From positions 1-41,828 of the forward strand of contig REDW01000096.1 in the NCBI GenBank assembly GCA_007693325.1: 41,828 nucleotides of DNA, read 5' to 3'. A program made the translations under genes and the position numbers. Each line of letters opens with the position of its first letter. The stretch's first letter is position 1. The notes below the pieces were generated by a model that was not told the origin of the DNA, ran no database searches, and saw only the letters and a list, made by a program, of their open reading frames with translations. Shown here piece by piece: positions 1-41,828 of the stretch. This DNA comes from Spirochaetaceae bacterium. Its GTDB lineage: Bacteria > Spirochaetota > Spirochaetia > DSM-27196 > PWMO01.

Positions 1-112
1 CTCCCTTGAAGCGCAAACCCGAATATCTGCCGAACTTCGCCCTGGCCTGAGCGCCAGCGCCTCTCGCCGCGCTGTCACCAGGCTTCGTGGCAGTTTGCAA
101 GGTTCGCTGGAG

Positions 113-3100
113 CTACTTCCGATTGCTGGAGAGTTCCAGGATCAGTTCTACCTCACCCCGACTGACCTTGGTTGCTCGCGAAATCTCCTCCACCTTCCAA
201 CCCTGCCGCGCAAGCTTGACCACGGTATCACGCGCACTGAGGGTGGGGGCTCCTTTAGAGCCCTTGGCGTCCTTGGAGCTATCCTTCATCAGAGTACCGA
301 GCAATTTCACCTGCTCCTGGGCTTCTCGCCCGACCTCTTCAAGCCGGGTCTCGGTGCGCGCCAGCCATTCCCGAGCGGTTGACAGCTGCTCCATACGCTG
401 CTCGACCTCGGAGAGCGTCTTCTCCAGGCTGCGTAATTGCTTGACCGCAACATCGGCTTCTTTCCTGTTGTCCGACAGCTCGTTGATCAACGAGCCTATG
501 TCTTCCAGCTTGTGCGGAACCAGGCTCACACGCTCATCGATATCGCCGAGGCGCCGCTCCATTTCGTGCAGCTGTTTGAAGTTCTTGTCGATGCCGTGGG
601 TTGTGACCGCAACAATCTCTTTCTTCTTCTCCAGCCGATCGAAACTCTCTTCCACATCGCGCTGCATATCTTCTAGCGAGCGCAGTTTGGCCTGAATGGC
701 CTGTAACTCATCGTCGCTGGCGGTTACCTGCTCAAGCCGCGTCTCAACCGATTGCGACATGCCGATCAGGCGGCGGAAATCATCTTCGAGCGCATCGATA
801 CGGCGCTTCTCGGCCACAAAGCGCCCCATCTTTTCGGTCGCTTCTCCGGCGGCCTTGCGCAGTTTGTTGATCTGTCCGTCCAGATCGCGGATTTCGGAGC
901 GAGTCTGCTCGACGCGCTCAACCTGGCCCTTCAGATCGGCGATGCTCTCTTCCAGCGAGAGTTTAAGCGAATCGGCGCGTTCGAAAACGCGGGTCTGCTC
1001 GACAAACTGTTTCTGCCGCTTGTCAATCTCATCCAGATTAGCCGAAATGACCTGTGTCTCGTCCTGCAGTCGGCCAAGCAGTTTCTGCTGCATACCGGAG
1101 AACTGTTCGCGAGTCTGCTGCACCAGGCCTTTCAGTTCGCGCGTGATGTCGTCGGACTGTTCCTGGATCTCGGCAGCACGCGCGCCCAGCCTGCGCTCCC
1201 CTTCATCGTATTGCGCCCGGAAGTGTGTCAGCGCATCGTCGATCCTGGAGTCAAGCTCAGAGCGCACCTCCGTCAGGCGCTGCTCCAGCTCGGAGACCTG
1301 CGAGCCGATGCGCTCACGCCGCTCACGGGTTTCATCGGCAAAGGTTGATATGTCGGCGGAAACCTGAGAACGAAAATCGGCCCATTCACTACCGAGGTCA
1401 TCTTCTACACCTTTGATCTGCTGGCTGACGCGCGTCTGCCACAGCGTGAGATCTGACTTGGTATCTTCAATCCGCGCACTCACCTCATGCACATGCTCAC
1501 CCGCCTGAGTATCAACCTCCTGGATCCGGCCCTGTACGGACTTCTCAAACCGCTGAATCTCGCTGTCCAGTTCTTGCGCCTGTTTCTCGAGCTCCTGTTG
1601 AAAACCCAGACGCGCCTTTTCACTGACCTGGCTCAGTTCTGTACGGACGGTGTCCTGAAAGCTGCTGACATCGTTTTCCCAGCTGCTGAAGCGCTGCTTG
1701 AGATCCTCTTCCAGCGTGTCTAGCTTACGCACGGTAGTTTCAAAGCGTGTCTGGAATAGTTGCTGGTATTCGCCCAGCTTGCCGCGCAGCTCATCGCGGT
1801 ACGACAGCTCGACGGTTTCGCGTTCGTTTCCGTAGCGCTGCTCGAGGTCGGCCAGCCGCGTGCGCATATCAGCCTGGAACTCGTCCAGGCGGCGTTCCAT
1901 GGTAACGCTGCGGTCGCGCAGATCATCAAAGAACTCGTCTTCGAAACCCTGGAGTTTCTCCGAGACGTTCTCGTAGGCGCGCTGTTTCAGCTCGGTGATG
2001 CCGTGCTCGAGTTCAGCCATCTGCGCGCGTACTGCCTCCATCGCTGCGTCAGCTTCCTGGCGATCCTGCTCGCGCCGCGCTGCCAGCTGTGAGCCAAACT
2101 GCTCGAACTCCTGGTTCAACCGTGTCTCAACGCCCGCCATAGCCTCACGCAGTCCGCCTTCCAGGCTGTCCATATCCTGGCTCACGCTCTCGATCTTCTG
2201 GACCCGATAGCTGATCGCCTGCTCAAACTCGCCGATGCGGGCCTCGATTGAAGACAGGACCTGTTGTTCGAGCTCGCGTGACGAAGTCGACAGCGAGTTG
2301 CGCAGCGTTTCGAGCTCGGCATCGATTCTTGTACGCAACTTTTCGACCTCGGCCTGCTGTGAATTCATAGTCGATACGCTGCTGTTCAACAGCAGCTTAA
2401 CCTCTTTGATGCGCGCCTCGGCATCCTTGTGCTGCTCGGTGATAGTGTGCGACAGCTCCTCGCTGACAGCCTGCACGCGATTCTTGATGTGCTCCTTCAG
2501 CTTCTCAAGCGCCGCAGTCTCCATCTTTTCTCCGCGTGCGGCAACCTTCTCCAACCGGTTCTCGTAGTCTTGCTCAACCTTGGCAAACTTGCCCGCATAG
2601 CGTTCAAGCGATTTGCGCGCCTCCTCGGCCTTGTCTTCCAGCTGTGCCAGCCGCTGCTGCACGGCACGCTCCAGATCAGCGTGTGCTGCGTCGGTTACGT
2701 TATCGCTCTGGGCGCGCGCGTTGGCCACCGAGTCTTCAAACTCCTGGATTCTATAGTCAACCGATTCGAGGGTTTCATTGATAGAGGCGATGCGCTGGTC
2801 GGCACGCTCCAGCATGGTCTGCTGCACCTGTTCCAGCTCTGCCTCGTTGTGACGGGCAAACTCGGTTACCAGTTCGGGGATGTGAGATTGGATTTCGTCC
2901 ATGCGCGCCTGTGAATGCTTGAGCCGTTTGCCGACGGTATCGATATACTCTGACTCGTCGCGGATGCGCGTGATGTTCTCCTGCGCGCGATCTGTCATCT
3001 GCAGCAGTTCATCCAGCGCGGTATCGTAGTCGCCAATGCGATTACCGATATTCTCGATCTGCTCGGCGCGTTTGGACAGGCCATCCTCGAGCGTCTGGAT

Positions 3101-3328
3101 ACGCTTCAGCACCTCTCGCGCGGCCTGCTGATGCACTTCCAGTTCGATGCCCATGTCCTTAATAGCAGTGGCCTTCTGCTCAACCAGCGTGTCAAGTTCC
3201 GCTTGCACCCGCTCGGCGTAGCGTTTGACCTTCTCCAGCGAGCGGTTGTTGCGGTCGAGTTGGCGGTAGATGGCAAGGATAACTACAACGATAAACAGTA
3301 CGAGTACGTTTCCAGCCGAGAATACCAT
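113..3328 (-). CDS. SpiroCoCo-type giant coiled-coil membrane-anchored protein
   Basis: A 1071-residue protein. It has a single N-terminal membrane segment (about residues 6-22, VLVLFIVVVILAIY) followed by almost 1000 residues of heptad-rich, Glu/Gln/Arg/Leu-dominated coiled coil. The last 45 residues are different: a compact helix-turn-helix-like tail (DTVVKLARQGWKVEEISRAT, then KVSRGEVELIL) resembling small HTH motifs. This architecture matches the SpiroCoCo family known only from spirochaetes, which is the best taxonomic marker in the window. The family's role is unknown to me; a structural or cell-envelope scaffold is inference. It is the last gene of the minus-strand block, 63 bp downstream of the HAD gene, and has its own promoter-like TATAAT just upstream. 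Long open frames on the opposite strand are by-products of its biased codons. Confidence 0.88.
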   Translation of the reverse strand: MVFSAGNVLVLFIVVVILAIYRQLDRNNRSLEKVKRYAERVQAELDTLVEQKATAIKDMGIELEVHQQAAREVLKRIQTLEDGLSKRAEQIENIGNRIGDYDTALDELLQMTDRAQENITRIRDESEYIDTVGKRLKHSQARMDEIQSHIPELVTEFARHNEAELEQVQQTMLERADQRIASINETLESVDYRIQEFEDSVANARAQSDNVTDAAHADLERAVQQRLAQLEDKAEEARKSLERYAGKFAKVEQDYENRLEKVAARGEKMETAALEKLKEHIKNRVQAVSEELSHTITEQHKDAEARIKEVKLLLNSSVSTMNSQQAEVEKLRTRIDAELETLRNSLSTSSRELEQQVLSSIEARIGEFEQAISYRVQKIESVSQDMDSLEGGLREAMAGVETRLNQEFEQFGSQLAARREQDRQEADAAMEAVRAQMAELEHGITELKQRAYENVSEKLQGFEDEFFDDLRDRSVTMERRLDEFQADMRTRLADLEQRYGNERETVELSYRDELRGKLGEYQQLFQTRFETTVRKLDTLEEDLKQRFSSWENDVSSFQDTVRTELSQVSEKARLGFQQELEKQAQELDSEIQRFEKSVQGRIQEVDTQAGEHVHEVSARIEDTKSDLTLWQTRVSQQIKGVEDDLGSEWADFRSQVSADISTFADETRERRERIGSQVSELEQRLTEVRSELDSRIDDALTHFRAQYDEGERRLGARAAEIQEQSDDITRELKGLVQQTREQFSGMQQKLLGRLQDETQVISANLDEIDKRQKQFVEQTRVFERADSLKLSLEESIADLKGQVERVEQTRSEIRDLDGQINKLRKAAGEATEKMGRFVAEKRRIDALEDDFRRLIGMSQSVETRLEQVTASDDELQAIQAKLRSLEDMQRDVEESFDRLEKKKEIVAVTTHGIDKNFKQLHEMERRLGDIDERVSLVPHKLEDIGSLINELSDNRKEADVAVKQLRSLEKTLSEVEQRMEQLSTAREWLARTETRLEEVGREAQEQVKLLGTLMKDSSKDAKGSKGAPTLSARDTVVKLARQGWKVEEISRATKVSRGEVELILELSSNRK

Positions 3329-3360
3329 ATGTTCCCCTCCCCGGGTTCTATGTACCCTCC

Positions 3361-3385
3361 ATTATATACGCAAAATGGCGTACAT
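3361..3385 (-). promoter_or_regulatory. Candidate promoter and operator-like inverted repeat upstream of SpiroCoCo gene
   Basis: On the minus strand a perfect -10 box, TATAAT, occupies 3366-3361, about 33 nt before the ATG at 3328. An inverted repeat directly abuts it: TACGC and GCGTA separated by 6 nt, with arms extendable to 8 bp with one mismatch (3364-3371 and 3378-3385). The -35 match is poor, as expected for an activated or repressed promoter. A GGGGAGGGG stretch before the start can serve as ribosome binding site. That the repeat is an operator is inference. Confidence 0.4.
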
Positions 3386-3391
3386 GCATAT

Positions 3392-4054
3392 CTATTCGCC
3401 CAGTCTTGCCAATACCCAGCGGCGCAACTGCGCAAAGTGCCGAAATGAGAAATCAGCGATAGAATCCGACGGGGGGCGGCACACCAGGTGGGCCGCCGGC
3501 ATACCGACCGCTTTGGCGCCCGCTACATCATAGTGGTAGCTGTTGCCAACGTAGAGCACCTCGGCGGGCTGCTGTGCCAGGCACTGCAACAGCGCGTAGA
3601 ACGGCTCGGGATTGGGCTTCAGGTAGCCTGTCTCCTCGGTAGAGACCTCGCACTGCCAGATTCCCTCAATACCCAGAATCGCGAGCTTGCGCTGCACCGG
3701 GAAGTCCGAAGCAACCGCCAGCTTGAGACCGGCATTACGGAACGCATCGACGGTCTCCCTGACCTCGGGATAGAGCGGGACCCGTTCGAGTACGCGCTCC
3801 CAGCGGCGATAGAACACCGTCTCGATGATCTGAGCCGCGTTCGACGGCGTTTCGCCGATCTCGCGCGCAAACAGCTCGGCCTGCAGTCTGTGGAAGTCCT
3901 CTATCGGACGTACGCGACGCAGTTCCTGGCGCACGCGGCGAAAGGCCGTCAACAGCCGAATGTGGCGCACGGCAAACGGCAGCGATTGCAGCTGCATACG
4001 AGTATTGGAGTAGAGTGTGCCGTCGATATCGAAGGCCACCGCTTTCAGGCTCAT
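3392..4054 (-). CDS. HAD-family hydrolase (phosphatase, subfamily IA-like)
   Basis: 220 residues, cytoplasmic. HAD motif I is at the N-terminus (AFDIDGTLYSN, nucleophile Asp9). Motif II is the Ser of VASDFP. A conserved Lys lies in LKPNPEPFY (motif III), and motif IV is in VGNSYHYDVAGAKAVGM. A helical cap of about 90 residues lies between motifs I and II, as in subfamily IA. Substrate cannot be told from sequence. It starts 20 nt after the tonB-like gene and so is probably cotranscribed with the envelope operon, although no functional link is obvious. Confidence 0.85.
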   Translation of the reverse strand: MSLKAVAFDIDGTLYSNTRMQLQSLPFAVRHIRLLTAFRRVRQELRRVRPIEDFHRLQAELFAREIGETPSNAAQIIETVFYRRWERVLERVPLYPEVRETVDAFRNAGLKLAVASDFPVQRKLAILGIEGIWQCEVSTEETGYLKPNPEPFYALLQCLAQQPAEVLYVGNSYHYDVAGAKAVGMPAAHLVCRPPSDSIADFSFRHFAQLRRWVLARLGE

Positions 4055-4074
4055 TGCCGCGCGCGATCCTCGGT

Positions 4075-5118
4075 TTAGAGCACATCCTCGCGATAGACAA
4101 TCAAGGTAAAGATCGCCGACTCTGAAGGTGCCCCCGGTTTAGCTTCGAAGGTCCAGCCGCTGACCGTGCGGCGGACTTCTTCGTTGACGCGAGTGTACCC
4201 CGAACGGGTCTGAAACACAATAGAACCGGGTATCACGCTGCCGCGGTTATCGACATCAAACAGCACGATGAACTCAAGCCGCGCCGGGACCGGCCCGTCA
4301 AACATCGCCGCGGTAATACGCGGCAGCCGCGGTATTCCGCCGCGCCCGTCGGAGTCAGACCAACGGATCACGCCGTCACCGAGGTCGGTACCCGGTCCGT
4401 CGGCCGCAGCCGGTCCGCTGCCAGGAGCGGCAGCAGGATCGCTCCCCGGAGCGCGAGCAGGCGCCGCCTCAACGGCGGCAATCACGTCCTGCAGCCGAGC
4501 GCGGAACGCGCTGTCGGCCTGGATCCGTCCCGCAACCTGGATCACCTCGGCACGATCCATCTGTTCGGTTGAAATGCCGGCGTCCTGCATGACCTGACCG
4601 GCCCACGCCGGCAGCACGCCCTCGGCCGCGGTAGCCTCTTCGTCAACCTCCAGCCCTGCTGACGGGGCTGTGGACCGCTCAGCGGGGCTGCGCTGCGCAC
4701 CCATCAGCTCTTCTATTGTCCAATCCTGTTGCGGAATGTCGTGGCGCGGCGCGGCCGGAGCGCTCGGTGCGGCCGGCGCAGCGGGCGGCGCTGACGGGGC
4801 CGGTTGCGTTGGCGCAGGCGGCGCCGGCTCTGGCGGCTGCGCTGGCGGTTCCACTTGCGGTTGTGGCGTCGGCTGCGCCGGCAGCGGTGCTGGTTCGGCC
4901 GGCGGTGGCTCGACCTGCGCAACCGGCGCGGGTTCGGGAGGTTCGGGGCTTTCGAACTGAACGAACACCGGGCCGAGGTAGTCCGGCAGCGGTGCCACAA
5001 AGTCCATGAAACCGCTTACTACCGCCAGCGCAACGTGCAGCGCCACCGCCAGCAGTATGCCGTAGCCCAGCCGCTGCCGATCTTTGATACGTTCCAGGTT
5101 ATCGCCACTATCGGACAT
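4075..5118 (-). CDS. TonB-like energy-transducing protein
   Basis: 347 residues. A short cytoplasmic N-terminus precedes one membrane segment (about 18-40). A long Pro/Ala/Glu-rich periplasmic spacer follows (about 50-125), then a low-complexity linker and a C-terminal domain of about 90 residues. In that domain LEFIVLFDVDNRGSV and a final IFTLIVYRE strand resemble the TonB/TolA C-terminal fold. In this family the protein carries proton-motive energy from an ExbB-ExbD motor to the outer membrane. It lies directly downstream of exbD (18 nt), which fixes the assignment better than the weakly conserved C-terminus does. No classical YP motif is evident, so TolA-like use is also possible. Confidence 0.78.
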   Translation of the reverse strand: MSDSGDNLERIKDRQRLGYGILLAVALHVALAVVSGFMDFVAPLPDYLGPVFVQFESPEPPEPAPVAQVEPPPAEPAPLPAQPTPQPQVEPPAQPPEPAPPAPTQPAPSAPPAAPAAPSAPAAPRHDIPQQDWTIEELMGAQRSPAERSTAPSAGLEVDEEATAAEGVLPAWAGQVMQDAGISTEQMDRAEVIQVAGRIQADSAFRARLQDVIAAVEAAPARAPGSDPAAAPGSGPAAADGPGTDLGDGVIRWSDSDGRGGIPRLPRITAAMFDGPVPARLEFIVLFDVDNRGSVIPGSIVFQTRSGYTRVNEEVRRTVSGWTFEAKPGAPSESAIFTLIVYREDVL

Positions 5119-5136
5119 CAGTAGACCATTCCTCGC

Positions 5137-5553
5137 TTACGACCCGGCTTCCAGAGTGCGCAGGTTGACCGCGCGAAAGCCGTTGCGCCGCAGTGCGTCA
5201 AGCACCTGCACCATCAGGTTGTAGGGCACGTTACGGTCTCCTTCGATCACTACGCTCATCACGCCCGGTTGCTCAGCCTGCTGCTCGGCCACCAGGGCCA
5301 GTTCGGCGTGGAGTCCGGCCAGATCGAAGCGCTCGCGGTTGAGATAGAACTCGTCCTCTCCTACCACTGTCACAACCATGCGGTCCATCACCACCGGTTC
5401 AGCCGAGCTGGCTTCCGGCAGGTCGAGGGCGATTCCAGGTGTCAGAATAAAGGTACTGGAGACCATGAAAAAGACCACCAGCTGGAATACGACGTCGATC
5501 ATCGGAATGAGATCCACGTTGGCGTTGGGCTTCAGCCGCCGTCTGAACGTCAT
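5137..5553 (-). CDS. exbD: ExbD/TolR-family biopolymer transport protein
   Basis: 138 residues, the usual ExbD/TolR length. A basic N-terminus leads into a single membrane helix with the family's conserved proton-carrying Asp (VDLIPMIDVVFQLVVFFMVSS). A periplasmic domain of about 95 residues follows. The start overlaps the exbB stop in an ATGA, so the two are translationally coupled. Together with ExbB it should form an inner-membrane proton-driven motor. Confidence 0.9.
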   Translation of the reverse strand: MTFRRRLKPNANVDLIPMIDVVFQLVVFFMVSSTFILTPGIALDLPEASSAEPVVMDRMVVTVVGEDEFYLNRERFDLAGLHAELALVAEQQAEQPGVMSVVIEGDRNVPYNLMVQVLDALRRNGFRAVNLRTLEAGS

Positions 5554-6215
5554 CGCGAGCTGACCTCCGCCGGGCGCGGTGCCGGGCGCTCGCGCGGCGG
5601 CGCCGTCTTCATGTCTTTCAACATCTGAACCATCAGGCTGACTCTGTTCTCCAGCCGGATAATTGAATGGTTGACCTTGTTCACCAGGTAATTGTAGAAG
5701 ATGATCGCCGGAATCGAGACCGAGATACCGGCCGCCGTGGTCAATAGCGCCTCAGAGATCCCCTGCGCCAGCAGCGCCGGGTTGCCGCCGGCGGCTTCAA
5801 AGCCGCCGAGCACACCGAAGGCGCTGATGTTGCCGGTAACCGTGCCCAGCAGGCCCAGCAGAGGAGATATGTGCGCGATAGTACCCAGCGACGAGAGATA
5901 GCGCTCCATGCGCGGAATCTCCATGTTGGCGGCGTCGGTAATCGCGTTCTTGATCACTTCGTCCGAGCGATTACGGTTCTCGATCCCGACCTTCATCAGG
6001 TTGGTCACCGGTGAAGGATTATTCTCGCAGATACTCAACGCTTCCTCAAAGTGCTGTTTTTCCAGCGTCGAGCGTAATCGTGCTATGATCGTAGACTCAT
6101 CGGTCTTGATCTTGCGAAAGAAAAGCAGGCGTTCAATAATAATCGCGGCTGCGATTACCGATAGCGCGAAGATCAGAATCATGATCAGTCCGCCGCGCTC
6201 AATTAGCAACATCAT
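5550..6215 (-). CDS. exbB: ExbB/TolQ/MotA-family proton channel
   Basis: 221 residues with three membrane segments: about 10-28, then a pair near 115-135 and 150-180. The typical proton-channel core is visible in IAHISPLLGLLGTVTG and in the GISEALLTTAAGISVSIPAI stretch. Length and layout fit ExbB/TolQ rather than flagellar MotA. It starts 12 nt after the outer-membrane-protein gene and overlaps exbD by 4 nt. The partner receptor or target is not identified by the sequence. Confidence 0.9.
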   Translation of the reverse strand: MMLLIERGGLIMILIFALSVIAAAIIIERLLFFRKIKTDESTIIARLRSTLEKQHFEEALSICENNPSPVTNLMKVGIENRNRSDEVIKNAITDAANMEIPRMERYLSSLGTIAHISPLLGLLGTVTGNISAFGVLGGFEAAGGNPALLAQGISEALLTTAAGISVSIPAIIFYNYLVNKVNHSIIRLENRVSLMVQMLKDMKTAPPRERPAPRPAEVSSR

Positions 6216-6227
6216 GCTGTGTGCTCC

Positions 6228-7889
6228 TTAGAGTGATACTTGTGCTTTGAGAATAAGCCTCAGTCCGGGCTCGATAAACGGATAATCATCCGAGACCGAA
6301 TCACCGATCTGAGGGCGACCGTCGGGCATACCGGGTGCCAACAGGTCTCGCAGTTCCATTTCAAATTGTACTCCTTCGGTAACCTTGAAGAACGCGCCGG
6401 CACCAAGCCGCGGGACCACCGGTTCGTCGTACACGTCCATGCGGCTGTTTATGCCGGCACCGAAGCGCTGCGATGGATGAACGGCATCGGCGGACGCCCG
6501 GTAGCTCTGCTGCGCATCGAGCACGCTACGATCGATCAAAGCTGCCTCCCATCCGGCACCCAGTTCCAGGAAGCGCCAACGCCACGTAAGACCCAGCTGT
6601 GGCGACAGCGTGGTCAACGAAGTCTGCTCGTAGGGGAAGCGGTTCTCCTGTTCGTCAAACGCTCCCATGTCGATGGCGTTACTGCGCAGCGCGTACTCGG
6701 CGGCAGCTTCCAGCGTCAGTCTGCGCTCTGAGGTGGTAAAAGCCATGTTGGCGCGGCCAAACCAGGCTCGCTCGGGCTTCGGTTGGCTACCGGTCAGGCT
6801 GTTGAAGTCGATCATCGGTGCGCGCTGCCACAGGTCGGAGAAGCGCTGCGGCTGCACTCGATAGCCTGCTGAAACCCCCAGCGAGAGCTGATTGTCAAGG
6901 TTGGCTCCGAGGCCAACCCGCAACGGAAACAGCAGCTCGTCGTTGCCCACCCAGTAGACTCCCAGCGCGGTATCGGCAAACAGCTGATCGCTCAGCGTCA
7001 AGTCGGCGCTCAATGAAGCCGAAAGCGAGTTCAGGGTGTCAAAATTGTCATCCGAGAAGGTACGCAGTTCGTATTCACCGTCCAGCCGGTAGGTCGAACG
7101 CGGCCGGCTGTAGGCAAACCAGAGCGCCGGACGCAGGTAGAGCTCATCCTCGCGCGGAGGGTCGGCGTCGTCCTTGACGGTCAGGATGCGCTCGCTCAAG
7201 CCGGCGTGCGCTCCCAGGCCTATGTCAAAGCGGTCACCAACCGCGTAGCGCAACTCGGTGCTGCCGGACAGATATCGATGGCCAACCGAGTGGAAAAACT
7301 CGTTGCCCTGCAATCCTTCCTCGCGATCCAGGAAACGCCCCTCGGCCTCGACCTGCATACGCTGCGCGATCCCCGAGGTGATCCAGCCTTCGATTGCGTC
7401 TTCGCGCTGAAAATAGCCGCTGCCGGGATCCTTGAACTGGTAGCCGTCGATACTCTCGTGCGAGAACTCGAAGCGGAACCGCGGATCTGCTCCCAGCTTG
7501 TACAGACTGAGAGCACCCAGAATATGGTAGTTGCTGCCGCTACCCAGTACCCCGTCGGCAAAGAAGGATGACTCTCCCGGCGCCGGCTCGGCGCGCAGAC
7601 CGGGCTCATCGGGGCCGGGGATCTCAAAAAGTTCATCCGATATGCGCAACTCTTCCTCGGTGGGCAGCGGAACGCTGACCGTGGCCAGCAACAGATCCGG
7701 CGGTTGCGGCAGAGCCGCATCAACGGTCTCGATCAGCAGCTCTTCGACTTCGAGAAACGCCTCCGGCAGCGTAATATCGGTCTCAGCCGGCGCCGACACC
7801 CCGGGGCGTGCGCGCTCATCGTCCTGTGCGCCGGCCACGCTGGACAGCAGCACCAGACAGAGCCATCCAATACCAAAGCGGCGCATCAT
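6228..7889 (-). CDS. Putative outer-membrane beta-barrel protein
   Basis: 553 residues from the ATG at 7889, which overlaps the stop of the TPR gene as ATGA and gives a clean signal peptide (MRRFGIGWLCLVLLSSVAGAQ). After about 100 residues of acidic linker the rest is alternating polar/hydrophobic beta-strand pattern with many aromatic residues (for example YRLDGEYELRTF and LGVSAGYRV). It ends in a strand, LRLILKAQVSL, as expected of a barrel. A longer frame upstream would erase the signal peptide, so I reject it. I do not recognise the family. I see no TonB plug domain. The operon position suggests it is the outer-membrane partner of the TonB-ExbBD motor. Confidence 0.65.
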   Translation of the reverse strand: MMRRFGIGWLCLVLLSSVAGAQDDERARPGVSAPAETDITLPEAFLEVEELLIETVDAALPQPPDLLLATVSVPLPTEEELRISDELFEIPGPDEPGLRAEPAPGESSFFADGVLGSGSNYHILGALSLYKLGADPRFRFEFSHESIDGYQFKDPGSGYFQREDAIEGWITSGIAQRMQVEAEGRFLDREEGLQGNEFFHSVGHRYLSGSTELRYAVGDRFDIGLGAHAGLSERILTVKDDADPPREDELYLRPALWFAYSRPRSTYRLDGEYELRTFSDDNFDTLNSLSASLSADLTLSDQLFADTALGVYWVGNDELLFPLRVGLGANLDNQLSLGVSAGYRVQPQRFSDLWQRAPMIDFNSLTGSQPKPERAWFGRANMAFTTSERRLTLEAAAEYALRSNAIDMGAFDEQENRFPYEQTSLTTLSPQLGLTWRWRFLELGAGWEAALIDRSVLDAQQSYRASADAVHPSQRFGAGINSRMDVYDEPVVPRLGAGAFFKVTEGVQFEMELRDLLAPGMPDGRPQIGDSVSDDYPFIEPGLRLILKAQVSL

Positions 7890-10807
7890 CGGCTGCCTCC
7901 AAGTAAACGTTGCGCCCGAGAGCTCCACTCGGTATCGGGGAAACTCTGCTGCAGCCGCTGCACCAGTTCTCGCAGTTCGGCATCGCGGCCGGCAAACTGC
8001 AGCGCCTCGGCGGCGCGGAATAGCGAACGCGCGGCTCGATCGCGGTCCGCCGGATCGAGCTCGGCGGCACGCAGGAAACGCTCGGCGGCGCGCAGCGGTT
8101 GCGACATCCGCATGTCGTACTCGGCCAGCAGGAACATGGCTTCAGCGGCAGACGCTGCATCTTCATCGGAGCGCGCGGCTACATCCTCCAATAGCTGGAG
8201 CACAAGATTCTCGTTTGCCGGGCTTCCCGCGCCTTCGATGATCGCCAGGCGACCGAGGTTGAGTATTGCACTGCGTCCGGCGCTGGTCCGCGCGCGCTGG
8301 TTCTCATCAATCTGGACCCACAAGACGGCCTCCTGGACCGAGAGCCCCCCAATCAGCAGAATCAGCTCGTCGGCCTTGCGGCGCGCCTGGACTGCCGCGG
8401 CCTCCTGCGGATAGGCGGCGATAAACTCCGTGATAATGTTGAGCGCGTTGCGATACTCGCCACGCTGTTCATAGATCTCAGCACTGCGCTGCATTGCATC
8501 CGGGCGGTACTGACTGTCGCGATGCTCGCGAATGAGCTGTTCCCACAGCAGCAGCGCCCCCGATGGTTCACCGGAGCGTTGCGCCGCAATTCCACCCCAG
8601 TAGAGCGAAGCGTGCACCAGGCTGCCGCGCGAATAATTGGAGCGATGCTCGAAGAAGGCGTTGCGTGCCTCCGGGTAGCGCTCGCGTTCGAAAAGCAACT
8701 CGCCGCGGCGGAACATCGCCTCCTCGCCCAGCTGGCTGTCCGGGAAGCGCCGTGGCAGGTTGCGGTACTCGTGTACAGCGTCATCCACACGGTCCATGCG
8801 CACCAGGATACCGGCGTACTCGAACAGCGAGTCATCAGCGTAGCGCGAATCGGGGTTGTCCAGAAACACATTACGATACTGCACCAGCGCTTCGTTGTAG
8901 CGCCCGCGCGCCGCCATCGTCTGCCCCAGCAGGAACGAGGCCTCGACTTCGGTCTGACGATCGATCTGCATCGCCTTCAGACGGCGCAGGTGGTCTTCGG
9001 CTTGATCGTAACGGCCGCGGTTATAGTTGCTCCACCCGGCCAGGTAGGCCGCCCGCGGCGCAAACCGGTGTCGATCATCGTAATCAAGCAGCCGGTCAAA
9101 GTAGTCAGAAGCGCGCTCGTACTGCGACAGCCGGTAGTGTGCCCACCCCTGATAGTAGAGCGTATAGGGATAGATAACCCCGAGGTCGCGTTCGGGATCC
9201 AGCGCCTCGAGCATGCGCGGATCCGAGGGCAGTTGCTGCAGATTAGAGATTGCGGCGTTGTAGTCGCGCAGCGAGATATGAGCCAGACCAACCATATAAC
9301 TCAGCTGCATCCAGAGGTCCGGCCGCTCGTCAGCCAGCCTCGGCTGCTCTGCCTCGAGCTCCTGCGCCCCGTCCACCACGCGGTTGTAGCGTTCGAGGCG
9401 AAACAGCAACGTCAGGTACTCGATACGCGCATCCAGATCCTCGCGCCGGCCGCTGATGTACTCCTGCATAGCCTGCAGCGCTTGATCGAGTTCGCCGCGC
9501 TCGCGGTGCAGCTGAACCTTGAGGCGCAGCAAGTCACCGCTGAAGCGTCCACCACGACCGTGTGCAAAGATATCTTCGATGACCGCCAGTGCCTCACGGC
9601 TTCGCTCGAGCCGATAGAGCGCGTAGGCGTACTGGTAGCCGGCAGCCGCAAAGTGCTCGGACTGCGGATAGTCCTGCAGCAGGCCGTCGAGCGTCTCGGC
9701 TGCGCGGCGCCAGTCCTCGGCTTCGGCGTAGAGTTTGCCGAGCCGCAGTAAGACTTCGTCACGCTGTTCATCAGAGAGCGACAGAAACTCGCGCAGCACC
9801 GAAATAGCACGCGAACGCTCATCACGACGCGCCAGCAGGTCGGCCAGGTAGAGCGGCGCGGTGGCCGCGATAGCCTCGCTGCGCCGCAGATCCCATACGC
9901 GCTGCAGATAGAGCTCGGACAGGTCATAGCGCTGCCGGTTATAGGTCTCGATACCTACGCGCAGCCAGAACTCCTTAAGGACGTCAGTGCGGCCGGCCAG
10001 AGCCTGCTCGGCCTCGCTCATCACCGCAAAGAACGCCTGCTCATCGTCCTGATCCTGCGCAACCTGAAACAGGCGCTGAAACGCCACCGTAGCGATCGGG
10101 GCGGCGGCACCACGCAGGCCGCGGTAGAGCGCTATAGCGTTATCGGTATCGCCCGAGCGATAGTAGGCTTCGGCGGCGTATAGTGTAGTGTTGTCCGCCC
10201 ATCGGCCGTCAGGCGGCGCGATGGAGTGGTAGTAATCGATAACGTCCTGCAGGCGATCCTGCTGCAGCAGCAGCGACAGGTATACGCTTACCGCGTACGG
10301 CTCCTGCTGCGGCGAAGAAGTCTGCAGCAGTTGTTCCAGCGAGGCAATCGCGCTGTCGCGCGCCCCCAGCGCGACTTCGCTCAGCGCCTGATAGAGCAGT
10401 GCCTGCGACCGTTGGCCCGCGTCCGTTCCGGCGGCAAGAAAGACCTCGATCTCATCGCGCGCGTTGCGATAATTGCCCAAATGGTAGTGCGCTACGCCCT
10501 TCCAGAACGGAATCTGTTCCAGAAAACGCGTGGACCGGAACCGCGTCTGCACCCGCTGCAGCAGATCGAGCGACTCCTGGTAGCGTTGCAGCCGGTAGAG
10601 CACCACGGCGCGACGAAACTGGGCATCGGGCACAAACTGTGACACCGGGTGCTGGCGAATCAGCGCCTCGTAACGTTCAAGGGCAATCTCATATTCGCCG
10701 GAGCGAAACCGCGATTCGGCCTGCTGGAAGATCTCCCGGTCGGAGCTCTGGGCGGAGAGTACGCCGGCGCACAGCAACACGGCTGTTGCCAACAGAAATC
10801 TTTTCAT
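7886..10807 (-). CDS. Large periplasmic tetratricopeptide-repeat protein
   Basis: 973 residues with a signal peptide (MKRFLLATAVLLCAGVLSAQ). Degenerate TPR units follow over nearly the whole length, for example AESRFRSGEYEIALERYEAL, AYYRSGDTDNAIALYRGL and AGWSNYNRGRYDQAEDHLRR. TPR solenoids bind proteins, so it is probably a periplasmic scaffold. It is translationally coupled to the barrel protein (ATGA) and sits at the head of the TPR-barrel-ExbB-ExbD-TonB set, about 30 nt after the NlpC-like gene. Similar TPR plus TonB/Exb groupings occur in gliding and envelope-machinery operons of other bacteria; the exact role here is unknown. Confidence 0.82.
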   Translation of the reverse strand: MKRFLLATAVLLCAGVLSAQSSDREIFQQAESRFRSGEYEIALERYEALIRQHPVSQFVPDAQFRRAVVLYRLQRYQESLDLLQRVQTRFRSTRFLEQIPFWKGVAHYHLGNYRNARDEIEVFLAAGTDAGQRSQALLYQALSEVALGARDSAIASLEQLLQTSSPQQEPYAVSVYLSLLLQQDRLQDVIDYYHSIAPPDGRWADNTTLYAAEAYYRSGDTDNAIALYRGLRGAAAPIATVAFQRLFQVAQDQDDEQAFFAVMSEAEQALAGRTDVLKEFWLRVGIETYNRQRYDLSELYLQRVWDLRRSEAIAATAPLYLADLLARRDERSRAISVLREFLSLSDEQRDEVLLRLGKLYAEAEDWRRAAETLDGLLQDYPQSEHFAAAGYQYAYALYRLERSREALAVIEDIFAHGRGGRFSGDLLRLKVQLHRERGELDQALQAMQEYISGRREDLDARIEYLTLLFRLERYNRVVDGAQELEAEQPRLADERPDLWMQLSYMVGLAHISLRDYNAAISNLQQLPSDPRMLEALDPERDLGVIYPYTLYYQGWAHYRLSQYERASDYFDRLLDYDDRHRFAPRAAYLAGWSNYNRGRYDQAEDHLRRLKAMQIDRQTEVEASFLLGQTMAARGRYNEALVQYRNVFLDNPDSRYADDSLFEYAGILVRMDRVDDAVHEYRNLPRRFPDSQLGEEAMFRRGELLFERERYPEARNAFFEHRSNYSRGSLVHASLYWGGIAAQRSGEPSGALLLWEQLIREHRDSQYRPDAMQRSAEIYEQRGEYRNALNIITEFIAAYPQEAAAVQARRKADELILLIGGLSVQEAVLWVQIDENQRARTSAGRSAILNLGRLAIIEGAGSPANENLVLQLLEDVAARSDEDAASAAEAMFLLAEYDMRMSQPLRAAERFLRAAELDPADRDRAARSLFRAAEALQFAGRDAELRELVQRLQQSFPDTEWSSRAQRLLGGSR

Positions 10808-10838
10808 ACTACCGCAAAAGATATCTCAGGCGGGGGGA

Positions 10839-12143
10839 TTATTCAACAAAAGCTGCATTCCCGATAATCGGCGGCTGAAACTGCTCGCTGGCACGCACGC
10901 GCACCAGGTGAATAGCATCACCGGCGTAACGCCGCTGCAGTGAGGCCAGGCTCGATTCCACGTTGCGTTCCATGACTACCACCCGGTAGCGGCCTTGTGC
11001 GTCAAAATAGGGGAAAATCACCACGATATGCACGTGTTGTCGCAGCGTCGGTTGGCTGCCGAACTCGCGGTTCAGGCTGCCGATGTAGAAATAGCCGGGC
11101 TCGTTGCGTGCCAGCAGGTAGAGAACCCGCGACAGCTCATCGACCTCAAACCCGACGTTGGGAACCGCACGTGCAAATGCAACCGAGCCCACGTCGGCTG
11201 CCGTCGGGTCACTCTGTTGCTCGCCGTAGTCCAGCTGCCTCGAGGCCAGTGCCAGGTTGCGCGACCAGTCGAGTCCGAAGAACGGATCTCGTTCCTGTTC
11301 GAAGCGGTCGCTCCAGCGGTGTCCGCGCACGCCGATGTGGCGCACCTTCAGCGCCTCGATATCCAGGTATCCTCCGGTGAGCGAATGGTAGATGCCGTCG
11401 ACTACCCACTTTGCAAAACCCGAACAGTTGAAGCCGGGCTCCTGATCCTGAAGCACCAGACTCTCGATAAACACCAGGTTGCCGTGGCGATCCATCGCGC
11501 CGTCCTCGGCATCGGGCAGCATCGCAAGCGCCGGGCGTAGCCGGTCTACCATGGTCTCCACCGCGGCGTATTCGGCGCCGGCCGGCGGCGGCTCAAACAA
11601 CCCCCAGTCAACGATCTCCTGCGTGGCACGCTGGATGTCGGCAAACGGACGCAGCAGAACCTGCTCGAATTCAAACGGAATAGCCACCCCGCGATAGATT
11701 GTATCGCCGGCCATTATCACGTCCATCACCGAACGGGTGCCGCGCGGGAAGATCCTGACAAAGAAATCTGCGTGGTCGGCCAGGAAAATCTTCACCTGAT
11801 CGAAGGCTCCATCCTCGGCACGTCGGCGAATGACCCAGTTTCCGCGTCCGGCAATCGGGAATCGGCCACGCTGCTCGTTCAGAAACAGCAGGTAGACGTA
11901 ATCGGCGCTGGATTGCGTTTCAAAACGAACCTGGGTACGGCTGGTGGTCTGGCGATACGTGGAAGATTGCGACGCAGTAACGGTCGAAAGCGGTCCGCTC
12001 ACCAGAGTCGCCAGCTGACGCCGCGTTTCACTGTGCTCAGGAACGGCCTTGCGCCAGGTGCTGCCTGGCGGATACGCTGCGCCGTACTCTGCAACGACAA
12101 TCGCAAAAACAATCAGCAAAATCCAGGCTGCCTTGCGGCTCAT
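10839..12143 (-). CDS. Exported NlpC/P60-like putative cysteine hydrolase
   Basis: 434 residues from the ATG at 12143, which forms a TAATG overlap with the upstream gene; earlier in-frame codons belong to that gene. An N-terminal signal or anchor segment (about 6-23) is followed by an unrecognised region of about 200 residues. Then comes a papain-like signature, GFNCSGFAKWVVDGIY, with candidate nucleophile Cys240, and a later His motif, RQHVHIVVIFPYF (His370/His372). This order Cys then His matches NlpC/P60 and related CHAP-like peptidoglycan hydrolases, but the spacing is longer than usual. Peptidoglycan cleavage in the periplasm is inference. It precedes the TPR/TonB genes by 31 nt. Confidence 0.55.
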   Translation of the reverse strand: MSRKAAWILLIVFAIVVAEYGAAYPPGSTWRKAVPEHSETRRQLATLVSGPLSTVTASQSSTYRQTTSRTQVRFETQSSADYVYLLFLNEQRGRFPIAGRGNWVIRRRAEDGAFDQVKIFLADHADFFVRIFPRGTRSVMDVIMAGDTIYRGVAIPFEFEQVLLRPFADIQRATQEIVDWGLFEPPPAGAEYAAVETMVDRLRPALAMLPDAEDGAMDRHGNLVFIESLVLQDQEPGFNCSGFAKWVVDGIYHSLTGGYLDIEALKVRHIGVRGHRWSDRFEQERDPFFGLDWSRNLALASRQLDYGEQQSDPTAADVGSVAFARAVPNVGFEVDELSRVLYLLARNEPGYFYIGSLNREFGSQPTLRQHVHIVVIFPYFDAQGRYRVVVMERNVESSLASLQRRYAGDAIHLVRVRASEQFQPPIIGNAAFVE

Positions 12144-13474
12144 TACTGCTCCTCCACAACAAAAATACGCGGTCTGCGGGCAGCGGTCAACAGATCGAGC
12201 GTTCGCAACCGCCAACCGAACAGTTGCCTTGCTTCAGTATCGGAGCGGTTGTGGTCCGCGATAAGCACGCGATGGGAAAACCCAACGTAGTTCAAAACCG
12301 CAGTCTCAACCGCCTTGATCAGCAGCCCTGGCGCAACCACGCACGCTCCGAGCGGAGTATAGACCGCCGCGGCGTGCAGCGGCCCCCCGGAGATATCCGG
12401 CACTGCCGCCGCCACCAGGTCGGTTGCTCGCGGTTCAAACCACCCAAGCAGCTGCTCCAGCACCACCTCTGAAGCTGTCCGGCCGCTTTGACCGGGAGTT
12501 TGATCCAGCACCACACACTCCGCCCGATCGAGCAGCGGGCGCAGATCCCCGAGGGCCACGGCGTGGGCGGCATCCAGCAGTGCGCAATCGTGCGCCGCAA
12601 GTCCTTCACGCTCGGCGGAGACATGAAGCTTGCCCCGGGCGTCCTGCAACGGCAGCGGACCGATCTCTACCAGGTGCGCCTGCTGCTCGGCGGGACGCCC
12701 ACGGTTCTCACGCTCGGCGTCCCGCCCGACCCACGGCTGCCGCTGTGGATCAAAGGCCACCAGCCACGCGGTCACTTCAACCCCGTCTTGATTGCCGCTG
12801 TCAATCAACGCTGCGGCGCGCTGCAGCAGGCGCCCGGTTGCCGCACGCGTTGCCGCGCCGGCGCACAGCGACAGCAGCAGCGCACGTGGACGCACGCCGG
12901 ATACCGGCAGCAATTGCTGCAGCGGCGCTGTCTGCCACGGTCTGACCGGCAGTGCCGCCAGCGGTTGATTCTCGTTGTGAGCGCCGGCGTTCAAACGACG
13001 CGTACGCGGCGCGACGGCTATACGGTCACCGTAGCGGCGCCAGCGTTCCAGCTCGGCGATGATGGAAAGGCGGCAGCCGATTGTCAGCTGCAGCCAGTTC
13101 TCCAGCAGGTGCGGCTGGCTCTGCTGTATAGACTGTGGCAGGCAGGCTCGCTGCAGCTGCCGCGCACTGCTGCGCGTCTGGCTGGTAAGTTCCATCAGCT
13201 GTTCGCGCAGCTGATGAAATCCGGCCTTACGGTTGGCCCCACTTCCGTTCAGCTCATCGATGATTTTCTCGGCAGCGCCTTCTGTGGTGAACTTGCGCGT
13301 GCGTATCAGATAGCGCAGCCGGAACAGTATCTGCAGTTCACGGGTAGTGTAGAGGCGCCGTCCGGCGTGATCCTTGCGCGGCTTGAGCAGCGCAACCTGC
13401 TGTTCCCAGTAGCGCAGCACGTGGGGTTTCACGTCGAGCGCCTGGCAAACCTCACCGATCAGATAGCCCGACAT
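12143..13474 (-). CDS. MerR-type HTH protein with large uncharacterised C-terminal domain
   Basis: 443 residues from the ATG at 13474, in a 1-nt TGATG overlap with der. Residues 1-75 form a MerR-type winged helix: YLIGEVCQALDVKPHVLRYWE, then GRRLYTTRELQILFRLRYLI. The remaining 340 residues are not a known effector domain to me. They include a helical stretch, an Ala/Leu-rich segment and an alpha/beta-looking C-terminal half (CVVAPGLLIKAVETAVLNYV, RVLIADHN, PRIFVVEEQ). MerR proteins are normally 70-300 residues, so the extension is unusual. Coupling to der suggests a housekeeping association; the regulated gene is unknown. Confidence 0.7.
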   Translation of the reverse strand: MSGYLIGEVCQALDVKPHVLRYWEQQVALLKPRKDHAGRRLYTTRELQILFRLRYLIRTRKFTTEGAAEKIIDELNGSGANRKAGFHQLREQLMELTSQTRSSARQLQRACLPQSIQQSQPHLLENWLQLTIGCRLSIIAELERWRRYGDRIAVAPRTRRLNAGAHNENQPLAALPVRPWQTAPLQQLLPVSGVRPRALLLSLCAGAATRAATGRLLQRAAALIDSGNQDGVEVTAWLVAFDPQRQPWVGRDAERENRGRPAEQQAHLVEIGPLPLQDARGKLHVSAEREGLAAHDCALLDAAHAVALGDLRPLLDRAECVVLDQTPGQSGRTASEVVLEQLLGWFEPRATDLVAAAVPDISGGPLHAAAVYTPLGACVVAPGLLIKAVETAVLNYVGFSHRVLIADHNRSDTEARQLFGWRLRTLDLLTAARRPRIFVVEEQ

Positions 13475-14868
13475 CAGTTCTTCTGCGAGTAACGCACCTC
13501 GATCTGGATAGGAATATCCTTCAAACCGAACTCTTTGCGGATCTGGTTCTTGATGTACGACAGGTACGCTGCGGGGAACCCCCGCGCGCGATTGGCAAAC
13601 AGCACAAAGACCACCGGATTGACGCCGGCCTGGGTGATGTAGCGCAGTTTCCACGGACGGCCGTGAGCCATCGGTGGCGGGGTGCGGGCAACCCACTGCG
13701 CCAACGCCTGGTTCAGACGCGAGGTCTCGATGCGTGTGTTGAGCTGGCGAAACACTCTCAGGCTGGTCTTGAGCAATGTATCGACACCGCTGCCGCCCAG
13801 CGCAGAGATTGCCACCACCGGTGCAAATTCCAGGATCGGGAAGACAAATCGGATGCGATCGCGCACCGCCTCAAACTGGTTGCCGAGCTTCTGCATCAGG
13901 TCCCATTTGTTGAGCACGATAACGATACCGCGGCCCTTCTTGACAACCAGCGATGCGATCTTCTTGTCCTGCTCGGATAAGCCTTTGTTGGCATCGACCA
14001 GTAGAAGCACAACGTCGCTCTCGTCTATGGTGTCTATCGCACGCGTAACCGAGTAGTACTCTACATTGTCGGTTACCGTGCGCTTGCGGCGAATTCCCGC
14101 AGTATCCAGGATCCGCACCCGCAGATCTTCGAAGGTGAAGCTCTCCTCTACCACGTCACGCGTTGTACCGGGAATAACGGATACAATTGACGACTCGCGT
14201 CCGGCCAGCCGATTGCACAGGGTAGACTTACCGGTATTCGGCTGTCCCAGAACCGCCATTCCCATCAGCGGCTGCTTTGGACGCTGTTGCGCCGCGCTGT
14301 CCGCACTGCCGGCAGCCGCGGTATTGCTCAGCCGAGCACTGACCAGTTCCACCAGCTCGTCGATACCGCGCCCGTGTTCGGCCGAAACCGGGATGACGTG
14401 CGAGAAACCGAAGCGGTGGTAGTTCCACGCCTCGGCCTCACGCTGCTCGCTGTCGACCTTGTTGACCACCAGAATGACTTTGTCGCGCTGCGCTGCAACG
14501 CCTTCGAGAAACAACTCGTCCTCGGCGGTGATCTCGGTCACGTCCATCACCAGCAGCACCAGCTCGGCGCGCGCCAGAGTCTCCATACTGCGGCCGGAGA
14601 CAAGCGGATGCAATCCGTCGCCCTCGGGCGAAACACCGCCGGTATCAACCAGCCGCGCGGTCACCGCGCCGAGATCCCACAGCGCACCGACAACATCGCG
14701 GGTAACACCGGGCTGGGCATGGGTTATGGCGCGGCGCTTGCGCAGCAGTCGGTTGAACAGGGTCGACTTGCCGACATTGGGTCGGCCGACTATCGCCACC
14801 AGCGGCACACCTCGCGTAGCGCCGCCAGCCGCAACCGTGGAACTAGTATCAATAGACCTGTACGTCAA
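13474..14868 (-). CDS. der: Ribosome-biogenesis GTPase Der (EngA)
   Basis: 464 residues with two tandem GTPase domains. G1 is AIVGRPNVGKST (about 26-36) and, in the second domain, GQPNTGKST. G3 boxes are DTGG and DTAG; G4 boxes are NKVD and NKWD. A C-terminal KH-like domain follows (KLRYITQAGVNPVVFVLFANR). Der acts in assembly of the large ribosomal subunit. The start is a TTG at 14868 with GGAGA about 8 nt upstream, inside the end of ptsI (20-nt overlap). The only other start near the P-loop is a GTG that would leave no residues before the first strand. Confidence 0.95.
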   Translation of the reverse strand: MTYRSIDTSSTVAAGGATRGVPLVAIVGRPNVGKSTLFNRLLRKRRAITHAQPGVTRDVVGALWDLGAVTARLVDTGGVSPEGDGLHPLVSGRSMETLARAELVLLVMDVTEITAEDELFLEGVAAQRDKVILVVNKVDSEQREAEAWNYHRFGFSHVIPVSAEHGRGIDELVELVSARLSNTAAAGSADSAAQQRPKQPLMGMAVLGQPNTGKSTLCNRLAGRESSIVSVIPGTTRDVVEESFTFEDLRVRILDTAGIRRKRTVTDNVEYYSVTRAIDTIDESDVVLLLVDANKGLSEQDKKIASLVVKKGRGIVIVLNKWDLMQKLGNQFEAVRDRIRFVFPILEFAPVVAISALGGSGVDTLLKTSLRVFRQLNTRIETSRLNQALAQWVARTPPPMAHGRPWKLRYITQAGVNPVVFVLFANRARGFPAAYLSYIKNQIRKEFGLKDIPIQIEVRYSQKN

Positions 14869-16591
14869 ATCTTTTCTCCATTACGTCCTGTACAAAGCTG
14901 TCGATCTCTTCGAACGACTTCATTTCCAGGACTGTGCCAACCAGCTCCTCGGCTTCCGACATGGAGACCGACCTGATAATGCGCTTGACCTCGGGAATGC
15001 CGGAGGCGCTCATGCTGAACTCATCGAGACCCAGTCCCAGCAGAATCAATGCCGCCAACGGATCTCCGGCCATCTCGCCGCACATGCCGGCGGACAGCCC
15101 AACCGCGTGCGCGTTATCGATAACCATCTTGATCAGGCGCAGCACACCCGGATGAAACGGTTCGTAGAGATAGGCGATCCGCTCATTGCCGCGATCCACT
15201 GCGATCGTGTACTGGATCAGGTCGTTGGTGCCGATCGAGAAGAAATCGCTCTTTTTTGCCAGGATGTCCGAGGTCACCGCCGCCGATGGCACCTCGATCA
15301 TGATGCCAACCGGGATATTCTCGCGGAACGGCACTCCTTCGCGGCGCAGCGCGGCCCGGACGTCGTCGAGCACGGCACTTACCAGGTTGAGCTCTTCGAT
15401 GCCGGAAATCATCGGGAACATGATGCGCAGGTTACCGTGCATCGACGCCCGCAGCAGCGCGCGCAGCTGGGTCTCAAAGACCTTCGGTTGCGCCAGGCAG
15501 AACCGCACCGCGCGCCAGCCGAGTATCGGGTTGCGCTCCGAGACCTCGTACAGCCCCGGCATGAACTTGTCTCCGCCCACGTCCAGCGTGCGTATAGTAA
15601 CCGGTTTGTCTCCAAGCGCCTCGAGTACGTAACTGTAGGCTTTGTACTGCTCTTCTTCGTCGAGGGAGGCGCCATCGCGCAGGAAGAGGAACTCCGAGCG
15701 ATAGAGTCCAATTCCGTCGGCTCCGTGGGCCGCAATCGAATCGACCTCTTCGGGCACCTCGATATTGGCTTTGAGCATGATCAGCTTGCCGTCGCGCGTC
15801 TCTGCCGCCAGCTCGTTGAGCCCCATCAGGCGAACTTCGCGCTTGCGCCACTCCTGCTGCACCAGCAGGTAGCGCTTCTCGGTCTTCTGATTGGGACGCA
15901 ACAGCACCTTGCCGCGGTTACCGTCGACTATGATTCGATCGCCAAAAGACGCCTGGCGCGTGATATTTGACAGACCCAACACGGCCGGAATCTCAAAGCT
16001 GCGCGCCAGGATCGCTGTGTGCGATGTCCGCCCACCGGCGTCCATCGCGATCCCCTTGACCATGCGTTTATTCATCGAAATGGCGTCCGAAGGCAGCAGA
16101 TCGTGGGTTACCAGAACTACCTCTTCGGTAAGATCCGCCAGCGAGATACGCTCGCGTGCCAACAGGTGATTGAGCACGCGCCGCGCAACGTCGTGGATGT
16201 CAGCGGTGCGCTCACGAAGATAACTGTCCTCGGCTGCGTCCAGCTTGGCGATCAGGCCGCGCATGGCCGAGAACAGGATCCATTCAACGTTGAACTCCTC
16301 GGCGTACAGCTTGCGCTCGATAGTATCGATGAACTCGCGGTCATCAAGCATCAGCAGGTGAGAATCCAGGAACTGAAGCTGATCGGCCGAATGGGTAGCG
16401 TTCTGACGTTCTTTGAGCTGGCGGATCTCTTCGCGCGCCTTGTCCACCGCCTCGTGAAAACGCGCTATTTCGCGCTTGAAGTCCTGCTTTGCGACGTTGT
16501 AACGAGGAACAGTTGGGTTTGTATCCAGATACAGAAAGGCGGTCCCGATCGCAATGCCGGGTGCGGCGGAAATTCCGACCAGCTCGTCCAT
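14849..16591 (-). CDS. ptsI: Phosphoenolpyruvate-protein phosphotransferase (PTS enzyme I)
   Basis: 580 residues, the normal length. The phospho-His motif GGRTSHTAILAR has active His191. The PEP-binding TIM barrel shows GIGLYRSEFLF, TIRTLDVGGDK, IMIEVPSA, SIGTNDLIQYT and the catalytic Cys in AGMCGEMAGDP. Enzyme I transfers phosphate from PEP to HPr in the cytoplasm; no ptsH or EII gene lies in the window, so a regulatory PTS is possible. The start at 16591 is preferred over an upstream frame because that frame runs through the promoter. There is no clear Shine-Dalgarno and the promoter is only 10 nt upstream. Confidence 0.95.
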   Translation of the reverse strand: MDELVGISAAPGIAIGTAFLYLDTNPTVPRYNVAKQDFKREIARFHEAVDKAREEIRQLKERQNATHSADQLQFLDSHLLMLDDREFIDTIERKLYAEEFNVEWILFSAMRGLIAKLDAAEDSYLRERTADIHDVARRVLNHLLARERISLADLTEEVVLVTHDLLPSDAISMNKRMVKGIAMDAGGRTSHTAILARSFEIPAVLGLSNITRQASFGDRIIVDGNRGKVLLRPNQKTEKRYLLVQQEWRKREVRLMGLNELAAETRDGKLIMLKANIEVPEEVDSIAAHGADGIGLYRSEFLFLRDGASLDEEEQYKAYSYVLEALGDKPVTIRTLDVGGDKFMPGLYEVSERNPILGWRAVRFCLAQPKVFETQLRALLRASMHGNLRIMFPMISGIEELNLVSAVLDDVRAALRREGVPFRENIPVGIMIEVPSAAVTSDILAKKSDFFSIGTNDLIQYTIAVDRGNERIAYLYEPFHPGVLRLIKMVIDNAHAVGLSAGMCGEMAGDPLAALILLGLGLDEFSMSASGIPEVKRIIRSVSMSEAEELVGTVLEMKSFEEIDSFVQDVMEKRFDVQVY

Positions 16592-16601
16592 GGTAGGACC
16601 A

Positions 16602-16630
16602 ACTATACGTGCTTTCGAAACCGCTGTCAA
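16602..16630 (-). promoter_or_regulatory. ptsI promoter
   Basis: On the minus strand a perfect -35 TTGACA (16630-16625) and a TATAGT -10 (16607-16602) are separated by exactly 17 nt. The -10 ends only 10 nt before the ATG at 16591, so initiation 6-8 nt downstream of it would give an untranslated leader of only about 2-4 nt. Confidence 0.65.
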
Positions 16631-16683
16631 ACCGACCAACACGCGTAAACTGCGCAGCCTGCCGAGCCGATAATAGAAGCGCA

Positions 16684-17511
16684 ATGGCAAAGACGCGAGG
16701 CAAGAAGAGGGGCGGCTCGATCGGAATTCTGTTCTGGGTCGCATTCATTCTATTGATTGTCGTTATCTTTCTCTACAACCGCCCGACCATCGAGCGAACG
16801 CTGGAGAATACCGGGCTGGTCGAGGTAGTGCGCGAGCGCTTCGGTCGCGGTGATCGCCAACCCTCCGAGCCGCTGCCGACACCGCAGAGTGAACCCGAGG
16901 TTGCAATCGAGCTCGAACCGGCCGACCCCGAGCCTGTCGAACGAACACCTGCGCCGCAGGCAGAACCAGAGCGCCAACCGGTTCCCGAGCCTGCCGCGCC
17001 CGAGCCGCAGTCGCGTCCGCCTGCAGACCAGCAACCGCCGCAGCAGCGGCAACCGGCCGAGCCGGTGCCCGACCAGCCGGTGACGCGTACGCGCGTATCA
17101 AAACTGTACTTCATCCGTGTCACCGATGACGGACAGATTTTCCCCGAACAGGTCAACCGCAGCGTCACCTTCACCAACAATCCAATGACGCAGACGCTGC
17201 ACGCGCTGATCACCGGCCCTACGATAGAGGAACTCAACGCCGGATTGCTCAACCTGGTACCGGAGAACACGCAGCTGATATCAGCAGCCGTCCGTGATGG
17301 TACGGCGTATTTGAACTTCAACGAGGCATTTCGCTTCAATCCGATGGGCGTCGAAGGCCTGGTGGCTCAGCTGCAGCAGGTAGTCTTCAGCACTACCGAG
17401 TTCGATACGATAGTCCGGGTGCAGATTCTGATAGAAGGGCAGAAGGTGAATTACCTCGGCGGTGACGGTGTCTACATCGGCGAGCCGCTCGATCGCTCCT
17501 CGTTCGGCTGA
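16684..17511 (+). CDS. GerMN-domain membrane-anchored protein
   Basis: 275 residues. A basic N-terminus and one membrane segment (about 13-32) are followed by a Pro/Glu/Gln-rich periplasmic linker (about 60-135). The C-terminal domain of about 130 residues is typical of GerMN, with PMTQTLHALITGPT, NTQLISAAVRDGTAYLNF and NEAFRFNPMGVEGLVAQL. GerMN domains occur in GerM and in many non-sporulating bacteria, where they are thought to bind envelope components; the role here is unknown. It is the only plus-strand gene in the left block, divergent from ptsI. Its last 40 bp overlap the 3' end of tlyA tail to tail. Confidence 0.82.
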   Translation: MAKTRGKKRGGSIGILFWVAFILLIVVIFLYNRPTIERTLENTGLVEVVRERFGRGDRQPSEPLPTPQSEPEVAIELEPADPEPVERTPAPQAEPERQPVPEPAAPEPQSRPPADQQPPQQRQPAEPVPDQPVTRTRVSKLYFIRVTDDGQIFPEQVNRSVTFTNNPMTQTLHALITGPTIEELNAGLLNLVPENTQLISAAVRDGTAYLNFNEAFRFNPMGVEGLVAQLQQVVFSTTEFDTIVRVQILIEGQKVNYLGGDGVYIGEPLDRSSFG

Positions 17512-18326
17512 TCGTGCAGCCGGTCAAGCCGCTGCACCTCTTCGTGAATCCGGCGGCGGATAGCGGCGTCCTGCTGCTGTGCAACTGCCGCTGATGTGCG
17601 GCGGTACGATATCTGGAATAGAAACTCCTGATTACCGCGCCGTCCCCGCAGTGGGGACGCCAGCACCCGTTGAACCGCAATACCTTCGTCTGCCAGTTGC
17701 TGCTGCAGCCCAAGCAGCGTCTGCAGCAGCAGTTCGCGATTACGCACAACTCCGCCTGCGGCGTCCAGTGCCGGGTGCTTGCCTCTCGCTGCCAGCTCAA
17801 ACTGCGGCTTGACCAGCACAATCGCCCAACCTTCGCGCGTCAGCGACAGCAGCGTGGCCGCAGCACCCCGCAGCGATCGAAACGAGAGATCGGCTACCGC
17901 GGCGTCCGCCGCAGGATCGAGCGATTTCAGAGTCATGAGGTTGGTGCGTTCGTGAACCACAACCCGCGGATCACGGCGCAAACGATAGTCCAGCTGGTTG
18001 TAACCCACGTCAACCGCGTGCACCTGCCGGGCACCAAACTGCAGCAGACAGTCGCTGAACCCGCCGCTGGAAGCTCCGGCGTCCAGAAACACCTTGTTGC
18101 CGACCTCAACCTGCCATTCGACAAGCGCTGCGTGCAGTTTTTCACCGCCGCGCGACACGTAGCGCGGCCGGCGGTACTCGATGTGCGCGTCTGCGGCCAC
18201 AACGGCGCTGGGCTGACGTTGGCGCTGGTTGTTAACGTAGATCTGACCGCAGATGATGCGCGCGTAGAGTTCATCGGTGGGAGTGTCAGGATTGCGTTGC
18301 TGCAGTATGCGCAGTAGCGTATCCAC
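17472..18326 (-). CDS. tlyA: TlyA-family rRNA 2'-O-methyltransferase
   Basis: 284 residues. An S4-like RNA-binding domain occupies about residues 1-65, ending in the characteristic YVSRGGEKLHAAL. A Rossmann methyltransferase follows with the SAM loop VFLDAGASSGGFSDCLL, then VHAVDVGYNQL, DAAVADLSF and LVKPQFEL. The family methylates rRNA cytidine ribose and may have a haemolysin-like annotation. The start is GTG at 18326. It lies 30 nt downstream of ymdB in the same direction. The last residues overlap the convergent GerMN gene by 40 bp, so the two transcripts would be antisense at their ends. Confidence 0.9.
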   Translation of the reverse strand: MDTLLRILQQRNPDTPTDELYARIICGQIYVNNQRQRQPSAVVAADAHIEYRRPRYVSRGGEKLHAALVEWQVEVGNKVFLDAGASSGGFSDCLLQFGARQVHAVDVGYNQLDYRLRRDPRVVVHERTNLMTLKSLDPAADAAVADLSFRSLRGAAATLLSLTREGWAIVLVKPQFELAARGKHPALDAAGGVVRNRELLLQTLLGLQQQLADEGIAVQRVLASPLRGRRGNQEFLFQISYRRTSAAVAQQQDAAIRRRIHEEVQRLDRLHDQPNEERSSGSPM

Positions 18327-18356
18327 GCGTGTTCAGCTCCGCCTGCTTCCCATCGG

Positions 18357-19154
18357 CTATACCAGCGATTCTTCGCGAAATCTCGCGAAGCTGGTGGTCT
18401 TCCAGCTGTCGCGGTCAACGCTGACCACCGCACCGTGCATCACTGATTTGTTGTCCGACACCTCGTTGCGCAGCGGCAGCTGCGATCGCGCGCGTTCCAC
18501 GCTGATCAGCGGATCAAATCCGATGACGCTGTCGGCGGGGCCACAGGCGCCCAGATCGGTAATGTAGCCGCTACCGCCGGGCAGCAGCCGGTCATCGGCG
18601 GTCTGAATGTGAGTGTGGGTTCCTACCAGCGCCGTGATGCTGCCGTCCAGGTAGAACGCCAGCGCCTCTTTCTCCTCGGTGGCTTCGGCATGCACATCCA
18701 CCAGGATGACGTCAGCAGAAGAGTCAATTTTGCGCAGAATGTCTTTGGCCTTGCGAAACGGACAGTCCAGCGGAAAGAGCCGGCGCCGCCCCTGCAGGTT
18801 GATCACAGCCACCCGCACCCCGCGCACTTCCACTACGCAGTGTCCGTGTCCAGGATTACCGCCGGGGTAGTTTGCCGGACGGAGAATGGCTTCGTTCTGG
18901 TCCAGATAGTCATAAATCTCGCGCTGCTGCCAGATGTGGTTGCCGGTGGAAATCACGTGGACCCCGCTGGCAAACAGCTGGGTGGCAATATCGGGCGTTA
19001 TGCCAAAGCCGTCGGCGGCGTTCTCGCCGTTGGCCAGTACAAAATCGGCATTGTACTTTCTGACCAGCGATGATAATCCCGACACTACCGCCCTGACCCC
19101 CGAACGACCAATGATGTCGCCGAGAATCAGAACGGTGAAGCTCTTAGCGGGCAT
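18357..19154 (-). CDS. ymdB: YmdB-family metallophosphoesterase (2',3'-cyclic-nucleotide phosphodiesterase)
   Basis: 265 residues, typical for the family. The dimetal motifs are in order: LGDIIGRSG, NGENAADG, STGNHIW, VDVHAEATEEK and VGTHTHIQT. Family members hydrolyse cyclic nucleotides in the cytoplasm and influence multicellular behaviour in Bacillus. It overlaps the end of rny by 11 bp; the rny-ymdB pairing is widely conserved, which supports both calls. Confidence 0.93.
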   Translation of the reverse strand: MPAKSFTVLILGDIIGRSGVRAVVSGLSSLVRKYNADFVLANGENAADGFGITPDIATQLFASGVHVISTGNHIWQQREIYDYLDQNEAILRPANYPGGNPGHGHCVVEVRGVRVAVINLQGRRRLFPLDCPFRKAKDILRKIDSSADVILVDVHAEATEEKEALAFYLDGSITALVGTHTHIQTADDRLLPGGSGYITDLGACGPADSVIGFDPLISVERARSQLPLRNEVSDNKSVMHGAVVSVDRDSWKTTSFARFREESLV

Positions 19155-20673
19155 ACTCGGTAATCCGCGTCTCGCGGATCATGGTAACCTTGATGCGCCC
19201 CGGATAACGCAGTTGCTCTTCGATACGACGCGCGATACTCTTGGCGATTTCGCGCGCTTGACCGTCGGATACCTTCTCGTGATCAACCATGATACGTAAC
19301 TCGCGCCCAGCCTGAATGGCGTAGGCCTTATCGACGCCCTCGAACTCTTCGGCGATCTTCTCGAGGTTCTCAAGCCGCTTGATGTAGTTATCGAGAGTTT
19401 CGCGACGCGCGCCGGGCCGCGATGCCGACAATGCGTCGGCAATCTGTACAACCACCGACTCAACACAGCTGTGCGGTACGTCGCCGTGATGCGCGGCAAT
19501 GCAGTTGATTACCGCGTCGTCCTCGCCGATCCGTTTGGCTAGCTCTACTCCCAGTTCAACATGGTTGGCGTCGCCATCGGTCTCGATACCCTTGCCCACA
19601 TCGTGCAGCAGGCCGCCACGGCGCGCCAGATCACGATCGGCGCCCATCTCGGAGGCAATCATCCCGGAGAACACCGCAACCTCTTTGCTGTGAGCCAGCA
19701 CGTTCTGACCGTAACTCGTGCGGAAATGCAGCCGTCCGATGGCACGAATACCCTCGGGCTTCATATGATGAATGCCCAGATCGAAGAGTACTTTCTCGCC
19801 CTCTTCGTAGATGATCTGACTGATCTCGGCGGTAACCTTCTGCACCACCTCTTCGATGCGGGTTGGATGGATGCGCCCGTCGGAAATCAGCCGCTCAAGT
19901 GAGCGCCGCGCAATCTCCTTGCGCACCGGATCAAAACACGAGACCACAACCGCTTCGGGCGTGTCATCGATGATGATATCAACCCCGGTCAGCGTCTCGA
20001 GAGTACGGATGTTGCGCCCCTCGCGCCCGATTATGCGCCCTTTCATCTCGTCGGACGGCAGACTGACCGAGGTAACGGTGACCTCGGCGTTAACATCGGA
20101 GGCCATCCGCTGGATGGTCGAAACCAGGATCTCGCGCGCGTTCCTTTCCGCGGTTGCACCGGCCTCCTGCTCGATCTTGTTGATCAGACCCTGGGCATCG
20201 TGGCGAGCGTCATCCTCGAGCGACTGGATGATCATCTTCTTGGCATCCTCGGCACTTACGCCGGACAGCTGCTCGAGTTGTTCGCGCCACACTTCTTCCT
20301 GGTGGCTGATTTCCTCTTCTCGTTCCGCTAATTTCCTCTCACGGTCGGCAAAGGCTGCCTGTTGGCGTTCAACAGCAGCCGTCTTGTTCTCTAGGTTCTC
20401 TTCCTTCTGCAGAAGCCGTTTCTCGAAACGCTGTAGTTCGTTACGTCGCTCGCGGAGCTCTTTTTCCTGTTCGTTTCGTTCCCGTAACAGCTCATCTTTC
20501 GTTTCCAGCAGCAGTTCCCGCTTCTGGGCCTCTGCTTCCTTAATGGCATCTCTTTTCAACCGTTCAGCTTTCTGCTCAGAGGAAGAAAGCTGAAATCTGG
20601 CGTATAGCCAGCGAATTGTCCAACCTAGTGCTAACCCGATGAGAGGAAGGGCGATCCACCGTATAAGCTGCAT
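19144..20673 (-). CDS. rny: Ribonuclease Y
   Basis: 509 residues. An N-terminal membrane anchor (about 3-20) is followed by a coiled coil (about 25-150). Next are a KH domain (IIGREGRNIRTLETLTGVD) and an HD domain with the metal motif GLLHDVGKG and VINCIAAHHGD. RNase Y is the membrane-bound endonuclease that initiates mRNA decay. I start at the ATG at 20673, because GGAGG lies 7 nt before it, while the GTG two codons upstream is too close to that site. It heads the rny-ymdB-tlyA group. Confidence 0.95.
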   Translation of the reverse strand: MQLIRWIALPLIGLALGWTIRWLYARFQLSSSEQKAERLKRDAIKEAEAQKRELLLETKDELLRERNEQEKELRERRNELQRFEKRLLQKEENLENKTAAVERQQAAFADRERKLAEREEEISHQEEVWREQLEQLSGVSAEDAKKMIIQSLEDDARHDAQGLINKIEQEAGATAERNAREILVSTIQRMASDVNAEVTVTSVSLPSDEMKGRIIGREGRNIRTLETLTGVDIIIDDTPEAVVVSCFDPVRKEIARRSLERLISDGRIHPTRIEEVVQKVTAEISQIIYEEGEKVLFDLGIHHMKPEGIRAIGRLHFRTSYGQNVLAHSKEVAVFSGMIASEMGADRDLARRGGLLHDVGKGIETDGDANHVELGVELAKRIGEDDAVINCIAAHHGDVPHSCVESVVVQIADALSASRPGARRETLDNYIKRLENLEKIAEEFEGVDKAYAIQAGRELRIMVDHEKVSDGQAREIAKSIARRIEEQLRYPGRIKVTMIRETRITEYAR

Positions 20674-20799
20674 CGTCACCCCTCCACTTATGGTATAATG
20701 CTAAAACGTAGACGATCACCCCGGTTTTGTCAACCGCACATGCTGTATACTTTTGTACACACTGTTGCCCTGGCGCGTTTTTTGGGGTAGGTTGCACTC

Positions 20800-21036
20800 A
20801 TGATGGATAAGCGCGAACCGATTATCGAGCTCAAGAACGACATCGAGGCCCAGCTGCTGCACGCCCACCTCGAAGCCGAGAAGATTCCGCACGTGATTGT
20901 CAGTAACCACGACTCTGCGTATACCGGCATTTTTCAGGTGCAGTTCGGCTGGGGCCACGTTGAGGCACCCGCCGAGTGGGCTGATCGCATTCGCGAAATC
21001 TATCACGACCTGATCGAGAACAACGCCTCCGGCTGA
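20800..21036 (+). CDS. Small DUF2007-like protein
   Basis: 78 residues, cytoplasmic, no membrane segment. The start, IIELKNDIEAQLLHAHLEAEKIPHVI, followed by a short beta-rich part (IFQVQFGWGHVEAP) and a C-terminal helix, matches the layout of DUF2007 'putative signal transducing' proteins, which are about this long. Function is unknown. It has a GGGGTAGG-type upstream sequence. It is divergent from rny and ends 9 bp before the convergent tetR gene. Confidence 0.6.
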   Translation: MMDKREPIIELKNDIEAQLLHAHLEAEKIPHVIVSNHDSAYTGIFQVQFGWGHVEAPAEWADRIREIYHDLIENNASG

Positions 21037-21045
21037 GACATCCGC

Positions 21046-21711
21046 TCAGATCCACTCCGCCTGATCACCAAACCGCCGCCGGTCGAGACGCTCGTCGCGC
21101 CGGCGCAGACGCAGCGTACGCCGCAGCCCACGCTGCAGAAACACCGCCAGGTCTGCCAGCAATTCATCAACGTTTTCATCCTCGATATGCAGAATGATGC
21201 TATCAAAGATAGCGTTGACCATCGCGCTCGGGTTGTGATAGAGGCTGCTGCGGAAAACGCCCTTGCGGGTGCCCTCGCGAATGATATCGGCAACCATGCG
21301 TTCCAGGTAGCGCCGCAGCCCCTGCGAACGCTGCATACGCCGCGACATCCCCGGATAGAGGTAGGCGGGCTTGTGCAACAGCACACCGCGCACGATAGGG
21401 TTGCGGCGCAGACCGAGGGTGATCAGACGATACAGAGCGCGCAGCTTGTTCATCGGCGAGCGCAGTCGCGACACCAGCAGGTCGGCGTTGCGCATACCCT
21501 CAGCCTCGATCTGATCGAGCAGACAGTCGTAGAACGCCTCTTTGCTGCTGAAGTAATTGTAGAAGGTACCGCTACTGAGGCCGGCTTCGCCGGCTATGCG
21601 GGCTATCGATACCGCGCGGAATCCGTGCTCTTCGAACAGTGCGCGGCCGGCCGCCAGCAGGCTGGCGCGTCGCTCGCTGCGTTTTTCCGTATCGCTCTTT
21701 CTAGTTTCCAC
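21046..21711 (-). CDS. TetR-family transcriptional regulator
   Basis: 221 residues. The N-terminal TetR helix-turn-helix is clear: AGRALFEEHGFRAVSIARIA, then GLSSGTFYNYFSSKEAFYDCL. A helical ligand and dimer domain of about 150 residues follows, of no subfamily I can name, ending in an Arg-rich tail. The start is GTG at 21711. It is divergent from the cysteate synthase operon with a perfect inverted repeat between them, so it probably represses itself and perhaps that operon. A fatty-acyl or lipid ligand would suit the neighbours but is inference. Confidence 0.88.
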   Translation of the reverse strand: METRKSDTEKRSERRASLLAAGRALFEEHGFRAVSIARIAGEAGLSSGTFYNYFSSKEAFYDCLLDQIEAEGMRNADLLVSRLRSPMNKLRALYRLITLGLRRNPIVRGVLLHKPAYLYPGMSRRMQRSQGLRRYLERMVADIIREGTRKGVFRSSLYHNPSAMVNAIFDSIILHIEDENVDELLADLAVFLQRGLRRTLRLRRRDERLDRRRFGDQAEWI

Positions 21712-21719
21712 CGCTGGAC

Positions 21720-21748
21720 AGTATACACGAAATGAACCACAAGCTCAA
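21720..21748 (-). promoter_or_regulatory. tetR promoter
   Basis: On the minus strand, TTGAGC (21748-21743), a 17-nt spacer and TATACT (21725-21720). The -10 ends 8 nt before the GTG start and no Shine-Dalgarno is visible, so the transcript would be leaderless or nearly so. The inverted repeat at 21729-21759 overlaps the -35 and spacer. Confidence 0.5.
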
Positions 21749-21759
21749 ATATTCATTTC
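21729..21759. promoter_or_regulatory. Candidate TetR operator: perfect 8-bp inverted repeat
   Basis: GAAATGAA (21729-21736) and its exact reverse complement TTCATTTC (21752-21759) are separated by 15 nt in the 246-bp gap between tetR and the cysteate synthase gene. Placement over the tetR -35 region fits autorepression. The rest of the gap holds a TTGACA (21881-21886) with only a weak -10 about 17-18 nt on, a possible promoter for the plus-strand operon. Confidence 0.5.
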
Positions 21760-21957
21760 AACTTTTTCTCTAATTGTTCTGCTACTAACATCGAGCAGCC
21801 CAACACGCTGCCAAAACTGCCCCGCTGCTGCTCCAATGTGCGAAAAATTCACCAAACCGCGTGTATTGGTGGCGCAGCCGTTGACACAGTGCCGAATTGT
21901 TCCGACTATTCGGCGCAGAATGCCACAAAAGCTATTGCCAGCGGAGACCAGCAGCCA

Positions 21958-23238
21958 ATGACCGGATACCGGCTGACATGTCTTGCCTCGGGGCTAACGC
22001 TGTCCGACAGCCGGTCCACGATTCTGCTCGGCAGCTCCTCGACCAGGGACGCCGCGCTGCTGCGGACCGCCTATTTCCAGCGCCAGCTCAACCCGCGCCA
22101 TTCCTCGTACGGTTTGTACCGCTTCTCGGACTGGCTTCCGCTGTGCCGCGAGCTGCAGGGTTCCTCTGCACCGATCACCTATCGCAGCCGCGGTCTGGCA
22201 CAACAGCTCGGGCTGAGCCGGCTCTACATTACCTTCAGCGGATACTGGCCTGAGCGCGGAGCGTCGATGCTCACCGGCACCTTCAAGGAGTGCGAGGCGT
22301 TTTCGGTGTGCGGCAGAATCCCGCCGGATTTCCCGGCAACCCTGGTAGTTGCTTCCGCGGGTAATACCGCGCGCGCGTTCATCCACGTCTGCTCCCAGAA
22401 TCGCATACCGGTGGTAGTTGTGGTTCCCGAGCAGAATCTGGACGCTATCTGGAGTCCGTTTGCGGTACACGATTCGGTAACCGTGATCGCCGCCGGCGAG
22501 CGTGCCGATTACGCCCAGGCCATCGAACTGGCCGCCACCATTGCCGAACTCGATGGCTATGTCGGTGAGGGCGGCGCGCGCAACGTAGCGCGACGCGACG
22601 GAATGGGAACCACGGTTCTCTCCGCGGTAACCACTATCGGGAGCATTCCCGACTACTATTTCCAGGCAGTCGGCAGCGGCACCGGGGCAATCGCGGCCTG
22701 GGAAGCGCATCAGCGGTTTGTTACCGATGGCCGCTTCGGCACAAATCCAATGCGGTTGATGCTATCGCAGAACGCGCCGTTTCTGTTACTCTACAATTCG
22801 TGGAAAGCGCGTTCGCGCACCCTGCTGTCCCTCGATGAAGCAACCGAAAAGGCCCAGATCGAACAGATCTACGCCACGGTGCTGTCCAACCGCAACCCGC
22901 CGTGGGCGGTAAAGGGCGGGCTCTATGACGCGCTTGAAGCCACCAACGGCGAGATGTACGCGGTTGAAAACCCCGCAGCACACGCGGCCGCCCAACTGTT
23001 TGAGAACTGCGAAGGAATCGATATTGCCCCGGCGGCCGCGGTGGCGGTTGCCAGCCTGATCGAGGCCGTTGATCGTAACGATGTCGCGCGCGACGCGACT
23101 ATCATGCTGAACGTGACCGGGGGCGGCGTGCGCCGCTTCCAGAGCGAACACCCGACGCAGCAGGTCATGCCGCGATTTGTTGTGCCGAGGTCGCAATCGA
23201 GCAGTAAACACATCGCAGCGCTGTTGCGCAAGCGGTAA
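21958..23238 (+). CDS. Cysteate synthase (PLP enzyme, threonine-synthase fold)
   Basis: 426 residues. It is a fold-type II PLP enzyme with the Schiff-base Lys110 in MLTGTFKECEA and the Asn loop SAGNTARA (133-140). The order of N-terminal motifs (YRLTCLASGLTLSD, LLRTAYF, YGLYRFSDWLP) and the TGTFKE motif match cysteate synthase rather than threonine synthase. The known reaction is O-phospho-L-serine plus sulfite to L-cysteate. In archaea it feeds coenzyme M; in some bacteria it feeds sulfonolipids. The next gene, a cysteate-type acyltransferase 20 nt downstream, points to lipid use. The ATG at 21958 has GGAG 11 nt upstream; an in-frame ATG at 21838 lies in the control region and is less likely. 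Confidence 0.8.
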   Translation: MTGYRLTCLASGLTLSDSRSTILLGSSSTRDAALLRTAYFQRQLNPRHSSYGLYRFSDWLPLCRELQGSSAPITYRSRGLAQQLGLSRLYITFSGYWPERGASMLTGTFKECEAFSVCGRIPPDFPATLVVASAGNTARAFIHVCSQNRIPVVVVVPEQNLDAIWSPFAVHDSVTVIAAGERADYAQAIELAATIAELDGYVGEGGARNVARRDGMGTTVLSAVTTIGSIPDYYFQAVGSGTGAIAAWEAHQRFVTDGRFGTNPMRLMLSQNAPFLLLYNSWKARSRTLLSLDEATEKAQIEQIYATVLSNRNPPWAVKGGLYDALEATNGEMYAVENPAAHAAAQLFENCEGIDIAPAAAVAVASLIEAVDRNDVARDATIMLNVTGGGVRRFQSEHPTQQVMPRFVVPRSQSSSKHIAALLRKR

Positions 23239-23258
23239 TAGAGCCAAGGAAGGAAACA

Positions 23259-24542
23259 ATGCAAAACCAGACAGACATCTTTGACAAGTGCAGCGGCGAC
23301 GGTGGCTACTACGGCGCACAGCGCGTTGAGGACGATCACTACTTCACGCGTCCGATTGTTGATCCGATTCCCGGACGTCTGATGGAGTTTGAAGGCCAAC
23401 AGCGGATTATGTGGTCGGTCAATAACTACCTGGGGTTAGCCGAGAACCAGGAGATCAAGGCCGTAGCGGTCGAGGCTGCCCAAACGTACGGCGTCAGCGC
23501 CCCGATGGGTTCGCGCATGATGACCGGCAACACACCGCACCATCTCGAACTCGAACGCCGGCTGGCAACGTTCACCGGCAAAGAGGCCGCTGTGCTGTTC
23601 AACTACGGCTACCTCGGCGTGATCGGGACAATTACCTCGCTGGCCGGCCCCGACGACACCCTGATCATGGACAAGCTGGCGCACGCCTGCATTGTAGACG
23701 CGGCGATGATGGCGCCGGCTCAAGTGCGCGTATTCAAACACAATAGCATCAAGGACCTCGAGAGCGTGCTGCAGAGCGTTCAGCGCCAGTCCAAGGGTGG
23801 CATAATGGTTCTGGTAGAGGGCGTCTACGGCATGACCGGCGACCTGGCGCGCCTCGATGAAATCTGCGCGCTCAAGCAGAAGTACGGTTTCCGCCTCTTT
23901 GTTGACGACGCGCACGGATGGGGCGTGATGGGCAGCCAGGGACGCGGTGTTGCTGACCACTTCGGGGTACAGGACCAGGTCGACGTCTATTTCGGCACGT
24001 TTGCCAAGGCTTTTGCCTCAATCGGCGGCTTCTCGGCAACCACCAAGGCGGTGCGCGACTGGATCAGTTACAACGCTCGCACGCAGGTGTTCGCCAAGAG
24101 CTTGCCGATGATCTACGTCAAGTCGCTGCAGAAGACGCTGGAACTGGTGATCGCCGGTGACGAAAACCGCGCCCGTATGTGGCAAAACTCGAACCGGCTC
24201 AAGCAGGGCCTGCGTGAGCTTGGCTACTTCATCGGCGGCGGTCAGTCACCGATCTGTGCCGTCTTTGCACCAATCAACGGAGAGCAAACCGAAACCGTCG
24301 GCAAGCGCCTGGTGAAGTTTCTGCGCGACCGCGGAGTCTTTGCTACCGCCATCACCTACCCGGTCATTCCGCTGGGGCTGTGCATGTTCCGCATGATCCC
24401 GACAACCTCGCACACCACCGAAGACATCGACCGAACCATCGAAGTGTTCCGCCAGATGCGAGATGAACTCACCATGGACCTGAAGATGGCCCCCGAGGAT
24501 CAAGCCAAGATTTCGCGGGTTTACGGCAAGAGCGCAGCCTGA
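23259..24542 (+). CDS. Alpha-oxoamine synthase family acyltransferase, probable cysteate fatty acyltransferase (3-ketocapnine synthase)
   Basis: 427 residues, cytoplasmic, fold-type I PLP enzyme of the AONS/KBL/SPT family. It shows VNNYLGL, GSRMMTGNTPHHLELERRLA, FVDDAHGWGVMG (PLP-binding Asp217) and Schiff-base Lys250 in FGTFAKAFASIGGF. The family joins an amino acid to an acyl thioester with decarboxylation: biotin, glycine/threonine, sphingoid or capnine synthesis. The extended N-terminus and the ASIGGF motif resemble serine palmitoyltransferase-like and cysteate acyltransferase members. The adjacent cysteate synthase makes cysteate the likely amino acid. Start has AAGGAAGGAA just upstream. 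A 3-keto reductase and N-acyltransferase needed to finish a sulfonolipid are not in the window. Confidence 0.75.
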   Translation: MQNQTDIFDKCSGDGGYYGAQRVEDDHYFTRPIVDPIPGRLMEFEGQQRIMWSVNNYLGLAENQEIKAVAVEAAQTYGVSAPMGSRMMTGNTPHHLELERRLATFTGKEAAVLFNYGYLGVIGTITSLAGPDDTLIMDKLAHACIVDAAMMAPAQVRVFKHNSIKDLESVLQSVQRQSKGGIMVLVEGVYGMTGDLARLDEICALKQKYGFRLFVDDAHGWGVMGSQGRGVADHFGVQDQVDVYFGTFAKAFASIGGFSATTKAVRDWISYNARTQVFAKSLPMIYVKSLQKTLELVIAGDENRARMWQNSNRLKQGLRELGYFIGGGQSPICAVFAPINGEQTETVGKRLVKFLRDRGVFATAITYPVIPLGLCMFRMIPTTSHTTEDIDRTIEVFRQMRDELTMDLKMAPEDQAKISRVYGKSAA

Positions 24543-24561
24543 CAGGCTGCCTCTGCGAGGT

Positions 24562-24590
24562 GATCAGCCCGGCGTCTGTTCGGGCTGATC
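24562..24590. terminator. Bidirectional terminator-like hairpin
   Basis: GATCAGCCCG (24562-24571) and CGGGCTGATC (24581-24590) form a perfect 10-bp stem with a 9-nt loop, followed by TTTG. It lies between the convergent acyltransferase and VOC genes, and the VOC stop codon is inside one arm. A smaller 6-bp hairpin (24534-24550) precedes it over the acyltransferase stop. The T-run is short, so efficiency is uncertain. Confidence 0.55.
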
Positions 24591-25670
24591 TTTGATACGC
24601 CCCAAACCCATTGCCCTCAGCATCCAGCGCGGCAGTGGTTTGTGCGGATCGCGGCGCCTCAGGTCGAGATACCAGCCGAGACGCTTGATAATCGGCACCT
24701 TGTGTGTCTCGACGAACTCGATCAACGTGCCGTCACTGTCCTCGAGATACGCAAACCTGCCGCCGGCCTCACCCATATCAAAGGTCTCGCCGCTGTCTAC
24801 GGTGAACGGAAACCCGGCAGAAGCAGCCGCGGCCTTCAAACCGCTCATACCTGCCACATCGAAGCACAGATGAATGAAGCCCATGTCGCCCCAGTAGCGG
24901 TCCGCGAAAATGCGGCGGCCGGGATGATCGAGCGCCTGCACCAGCTCGATGGTAGTTGGCCCCAGCAGCTCGGCAAAGGCGCCGCTGCGCGGCCGGCTGT
25001 GGCCCAGCAATACGCGGCGCAACGCAGCGTTGCCACCGGGCAGATGCTCGAGATCTTCGAAACGGCCGCTTTCATCGTATATGACAGCGTCGTACCCGAG
25101 AAGGTCGCGGTACAGACCGAGCGAGGCACCGATATCCGAGACACCGATAGTTGCCCCGCTGACACCACCGGTCAGCGAGGCCCCGGGGCGCGAAAACCAG
25201 CGCTCGCCGCCCTGCACCACCTCGAACACAAACCCGTGCACATCGCTTACAAAGAGGTGCTTGTTACCCGCGGGGTCAACGCTGGTAGAACCCAGCAGCG
25301 TGACTCTGGCGTTGCGCAGACGTTGCTCAACCAGAGCCACATCGGGCGCCTTGATTTTAGTAGTCAGGATTCCGAGGTCCCCAAGCGCCGGTTGGAAGGC
25401 CGGCGGTGAGCAGATACGGCTGGTATACTGCCAGATCTCAAAGCCGCCGCCGCCCGCCATGTTGAGCGCCAGCGCGGCATCGCGGCTGTGGACGCTGCCC
25501 CCGGTGTAGCGCGTCATCAACGGCGCCTCGGCAGCTTCCTGGAAGACCGGAACGTCCATATTGAAGTGTCTGCGATACCACAGCCAGGCGCTCTGCTTGT
25601 TTGGCACACCAACGCCGATCTGCTGAATTCCACTGATGGACCATTCTGGATTCTCGTGTGTAGAGGACAT
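24564..25670 (-). CDS. Two-domain VOC (glyoxalase/dioxygenase superfamily) protein
   Basis: 368 residues from the ATG at 25670; in-frame starts at 25679 and 25706 (TTG) are possible. Two vicinal-oxygen-chelate modules are visible: about 13-150 (GIQQIGVGVPNKQSAWLWYR to HLFVSDVHGFVFEVVQG) and about 165-320 (GATIGVSDIGASLGLYRDLL to AYLEDSDGTLIEFVE). Each has a Glu near its end (FEVV, IEFVE) and the second has GFIHLCFDV with a His, as expected for metal ligands. Substrate is unknown. It is convergent with the sulfonolipid pair, and 58 bp follow the upstream membrane-protein gene. Confidence 0.72.
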   Translation of the reverse strand: MSSTHENPEWSISGIQQIGVGVPNKQSAWLWYRRHFNMDVPVFQEAAEAPLMTRYTGGSVHSRDAALALNMAGGGGFEIWQYTSRICSPPAFQPALGDLGILTTKIKAPDVALVEQRLRNARVTLLGSTSVDPAGNKHLFVSDVHGFVFEVVQGGERWFSRPGASLTGGVSGATIGVSDIGASLGLYRDLLGYDAVIYDESGRFEDLEHLPGGNAALRRVLLGHSRPRSGAFAELLGPTTIELVQALDHPGRRIFADRYWGDMGFIHLCFDVAGMSGLKAAAASAGFPFTVDSGETFDMGEAGGRFAYLEDSDGTLIEFVETHKVPIIKRLGWYLDLRRRDPHKPLPRWMLRAMGLGRIKDQPEQTPG

Positions 25671-25728
25671 GCGGCGCATCGTAGCAAGCCACGGCGCGTT
25701 GCGCAAGCGCTGTGCCGGACTCCGCGGT

Positions 25729-26340
25729 TCAGATGAAAAGCAGCAACCAGTTCAGCCCGATAAGCGTACCCATCAGCGCGTACCCCAATACGGTAGTGGG
25801 CACCTGCTGCACAACGGCTTCAGACTTCTGCTGTCCCGGAACGTAGAGCTCGGTGAGCACATCATCGATGCTGCCGATCAGCCGTCGCGCTTCGATACGC
25901 TTCTTGCCCTCGATGATCCGCTCAAAGTAGAAAAACACGCGCGCCACCAGTCCGCCGAGCTTACCGGGCAGACGCAGATCGGGCCTGATAGAGAACAGCG
26001 AGATAAACACCAGCCCGACGATGGTGAACCCCTTCATCAACCCGTTGCGCAGCGCAACGCTGGTTACCTGGAGTGGACCGATACTCAGCACTACCCGCCC
26101 GATCGGGGTCAGCAGATTGAAGAAGGTTATCGATGCAACCATGATCGCAAAATAGAGCCACATGATGCGCTTACCGGCCAGGTAGACCAGACCGGAGAAC
26201 AGCAGTACCTGCCCAATGCGGACATAGAGCGAGGGTTGCAGCAGGTACGCCGGCAGAAGCAGTCCACCGGTCAGAAACAGATGCGACGCGCTCAGCTGCT
26301 GCCGCAGGCGATTGGGTGGTTTTGGCTTACGAGGGCGCAT
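25729..26340 (-). CDS. Polytopic membrane protein, possibly ECF-T-like
   Basis: 203 residues from the ATG at 26340, overlapping the Gx transporter gene by 14 nt. A basic N-terminus precedes four or five hydrophobic segments (LFLTGGLLLPAYLL, IGQVLLFSGLVYLA, IMWLYFAIMVASITF, MKGFTIVGLVFISLF, and a C-terminal LGYALMGTLIGLNWLLLF). Between them is a charged loop, GLVARVFFYFERI then EGKKRIEARR, that recalls the coupling helices of CbiQ/EcfT transport subunits. That resemblance is weak. Coupling to a Gx/ECF-S-like neighbour suggests the two work as one transporter. Confidence 0.5.
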   Translation of the reverse strand: MRPRKPKPPNRLRQQLSASHLFLTGGLLLPAYLLQPSLYVRIGQVLLFSGLVYLAGKRIMWLYFAIMVASITFFNLLTPIGRVVLSIGPLQVTSVALRNGLMKGFTIVGLVFISLFSIRPDLRLPGKLGGLVARVFFYFERIIEGKKRIEARRLIGSIDDVLTELYVPGQQKSEAVVQQVPTTVLGYALMGTLIGLNWLLLFI

Positions 26341-26860
26341 AGTAATCTCTGACGGTAGCCAGCCAGCGCGACTGTTCGGCAAAGCGCGCTGCGAAAAGGC
26401 CTACCGCTACCCCACTTGCAGCACCGAGCGTCATGAAGGGCGGCGCGATAATCCAGGCGCTACGGCCGAAGATGAAGGTGACCGACAGAAATATCTGCAC
26501 GGCGTTGCTGGCCAGCGCGCCAAAAACACTCACTCCCACCAGTGAAATGTGGTTTCGGCACAGGTGCCAGGCGGCCAGCATCACAATTGCACTTGAGAAC
26601 GACCCGGCGGTGGAAAAAAGAAAGACGTAAGAGGCCAGCGTTCCGTTGATCAGCCCGTGCCCGAGCACCTTCAGTAGCACCAGCAGCAGAACGTAGCCCG
26701 GCGAGAAGAGCTTGATTGTAATCAGCACCGGCAGATTTGCCAGACCCAGGCGAAAGAACGGAAAAGGCTTCGGGAACAGATACTCGATTGTGGAAAAAAA
26801 CAGGCAGAGCGCACCCATGAAGGCGATGAGTTCCAGTTTCTCGTATTGGTGCTTGATCAC
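26327..26860 (-). CDS. Gx transporter family protein (heptaprenyl-diphosphate-synthase component I-like)
   Basis: 177 residues with five or six membrane helices. The pattern FPFFRLGLANLPVLITIKLF, GHGLINGTLASYVFLFSTAGSFSS and ALASNAVQIFLSVTFIFG fits the Pfam family called Hpre_diP_synt_I, now often annotated as Gx transporters and related to ECF substrate-binding S subunits. Despite the family name, synthase activity is unlikely. The start is GTG at 26860 in a 4-nt overlap (GTGA) with the PP2C gene. Cargo is unknown. Confidence 0.72.
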   Translation of the reverse strand: MIKHQYEKLELIAFMGALCLFFSTIEYLFPKPFPFFRLGLANLPVLITIKLFSPGYVLLLVLLKVLGHGLINGTLASYVFLFSTAGSFSSAIVMLAAWHLCRNHISLVGVSVFGALASNAVQIFLSVTFIFGRSAWIIAPPFMTLGAASGVAVGLFAARFAEQSRWLATVRDYYAPS

Positions 26861-27612
26861 TGTATTCGCGCAGCCACAAAGGTTATGTTGTCCCTGCCTC
26901 CGCCGGCCTTTGCCGACTCTACCAGCTCCTGGCCGGCCGAAGTCAGGTCTCCACTGGTTGATAGTACGTCCCAGATCACCGCGTCGTCAACCATGTCCGA
27001 GAGTCCGTCACTGCAGATCAGGAAGAGATCTCCGGGCGAGCTCTGAACTGCAACGCGAAAAAAGTCGATGAAGAACTCGTCCTGCGAACCGAAGCAATTG
27101 ACCAGGATGTTGCCGGGAATTCGCGGGTCACCGCTGAACTCGCGCAGGGTGTGATCACGCGACAGGCGGTGAAAGTGATTGCCTGAGCCCAAATAGAAGC
27201 GGCTATCGCCGGCGTGCGCAACGTACCAGCGCCCCTGGTAGTGAAACAGGACCGTTGCCGTGGTTGCCATTCCCTCGTAGCGCGGGTTCATGATGCCTTT
27301 GCGCAGCAACGCGTTGTGCGCGTCCAGACACGCCCGGCGCAGCGCCTGTTCCAGCTGCTCCTCATCGAGCTGGTTGTCGAGAGTGTTGACGCACTGCGCC
27401 AGCTGCTCGATCACGTAGCGGCTGGCGATTTCTCCGGCATTGCTGCCGCCGACACCGTCGGCAACGCCGAGCACCATTGCGCTCCCGTTGTCAACGCTTT
27501 CGATTGCCGAGAACACCCCATCGCGAATGAAGGTGCGGCCCACAACTGCGATATCTTCGTTATTGCTGCGAGCCAGTCCTACGTCGCTGGCCGCAACTAT
27601 TTCCAGCATCAT
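26857..27612 (-). CDS. PP2C-family serine/threonine phosphatase
   Basis: 251 residues, cytoplasmic. Metal and phosphate motifs occur in family order: SDVGLARSNNEDI, VADGVGGSNAGEIAS, GMATTATVLF (usually GMGTT), VAHAGDSRFYL, LSRDHT, ICSDGLSDMV and GGGRDNITFV. The set is complete, so activity is expected. The start at 27612 overlaps the stop of the EAL gene (TGATG), so the phosphatase is made together with a cyclic-di-GMP protein. A partner kinase is not in the window. Confidence 0.92.
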   Translation of the reverse strand: MMLEIVAASDVGLARSNNEDIAVVGRTFIRDGVFSAIESVDNGSAMVLGVADGVGGSNAGEIASRYVIEQLAQCVNTLDNQLDEEQLEQALRRACLDAHNALLRKGIMNPRYEGMATTATVLFHYQGRWYVAHAGDSRFYLGSGNHFHRLSRDHTLREFSGDPRIPGNILVNCFGSQDEFFIDFFRVAVQSSPGDLFLICSDGLSDMVDDAVIWDVLSTSGDLTSAGQELVESAKAGGGRDNITFVAARIQ

Positions 27613-29189
27613 CAGATCTCGACCTCGGCACTCGAGAGCGCCGCGGCGCGAAACGCCTGCAGAGTCATCGGCCGCTGAAAATAGTAGCCCTGGATGCAGC
27701 GGCATCCCTGCTGGTACAGATAGCTTGCCTGTTCATAGGTCTCGATTCCTTCCGCAACCACGCTGATACCCATGGATTCCGCCATCGAGAGTATTGCGCG
27801 CACAATGCCCTGCGTATTGCTGTTAATCAGCACATCTTCGATGAAACTCTTGTCCAGCTTTATGGTGCTGATCGGGAAGCGCTTCAGATAGTTGAGCGAG
27901 GAGTAGCCGGTACCGAAATCATCGATGGAAATCTGTATGCCCATCTCGTGGATGGCCTGAATCTTGCGGATAGAGTCATCGGGGTCGTCCATGACGCTGT
28001 TCTCGGTGACCTCCAGCTTCAACTGCGATGGATCGATATGGTTGCGACGCAGAACCCGCGATATATTCTCCAGCAGATAGTCATCCTTGAACTGCCGCGG
28101 CGACAGGTTGACCGTCACAAACAGCCGCTCGAGACGGGTACCGAGCCAGGTCTCGAGCTCCGCGGTTGCATTGAACAGCGCCCAATAGCCAATCGGCACA
28201 ATCAAGCCGGTCTCTTCGGCCAGCGGGATGAAACGCGCCGGGGCAACCATGCCGCGCGTAGGGTGTTTCCAGCGAATAAGCGCCTCAGCGCCTACGGTAT
28301 GGTAGTCGATGATGCCGCTCTTGATATCGTCGATTTCCACAAGCGGTTGGAAATAGAGTTCAAACTGCTTGTCGATCTCGCTTATCGCCTGTTCCTCGAG
28401 CGCCCGAATGATGTTGTTCTGCAACTCCATCTTCTCGATGACCTCATGACCCATCTCGGGATCGTAGATCATCACCGCACGCTGGCGCTTGACGGCCGCC
28501 GTCAGGGCGATATCCGCACTACGCAGCAGCATCCGCTTCGAACGCGCGTGTTCGGGGTAGCAGGCAACACCGCAGACGCAGCCTACAGCCAGCGAATAGT
28601 CGGGGAATTGCATCGGGCGCGAGACTTCCTTTACCACCCTGCGCGCAAAGTCGGCCACACTGGCCGGCGGACCGAGGTTTATCACCAGCATCACAAACTC
28701 ATGATCGCGGGTGTGGTAGAGACGCCCGTTGGAGGGCAGTTGTTCGCGCAGACGCTCGGCGGTGCGGTAGAGCAGCCACTCGCTGATTCCGGCTTCAGTG
28801 GTTTGCTTGATATTGTCGTAGCGCTCGTCGAGCCCCACTATGATGACGGTGACACTCTTGGCGGTTGGACTCTGCTCGGCTTCCTCGAGAATTGAATGAA
28901 TATCGCCGTCCATCACCACATGATTCGGCAATCCGGACTTGCGGTTGTAGATCAGCTGCTTCTCGAGCCGATTCTGCCGCCGCTCCTTCTGCTGAACGGC
29001 TTCGCTCAGCCGGCGAACCTGAGCCAGCGTCTCATTCAGCGAACTCTGCAGCTTGCCAACCGATCCCTCGAGAGCACGCACTCGCTGTTTGACATCCTCG
29101 GGCACGTCGTCACGCGACAGTATGTCGGCCAGACGGAGTTCCGAGGAAGCTGCATGAGATGCATTACTGTGACGCCGCTTGTCGATCAT
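27612..29189 (-). CDS. Degenerate GGDEF plus EAL protein (probable c-di-GMP phosphodiesterase)
   Basis: 525 residues from the ATG at 29189. A coiled coil (about 25-85) leads into a GGDEF-like domain whose signature has become TRDHEF, so cyclase activity is unlikely. The EAL domain follows and is intact: GAEALIRWKHP, VNLSPRQF, LEVTENSVM, IDDFGTGYSSLNYL, KLDKSFI, VVAEGIET and QGYYF. An upstream TTG at 29282 would add a hydrophobic stretch, but that segment runs through the divergent promoter, so I prefer 29189; the point is not settled. The GGDEF remnant may bind GTP or c-di-GMP as an allosteric site. Confidence 0.85.
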   Translation of the reverse strand: MIDKRRHSNASHAASSELRLADILSRDDVPEDVKQRVRALEGSVGKLQSSLNETLAQVRRLSEAVQQKERRQNRLEKQLIYNRKSGLPNHVVMDGDIHSILEEAEQSPTAKSVTVIIVGLDERYDNIKQTTEAGISEWLLYRTAERLREQLPSNGRLYHTRDHEFVMLVINLGPPASVADFARRVVKEVSRPMQFPDYSLAVGCVCGVACYPEHARSKRMLLRSADIALTAAVKRQRAVMIYDPEMGHEVIEKMELQNNIIRALEEQAISEIDKQFELYFQPLVEIDDIKSGIIDYHTVGAEALIRWKHPTRGMVAPARFIPLAEETGLIVPIGYWALFNATAELETWLGTRLERLFVTVNLSPRQFKDDYLLENISRVLRRNHIDPSQLKLEVTENSVMDDPDDSIRKIQAIHEMGIQISIDDFGTGYSSLNYLKRFPISTIKLDKSFIEDVLINSNTQGIVRAILSMAESMGISVVAEGIETYEQASYLYQQGCRCIQGYYFQRPMTLQAFRAAALSSAEVEI

Positions 29190-29224
29190 TGGACTTGCCC
29201 AACACGGTAATATAACACATGCGA

Positions 29225-29280
29225 CTAGCACAACCCCGGATACGGTATATAATATTGGCGTAGCAGAGGCAAATTGCCTC
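29225..29280 (+). promoter_or_regulatory. Promoter and operator-like palindrome of the PRC-barrel gene
   Basis: CTAGCA (29225-29230), a 17-nt spacer and a perfect TATAAT (29248-29253) form the promoter. Downstream, GAGGCAA (29266-29272) and TTGCCTC (29274-29280) make a perfect 7-1-7 palindrome in the leader, before AAGGAGG (29294-29300) and the ATG at 29306. Its place just after the expected transcription start suits a repressor site or a short leader hairpin. Confidence 0.55.
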
Positions 29281-29305
29281 AAAGTCGACCCGCAAGGAGG
29301 CGATT

Positions 29306-30073
29306 ATGATACACGGAATCCGCAAGATGCACGGCTTCAAGATCCACGCCACCGATGCCGAACTGGGGCACGTAGAGGACTGGTATTTTGACGACGAAGA
29401 TTGGGTTGTACGCTACCTGGTTGCCAAGACCGGTTTCTGGTTCCTGGGCAAAGAAGTACTGATTTCACCGCATTCGGTCACCGCGGTAGATTGGGACAAG
29501 CGCGAGGTCAACGTTAATCTCACCAAGCAGCAGGTGGAACAGAGCCCTGACATCGATACACACCAGCCGATCTCGCGCCGCAAAGAGAACGAATTTCATC
29601 TCTACTACAACGTTCCGGCCTACTGGGGCGGCCTGGGTCTGTGGGGACACGAGATGGTACCCAACGGCCGCCCATTGGACAGCGACGCAGACACCAGCGA
29701 GGCGTGTGCCGAGGAAGACGAGCACCTGCGCAGCGTTCGTGAAGTCATCGGCTATCGGCTGCACGCGGTGGACGGTGATTTGGCGCAGGTCAGTGACTTC
29801 CTGTTCGACGAACAAACCTGGGCGCTGCGCTACGTGCTGGCTCACCTCACCGGCCGCGGCGGTGGGCGCGCGATTGTGATTCCACCGAAGTTGGTCGATC
29901 ACGTAGTGTGGACGCGCGCTCACGTGGCCGTCAATGCCTCGCAGGAGCAGATTCTCTCGGCACCGGCGCTGGAAAAAGACCGCACAACCCTCGATCGCGA
30001 CTTCGAGACCCGCATTTTCAGCCACTACACAACTCACCCGTACTGGGTAAGCGAAGAGGCGCAGCGCGAGTAA
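29306..30073 (+). CDS. PRC-barrel domain protein
   Basis: 255 residues, soluble, acidic. Two PRC-barrel-like units are visible. The first spans about 1-75 (GFKIHATDAELGHVEDWYFDDEDWVVRY with the strand KEVLISPHSV). The second spans about 147-215 (GYRLHAVDGDLAQVSDFLFDEQTWALRY with AIVIPPKLVDHVVW). Such tandem PRC proteins are common in halotolerant and environmental bacteria and lack an assigned reaction; they are often stress-induced. It has its own strong promoter and Shine-Dalgarno. It ends 115 bp before the first flavoprotein gene and is probably not part of that operon. Confidence 0.82.
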   Translation: MIHGIRKMHGFKIHATDAELGHVEDWYFDDEDWVVRYLVAKTGFWFLGKEVLISPHSVTAVDWDKREVNVNLTKQQVEQSPDIDTHQPISRRKENEFHLYYNVPAYWGGLGLWGHEMVPNGRPLDSDADTSEACAEEDEHLRSVREVIGYRLHAVDGDLAQVSDFLFDEQTWALRYVLAHLTGRGGGRAIVIPPKLVDHVVWTRAHVAVNASQEQILSAPALEKDRTTLDRDFETRIFSHYTTHPYWVSEEAQRE

Positions 30074-30083
30074 CCCGCAAAGG

Positions 30084-30116
30084 AGCGCAATCTCACACTT
30101 CTGCCGGCTTTGCGCT
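30084..30116 (+). terminator. Possible hairpin after PRC-barrel gene
   Basis: AGCGCAA (30084-30090) and TTGCGCT (30110-30116) form a 7-bp stem with a 19-nt loop just after the PRC stop. The right arm touches the TTGACA of the next promoter. There is no T-run, so termination is doubtful. Confidence 0.25.
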
Positions 30117-30153
30117 TGACACGCGCCCCGTTTTGTATTATTTGTAGTTACAA
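30116..30153 (+). promoter_or_regulatory. Promoter with TTGTAGTTACAA operator (site 1)
   Basis: TTGACA (30116-30121), a 17-nt spacer and TATTTG (30139-30144). The last three bases of that -10 begin the 12-bp inverted repeat TTGTA-GT-TACAA (30142-30153). Bound protein would block the -10. The same repeat occurs at three other promoters between 33.8 and 39.6 kb, and site 4 has the identical -10/operator register. Confidence 0.6.
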
Positions 30154-30188
30154 GCATTGGCTTCGCAACGTTTAGAAGCGGGGGTAGC

Positions 30189-31673
30189 ATGTATTCACAC
30201 GACATCATCATCATTGGCGGTGGCGCCGCCGGTCTATCGGTAGCGTCGGGCTGCGCTCAACTGGGCATGAAAACGGCGGTGATCGAGCGCGAACACATGG
30301 GCGGCGACTGTCTGCATTTCGGCTGTGTTCCGAGCAAGACGCTGCTGCACATTGCAGCCCGGTTTGCTGCGCAGCGAGACGCGGCCGCGTTTTCGCATAA
30401 ACCGCCGGCTGCACTTGAGCCGCAGATGAGCGCCGTCAACGCCAGAATCGCTGCGGTTATCGGCAAGATCGCATTCCATGACTCACCCGAGCGCTTCCGG
30501 GCACTGGGTGCCGAGGTGTACCTGGGGAGCGGCAGCTTCATCTCAGAGCACGAAGTCGAGGTTGACGGCAGGCGTCTATCGGCAAGGACCATTGTGATCT
30601 CCACCGGCAGCCGCGCGGCAATTCCACCGGTGGAGGGTCTGGAGGGTGTGGGTTACCTGACCAACCGCGACGTCTTCTCTCTGGCGCAGCTGCCGCGCTC
30701 GCTGGCAATTCTGGGGGCGGGACCTATCGGGGTTGAACTCGGCCAGGCCTTTCGCAGGTTGGGTACGGAGGTGACAATAGTCGATATGGCGCCGCGGATT
30801 CTGCCACGCGATGACCCGGAGATGTCTGCAATTGTGGCCGCCCGGCTGGAGCGTGAAGGCATTCGCAGCATAATGAACGCCAGGGCCGAAAGGGTCTCTG
30901 CCGCCAACGGCGCAAAGCAGGTTGACCTCAGCACTACTGCAGCCGACGGTAGTAGCGAGACTCAGACGCTGTCAGCCGACGAAATTCTGGTTGCCGCGGG
31001 GCGAGTGGCTAACACGGACTCGCTCAATGCCGCTGCGGCCGGGATAGAGATAGGCCCTCGGGGCTATATTGCGGTTGACAACAAGCTGCGTTCCAACGTG
31101 CGCCACATCTACGCCATCGGCGACACTAACGGTACCTTTCCCTTCACCCACGTTGCCGGAGCCGAGGCTGCGCTGGTGGTACGGCGCGTTGCGCTGCACG
31201 CCGGCGGCAGCATGAATTACCGCTGCGTACCGTGGGTCAGCTACACCGATCCGGAGCTGGCCAGCGTTGGTCATTCCGAGGATAGCGCTACGCGCGAAGG
31301 CATCCAGCACCGTGTAGTGCGGCAGAGTTTCTCGGGCGTGGATCGAGCCCACGCCGAAGATGCCACCGACGGTCTGCTCAAGATAGTACTGGACCGCCGT
31401 GAACGGGTGATCGGCGTTCAGATTGCCGCTGCCGGGGCCGGAGAGCTGCTGAGCCCGGCGCTGCACGCGGTTTCCAAACGCTGGAAACTGTCGGCGTTTC
31501 GTAGCGCGATGACGCCCTACCCCACCATGGCAGAGGTATACGCGCGCGCGGTTTCGGCGCAGATGGCTCCCAGGCTGTTCAATCCGCGCATGCGCAAAAT
31601 TCTGCGAGCCGTGTTCCGCTATCGCGGTCCCGGACCGCAGTCAGCCGCTCAATCCGACACCCACAAGGAGTAG
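30189..31673 (+). CDS. MerA-like FAD/NAD(P) disulfide oxidoreductase
   Basis: 494 residues. The FAD site is IIIIGGGAAGLSVA, the redox disulfide is GGDCLHFGCVPSK (Cys41, Cys46), and the NAD(P) site is LAILGAGPIGVELGQAF. The second FAD motif is IYAIGDTNG, and a dimer domain occupies the last 130 residues. In glutathione-reductase relatives a His-Pro-Thr near the C-terminus supplies the catalytic base; here it reads PYPTMAEV, with Tyr instead of His. There is no N-terminal heavy-metal domain and no C-terminal Cys pair, so true mercuric reductase is unlikely. It is followed 3 nt later by the TVP38/TMEM64 gene, a pairing seen in many bacteria. Substrate unknown. Confidence 0.85.
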   Translation: MYSHDIIIIGGGAAGLSVASGCAQLGMKTAVIEREHMGGDCLHFGCVPSKTLLHIAARFAAQRDAAAFSHKPPAALEPQMSAVNARIAAVIGKIAFHDSPERFRALGAEVYLGSGSFISEHEVEVDGRRLSARTIVISTGSRAAIPPVEGLEGVGYLTNRDVFSLAQLPRSLAILGAGPIGVELGQAFRRLGTEVTIVDMAPRILPRDDPEMSAIVAARLEREGIRSIMNARAERVSAANGAKQVDLSTTAADGSSETQTLSADEILVAAGRVANTDSLNAAAAGIEIGPRGYIAVDNKLRSNVRHIYAIGDTNGTFPFTHVAGAEAALVVRRVALHAGGSMNYRCVPWVSYTDPELASVGHSEDSATREGIQHRVVRQSFSGVDRAHAEDATDGLLKIVLDRRERVIGVQIAAAGAGELLSPALHAVSKRWKLSAFRSAMTPYPTMAEVYARAVSAQMAPRLFNPRMRKILRAVFRYRGPGPQSAAQSDTHKE

Positions 31674-31676
31674 ACA

Positions 31677-32420
31677 ATGCAACCACACAAATCCGCCACA
31701 GCATTGACCAAGAATGTGCGAGTGGTGCTGTTTGTTGCCGCGGTCATCCTGATGCTGCTGCTCGGCTGGGCGCTGGATGCACCGCGGCACCTGCAGAATG
31801 CGTTGTTCTGGGTAGACAGTCTGGGTCTGTGGGGACCGGTAGTATACGTTGGCATTTACATCCTAGTGTGCATATTGATGATTCCCGGCTCGATCCTGAC
31901 CTTGGGAGCCGGAGCAGTATTCGGCGTATTGCGCGGCACCATCTATACTTCCGTCGGTTCCACCCTCGGTGCCACCGCTGCCTTCATGCTGGGCCGCTTT
32001 CTGCTGCGCGACTGGGTAAAACAGAAGGTTGAGACCAGTCCGCGGCTTGCAGCCGTTGATGAAGCGGTTGGCCGCGAGGGTGCCAGAATCGTTTTTCTGC
32101 TGCGTATGTCGCCGCTGGTGCCGTTCAGTATTTCCAACTATGTCTACGGTCTGACCCCGGTCAAGCTCGGACGCTACATCGTGGCGTCCTGGCTGGGAAT
32201 GATTCCCGGCACCATCATGTACGTCTATATCGGCTCGCTGGCACGACGCCTGGCCGAACTGGGCGCCGCGGAACGCAGCACCTCGCCTGCGGAATGGACG
32301 CTCTACGTTGTCGGCCTGATTGCCACGGTCATTGCAACCGTGCGGGTAACGGTGGTCGCCCGCCGTGCGCTCAAGCGGCGCGTCAGCCTCGATGAGCCGC
32401 CGCAGGAAGGCCAGGGCTGA
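31677..32420 (+). CDS. TVP38/TMEM64 (DedA-superfamily) membrane protein
   Basis: 247 residues with about five membrane segments. The family core is clear: MIPGSILTLGAGAVFGVLRGTI, STLGATAAFMLGRFLLRDWV, FLLRMSPLVPFSISNYVYGL and ASWLGMIPGTIMYVYIGSLA. The re-entrant regions and conserved Arg in FLLRMSP are as in YdjX/YdjZ of E. coli. Members are thought to move lipids or small molecules, and their cargo is mostly undefined. It is cotranscribed with the flavoprotein gene. It is convergent with the second flavoprotein gene, with 4 bp between the stops. Confidence 0.9.
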   Translation: MQPHKSATALTKNVRVVLFVAAVILMLLLGWALDAPRHLQNALFWVDSLGLWGPVVYVGIYILVCILMIPGSILTLGAGAVFGVLRGTIYTSVGSTLGATAAFMLGRFLLRDWVKQKVETSPRLAAVDEAVGREGARIVFLLRMSPLVPFSISNYVYGLTPVKLGRYIVASWLGMIPGTIMYVYIGSLARRLAELGAAERSTSPAEWTLYVVGLIATVIATVRVTVVARRALKRRVSLDEPPQEGQG

Positions 32421-32424
32421 CCTG

Positions 32425-33798
32425 TTACGTGATCGGCTTGAGATCGGCAAAGACCCACGGAATCAGCTCGGCCACCGTTGGGTGCGGTAGTACCGTATCC
32501 TGAATTGCGCTGTACGGAAGCCCGGCCTGCATCGCCAGTGCCAGCATCCCGATGATCTCATCCCCGCCGACTCCAAAGATCGTTGCTCCCAGGATTTTGT
32601 TGGTCCCGGCTTCCACCACAACCTTCACCAGACCGGCTGTTTCATCCTTCTCGCGCGCACGGTTGACTTTGCTCATTGGCATGGTTGCCATCAGCGCCTT
32701 CTTTCCGCTGGCGCGGACTTCGGTTTCCGACATACCCACTCGCGCCAGCGGGGGATCGATGAACATCGAGTGAATCGGCGTGCGGTCGCTGATTTTCTTG
32801 CTGCCGAGGGCCAGATGGTCGAGAAAGACCTGCCCGTCGTGGACCGAGGTGTGCGTGAACGCGCCGCGGCCGTTTACGTCACCGATAGCGTAGATGTGCG
32901 GCACTGAGGTGCGCCCAACATCGTCAACCGTGATAAACCCGCGCTCATTGGTAGCCACGCCGGCGGCCTCGAGGTTGAGATCGTCGCTGTTAGGGACGCG
33001 TCCAACGGCAATCAGAATATGCGATCCTTCGACCGTTGATTGTCTGTCCCCCTGGCTATAGCTCAGCGCAACACCATCGCGGTACTGTTTGCCGGCGGCA
33101 AGCTGCAGCGCCTCGGCACCGAGCTGAAACTCAATTCCCTCTGCCGATAAGACCTCCAGCGCGATATCACTGATATCGGGATCCTCGCGCGTTACAATCC
33201 GCTGGTTGTGCTCCAGAACGGTAACACGGCTGCCGAATCTACGGTAGGCCTGTGCGAACTCCAGCCCGATGTAGGATCCACCGAGAACCAGCAGGTGCTC
33301 AGGAATCTCGGCCAGGTCCAGAACACCGCGGTTATCGAGCCAGTTGACGCTCTCGATACCGGGTATTGAAGGAGTCCGGGCGCGGGTACCAGTATGAATG
33401 ACTATAGTCTCACCGCGCAACCGGGCATCGCCAACCGATAGCGTGCGGTCATCTTCAAAACGAGCTGATCCGGGGTAGAAATCGGTGGCCTCTTCCAGCC
33501 ACGACTGGAACCCGTCGCTGGCAGGAACGCGCATCGCGTTGACGCGCTGCATCACTTTTTCAAAGCGCACCGCTACACCCGCAACATCCACGCCAAAGTC
33601 TGCACCACGGCGTGCCATATGCGCCGCGCGTGCGCTGGCAACCATGGTCTTGGTCGGTGTGCAGCCCCAGTTGACACACGATCCTCCGACTCGGTCGCGC
33701 TCAATCGTGGCAATTGTCAGATTTCGGTTGAGCAACTCTGCAACAAGTGTGCCGGTGGCCTGCCCGGTCCCGATCAGGATTACATCGTAGTGTTTCAT
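32425..33798 (-). CDS. MerA/RclA-like FAD-dependent disulfide oxidoreductase
   Basis: 457 residues. The FAD motif is VILIGTGQATGTLVA (variant of GxGxxG). The redox disulfide is GGSCVNWGCTPTK (Cys41, Cys46). The NAD(P) site is LLVLGGSYIGLEFAQAY, followed by IYAIGDVNGRGAFTHTS. The C-terminal base motif PHPTVAELIPW keeps the catalytic His, unlike the paralogue at 30189. It may be a disulfide or metal-ion reductase of the kind used in oxidant or thiol stress; the substrate is not predictable. A strong Shine-Dalgarno precedes the ATG. It shares the same 12-bp operator as the 30189 gene, so the two should respond to one signal. Confidence 0.86.
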   Translation of the reverse strand: MKHYDVILIGTGQATGTLVAELLNRNLTIATIERDRVGGSCVNWGCTPTKTMVASARAAHMARRGADFGVDVAGVAVRFEKVMQRVNAMRVPASDGFQSWLEEATDFYPGSARFEDDRTLSVGDARLRGETIVIHTGTRARTPSIPGIESVNWLDNRGVLDLAEIPEHLLVLGGSYIGLEFAQAYRRFGSRVTVLEHNQRIVTREDPDISDIALEVLSAEGIEFQLGAEALQLAAGKQYRDGVALSYSQGDRQSTVEGSHILIAVGRVPNSDDLNLEAAGVATNERGFITVDDVGRTSVPHIYAIGDVNGRGAFTHTSVHDGQVFLDHLALGSKKISDRTPIHSMFIDPPLARVGMSETEVRASGKKALMATMPMSKVNRAREKDETAGLVKVVVEAGTNKILGATIFGVGGDEIIGMLALAMQAGLPYSAIQDTVLPHPTVAELIPWVFADLKPIT

Positions 33799-33822
33799 TC
33801 ACCTTCCTCCGCTGGATCTCTA

Positions 33823-33865
33823 TTGTAACTACAACTATTCTAACAAAACCCTTACCGCGTGTCCA
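33823..33865 (-). promoter_or_regulatory. Promoter with TTGTAGTTACAA operator (site 2)
   Basis: On the minus strand TGGACA (33865-33860), a 17-nt spacer and TAGAAT (33842-33837), a near-consensus promoter. Two nucleotides later comes TTGTAGTTACAA (33834-33823), identical to site 1 and covering the expected transcription start. The ATG is 24 nt further on with a GAGGAAGG ribosome binding site. Confidence 0.68.
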
Positions 33866-33995
33866 GTCCCAACGCTGCACAGGCGTGCCTGGACGCGTGC
33901 ACGCCTGGCCCGAAAAAAGAGCCGAGTGGGGCAACGATCCTGCCACACCGGTTGAAACCCTCTAAACTGCCGCTACAGGCTGAAGGAGAGAACCG

Positions 33996-34241
33996 ATGGC
34001 AAACGCAAGTAACGCCGCAAACGATGTACTGGATATCCGCAGCGAAGTCTGCCCCTACACTTTGGTCAGGAGTAAGCTGGCTCTGGAACAGATGGAGGCG
34101 GGCGAGATACTGGAAATTCACCTGGGTAACAGTGAGTCCGCGTCCAACGTTCCGCGCAATATAGCGCTGGAAGATCATGAGATCCTCTCGGTTGAAAGAC
34201 CGCAATCCTCGCACTGGATTGTACGGGTCAAACGGGCTTGA
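33996..34241 (+). CDS. TusA/SirA-family small sulfur-carrier-like protein
   Basis: 81 residues, the family length. The TusA signature is near the start: LDIRSEVCPYTLVRSKLALEQM, shown here in two parts as DIRSEVCPY and TLVRSKLALEQM, with Cys19. The usual CPxP has become CPYT. This is followed by GEILEIHLGN and a C-terminal strand, WIVRVKRA. TusA proteins carry persulfide sulfur on the Cys. A good AAGGAG lies 8 nt before the ATG. It sits between the second flavoprotein and the YnjBCD-type ABC operon; E. coli has a sulfurtransferase (ynjE) beside ynjBCD, so a sulfur-related role for the set is plausible but unproven. Confidence 0.8.
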   Translation: MANASNAANDVLDIRSEVCPYTLVRSKLALEQMEAGEILEIHLGNSESASNVPRNIALEDHEILSVERPQSSHWIVRVKRA

Positions 34242-34281
34242 ACAGAGCGCACGCATGATCTAGCCACTGACAACCGACTAT

Positions 34282-34345
34282 CCAGCGTTCGGCAATCAGC
34301 GCACCGCATAGGACGCTGGTACCCGGTTTGACTTCGAAAACCGGG
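34282..34345 (+). other. Structured intergenic RNA or weak terminator
   Basis: Two hairpins lie between tusA-like and the ABC operon. One is CCAGCGT/ACGCTGG (34282-34288, 34313-34319, long loop). The other is CCCGGTTT/AAACCGGG (34322-34329, 34338-34345, 8-nt loop). No T-run follows, so this is at best a weak terminator or a leader structure. Confidence 0.3.
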
Positions 34346-34382
34346 AATACCGTTGATCGCGGACTGCGGTGCTCGAAAATAC

Positions 34383-34411
34383 TTGCCACGCGGCCACGCT
34401 TGTATATACAA
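34383..34411 (+). promoter_or_regulatory. Promoter with TTGTATATACAA operator (site 3)
   Basis: TTGCCA (34383-34388), 16 nt, and TATACA (34405-34410). The -10 lies inside the fully symmetric 12-mer TTGTATATACAA (34400-34411). The ABC-operon ATG is 25 nt downstream. Confidence 0.58.
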
Positions 34412-34435
34412 TAAACCCAGGAAAACTCAATACGA

Positions 34436-35404
34436 ATGAATGTAGCGGTAGACAAGCTCACAAAGCGCTTCGGCGAGACGCACGTATTGCGAGACCTGAG
34501 TCTCTCGGTATCACACGGAGAGTTTGTCTCGGTGCTGGGACCCTCGGGCGTCGGCAAGACTACGCTGCTGAAAATCCTGGCGTCGCTGGAAAACCCGGAC
34601 AGCGGATCGGTGCAGTGCGGCGGACGTAACGCGGTGCTGGTATTCCAGGATTACGTTCTGTTCCCGTTTCTCACCGTGCATCAAAACGTGGCGTTTGGCC
34701 TCGAGGCGCGGCGGATGCCCCAGCGTGACATTGCCGCCCGCGTTGGGCGGCTGCTGTCGCACTTCGGCCTGAGCGATAAGGCCACAGAGTACCCGGCCAG
34801 GCTCTCGGCAGGGCAGAAACAGCGCGTGGCTCTGGCCCGCGCGCTGGCGGTTGAACCGCAGTTGTTGCTGCTGGACGAGCCGCTGGCAAATCTGGACAAG
34901 AACCTCAAACGTGATACAGCGCTCTACCTGCGCCGTGTGCAGCGCGAGTTTGGCATTACCACTATCTGTGTGACGCATGATCAGGAAGAAGCCATGGCTA
35001 TCTCGGACCGCATAGCCGTAATGCTGGACGGAGAGATCAAACAGCTGGGAACCCCGGCTACCGTCTATTACCAACCCAACTCGGTGGCGGTAGCCAGGTT
35101 CATGGGACCGGTCTCCGTCCTGCCCAATTCGTTACTGGCGTGTCGCAACGCCTCCCTCGCAGATCAGTCTGGTACCTGCATGCTGCGTCCCGAGCAGGTT
35201 GTGCTGCGGCCGTCAGCATCGGGATCGCTGCTGGTCACCGAGGTGCGGCTGCTCGGACTGTATCAGTTCTGCATCCTCGAGGCGCACGGAGTTGATTACG
35301 AGGTGTTCACCTCGCACCCGGCTGACCTGCAGCGCGGCCAGAGAGTGGAGATCTCGCGCGTTGCCGTTGCTTTTGAGAAGGAGCCTGTCCATGAAACGAT
35401 CTGA
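34436..35404 (+). CDS. ABC transporter ATP-binding protein, YnjD-like
   Basis: 322 residues. Walker A is GPSGVGKTT (about 35-43), the Q-loop is VFQDYVLFPF, and the signature is LSAGQKQR (variant of LSGGQ). Walker B is LLLLDEPLANLD and the switch His is in CVTHDQEEAM. A TOBE-type regulatory domain of about 90 residues ends the protein. It energises import through the two permeases encoded downstream. Assignment to the YnjBCD group rests mainly on the substrate-binding gene, which it overlaps by 14 nt. By itself it also resembles thiamine, iron or polyamine importers. Confidence 0.88.
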   Translation: MNVAVDKLTKRFGETHVLRDLSLSVSHGEFVSVLGPSGVGKTTLLKILASLENPDSGSVQCGGRNAVLVFQDYVLFPFLTVHQNVAFGLEARRMPQRDIAARVGRLLSHFGLSDKATEYPARLSAGQKQRVALARALAVEPQLLLLDEPLANLDKNLKRDTALYLRRVQREFGITTICVTHDQEEAMAISDRIAVMLDGEIKQLGTPATVYYQPNSVAVARFMGPVSVLPNSLLACRNASLADQSGTCMLRPEQVVLRPSASGSLLVTEVRLLGLYQFCILEAHGVDYEVFTSHPADLQRGQRVEISRVAVAFEKEPVHETI

Positions 35405-36614
35405 ACGCTACCGGCTTGTGCTTCTGACGGTAGCCGCTTTTCTGCTGATCGCCTGTACTGCGCAACAGGAGGTTAATCTGCTCGAGCTTGACTACCCCCG
35501 GATCGAGCAGCAGGCGCGAGGTGGCGAGGTGCGTTTTGCGATGTGGGGCGGCGACGCGCGCATCAACCGCTGGGTTGACAGCTACGTTGTCCCTGAACTG
35601 CAGCAGCGCTATGACATTCGACTACTGCGGGTATCTACCGACGCCGCGCAAGTAGTCAACCGATTGCTCAGTGAACGCCAGGCCGGTAGAAGCCGCGGCA
35701 GTATAGACCTGATCTGGATCAACGGCGAGAACTTCCGGCGGGCGCGCCGCGAAGACCTGCTGTTTGGCCCCTACACCCATCTGATTCCTAACCTGGAACT
35801 GACTGACCCCGAGGAAGTGAGCTACGATTGGGGTTTTCCGGTTGACGGCTACGAGTTACCCTGGGGGCGCGGCCAATTTGTCTTCGAGTACGATTCGGCT
35901 ATCATCAACCAGCCTCCGGACTCAATTGAGGCGCTGGACCGCTGGATCCGCGACAATCCCGGCCGGTTCACCTATCCGCAGCCGCCGGATTTCACCGGAG
36001 CAGCTTTCATTCGCCATCTTTTCTACTACTTCAGCGGCGGTTACCGGGATTACCTCGACGGCTTCGATCAACGCCTGTACCAGCAGAACTCCGCCGCGCT
36101 GTGGGACTATCTGCGCGAAATTGAACCCTATCTGTGGCGCGAAGGCCAAACGTATCCAGCCGACAAGGCGCAGCTCGACGTTTTATTTGAGAACGGCGAG
36201 GTGGATTTCAACATGTCCTATACACAGTCCGGCGCGCAGGGGCTGATCGACGCCGGGCGCTATCCGTCGAGCGTACGAACCTTTGTGCTGCAGCGAGGTA
36301 CGCTTACCGGAATCCACTTTACCGCTATTCCGTTCAACGCGCCGAACAAGGCCGCCGCTATGGTTGCCTCCAACTTTCTGCTGTCTGCAGATGCGCAGTA
36401 TTCCAAGTTTGTACCGCAGAATTGGGGCGATTTCACCGTTCTTGATCTGGACCGCTTGAGCGAGGCCCAACGCCGACGATTTCTCGAACTCGATTTAGGT
36501 CCGGCCACCCTCCCGGTAGATGTGCTGGCGCAACACAGTGTACCGGAGATACCAGCCGAATACGTTGACGCCATGGTCGAAGACTGGGAACGGGAGATAC
36601 TGCGGCGTGAGTAG
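35391..36614 (+). CDS. YnjB-type substrate-binding lipoprotein
   Basis: 407 residues. A lipoprotein signal (LLIAC, Cys22) anchors it outside the inner membrane. The mature part is strikingly like E. coli YnjB in order and motif: VRFAMWGGDARINRWVD, SIDLIWINGENF, LPWGRGQFVFEYD, FTYPQPPDFTGAAFIRHL, YLWREGQTYP, and NFLLSADAQ followed by the WGD motif. YnjB-family proteins deliver an unknown ligand to YnjC/YnjD. The ATG at 35391 lies inside the ATPase gene; upstream in-frame codons are that gene in another frame. Its last 8 nt overlap the first permease. Confidence 0.88.
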   Translation: MKRSERYRLVLLTVAAFLLIACTAQQEVNLLELDYPRIEQQARGGEVRFAMWGGDARINRWVDSYVVPELQQRYDIRLLRVSTDAAQVVNRLLSERQAGRSRGSIDLIWINGENFRRARREDLLFGPYTHLIPNLELTDPEEVSYDWGFPVDGYELPWGRGQFVFEYDSAIINQPPDSIEALDRWIRDNPGRFTYPQPPDFTGAAFIRHLFYYFSGGYRDYLDGFDQRLYQQNSAALWDYLREIEPYLWREGQTYPADKAQLDVLFENGEVDFNMSYTQSGAQGLIDAGRYPSSVRTFVLQRGTLTGIHFTAIPFNAPNKAAAMVASNFLLSADAQYSKFVPQNWGDFTVLDLDRLSEAQRRRFLELDLGPATLPVDVLAQHSVPEIPAEYVDAMVEDWEREILRRE

Positions 36615-37431
36615 GAGCTGGAGCATCCGCAGGGCGTGCGCTCTTCTGCCGCTGTTGCCGTTTGTGCTGTTCATTGCCGCCGGGGTTGGCTATACCGTGT
36701 TACAGTCTCTGGGCTTGTGGATCTCGGCGCATTCCGCAGAGAGCTACCCCGCGGGATACGCGGTCATTCTCCGGTCAGCCTGGTTCTATCGGTCGCTGCT
36801 GTACAGTCTGTGGATCGCAACCGTATCAACGCTGCTCTCGGTTGTCCTGGGCACGCTGCTGGCGCTGCTGCTGCGCGGTCTGCCGCAGCGGCTCTACCCG
36901 TTTGCACTGATGTACAAGATTCCGCTGATACTACCGCACGTGGTGATCGGACTGATAGTACTGCTCGGGTTCGGCCGCGGCGCTGCCCTGGGGCGGCTGT
37001 TGGCCGCACCGGGCAGCTCGGCGCTGGTCAGCGCCTACGTATTCAAGTCTGCCTCATTTGTTACGCTGCTGGTTTACGCTGTGCTGCGCGGTTTTGACCT
37101 GCGCCAGCTGGAGACCGCACGGATGCTCGGCGCCGGCGCGCTGCTCAGTTTTCGGGCCCTGTTGCTGCCGGTAATCCTGCCACCGGCGGCCACCGCCGGC
37201 GTTATTGTTTTTCTGTTCAGTTTTGGCGCATTTGACCTGCCGTTCCTGCTCGGCGCCAGCCGGCCTGCGATGCTGGCCATCGACGTCTACAACCGATACT
37301 GGTACCGGGACCTCTCAGCGCGCCCGGCGGCAATGGCCAGCCTGGTGGTGATGTTCCTGTTCTCGTTGCTGTTTGTAACCGTCTACTTCCGCCTGGTTCG
37401 AAGACAGAAGCACGGGATACGCCATGTTTGA
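36607..37431 (+). CDS. ABC transporter permease 1 (N-terminal half of YnjC equivalent)
   Basis: 274 residues from a GTG at 36607 with GGGAG upstream, overlapping the binding-protein stop by 8 nt. About six membrane helices are visible. The coupling-loop motif is near the middle (LETARMLGAGALLSFRALLLPVILP, EAA-like). E. coli YnjC is one protein with two permease halves; here the halves are separate genes. It forms the channel with permease 2. Confidence 0.86.
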   Translation: MSRSWSIRRACALLPLLPFVLFIAAGVGYTVLQSLGLWISAHSAESYPAGYAVILRSAWFYRSLLYSLWIATVSTLLSVVLGTLLALLLRGLPQRLYPFALMYKIPLILPHVVIGLIVLLGFGRGAALGRLLAAPGSSALVSAYVFKSASFVTLLVYAVLRGFDLRQLETARMLGAGALLSFRALLLPVILPPAATAGVIVFLFSFGAFDLPFLLGASRPAMLAIDVYNRYWYRDLSARPAAMASLVVMFLFSLLFVTVYFRLVRRQKHGIRHV

Positions 37432-38224
37432 ACGCTCAGCCGGTCCTGCGCGGTGCCCGGACTACCTGCGGTTAGCGGCAATAGCCGGCTTGTTCGCGCT
37501 ACCGGTTGTCATGTTGCTGTTCTACAGCCTCAGCGCGCGCGGACAAGCCGAACCAACACTGCGGGCCTGGCGCTACCTGTTTGCAGAACGACGCAACTTT
37601 CTGTCGGCGCTGGCATCATCGCTAAGCTACGGATTCAGCGCGGTTATAGTTGCCTTTGTCAGCTGTGTCCTGCCCGCGAAGGCGATCGCTCGAGCACACG
37701 GTTCTCACACCGCCGCGATTGAAGCGGTCCTGCTGACGCCGGCGCTCTTACCGAGCATCAGCTTCGCTATCGGGATCCATCAGCTCTTCATCCGTGCGGG
37801 CCTGGTCGACACCTGGGTGGGTGTACTGCTGATACTCTCATTTGTCAGTTACCCCTATATGCTGCGCGCACTGATTGCATCCTACGAATCTATAGACCCG
37901 GCATACGAACAGTGTGCGCGTAACCTGGGAGCCGGCGCCCTGCGCACCTTCCTGCGCGTCGAGCTGCCGTTCCTGCTGCCCGGTGCGGCAGCCGGTGGTT
38001 CGGTGGTCTTTCTGGTGGCCTTTTCGGATTATTTTCTGGTTTTCCTGGTCGGCGGAGGTATTGTACCGGCTTTCACGAGCTACCTGGTTCCGTTCATCCG
38101 CTCGGCGGATTACTCGATCGCGAGTGCACTCTCGATCATTTTTTTGCTGGTCCCGATTGGGCTGTTTGTACTGCAGGATCGGGCCCTCACGCTGCTGCTG
38201 CGCCGCCGCGGCATGTCCGTCTGA
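37424..38224 (+). CDS. ABC transporter permease 2 (C-terminal half of YnjC equivalent)
   Basis: 266 residues, about six membrane helices, with an EAA-like loop (YEQCARNLGAGALRTFLRVELPFLLP). It starts 8 nt inside the end of permease 1. It is the last gene of the ABC operon; 8 bp separate it from the convergent marR gene, with no terminator visible between them. Confidence 0.86.
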   Translation: MFERSAGPARCPDYLRLAAIAGLFALPVVMLLFYSLSARGQAEPTLRAWRYLFAERRNFLSALASSLSYGFSAVIVAFVSCVLPAKAIARAHGSHTAAIEAVLLTPALLPSISFAIGIHQLFIRAGLVDTWVGVLLILSFVSYPYMLRALIASYESIDPAYEQCARNLGAGALRTFLRVELPFLLPGAAAGGSVVFLVAFSDYFLVFLVGGGIVPAFTSYLVPFIRSADYSIASALSIIFLLVPIGLFVLQDRALTLLLRRRGMSV

Positions 38225-38232
38225 GAGCTCCG

Positions 38233-38694
38233 CTACTGCTCGTAGAACCGCTTGAGAGCCGAAAGCGCCAGCATCCAGCGCGCGTGCCCCACGCGCCTTA
38301 TGGTCCGAGTCTGGGCAGCCTTCCAGCGCGGCAGGCATTCATCCAGCGCCGTTAGCCCCGCTTGCGCCAGAACGTACTCTCGACGGCGCCGGTCACTACC
38401 GGAGACCGTTTCAACCATGGCAGAACGTACCAGGGCGTCCATATTGCGCGAGACCGTGCTCAAGTCAGAGCTCAATCGCTGCGAGAGCGCTCCGGTGGAC
38501 AGCGGCGAATCCAGCGCCAGGTTCAGCAGCACGGTGAACTGTCCGGCGGTTACGGGGGCCCCGCGGAACTCCTCATCAAACCAGCGCGCCACGGTCTTGT
38601 CTGCGCGCCGAAGGTTATAGCCAGGACAGAACGCTGCGATACCGCGCAGTTGGCGCTTGAGTCCGGGGTTGTGGTTCAGGCGGTCACGGCTCAT
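38233..38694 (-). CDS. MarR-family transcriptional regulator
   Basis: 153 residues from the ATG at 38694, overlapping the DUF547 gene by 11 nt. The winged helix is typical: VTAGQFTVLLNLALDSPLST, then GALSQRLSSDLSTVSRNMDALV and a wing with GSDRRRREYVLAQAG. Helices at both ends should form the dimer. One Cys (AAFCPGYNLRRAD, near residue 21) sits where redox-sensing MarR proteins often carry theirs. It shares a transcript with DUF547 behind site 4 of the TTGTAnnTACAA repeat, which makes it the best candidate to bind all four sites. Confidence 0.86.
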   Translation of the reverse strand: MSRDRLNHNPGLKRQLRGIAAFCPGYNLRRADKTVARWFDEEFRGAPVTAGQFTVLLNLALDSPLSTGALSQRLSSDLSTVSRNMDALVRSAMVETVSGSDRRRREYVLAQAGLTALDECLPRWKAAQTRTIRRVGHARWMLALSALKRFYEQ

Positions 38695-39529
38695 TGAGTA
38701 CCCAGTCGTAATCGTGCCTGGGCCGCGGCCGATAGCGGTTGTTGGAGTAGCGGCGCAAATCGGCCGCCAACTGGTCCTCAGCGTACTGTAGCATATGCGC
38801 AACAACCCCGTCGATATCGCCACCAAAATCCACCTGGTACCAATCGAAAATGCTCGACATGTACAGCCGGTTATCCTCAAAGCGCGCTCCGCGGGGATGA
38901 TTGATGTACTCGCGCGCGGCTGTGTCAAACAGCTCACGGTAGTTTGCGGCCGTGAACGCTACCGGTTGCAGATTGGGACAGCCGATGCTGGCACAGTTCA
39001 CCGCGTAGTGAATCCGCTCGTCCTGCCAGATCGGCCGTATTACGCGGTGTTCAATGTCGTTCAGCGACATCGCTTCTCCTTCCACAACCACCAGCTCTGC
39101 ATCCCACGGATGGCGATTAAGGACCGATCCCGATATCCCGATATCTCGAATTGAATCCACCGGGTAGTGCTCCAGAATCAGCTCAACGGTAACCGCGTTG
39201 TACAGATTGAGCCAGTAGGCCATCTGCTCATCGCGGTTGAGCCCGGACACGTGCACCGCCTCCAGCGCGGCAATATAGCTCTGCAACAGCGCTCTGTCCT
39301 GTGCGCTCACCCGGCGGTAGCGAACACGGTTGACTCCCGACGGATGGTCCGTCAGCAGATAGCGGTCCAGCAACGTTTCCCATTGTGAGTGGTCAATCTC
39401 GACAGCACTGTCTGGATCGTGCGCCTCCCAGCGCGGCCACAGCTCGGCCTGCGGCGCAGCGTGAAGCGCCGCGGTCGACAGAACAAGAATCAGTATAGCA
39501 ACGCTGAGACGGCCGCCGATTCGTTTCAT
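38684..39529 (-). CDS. Exported DUF547 protein
   Basis: 281 residues from the ATG at 39529 (GGAGG 8 nt upstream), with a signal peptide (about 1-24, ILILVLSTAALHA). DUF547 motifs are clear: AYWLNLYNAVTVELIL, LNDIEHRVIRPIW, and IHYAVNCASIGCPNL with Cys179 and Cys184. The fold is thought to be related to papain-like or transglutaminase-like enzymes, but no reaction is established. In other bacteria DUF547 genes are often near TVP38/TMEM64 and MerA-like genes, as here. It is cotranscribed with marR. Confidence 0.88.
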   Translation of the reverse strand: MKRIGGRLSVAILILVLSTAALHAAPQAELWPRWEAHDPDSAVEIDHSQWETLLDRYLLTDHPSGVNRVRYRRVSAQDRALLQSYIAALEAVHVSGLNRDEQMAYWLNLYNAVTVELILEHYPVDSIRDIGISGSVLNRHPWDAELVVVEGEAMSLNDIEHRVIRPIWQDERIHYAVNCASIGCPNLQPVAFTAANYRELFDTAAREYINHPRGARFEDNRLYMSSIFDWYQVDFGGDIDGVVAHMLQYAEDQLAADLRRYSNNRYRPRPRHDYDWVLNEP

Positions 39530-39561
39530 TTGCAACACCTCCTGCATCGGTCAAGCAATGC

Positions 39562-39599
39562 GTGTATATACAAATACAATATTTGCAGGCGGATGTCCA
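39562..39599 (-). promoter_or_regulatory. Promoter with TTGTATATACAC operator (site 4)
   Basis: On the minus strand TGGACA (39599-39594), 17 nt, and TATTTG (39576-39571), whose last three bases begin TTGTATATACAC (39573-39562). This is 11 of 12 matches to site 3 and has the same -10/operator register as site 1. It controls DUF547-marR, giving feedback on the regulator. Confidence 0.58.
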
Positions 39600-39636
39600 G
39601 TCCGATAGACACATTTGGATCAAAACGTAGCGCGGG

Positions 39637-40473
39637 TCAGTCGATTCCCACCTGCGCTCCGAGTCCGGGATCGTAAAGATTCTCCGATTGCGTCTCGGCT
39701 TTCTGTGCCCGCAGACGCAGCAATCCGATATAGGCTCCCCGGTCACGGTCGAGCGCTTCAGCGGCCGAAGGAAAGACGCCCTTGCCAGACAGCTCAAGCG
39801 CACGCTCAAAATCGCGCCAGTGGCGCCAGCCCTCAGGCATAGTGTCTGCGCTGAGCTCACACACTGCAGCGCAGCGGCGCCAGCGGCTGAGCCATTCATA
39901 GGCGGTAAGAAAGCTCCAGCAGTCGTTCTCCCAGAAGCAGCTGCCGTTGGCCTGCGGTTGCAGCAGGTGCGGCGGCGGATCGTCGCTGATCGGCTGCATA
40001 AGGCCGGGAACCACCACCGCGAGCTGCCCGCCCGGCCGAACAAACCGACTCAGATAACTGAGATACAGCACGTCAGTGCCAAAATACTGGTAGGCGTCGA
40101 TCGAGACAACCGCGTCGAAAAACCCTGCCGCAAACGGGATCGCGTGAGCTTCCATGCGCAGAGGTATCACCCGCTCAGCAACACCGGCGGCCTGAACGCG
40201 CTGCCAGTTGTTATCCGGGCCAATCCACAGATCCGCGGCCCATACGGCCACGTTGTACTCGCGCGCCAGAAAGATGCTGGAGATCGCGCGACCGCAGCCC
40301 AGGTCGAGCAGCCGCATGCCGGGCTTGAGGTCAAGGCTGTTGCTGAGCCACTCAGCAAGCCAGACGGCGTTGGGCCCCATCTGGTTATCGAGCATCCAGT
40401 CGTGATCGTAATGCCGCGAACGTGGAAACTCGGGCTTGTCCAGCAACGCTGTCAGTTCGGTCTTCTCTTTCAT
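39637..40473 (-). CDS. Class I SAM-dependent methyltransferase
   Basis: 278 residues from the ATG at 40473; an in-frame TTG at 40488 is less likely. The SAM site is GMRLLDLGCGRAISSIFLA, followed by VAVWAADLWIG, AHAIPFAAGFFDAVVSIDAYQYFG and a post-core strand, VRPGGQLAVVVPGL. The N-terminal MGPNAVWLAEWLSNSL and C-terminal half suggest the small-molecule or lipid-type group near cyclopropane-synthase-like enzymes, with no certain substrate. It is a separate transcription unit upstream of DUF547-marR, with no TTGTAnnTACAA copy in front of it, so membership in that regulon is unproven. Confidence 0.8.
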   Translation of the reverse strand: MKEKTELTALLDKPEFPRSRHYDHDWMLDNQMGPNAVWLAEWLSNSLDLKPGMRLLDLGCGRAISSIFLAREYNVAVWAADLWIGPDNNWQRVQAAGVAERVIPLRMEAHAIPFAAGFFDAVVSIDAYQYFGTDVLYLSYLSRFVRPGGQLAVVVPGLMQPISDDPPPHLLQPQANGSCFWENDCWSFLTAYEWLSRWRRCAAVCELSADTMPEGWRHWRDFERALELSGKGVFPSAAEALDRDRGAYIGLLRLRAQKAETQSENLYDPGLGAQVGID

Positions 40474-40628
40474 CCTATTGTTTGTCAACCGTGCCCACCT
40501 GCGTGATGGCGTTATACGTAATCCTGCAACTCGTGAACCCGTCTATCGGCCAACTGCAGCATTCTATCGAGGCACTCACGGGCGTCCATGGGTCACATAG
40601 TGAGGTTCCGCCATGGAGTTGTCAAGAA
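40474..40628. other. Non-coding gap before tRNA gene
   Basis: About 155 bp between the methyltransferase start and the tRNA. I see no supported gene; a 69-codon plus-strand frame here runs into the tRNA and has no ribosome binding site. Together with the tRNA and the region to 40795 this is the only stretch over 300 bp without a protein gene. Confidence 0.5.
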
Positions 40629-40702
<74 letters not shown>

Positions 40703-40761
40703 AGAAGTGATAACGCAACGCTACAGGCAAGAGCGTTGCTCTGTCAATACAACCGGCAGAC

Positions 40762-40790
40762 CTGTCACGAACGAGTATTCATGATACGAT
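40762..40790 (+). promoter_or_regulatory. Promoter of Cache sensor gene
   Basis: CTGTCA (40762-40767), 17 nt, TACGAT (40785-40790). The -10 ends only 5 nt before the ATG at 40796 and there is no Shine-Dalgarno, so a leaderless transcript is likely. Confidence 0.4.
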
Positions 40791-40795
40791 GATAT

Positions 40796-41812
40796 ATGAA
40801 CATATCCGGTCCCGGCAGGGGCAATCACGCCCGCTCGGTCCGTCAGAAGCTGCTCAATCTGATAACTGTCTCTACCGTTCCATTTGTGTGTGTGCTTGCG
40901 ATTGCGGTGACGGCTTTCGGAATCCACAGCTGGCGCAGCACCGTCTCAAACGTTCAGGCCATGACCGACATTCTGCACCAGATGGTGGATACAACGATCC
41001 GGGAATCGATTGTCTCGTATCTGCACGCTAAAGTAGAAAGTGCGGCATCCACCATTGATACGCTGGACCGTCTGCAGCCACAGCGCGAGTCCACACCCAG
41101 CACCACGGCAGTCGCGGAACACCTGCTGGCGACAGAGGTCGCCCACAGCGGTTACATCTACGTCCTTGACCTTGACGGCAAGGTGGTAATCCATCCAGAC
41201 CCGCAGACCCAGGGGCGCATCATTCCGCATATCGAGCCGGTGCGAACCCAGCTGGCACAGAGGGAAGGGTACCTCGAATACACCTGGCAGAACAGCTTTG
41301 AACCGCGACCCTTGGCCAAGGCGCTCTATATGCAGCAGTATCAGCGCTACGGCTGGATTATCTCTGCCAGTTCGTATCGACACGAATTTGTAGAGCTCAT
41401 CGACCCGGAACGCCTGGCGCGTACCATTGGCGCGTACTCCTTGGCAGCAGAATCGTACTCGGTGGTCATCGACAACCAGGGCGTATTTGTATCCCACCCC
41501 GACCATCCAGGGCGGCGGATCAGCGAATTCTTTCGGCAGGACGAAGCCGACCGCATCATGCAGGCGCTGTTCAGCGCTGCCGAAGGGCAACTGCGCTACT
41601 CCTGGGCAGGGCGTCCCGGAGAACCGCGGCGGCCAAAGCTCATGTTCCACCGCTATCTGCCGGACTTCGATTGGGTAATCGCCACAAGCGTGTATCTTGA
41701 CTCGCTGCAGCGGCCGATAGTCTTGATCGTGGTTGGCGTTTGCCTGTTTGTAATTGTGCTGTTCTCTTCTGTAATCATCTGTGGCTTGCACATTTCCCAC
41801 AGGCTGTCTTAA
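40796..41812 (+). pseudogene. Double-Cache membrane sensor, cut by an in-frame stop at the HAMP start
   Basis: 338 residues to the stop. One membrane helix (about 20-45) precedes a periplasmic dCache-type region with two PAS-like units: SGYIYVLDLDGKVVIHPDPQ with YGWIISASSY, and YSVVIDNQGVFVSHPD with FDWVIATSVY. A second helix lies near 308-330. The frame then reads HRLS, TAA, and continues without shift as PFVQL. HAMP domains begin with just such an RLSxPxxxL pattern, so the stop replaces one HAMP residue. Receptors of this type normally continue into a kinase, methyl-accepting or GGDEF output module beyond the window. Either the gene is broken by a point change, or a short receptor without output is made. 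The window ends 16 bp later, so I cannot see what follows. Confidence 0.6.
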
Positions 41813-41828
41813 CCGTTTGTTCAGTTGG

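Follow-up and report, generated by a model that had tools for sequence, protein, structure and literature searches.

A conserved MosR-type operator marks dispersed promoters linked to a MosR-like MarR subfamily in Spirochaetales

MosR (Rv1049) of Mycobacterium tuberculosis has the operator consensus GTGTAnnTACAC, printed as g-tgtan-ntaca-c, after Brugarolas et al. 2012 (PMC9506551 Table 2). The protein is described as leaving DNA upon oxidation of Cys10 and Cys12 within one chain, and OhrR as using Cys22 and Cys127′ (PMC5823404). The window, the whole 41.8 kb stretch of spirochaete DNA analysed here, contains four palindromic promoter sites, three exact copies of TTGTAnnTACAA and one copy with a single mismatch, and the ten-base core of the MosR operator, TGTAnnTACA, together with its 2-bp centre, is identical to this motif. 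The outer base differs, being G in MosR but T in most of the spirochaete sites, with one arm of site 4 again having G, and positions 1 and 12 are among those most often altered in one-mismatch sites. The MarR protein encoded in the window is likewise closest in sequence to MosR, and its presumed operator has the core of G-TGTAnnTACA-C. Each regulator has an N-terminal Cys where helix 1 begins; autoregulation, presumed here, and control of an oxidoreductase are also common to both. As described, MosR targets itself and a secreted oxidoreductase, whereas at least seven promoters are marked here. There is good support for a MosR-like MarR with a conserved operator and regulon; the kind of system is known and the regulon itself appears undescribed, as no description of it was found in the open literature, most subscription journals lying outside the search.

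A sequence-only reading of the window had placed operators at four promoters, and all four positions and strands are correct, with no further copy in the 41.8 kb at zero or one mismatch. Site 1, TTGTAGTTACAA at 30142-30153 on the plus strand, lies on the -10/start region of the FlavA-TVP38 promoter, in which TTGACA (30116-30121) and TATTTG (30139-30144) are separated by 17 nt (30116-30144 in all) and the -10 element shares 3 nt with the operator. Site 2, TTGTAGTTACAA on the minus strand at 33823-33834, is directly downstream of the FlavB promoter, TGGACA-17-TAGAAT with an extended TG (33865-33837), which ends 2 nt ahead of the operator; an effect on the divergent tusA could be conceived. In site 3, TTGTATATACAA at 34400-34411 on the plus strand, the right half-site is the -10 box of the ynjDBCC promoter, TTGCCA-18-TACAAT (34383-34412). 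Site 4, the one-mismatch copy TTGTATATACAC on the minus strand at 39562-39573, overlaps the promoter TGGACA-17-TATTTG of DUF547-marR and is presumed to be the autoregulatory site of this operon; MarR dimers bind palindromes and often do so at the promoter of their own gene. All four promoters are sigma-70-like, and each operator is on or directly against a -10 box, as first read. The spacing of 16-17 nt originally given for the -35 element holds for sites 1, 2 and 4 (17 nt each) but not for site 3, at 18 nt, and the TATTTG/operator register noted as common to sites 1 and 4 is present. An operator at a -10 box is well suited to repression by blocking RNA polymerase, and the positions found here fit such a mode; binding by the MarR and repression at these sites are inferred. 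In shuffled windows 0.27 copies are expected, with a maximum of two, and none of 100 shuffles contained four. An Rfam scan of the region returned a tRNA as its sole match.

The genes downstream of the sites are for the most part redox-related. FlavA (30189-31673, plus strand) is a pyridine nucleotide-disulfide oxidoreductase (Pyr_redox_2 6e-64, Pyr_redox_dim 1e-23) whose translation has a CxxxxC motif, is MerA/PRK06370-like, carries YPT in place of HPT and lacks a C-terminal Cys pair; its best NCBIfam matches are under their cut-offs. The gene for a TVP38/TMEM64 membrane protein (31677-32420, plus strand; VTT_dom 2.5e-30) follows after 3 nt and is presumably cotranscribed. FlavB (32425-33798, minus strand; Pyr_redox_2 2.5e-56), a second disulfide oxidoreductase, is PRK06370/RclA-like with an intact HPT motif and scores 560 bits against NF004992 (cut-off 629). 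Divergent from it is a TusA-like sulfurtransferase gene (33996-34241, plus strand; TusA 1e-15), whose membership of the regulon is uncertain. The ABC transporter operon ynjD-ynjB-permease-permease, ynjDBCC (34436-38224, plus strand), comprises ORFs at 34436-35404, 35391-36614, 36520-37431 and 37424-38224, with an ABC_tran domain (1.6e-30), a YnjB family match (PRK11622, 497 bits, cut-off 203) and BPD_transp_1 twice. On the minus strand, the DUF547 gene (38684-39547; DUF547 1.8e-25) is the first of the DUF547-marR operon, and its end is overlapped by the ATG of the gene for the 153 aa MosR-like MarR regulator (38233-38694). Flanking genes include one for a SAM-dependent methyltransferase (39637-40488, minus strand), just upstream of DUF547-marR and without an operator of its own, an adjacency kept in G003 and G004, and, just before the FlavA operon, a GGDEF-EAL gene (27612-29282, minus strand) divergent from a PRC-barrel gene (29306-30073, plus strand), the latter neighbour being kept in G004.

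The ydjXYZ-ynjABCDEF cluster of E. coli encodes TVP38-type proteins, an AhpD-like protein, the YnjBCD transporter and a rhodanese. This is the same gene mix as in the spirochaete regulon, and suggests that the gene set belongs together. The E. coli ydjXYZ-ynjABCD genes are, however, listed as an FNR-regulated operon (PMC3688515) and are not MarR-controlled as far as found. A trio of DUF547, FAD oxidoreductase and VTT genes like that of the window is also present on a plasmid of the alphaproteobacterium Roseomonas, where DUF547 genes also adjoin arsenosugar-type genes (L278 9019-9834, 16512-18819). The motif is absent from this plasmid stretch, and none of the plasmid neighbourhoods has the operator beside DUF547. 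An arsenosugar link through such plasmid neighbours was rejected, TIGR04282 being over its cut-off in none of the 46 genomes of the order.

Five exact copies of the motif are present in the 3.47 Mb host genome and three of these are in the window; at the genomic density, the chance of at least three within 9.5 kb is ~4e-7. The two exact sites elsewhere are located between a rhodanese-TlpA gene pair and a YHS gene (C139:17360) and 23 nt before the gene of a cyclase-ATPase-TPR protein (C12:13863), and a one-mismatch site is 21 nt before a DUF3179 gene (C77:8568). Had the motif been frequent at unrelated places, or had it been lost from relatives, the sequence-only reading would have been abandoned, but all five exact copies are in promoters and the same genes carry the motif in related genomes. 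Each exact copy recurs at the homologous promoter of at least one relative, so that none of the five looks like background: the rhodanese/YHS site is found again in locus L153 and the TPR-gene site in L154, L155, L139 and L168, and the one-mismatch DUF3179 site recurs in L156 and several other loci. One-mismatch copies number 23 genome-wide, versus 37 for the reversed control pattern, so most such matches that are not at target genes are noise, and a one-mismatch scan was dropped as a predictor of the regulon, its counts not being above the control.

Five families of the order Spirochaetales are represented among the relatives, largely MAGs that appear to be from soda lakes, and in these relatives the motif is present at the same genes as in the host, namely flavoprotein-TVP38, the second flavoprotein, ynjDBCC, DUF547(-marR), DUF3179, YHS and marR. 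Close orthologs of the MarR come from Spirochaetales/Spirochaetaceae MAGs with the isolate names CSSed, DLM2 and B1Sed10, names which by themselves suggest soda-lake sediments and mats as habitat. The entire window block is kept in G003, with four sites, before DUF547-marR, ynjDBCC, FlavB and FlavA; G023 has five exact sites in 14 kb, at an HD-GYP/MCP pair, DUF547, FlavA-TVP38/DUF3179 and FlavB, and in the one-contig genome G007 the order is marR-site-DUF547-DUF3179-TVP38, with more sites before FlavB and ynjD. Most relatives that have FlavA keep operator 1 at its promoter, exact FlavB sites are also found in G003 and G004, and exact ynjD sites in G003, G004, G010, G012, G036, G043 and G007. 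The counterpart of operator 4, at an equal distance, is exact in G012 and has one mismatch in G003 and G004. Counted over the order, sites with no or one mismatch are present at the majority of FlavA promoters and at roughly two in three DUF547 promoters. Other site-bearing genes in relatives encode DsrE, an AhpD-like (CMD) protein, an aldo/keto reductase and an SDR, as well as GH15, adenosine deaminase, CoaBC-like and HD-GYP signalling proteins; as some of them share an intergenic region, certain genes in this list may not be targets. In G031, which lacks the MarR, the FlavA, DUF547 and ynj genes are without sites in the DNA seen, whereas its congeners G016, G022 and G039 keep the FlavA site. 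G045 was considered as a lineage without window-type marR and FlavA site and rejected, as an exact site is located 326 nt upstream. In the g12 genomes and G020, the genes of an NMT1/THI5-like ABC importer and DUF547 diverge, with one or two operators between them (L137 8003-10679; L141 1045-3694). The FlavA orthologs of G005, G015, G038 and G022 (L224, L225, L229, L236) each contain just one in-frame stop within the stretch that matched (TGA in one ortholog, TAG in three), which may be at the 3′ end. In some other families of the class, genomes contain 8-19 exact copies each without a strong match to the MarR subfamily, probably AT-rich background or sites of other regulators; four genomes of family f30 (G087, G104, G128 and G138) have 14-19 exact TTGTAnnTACAA copies each, versus 4-7 for controls, without a match to this MarR, and here another regulator with a similar operator is possibly at work.

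The closest solved relative of the window MarR is M. tuberculosis MosR (E 3e-10 with the protein, 1.1e-24 with the profile; next best 1.9e-13). The profile matched 111 PDB sequences, with MarR proteins ranking highest; against Pfam MarR_2 the window protein (P0001) is just under the cut-off of 27 (26.7 bits, E 6e-6) and its host paralog above it, and the window protein carries the sequence signature of the family. An AlphaFold model (pLDDT 76, pTM 0.76; low confidence in the Cys region) has the MarR fold, with MarR, MosR and BpsR as best Foldseek matches. OhrR is similarly a MarR dimer with a Cys at the N-terminal sensing position, and is matched by the window MarR profile (E 7e-8), but it is a weaker relative than MosR, the C-terminal partner Cys is absent from most subfamily members, and no Ohr/OsmC protein was found among the target proteins scanned. 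Cys23 is invariant in all 26 subfamily sequences; in alignment it corresponds to the first Cys of the MosR Cys-Ala-Cys. The second is replaced, mostly by G or A, and because MosR Cys12 is a glycine in the window MarR, which thus lacks the CxC of an intrachain disulfide, the MosR switch cannot operate as described. For this reason the protein is not classed as a MosR ortholog; it is better called MosR-like than plain MarR.

We consider it likely that the window MarR, a MosR-like dimer with a single cysteine, has TTGTAnnTACAA as its operator, represses a dispersed redox regulon and is released via Cys23 or a ligand. The dimer would repress transcription by occupying the -10/start region of the promoters under its control, that of its own DUF547-marR operon included; once Cys23 is oxidised or its thiol modified, or once a ligand enters the dimer cleft, the dimer would leave the operator and so switch on a dispersed thiol/sulfur redox regulon. 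Its members in the host would be the two flavin disulfide reductases, TVP38, the YnjDBCC importer, rhodanese-TlpA/YHS, DUF547 and DUF3179, with DsrE, an AhpD-like protein, an aldo/keto reductase and HD-GYP signalling proteins added in relatives. Thiol/sulfur functions are frequent among the targets. That the signal at the MarR is a redox signal has, in our estimate, an even chance, and the natural inference for a protein with one Cys, a mixed disulfide or persulfide, stands at about the same level.

Many MarR proteins respond to ligands, and there is an appreciable, if lesser, chance that this one senses a small molecule (a phenolic, a sulfur compound or the YnjBCD substrate), with Cys23 structural and the regulon metabolic rather than redox. 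The absence of the MosR resolving cysteine and the importer, GH15, adenosine deaminase and CoaBC-like genes with sites in relatives are consistent with this; the recurring targets, disulfide reductases, rhodanese, TlpA, DsrE, YHS and the AhpD-like protein, and the alignment of the invariant N-terminal Cys with the MosR/OhrR sensing region argue for a redox switch.

A further MarR of the subfamily is encoded in the host (C99:7913-8305); it is 43% identical to the window MarR and has the same S-T-x-S-R recognition-helix pattern, so that either may bind the operator. It is less likely than not that this paralog, or both proteins, are the main readers of a real operator in the host, with the window MarR local or auxiliary. 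Several relatives with only C99-type paralogs (e.g. G001, G005, G023, G028, G040) nevertheless keep many sites, at FlavA, DUF547 or DUF3179, and the C99-type paralog may therefore share or own the operator, which amends the initial reading of a single MarR. Against its being the main reader, no operator is present in the 14 kb around the C99 paralog, in contrast to the marR operon of the window, and ynjDBCC sites mostly accompany the window-type MarR; there are none in the DNA seen of G001, G005, G018, G028 and G031 (exceptions are G007, G010 and G020). The site at its own operon thus favours the window MarR as main reader in the host.

The link between operator and MarR does not depend on selection by motif. 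Thirty loci were picked by MarR protein alone and sites with at most one mismatch were counted within 1.5 kb, which yielded 20 sites in 19 of the 30 loci, against a first-order Markov expectation of 0.7 and 0-2 matches for each of six scrambled palindromes. A comparison of genomes with and without a subfamily MarR gave 111 exact motifs versus 43 reversed controls in MarR-bearing genomes of the order and 2 versus 20 in MarR-less ones (Fisher p 1.6e-8, phylogenetic kinship ignored). A site directly precedes marR, at -36 to -53 nt, in six genomes (G008, G021, G026, G036, G043, G015); several others with a subfamily MarR (e.g. G009, G016, G029) have no site within 1.5 kb of the gene. The operator is thus conserved at orthologous promoters together with the regulator, and the MarR subfamily as a whole probably reads it. 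A transcription factor of another family could read the palindrome, with MarR merely one of its targets, since MarR binding here is predicted and the gene of a regulator may be targeted even when its product does not bind the promoter; this is very improbable, given the agreement with the MosR consensus, the persistence of the site-marR linkage in protein-picked loci and the absence of a DNA-binding regulator domain from all 20 other site-region proteins scanned. Chance palindromes of AT-rich promoter DNA, with which the one-mismatch counts would agree, are refuted by the cross-family footprint, in which exact copies cluster and recur at orthologous promoters over five families, and by the near absence of the scrambled palindromes from marR loci. 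The proposal of one MarR-controlled regulon in 9.5 kb is therefore supported, by conservation, the linkage in 19 of 30 loci, the contrast by MarR presence and the MosR core (PMC9506551), but the regulon is genome-wide and extends far beyond 9.5 kb.

More tentatively, and at somewhat less than even probability, the MosR-like protein may be an order-wide, one-Cys regulator of the response to reactive sulfur or oxidants, with DUF547, DUF3179, YHS, TVP38 and YnjBCD parts of one thiol/sulfur-redox pathway. Already on the main reading, an operator type described for a single mycobacterial regulator runs a multi-promoter regulon in a distant phylum, with an apparently different cysteine arrangement, and several families without assigned function, DUF547, DUF3179, YHS, TVP38 and YnjBCD, are tied to one switch and so to one testable physiological condition.
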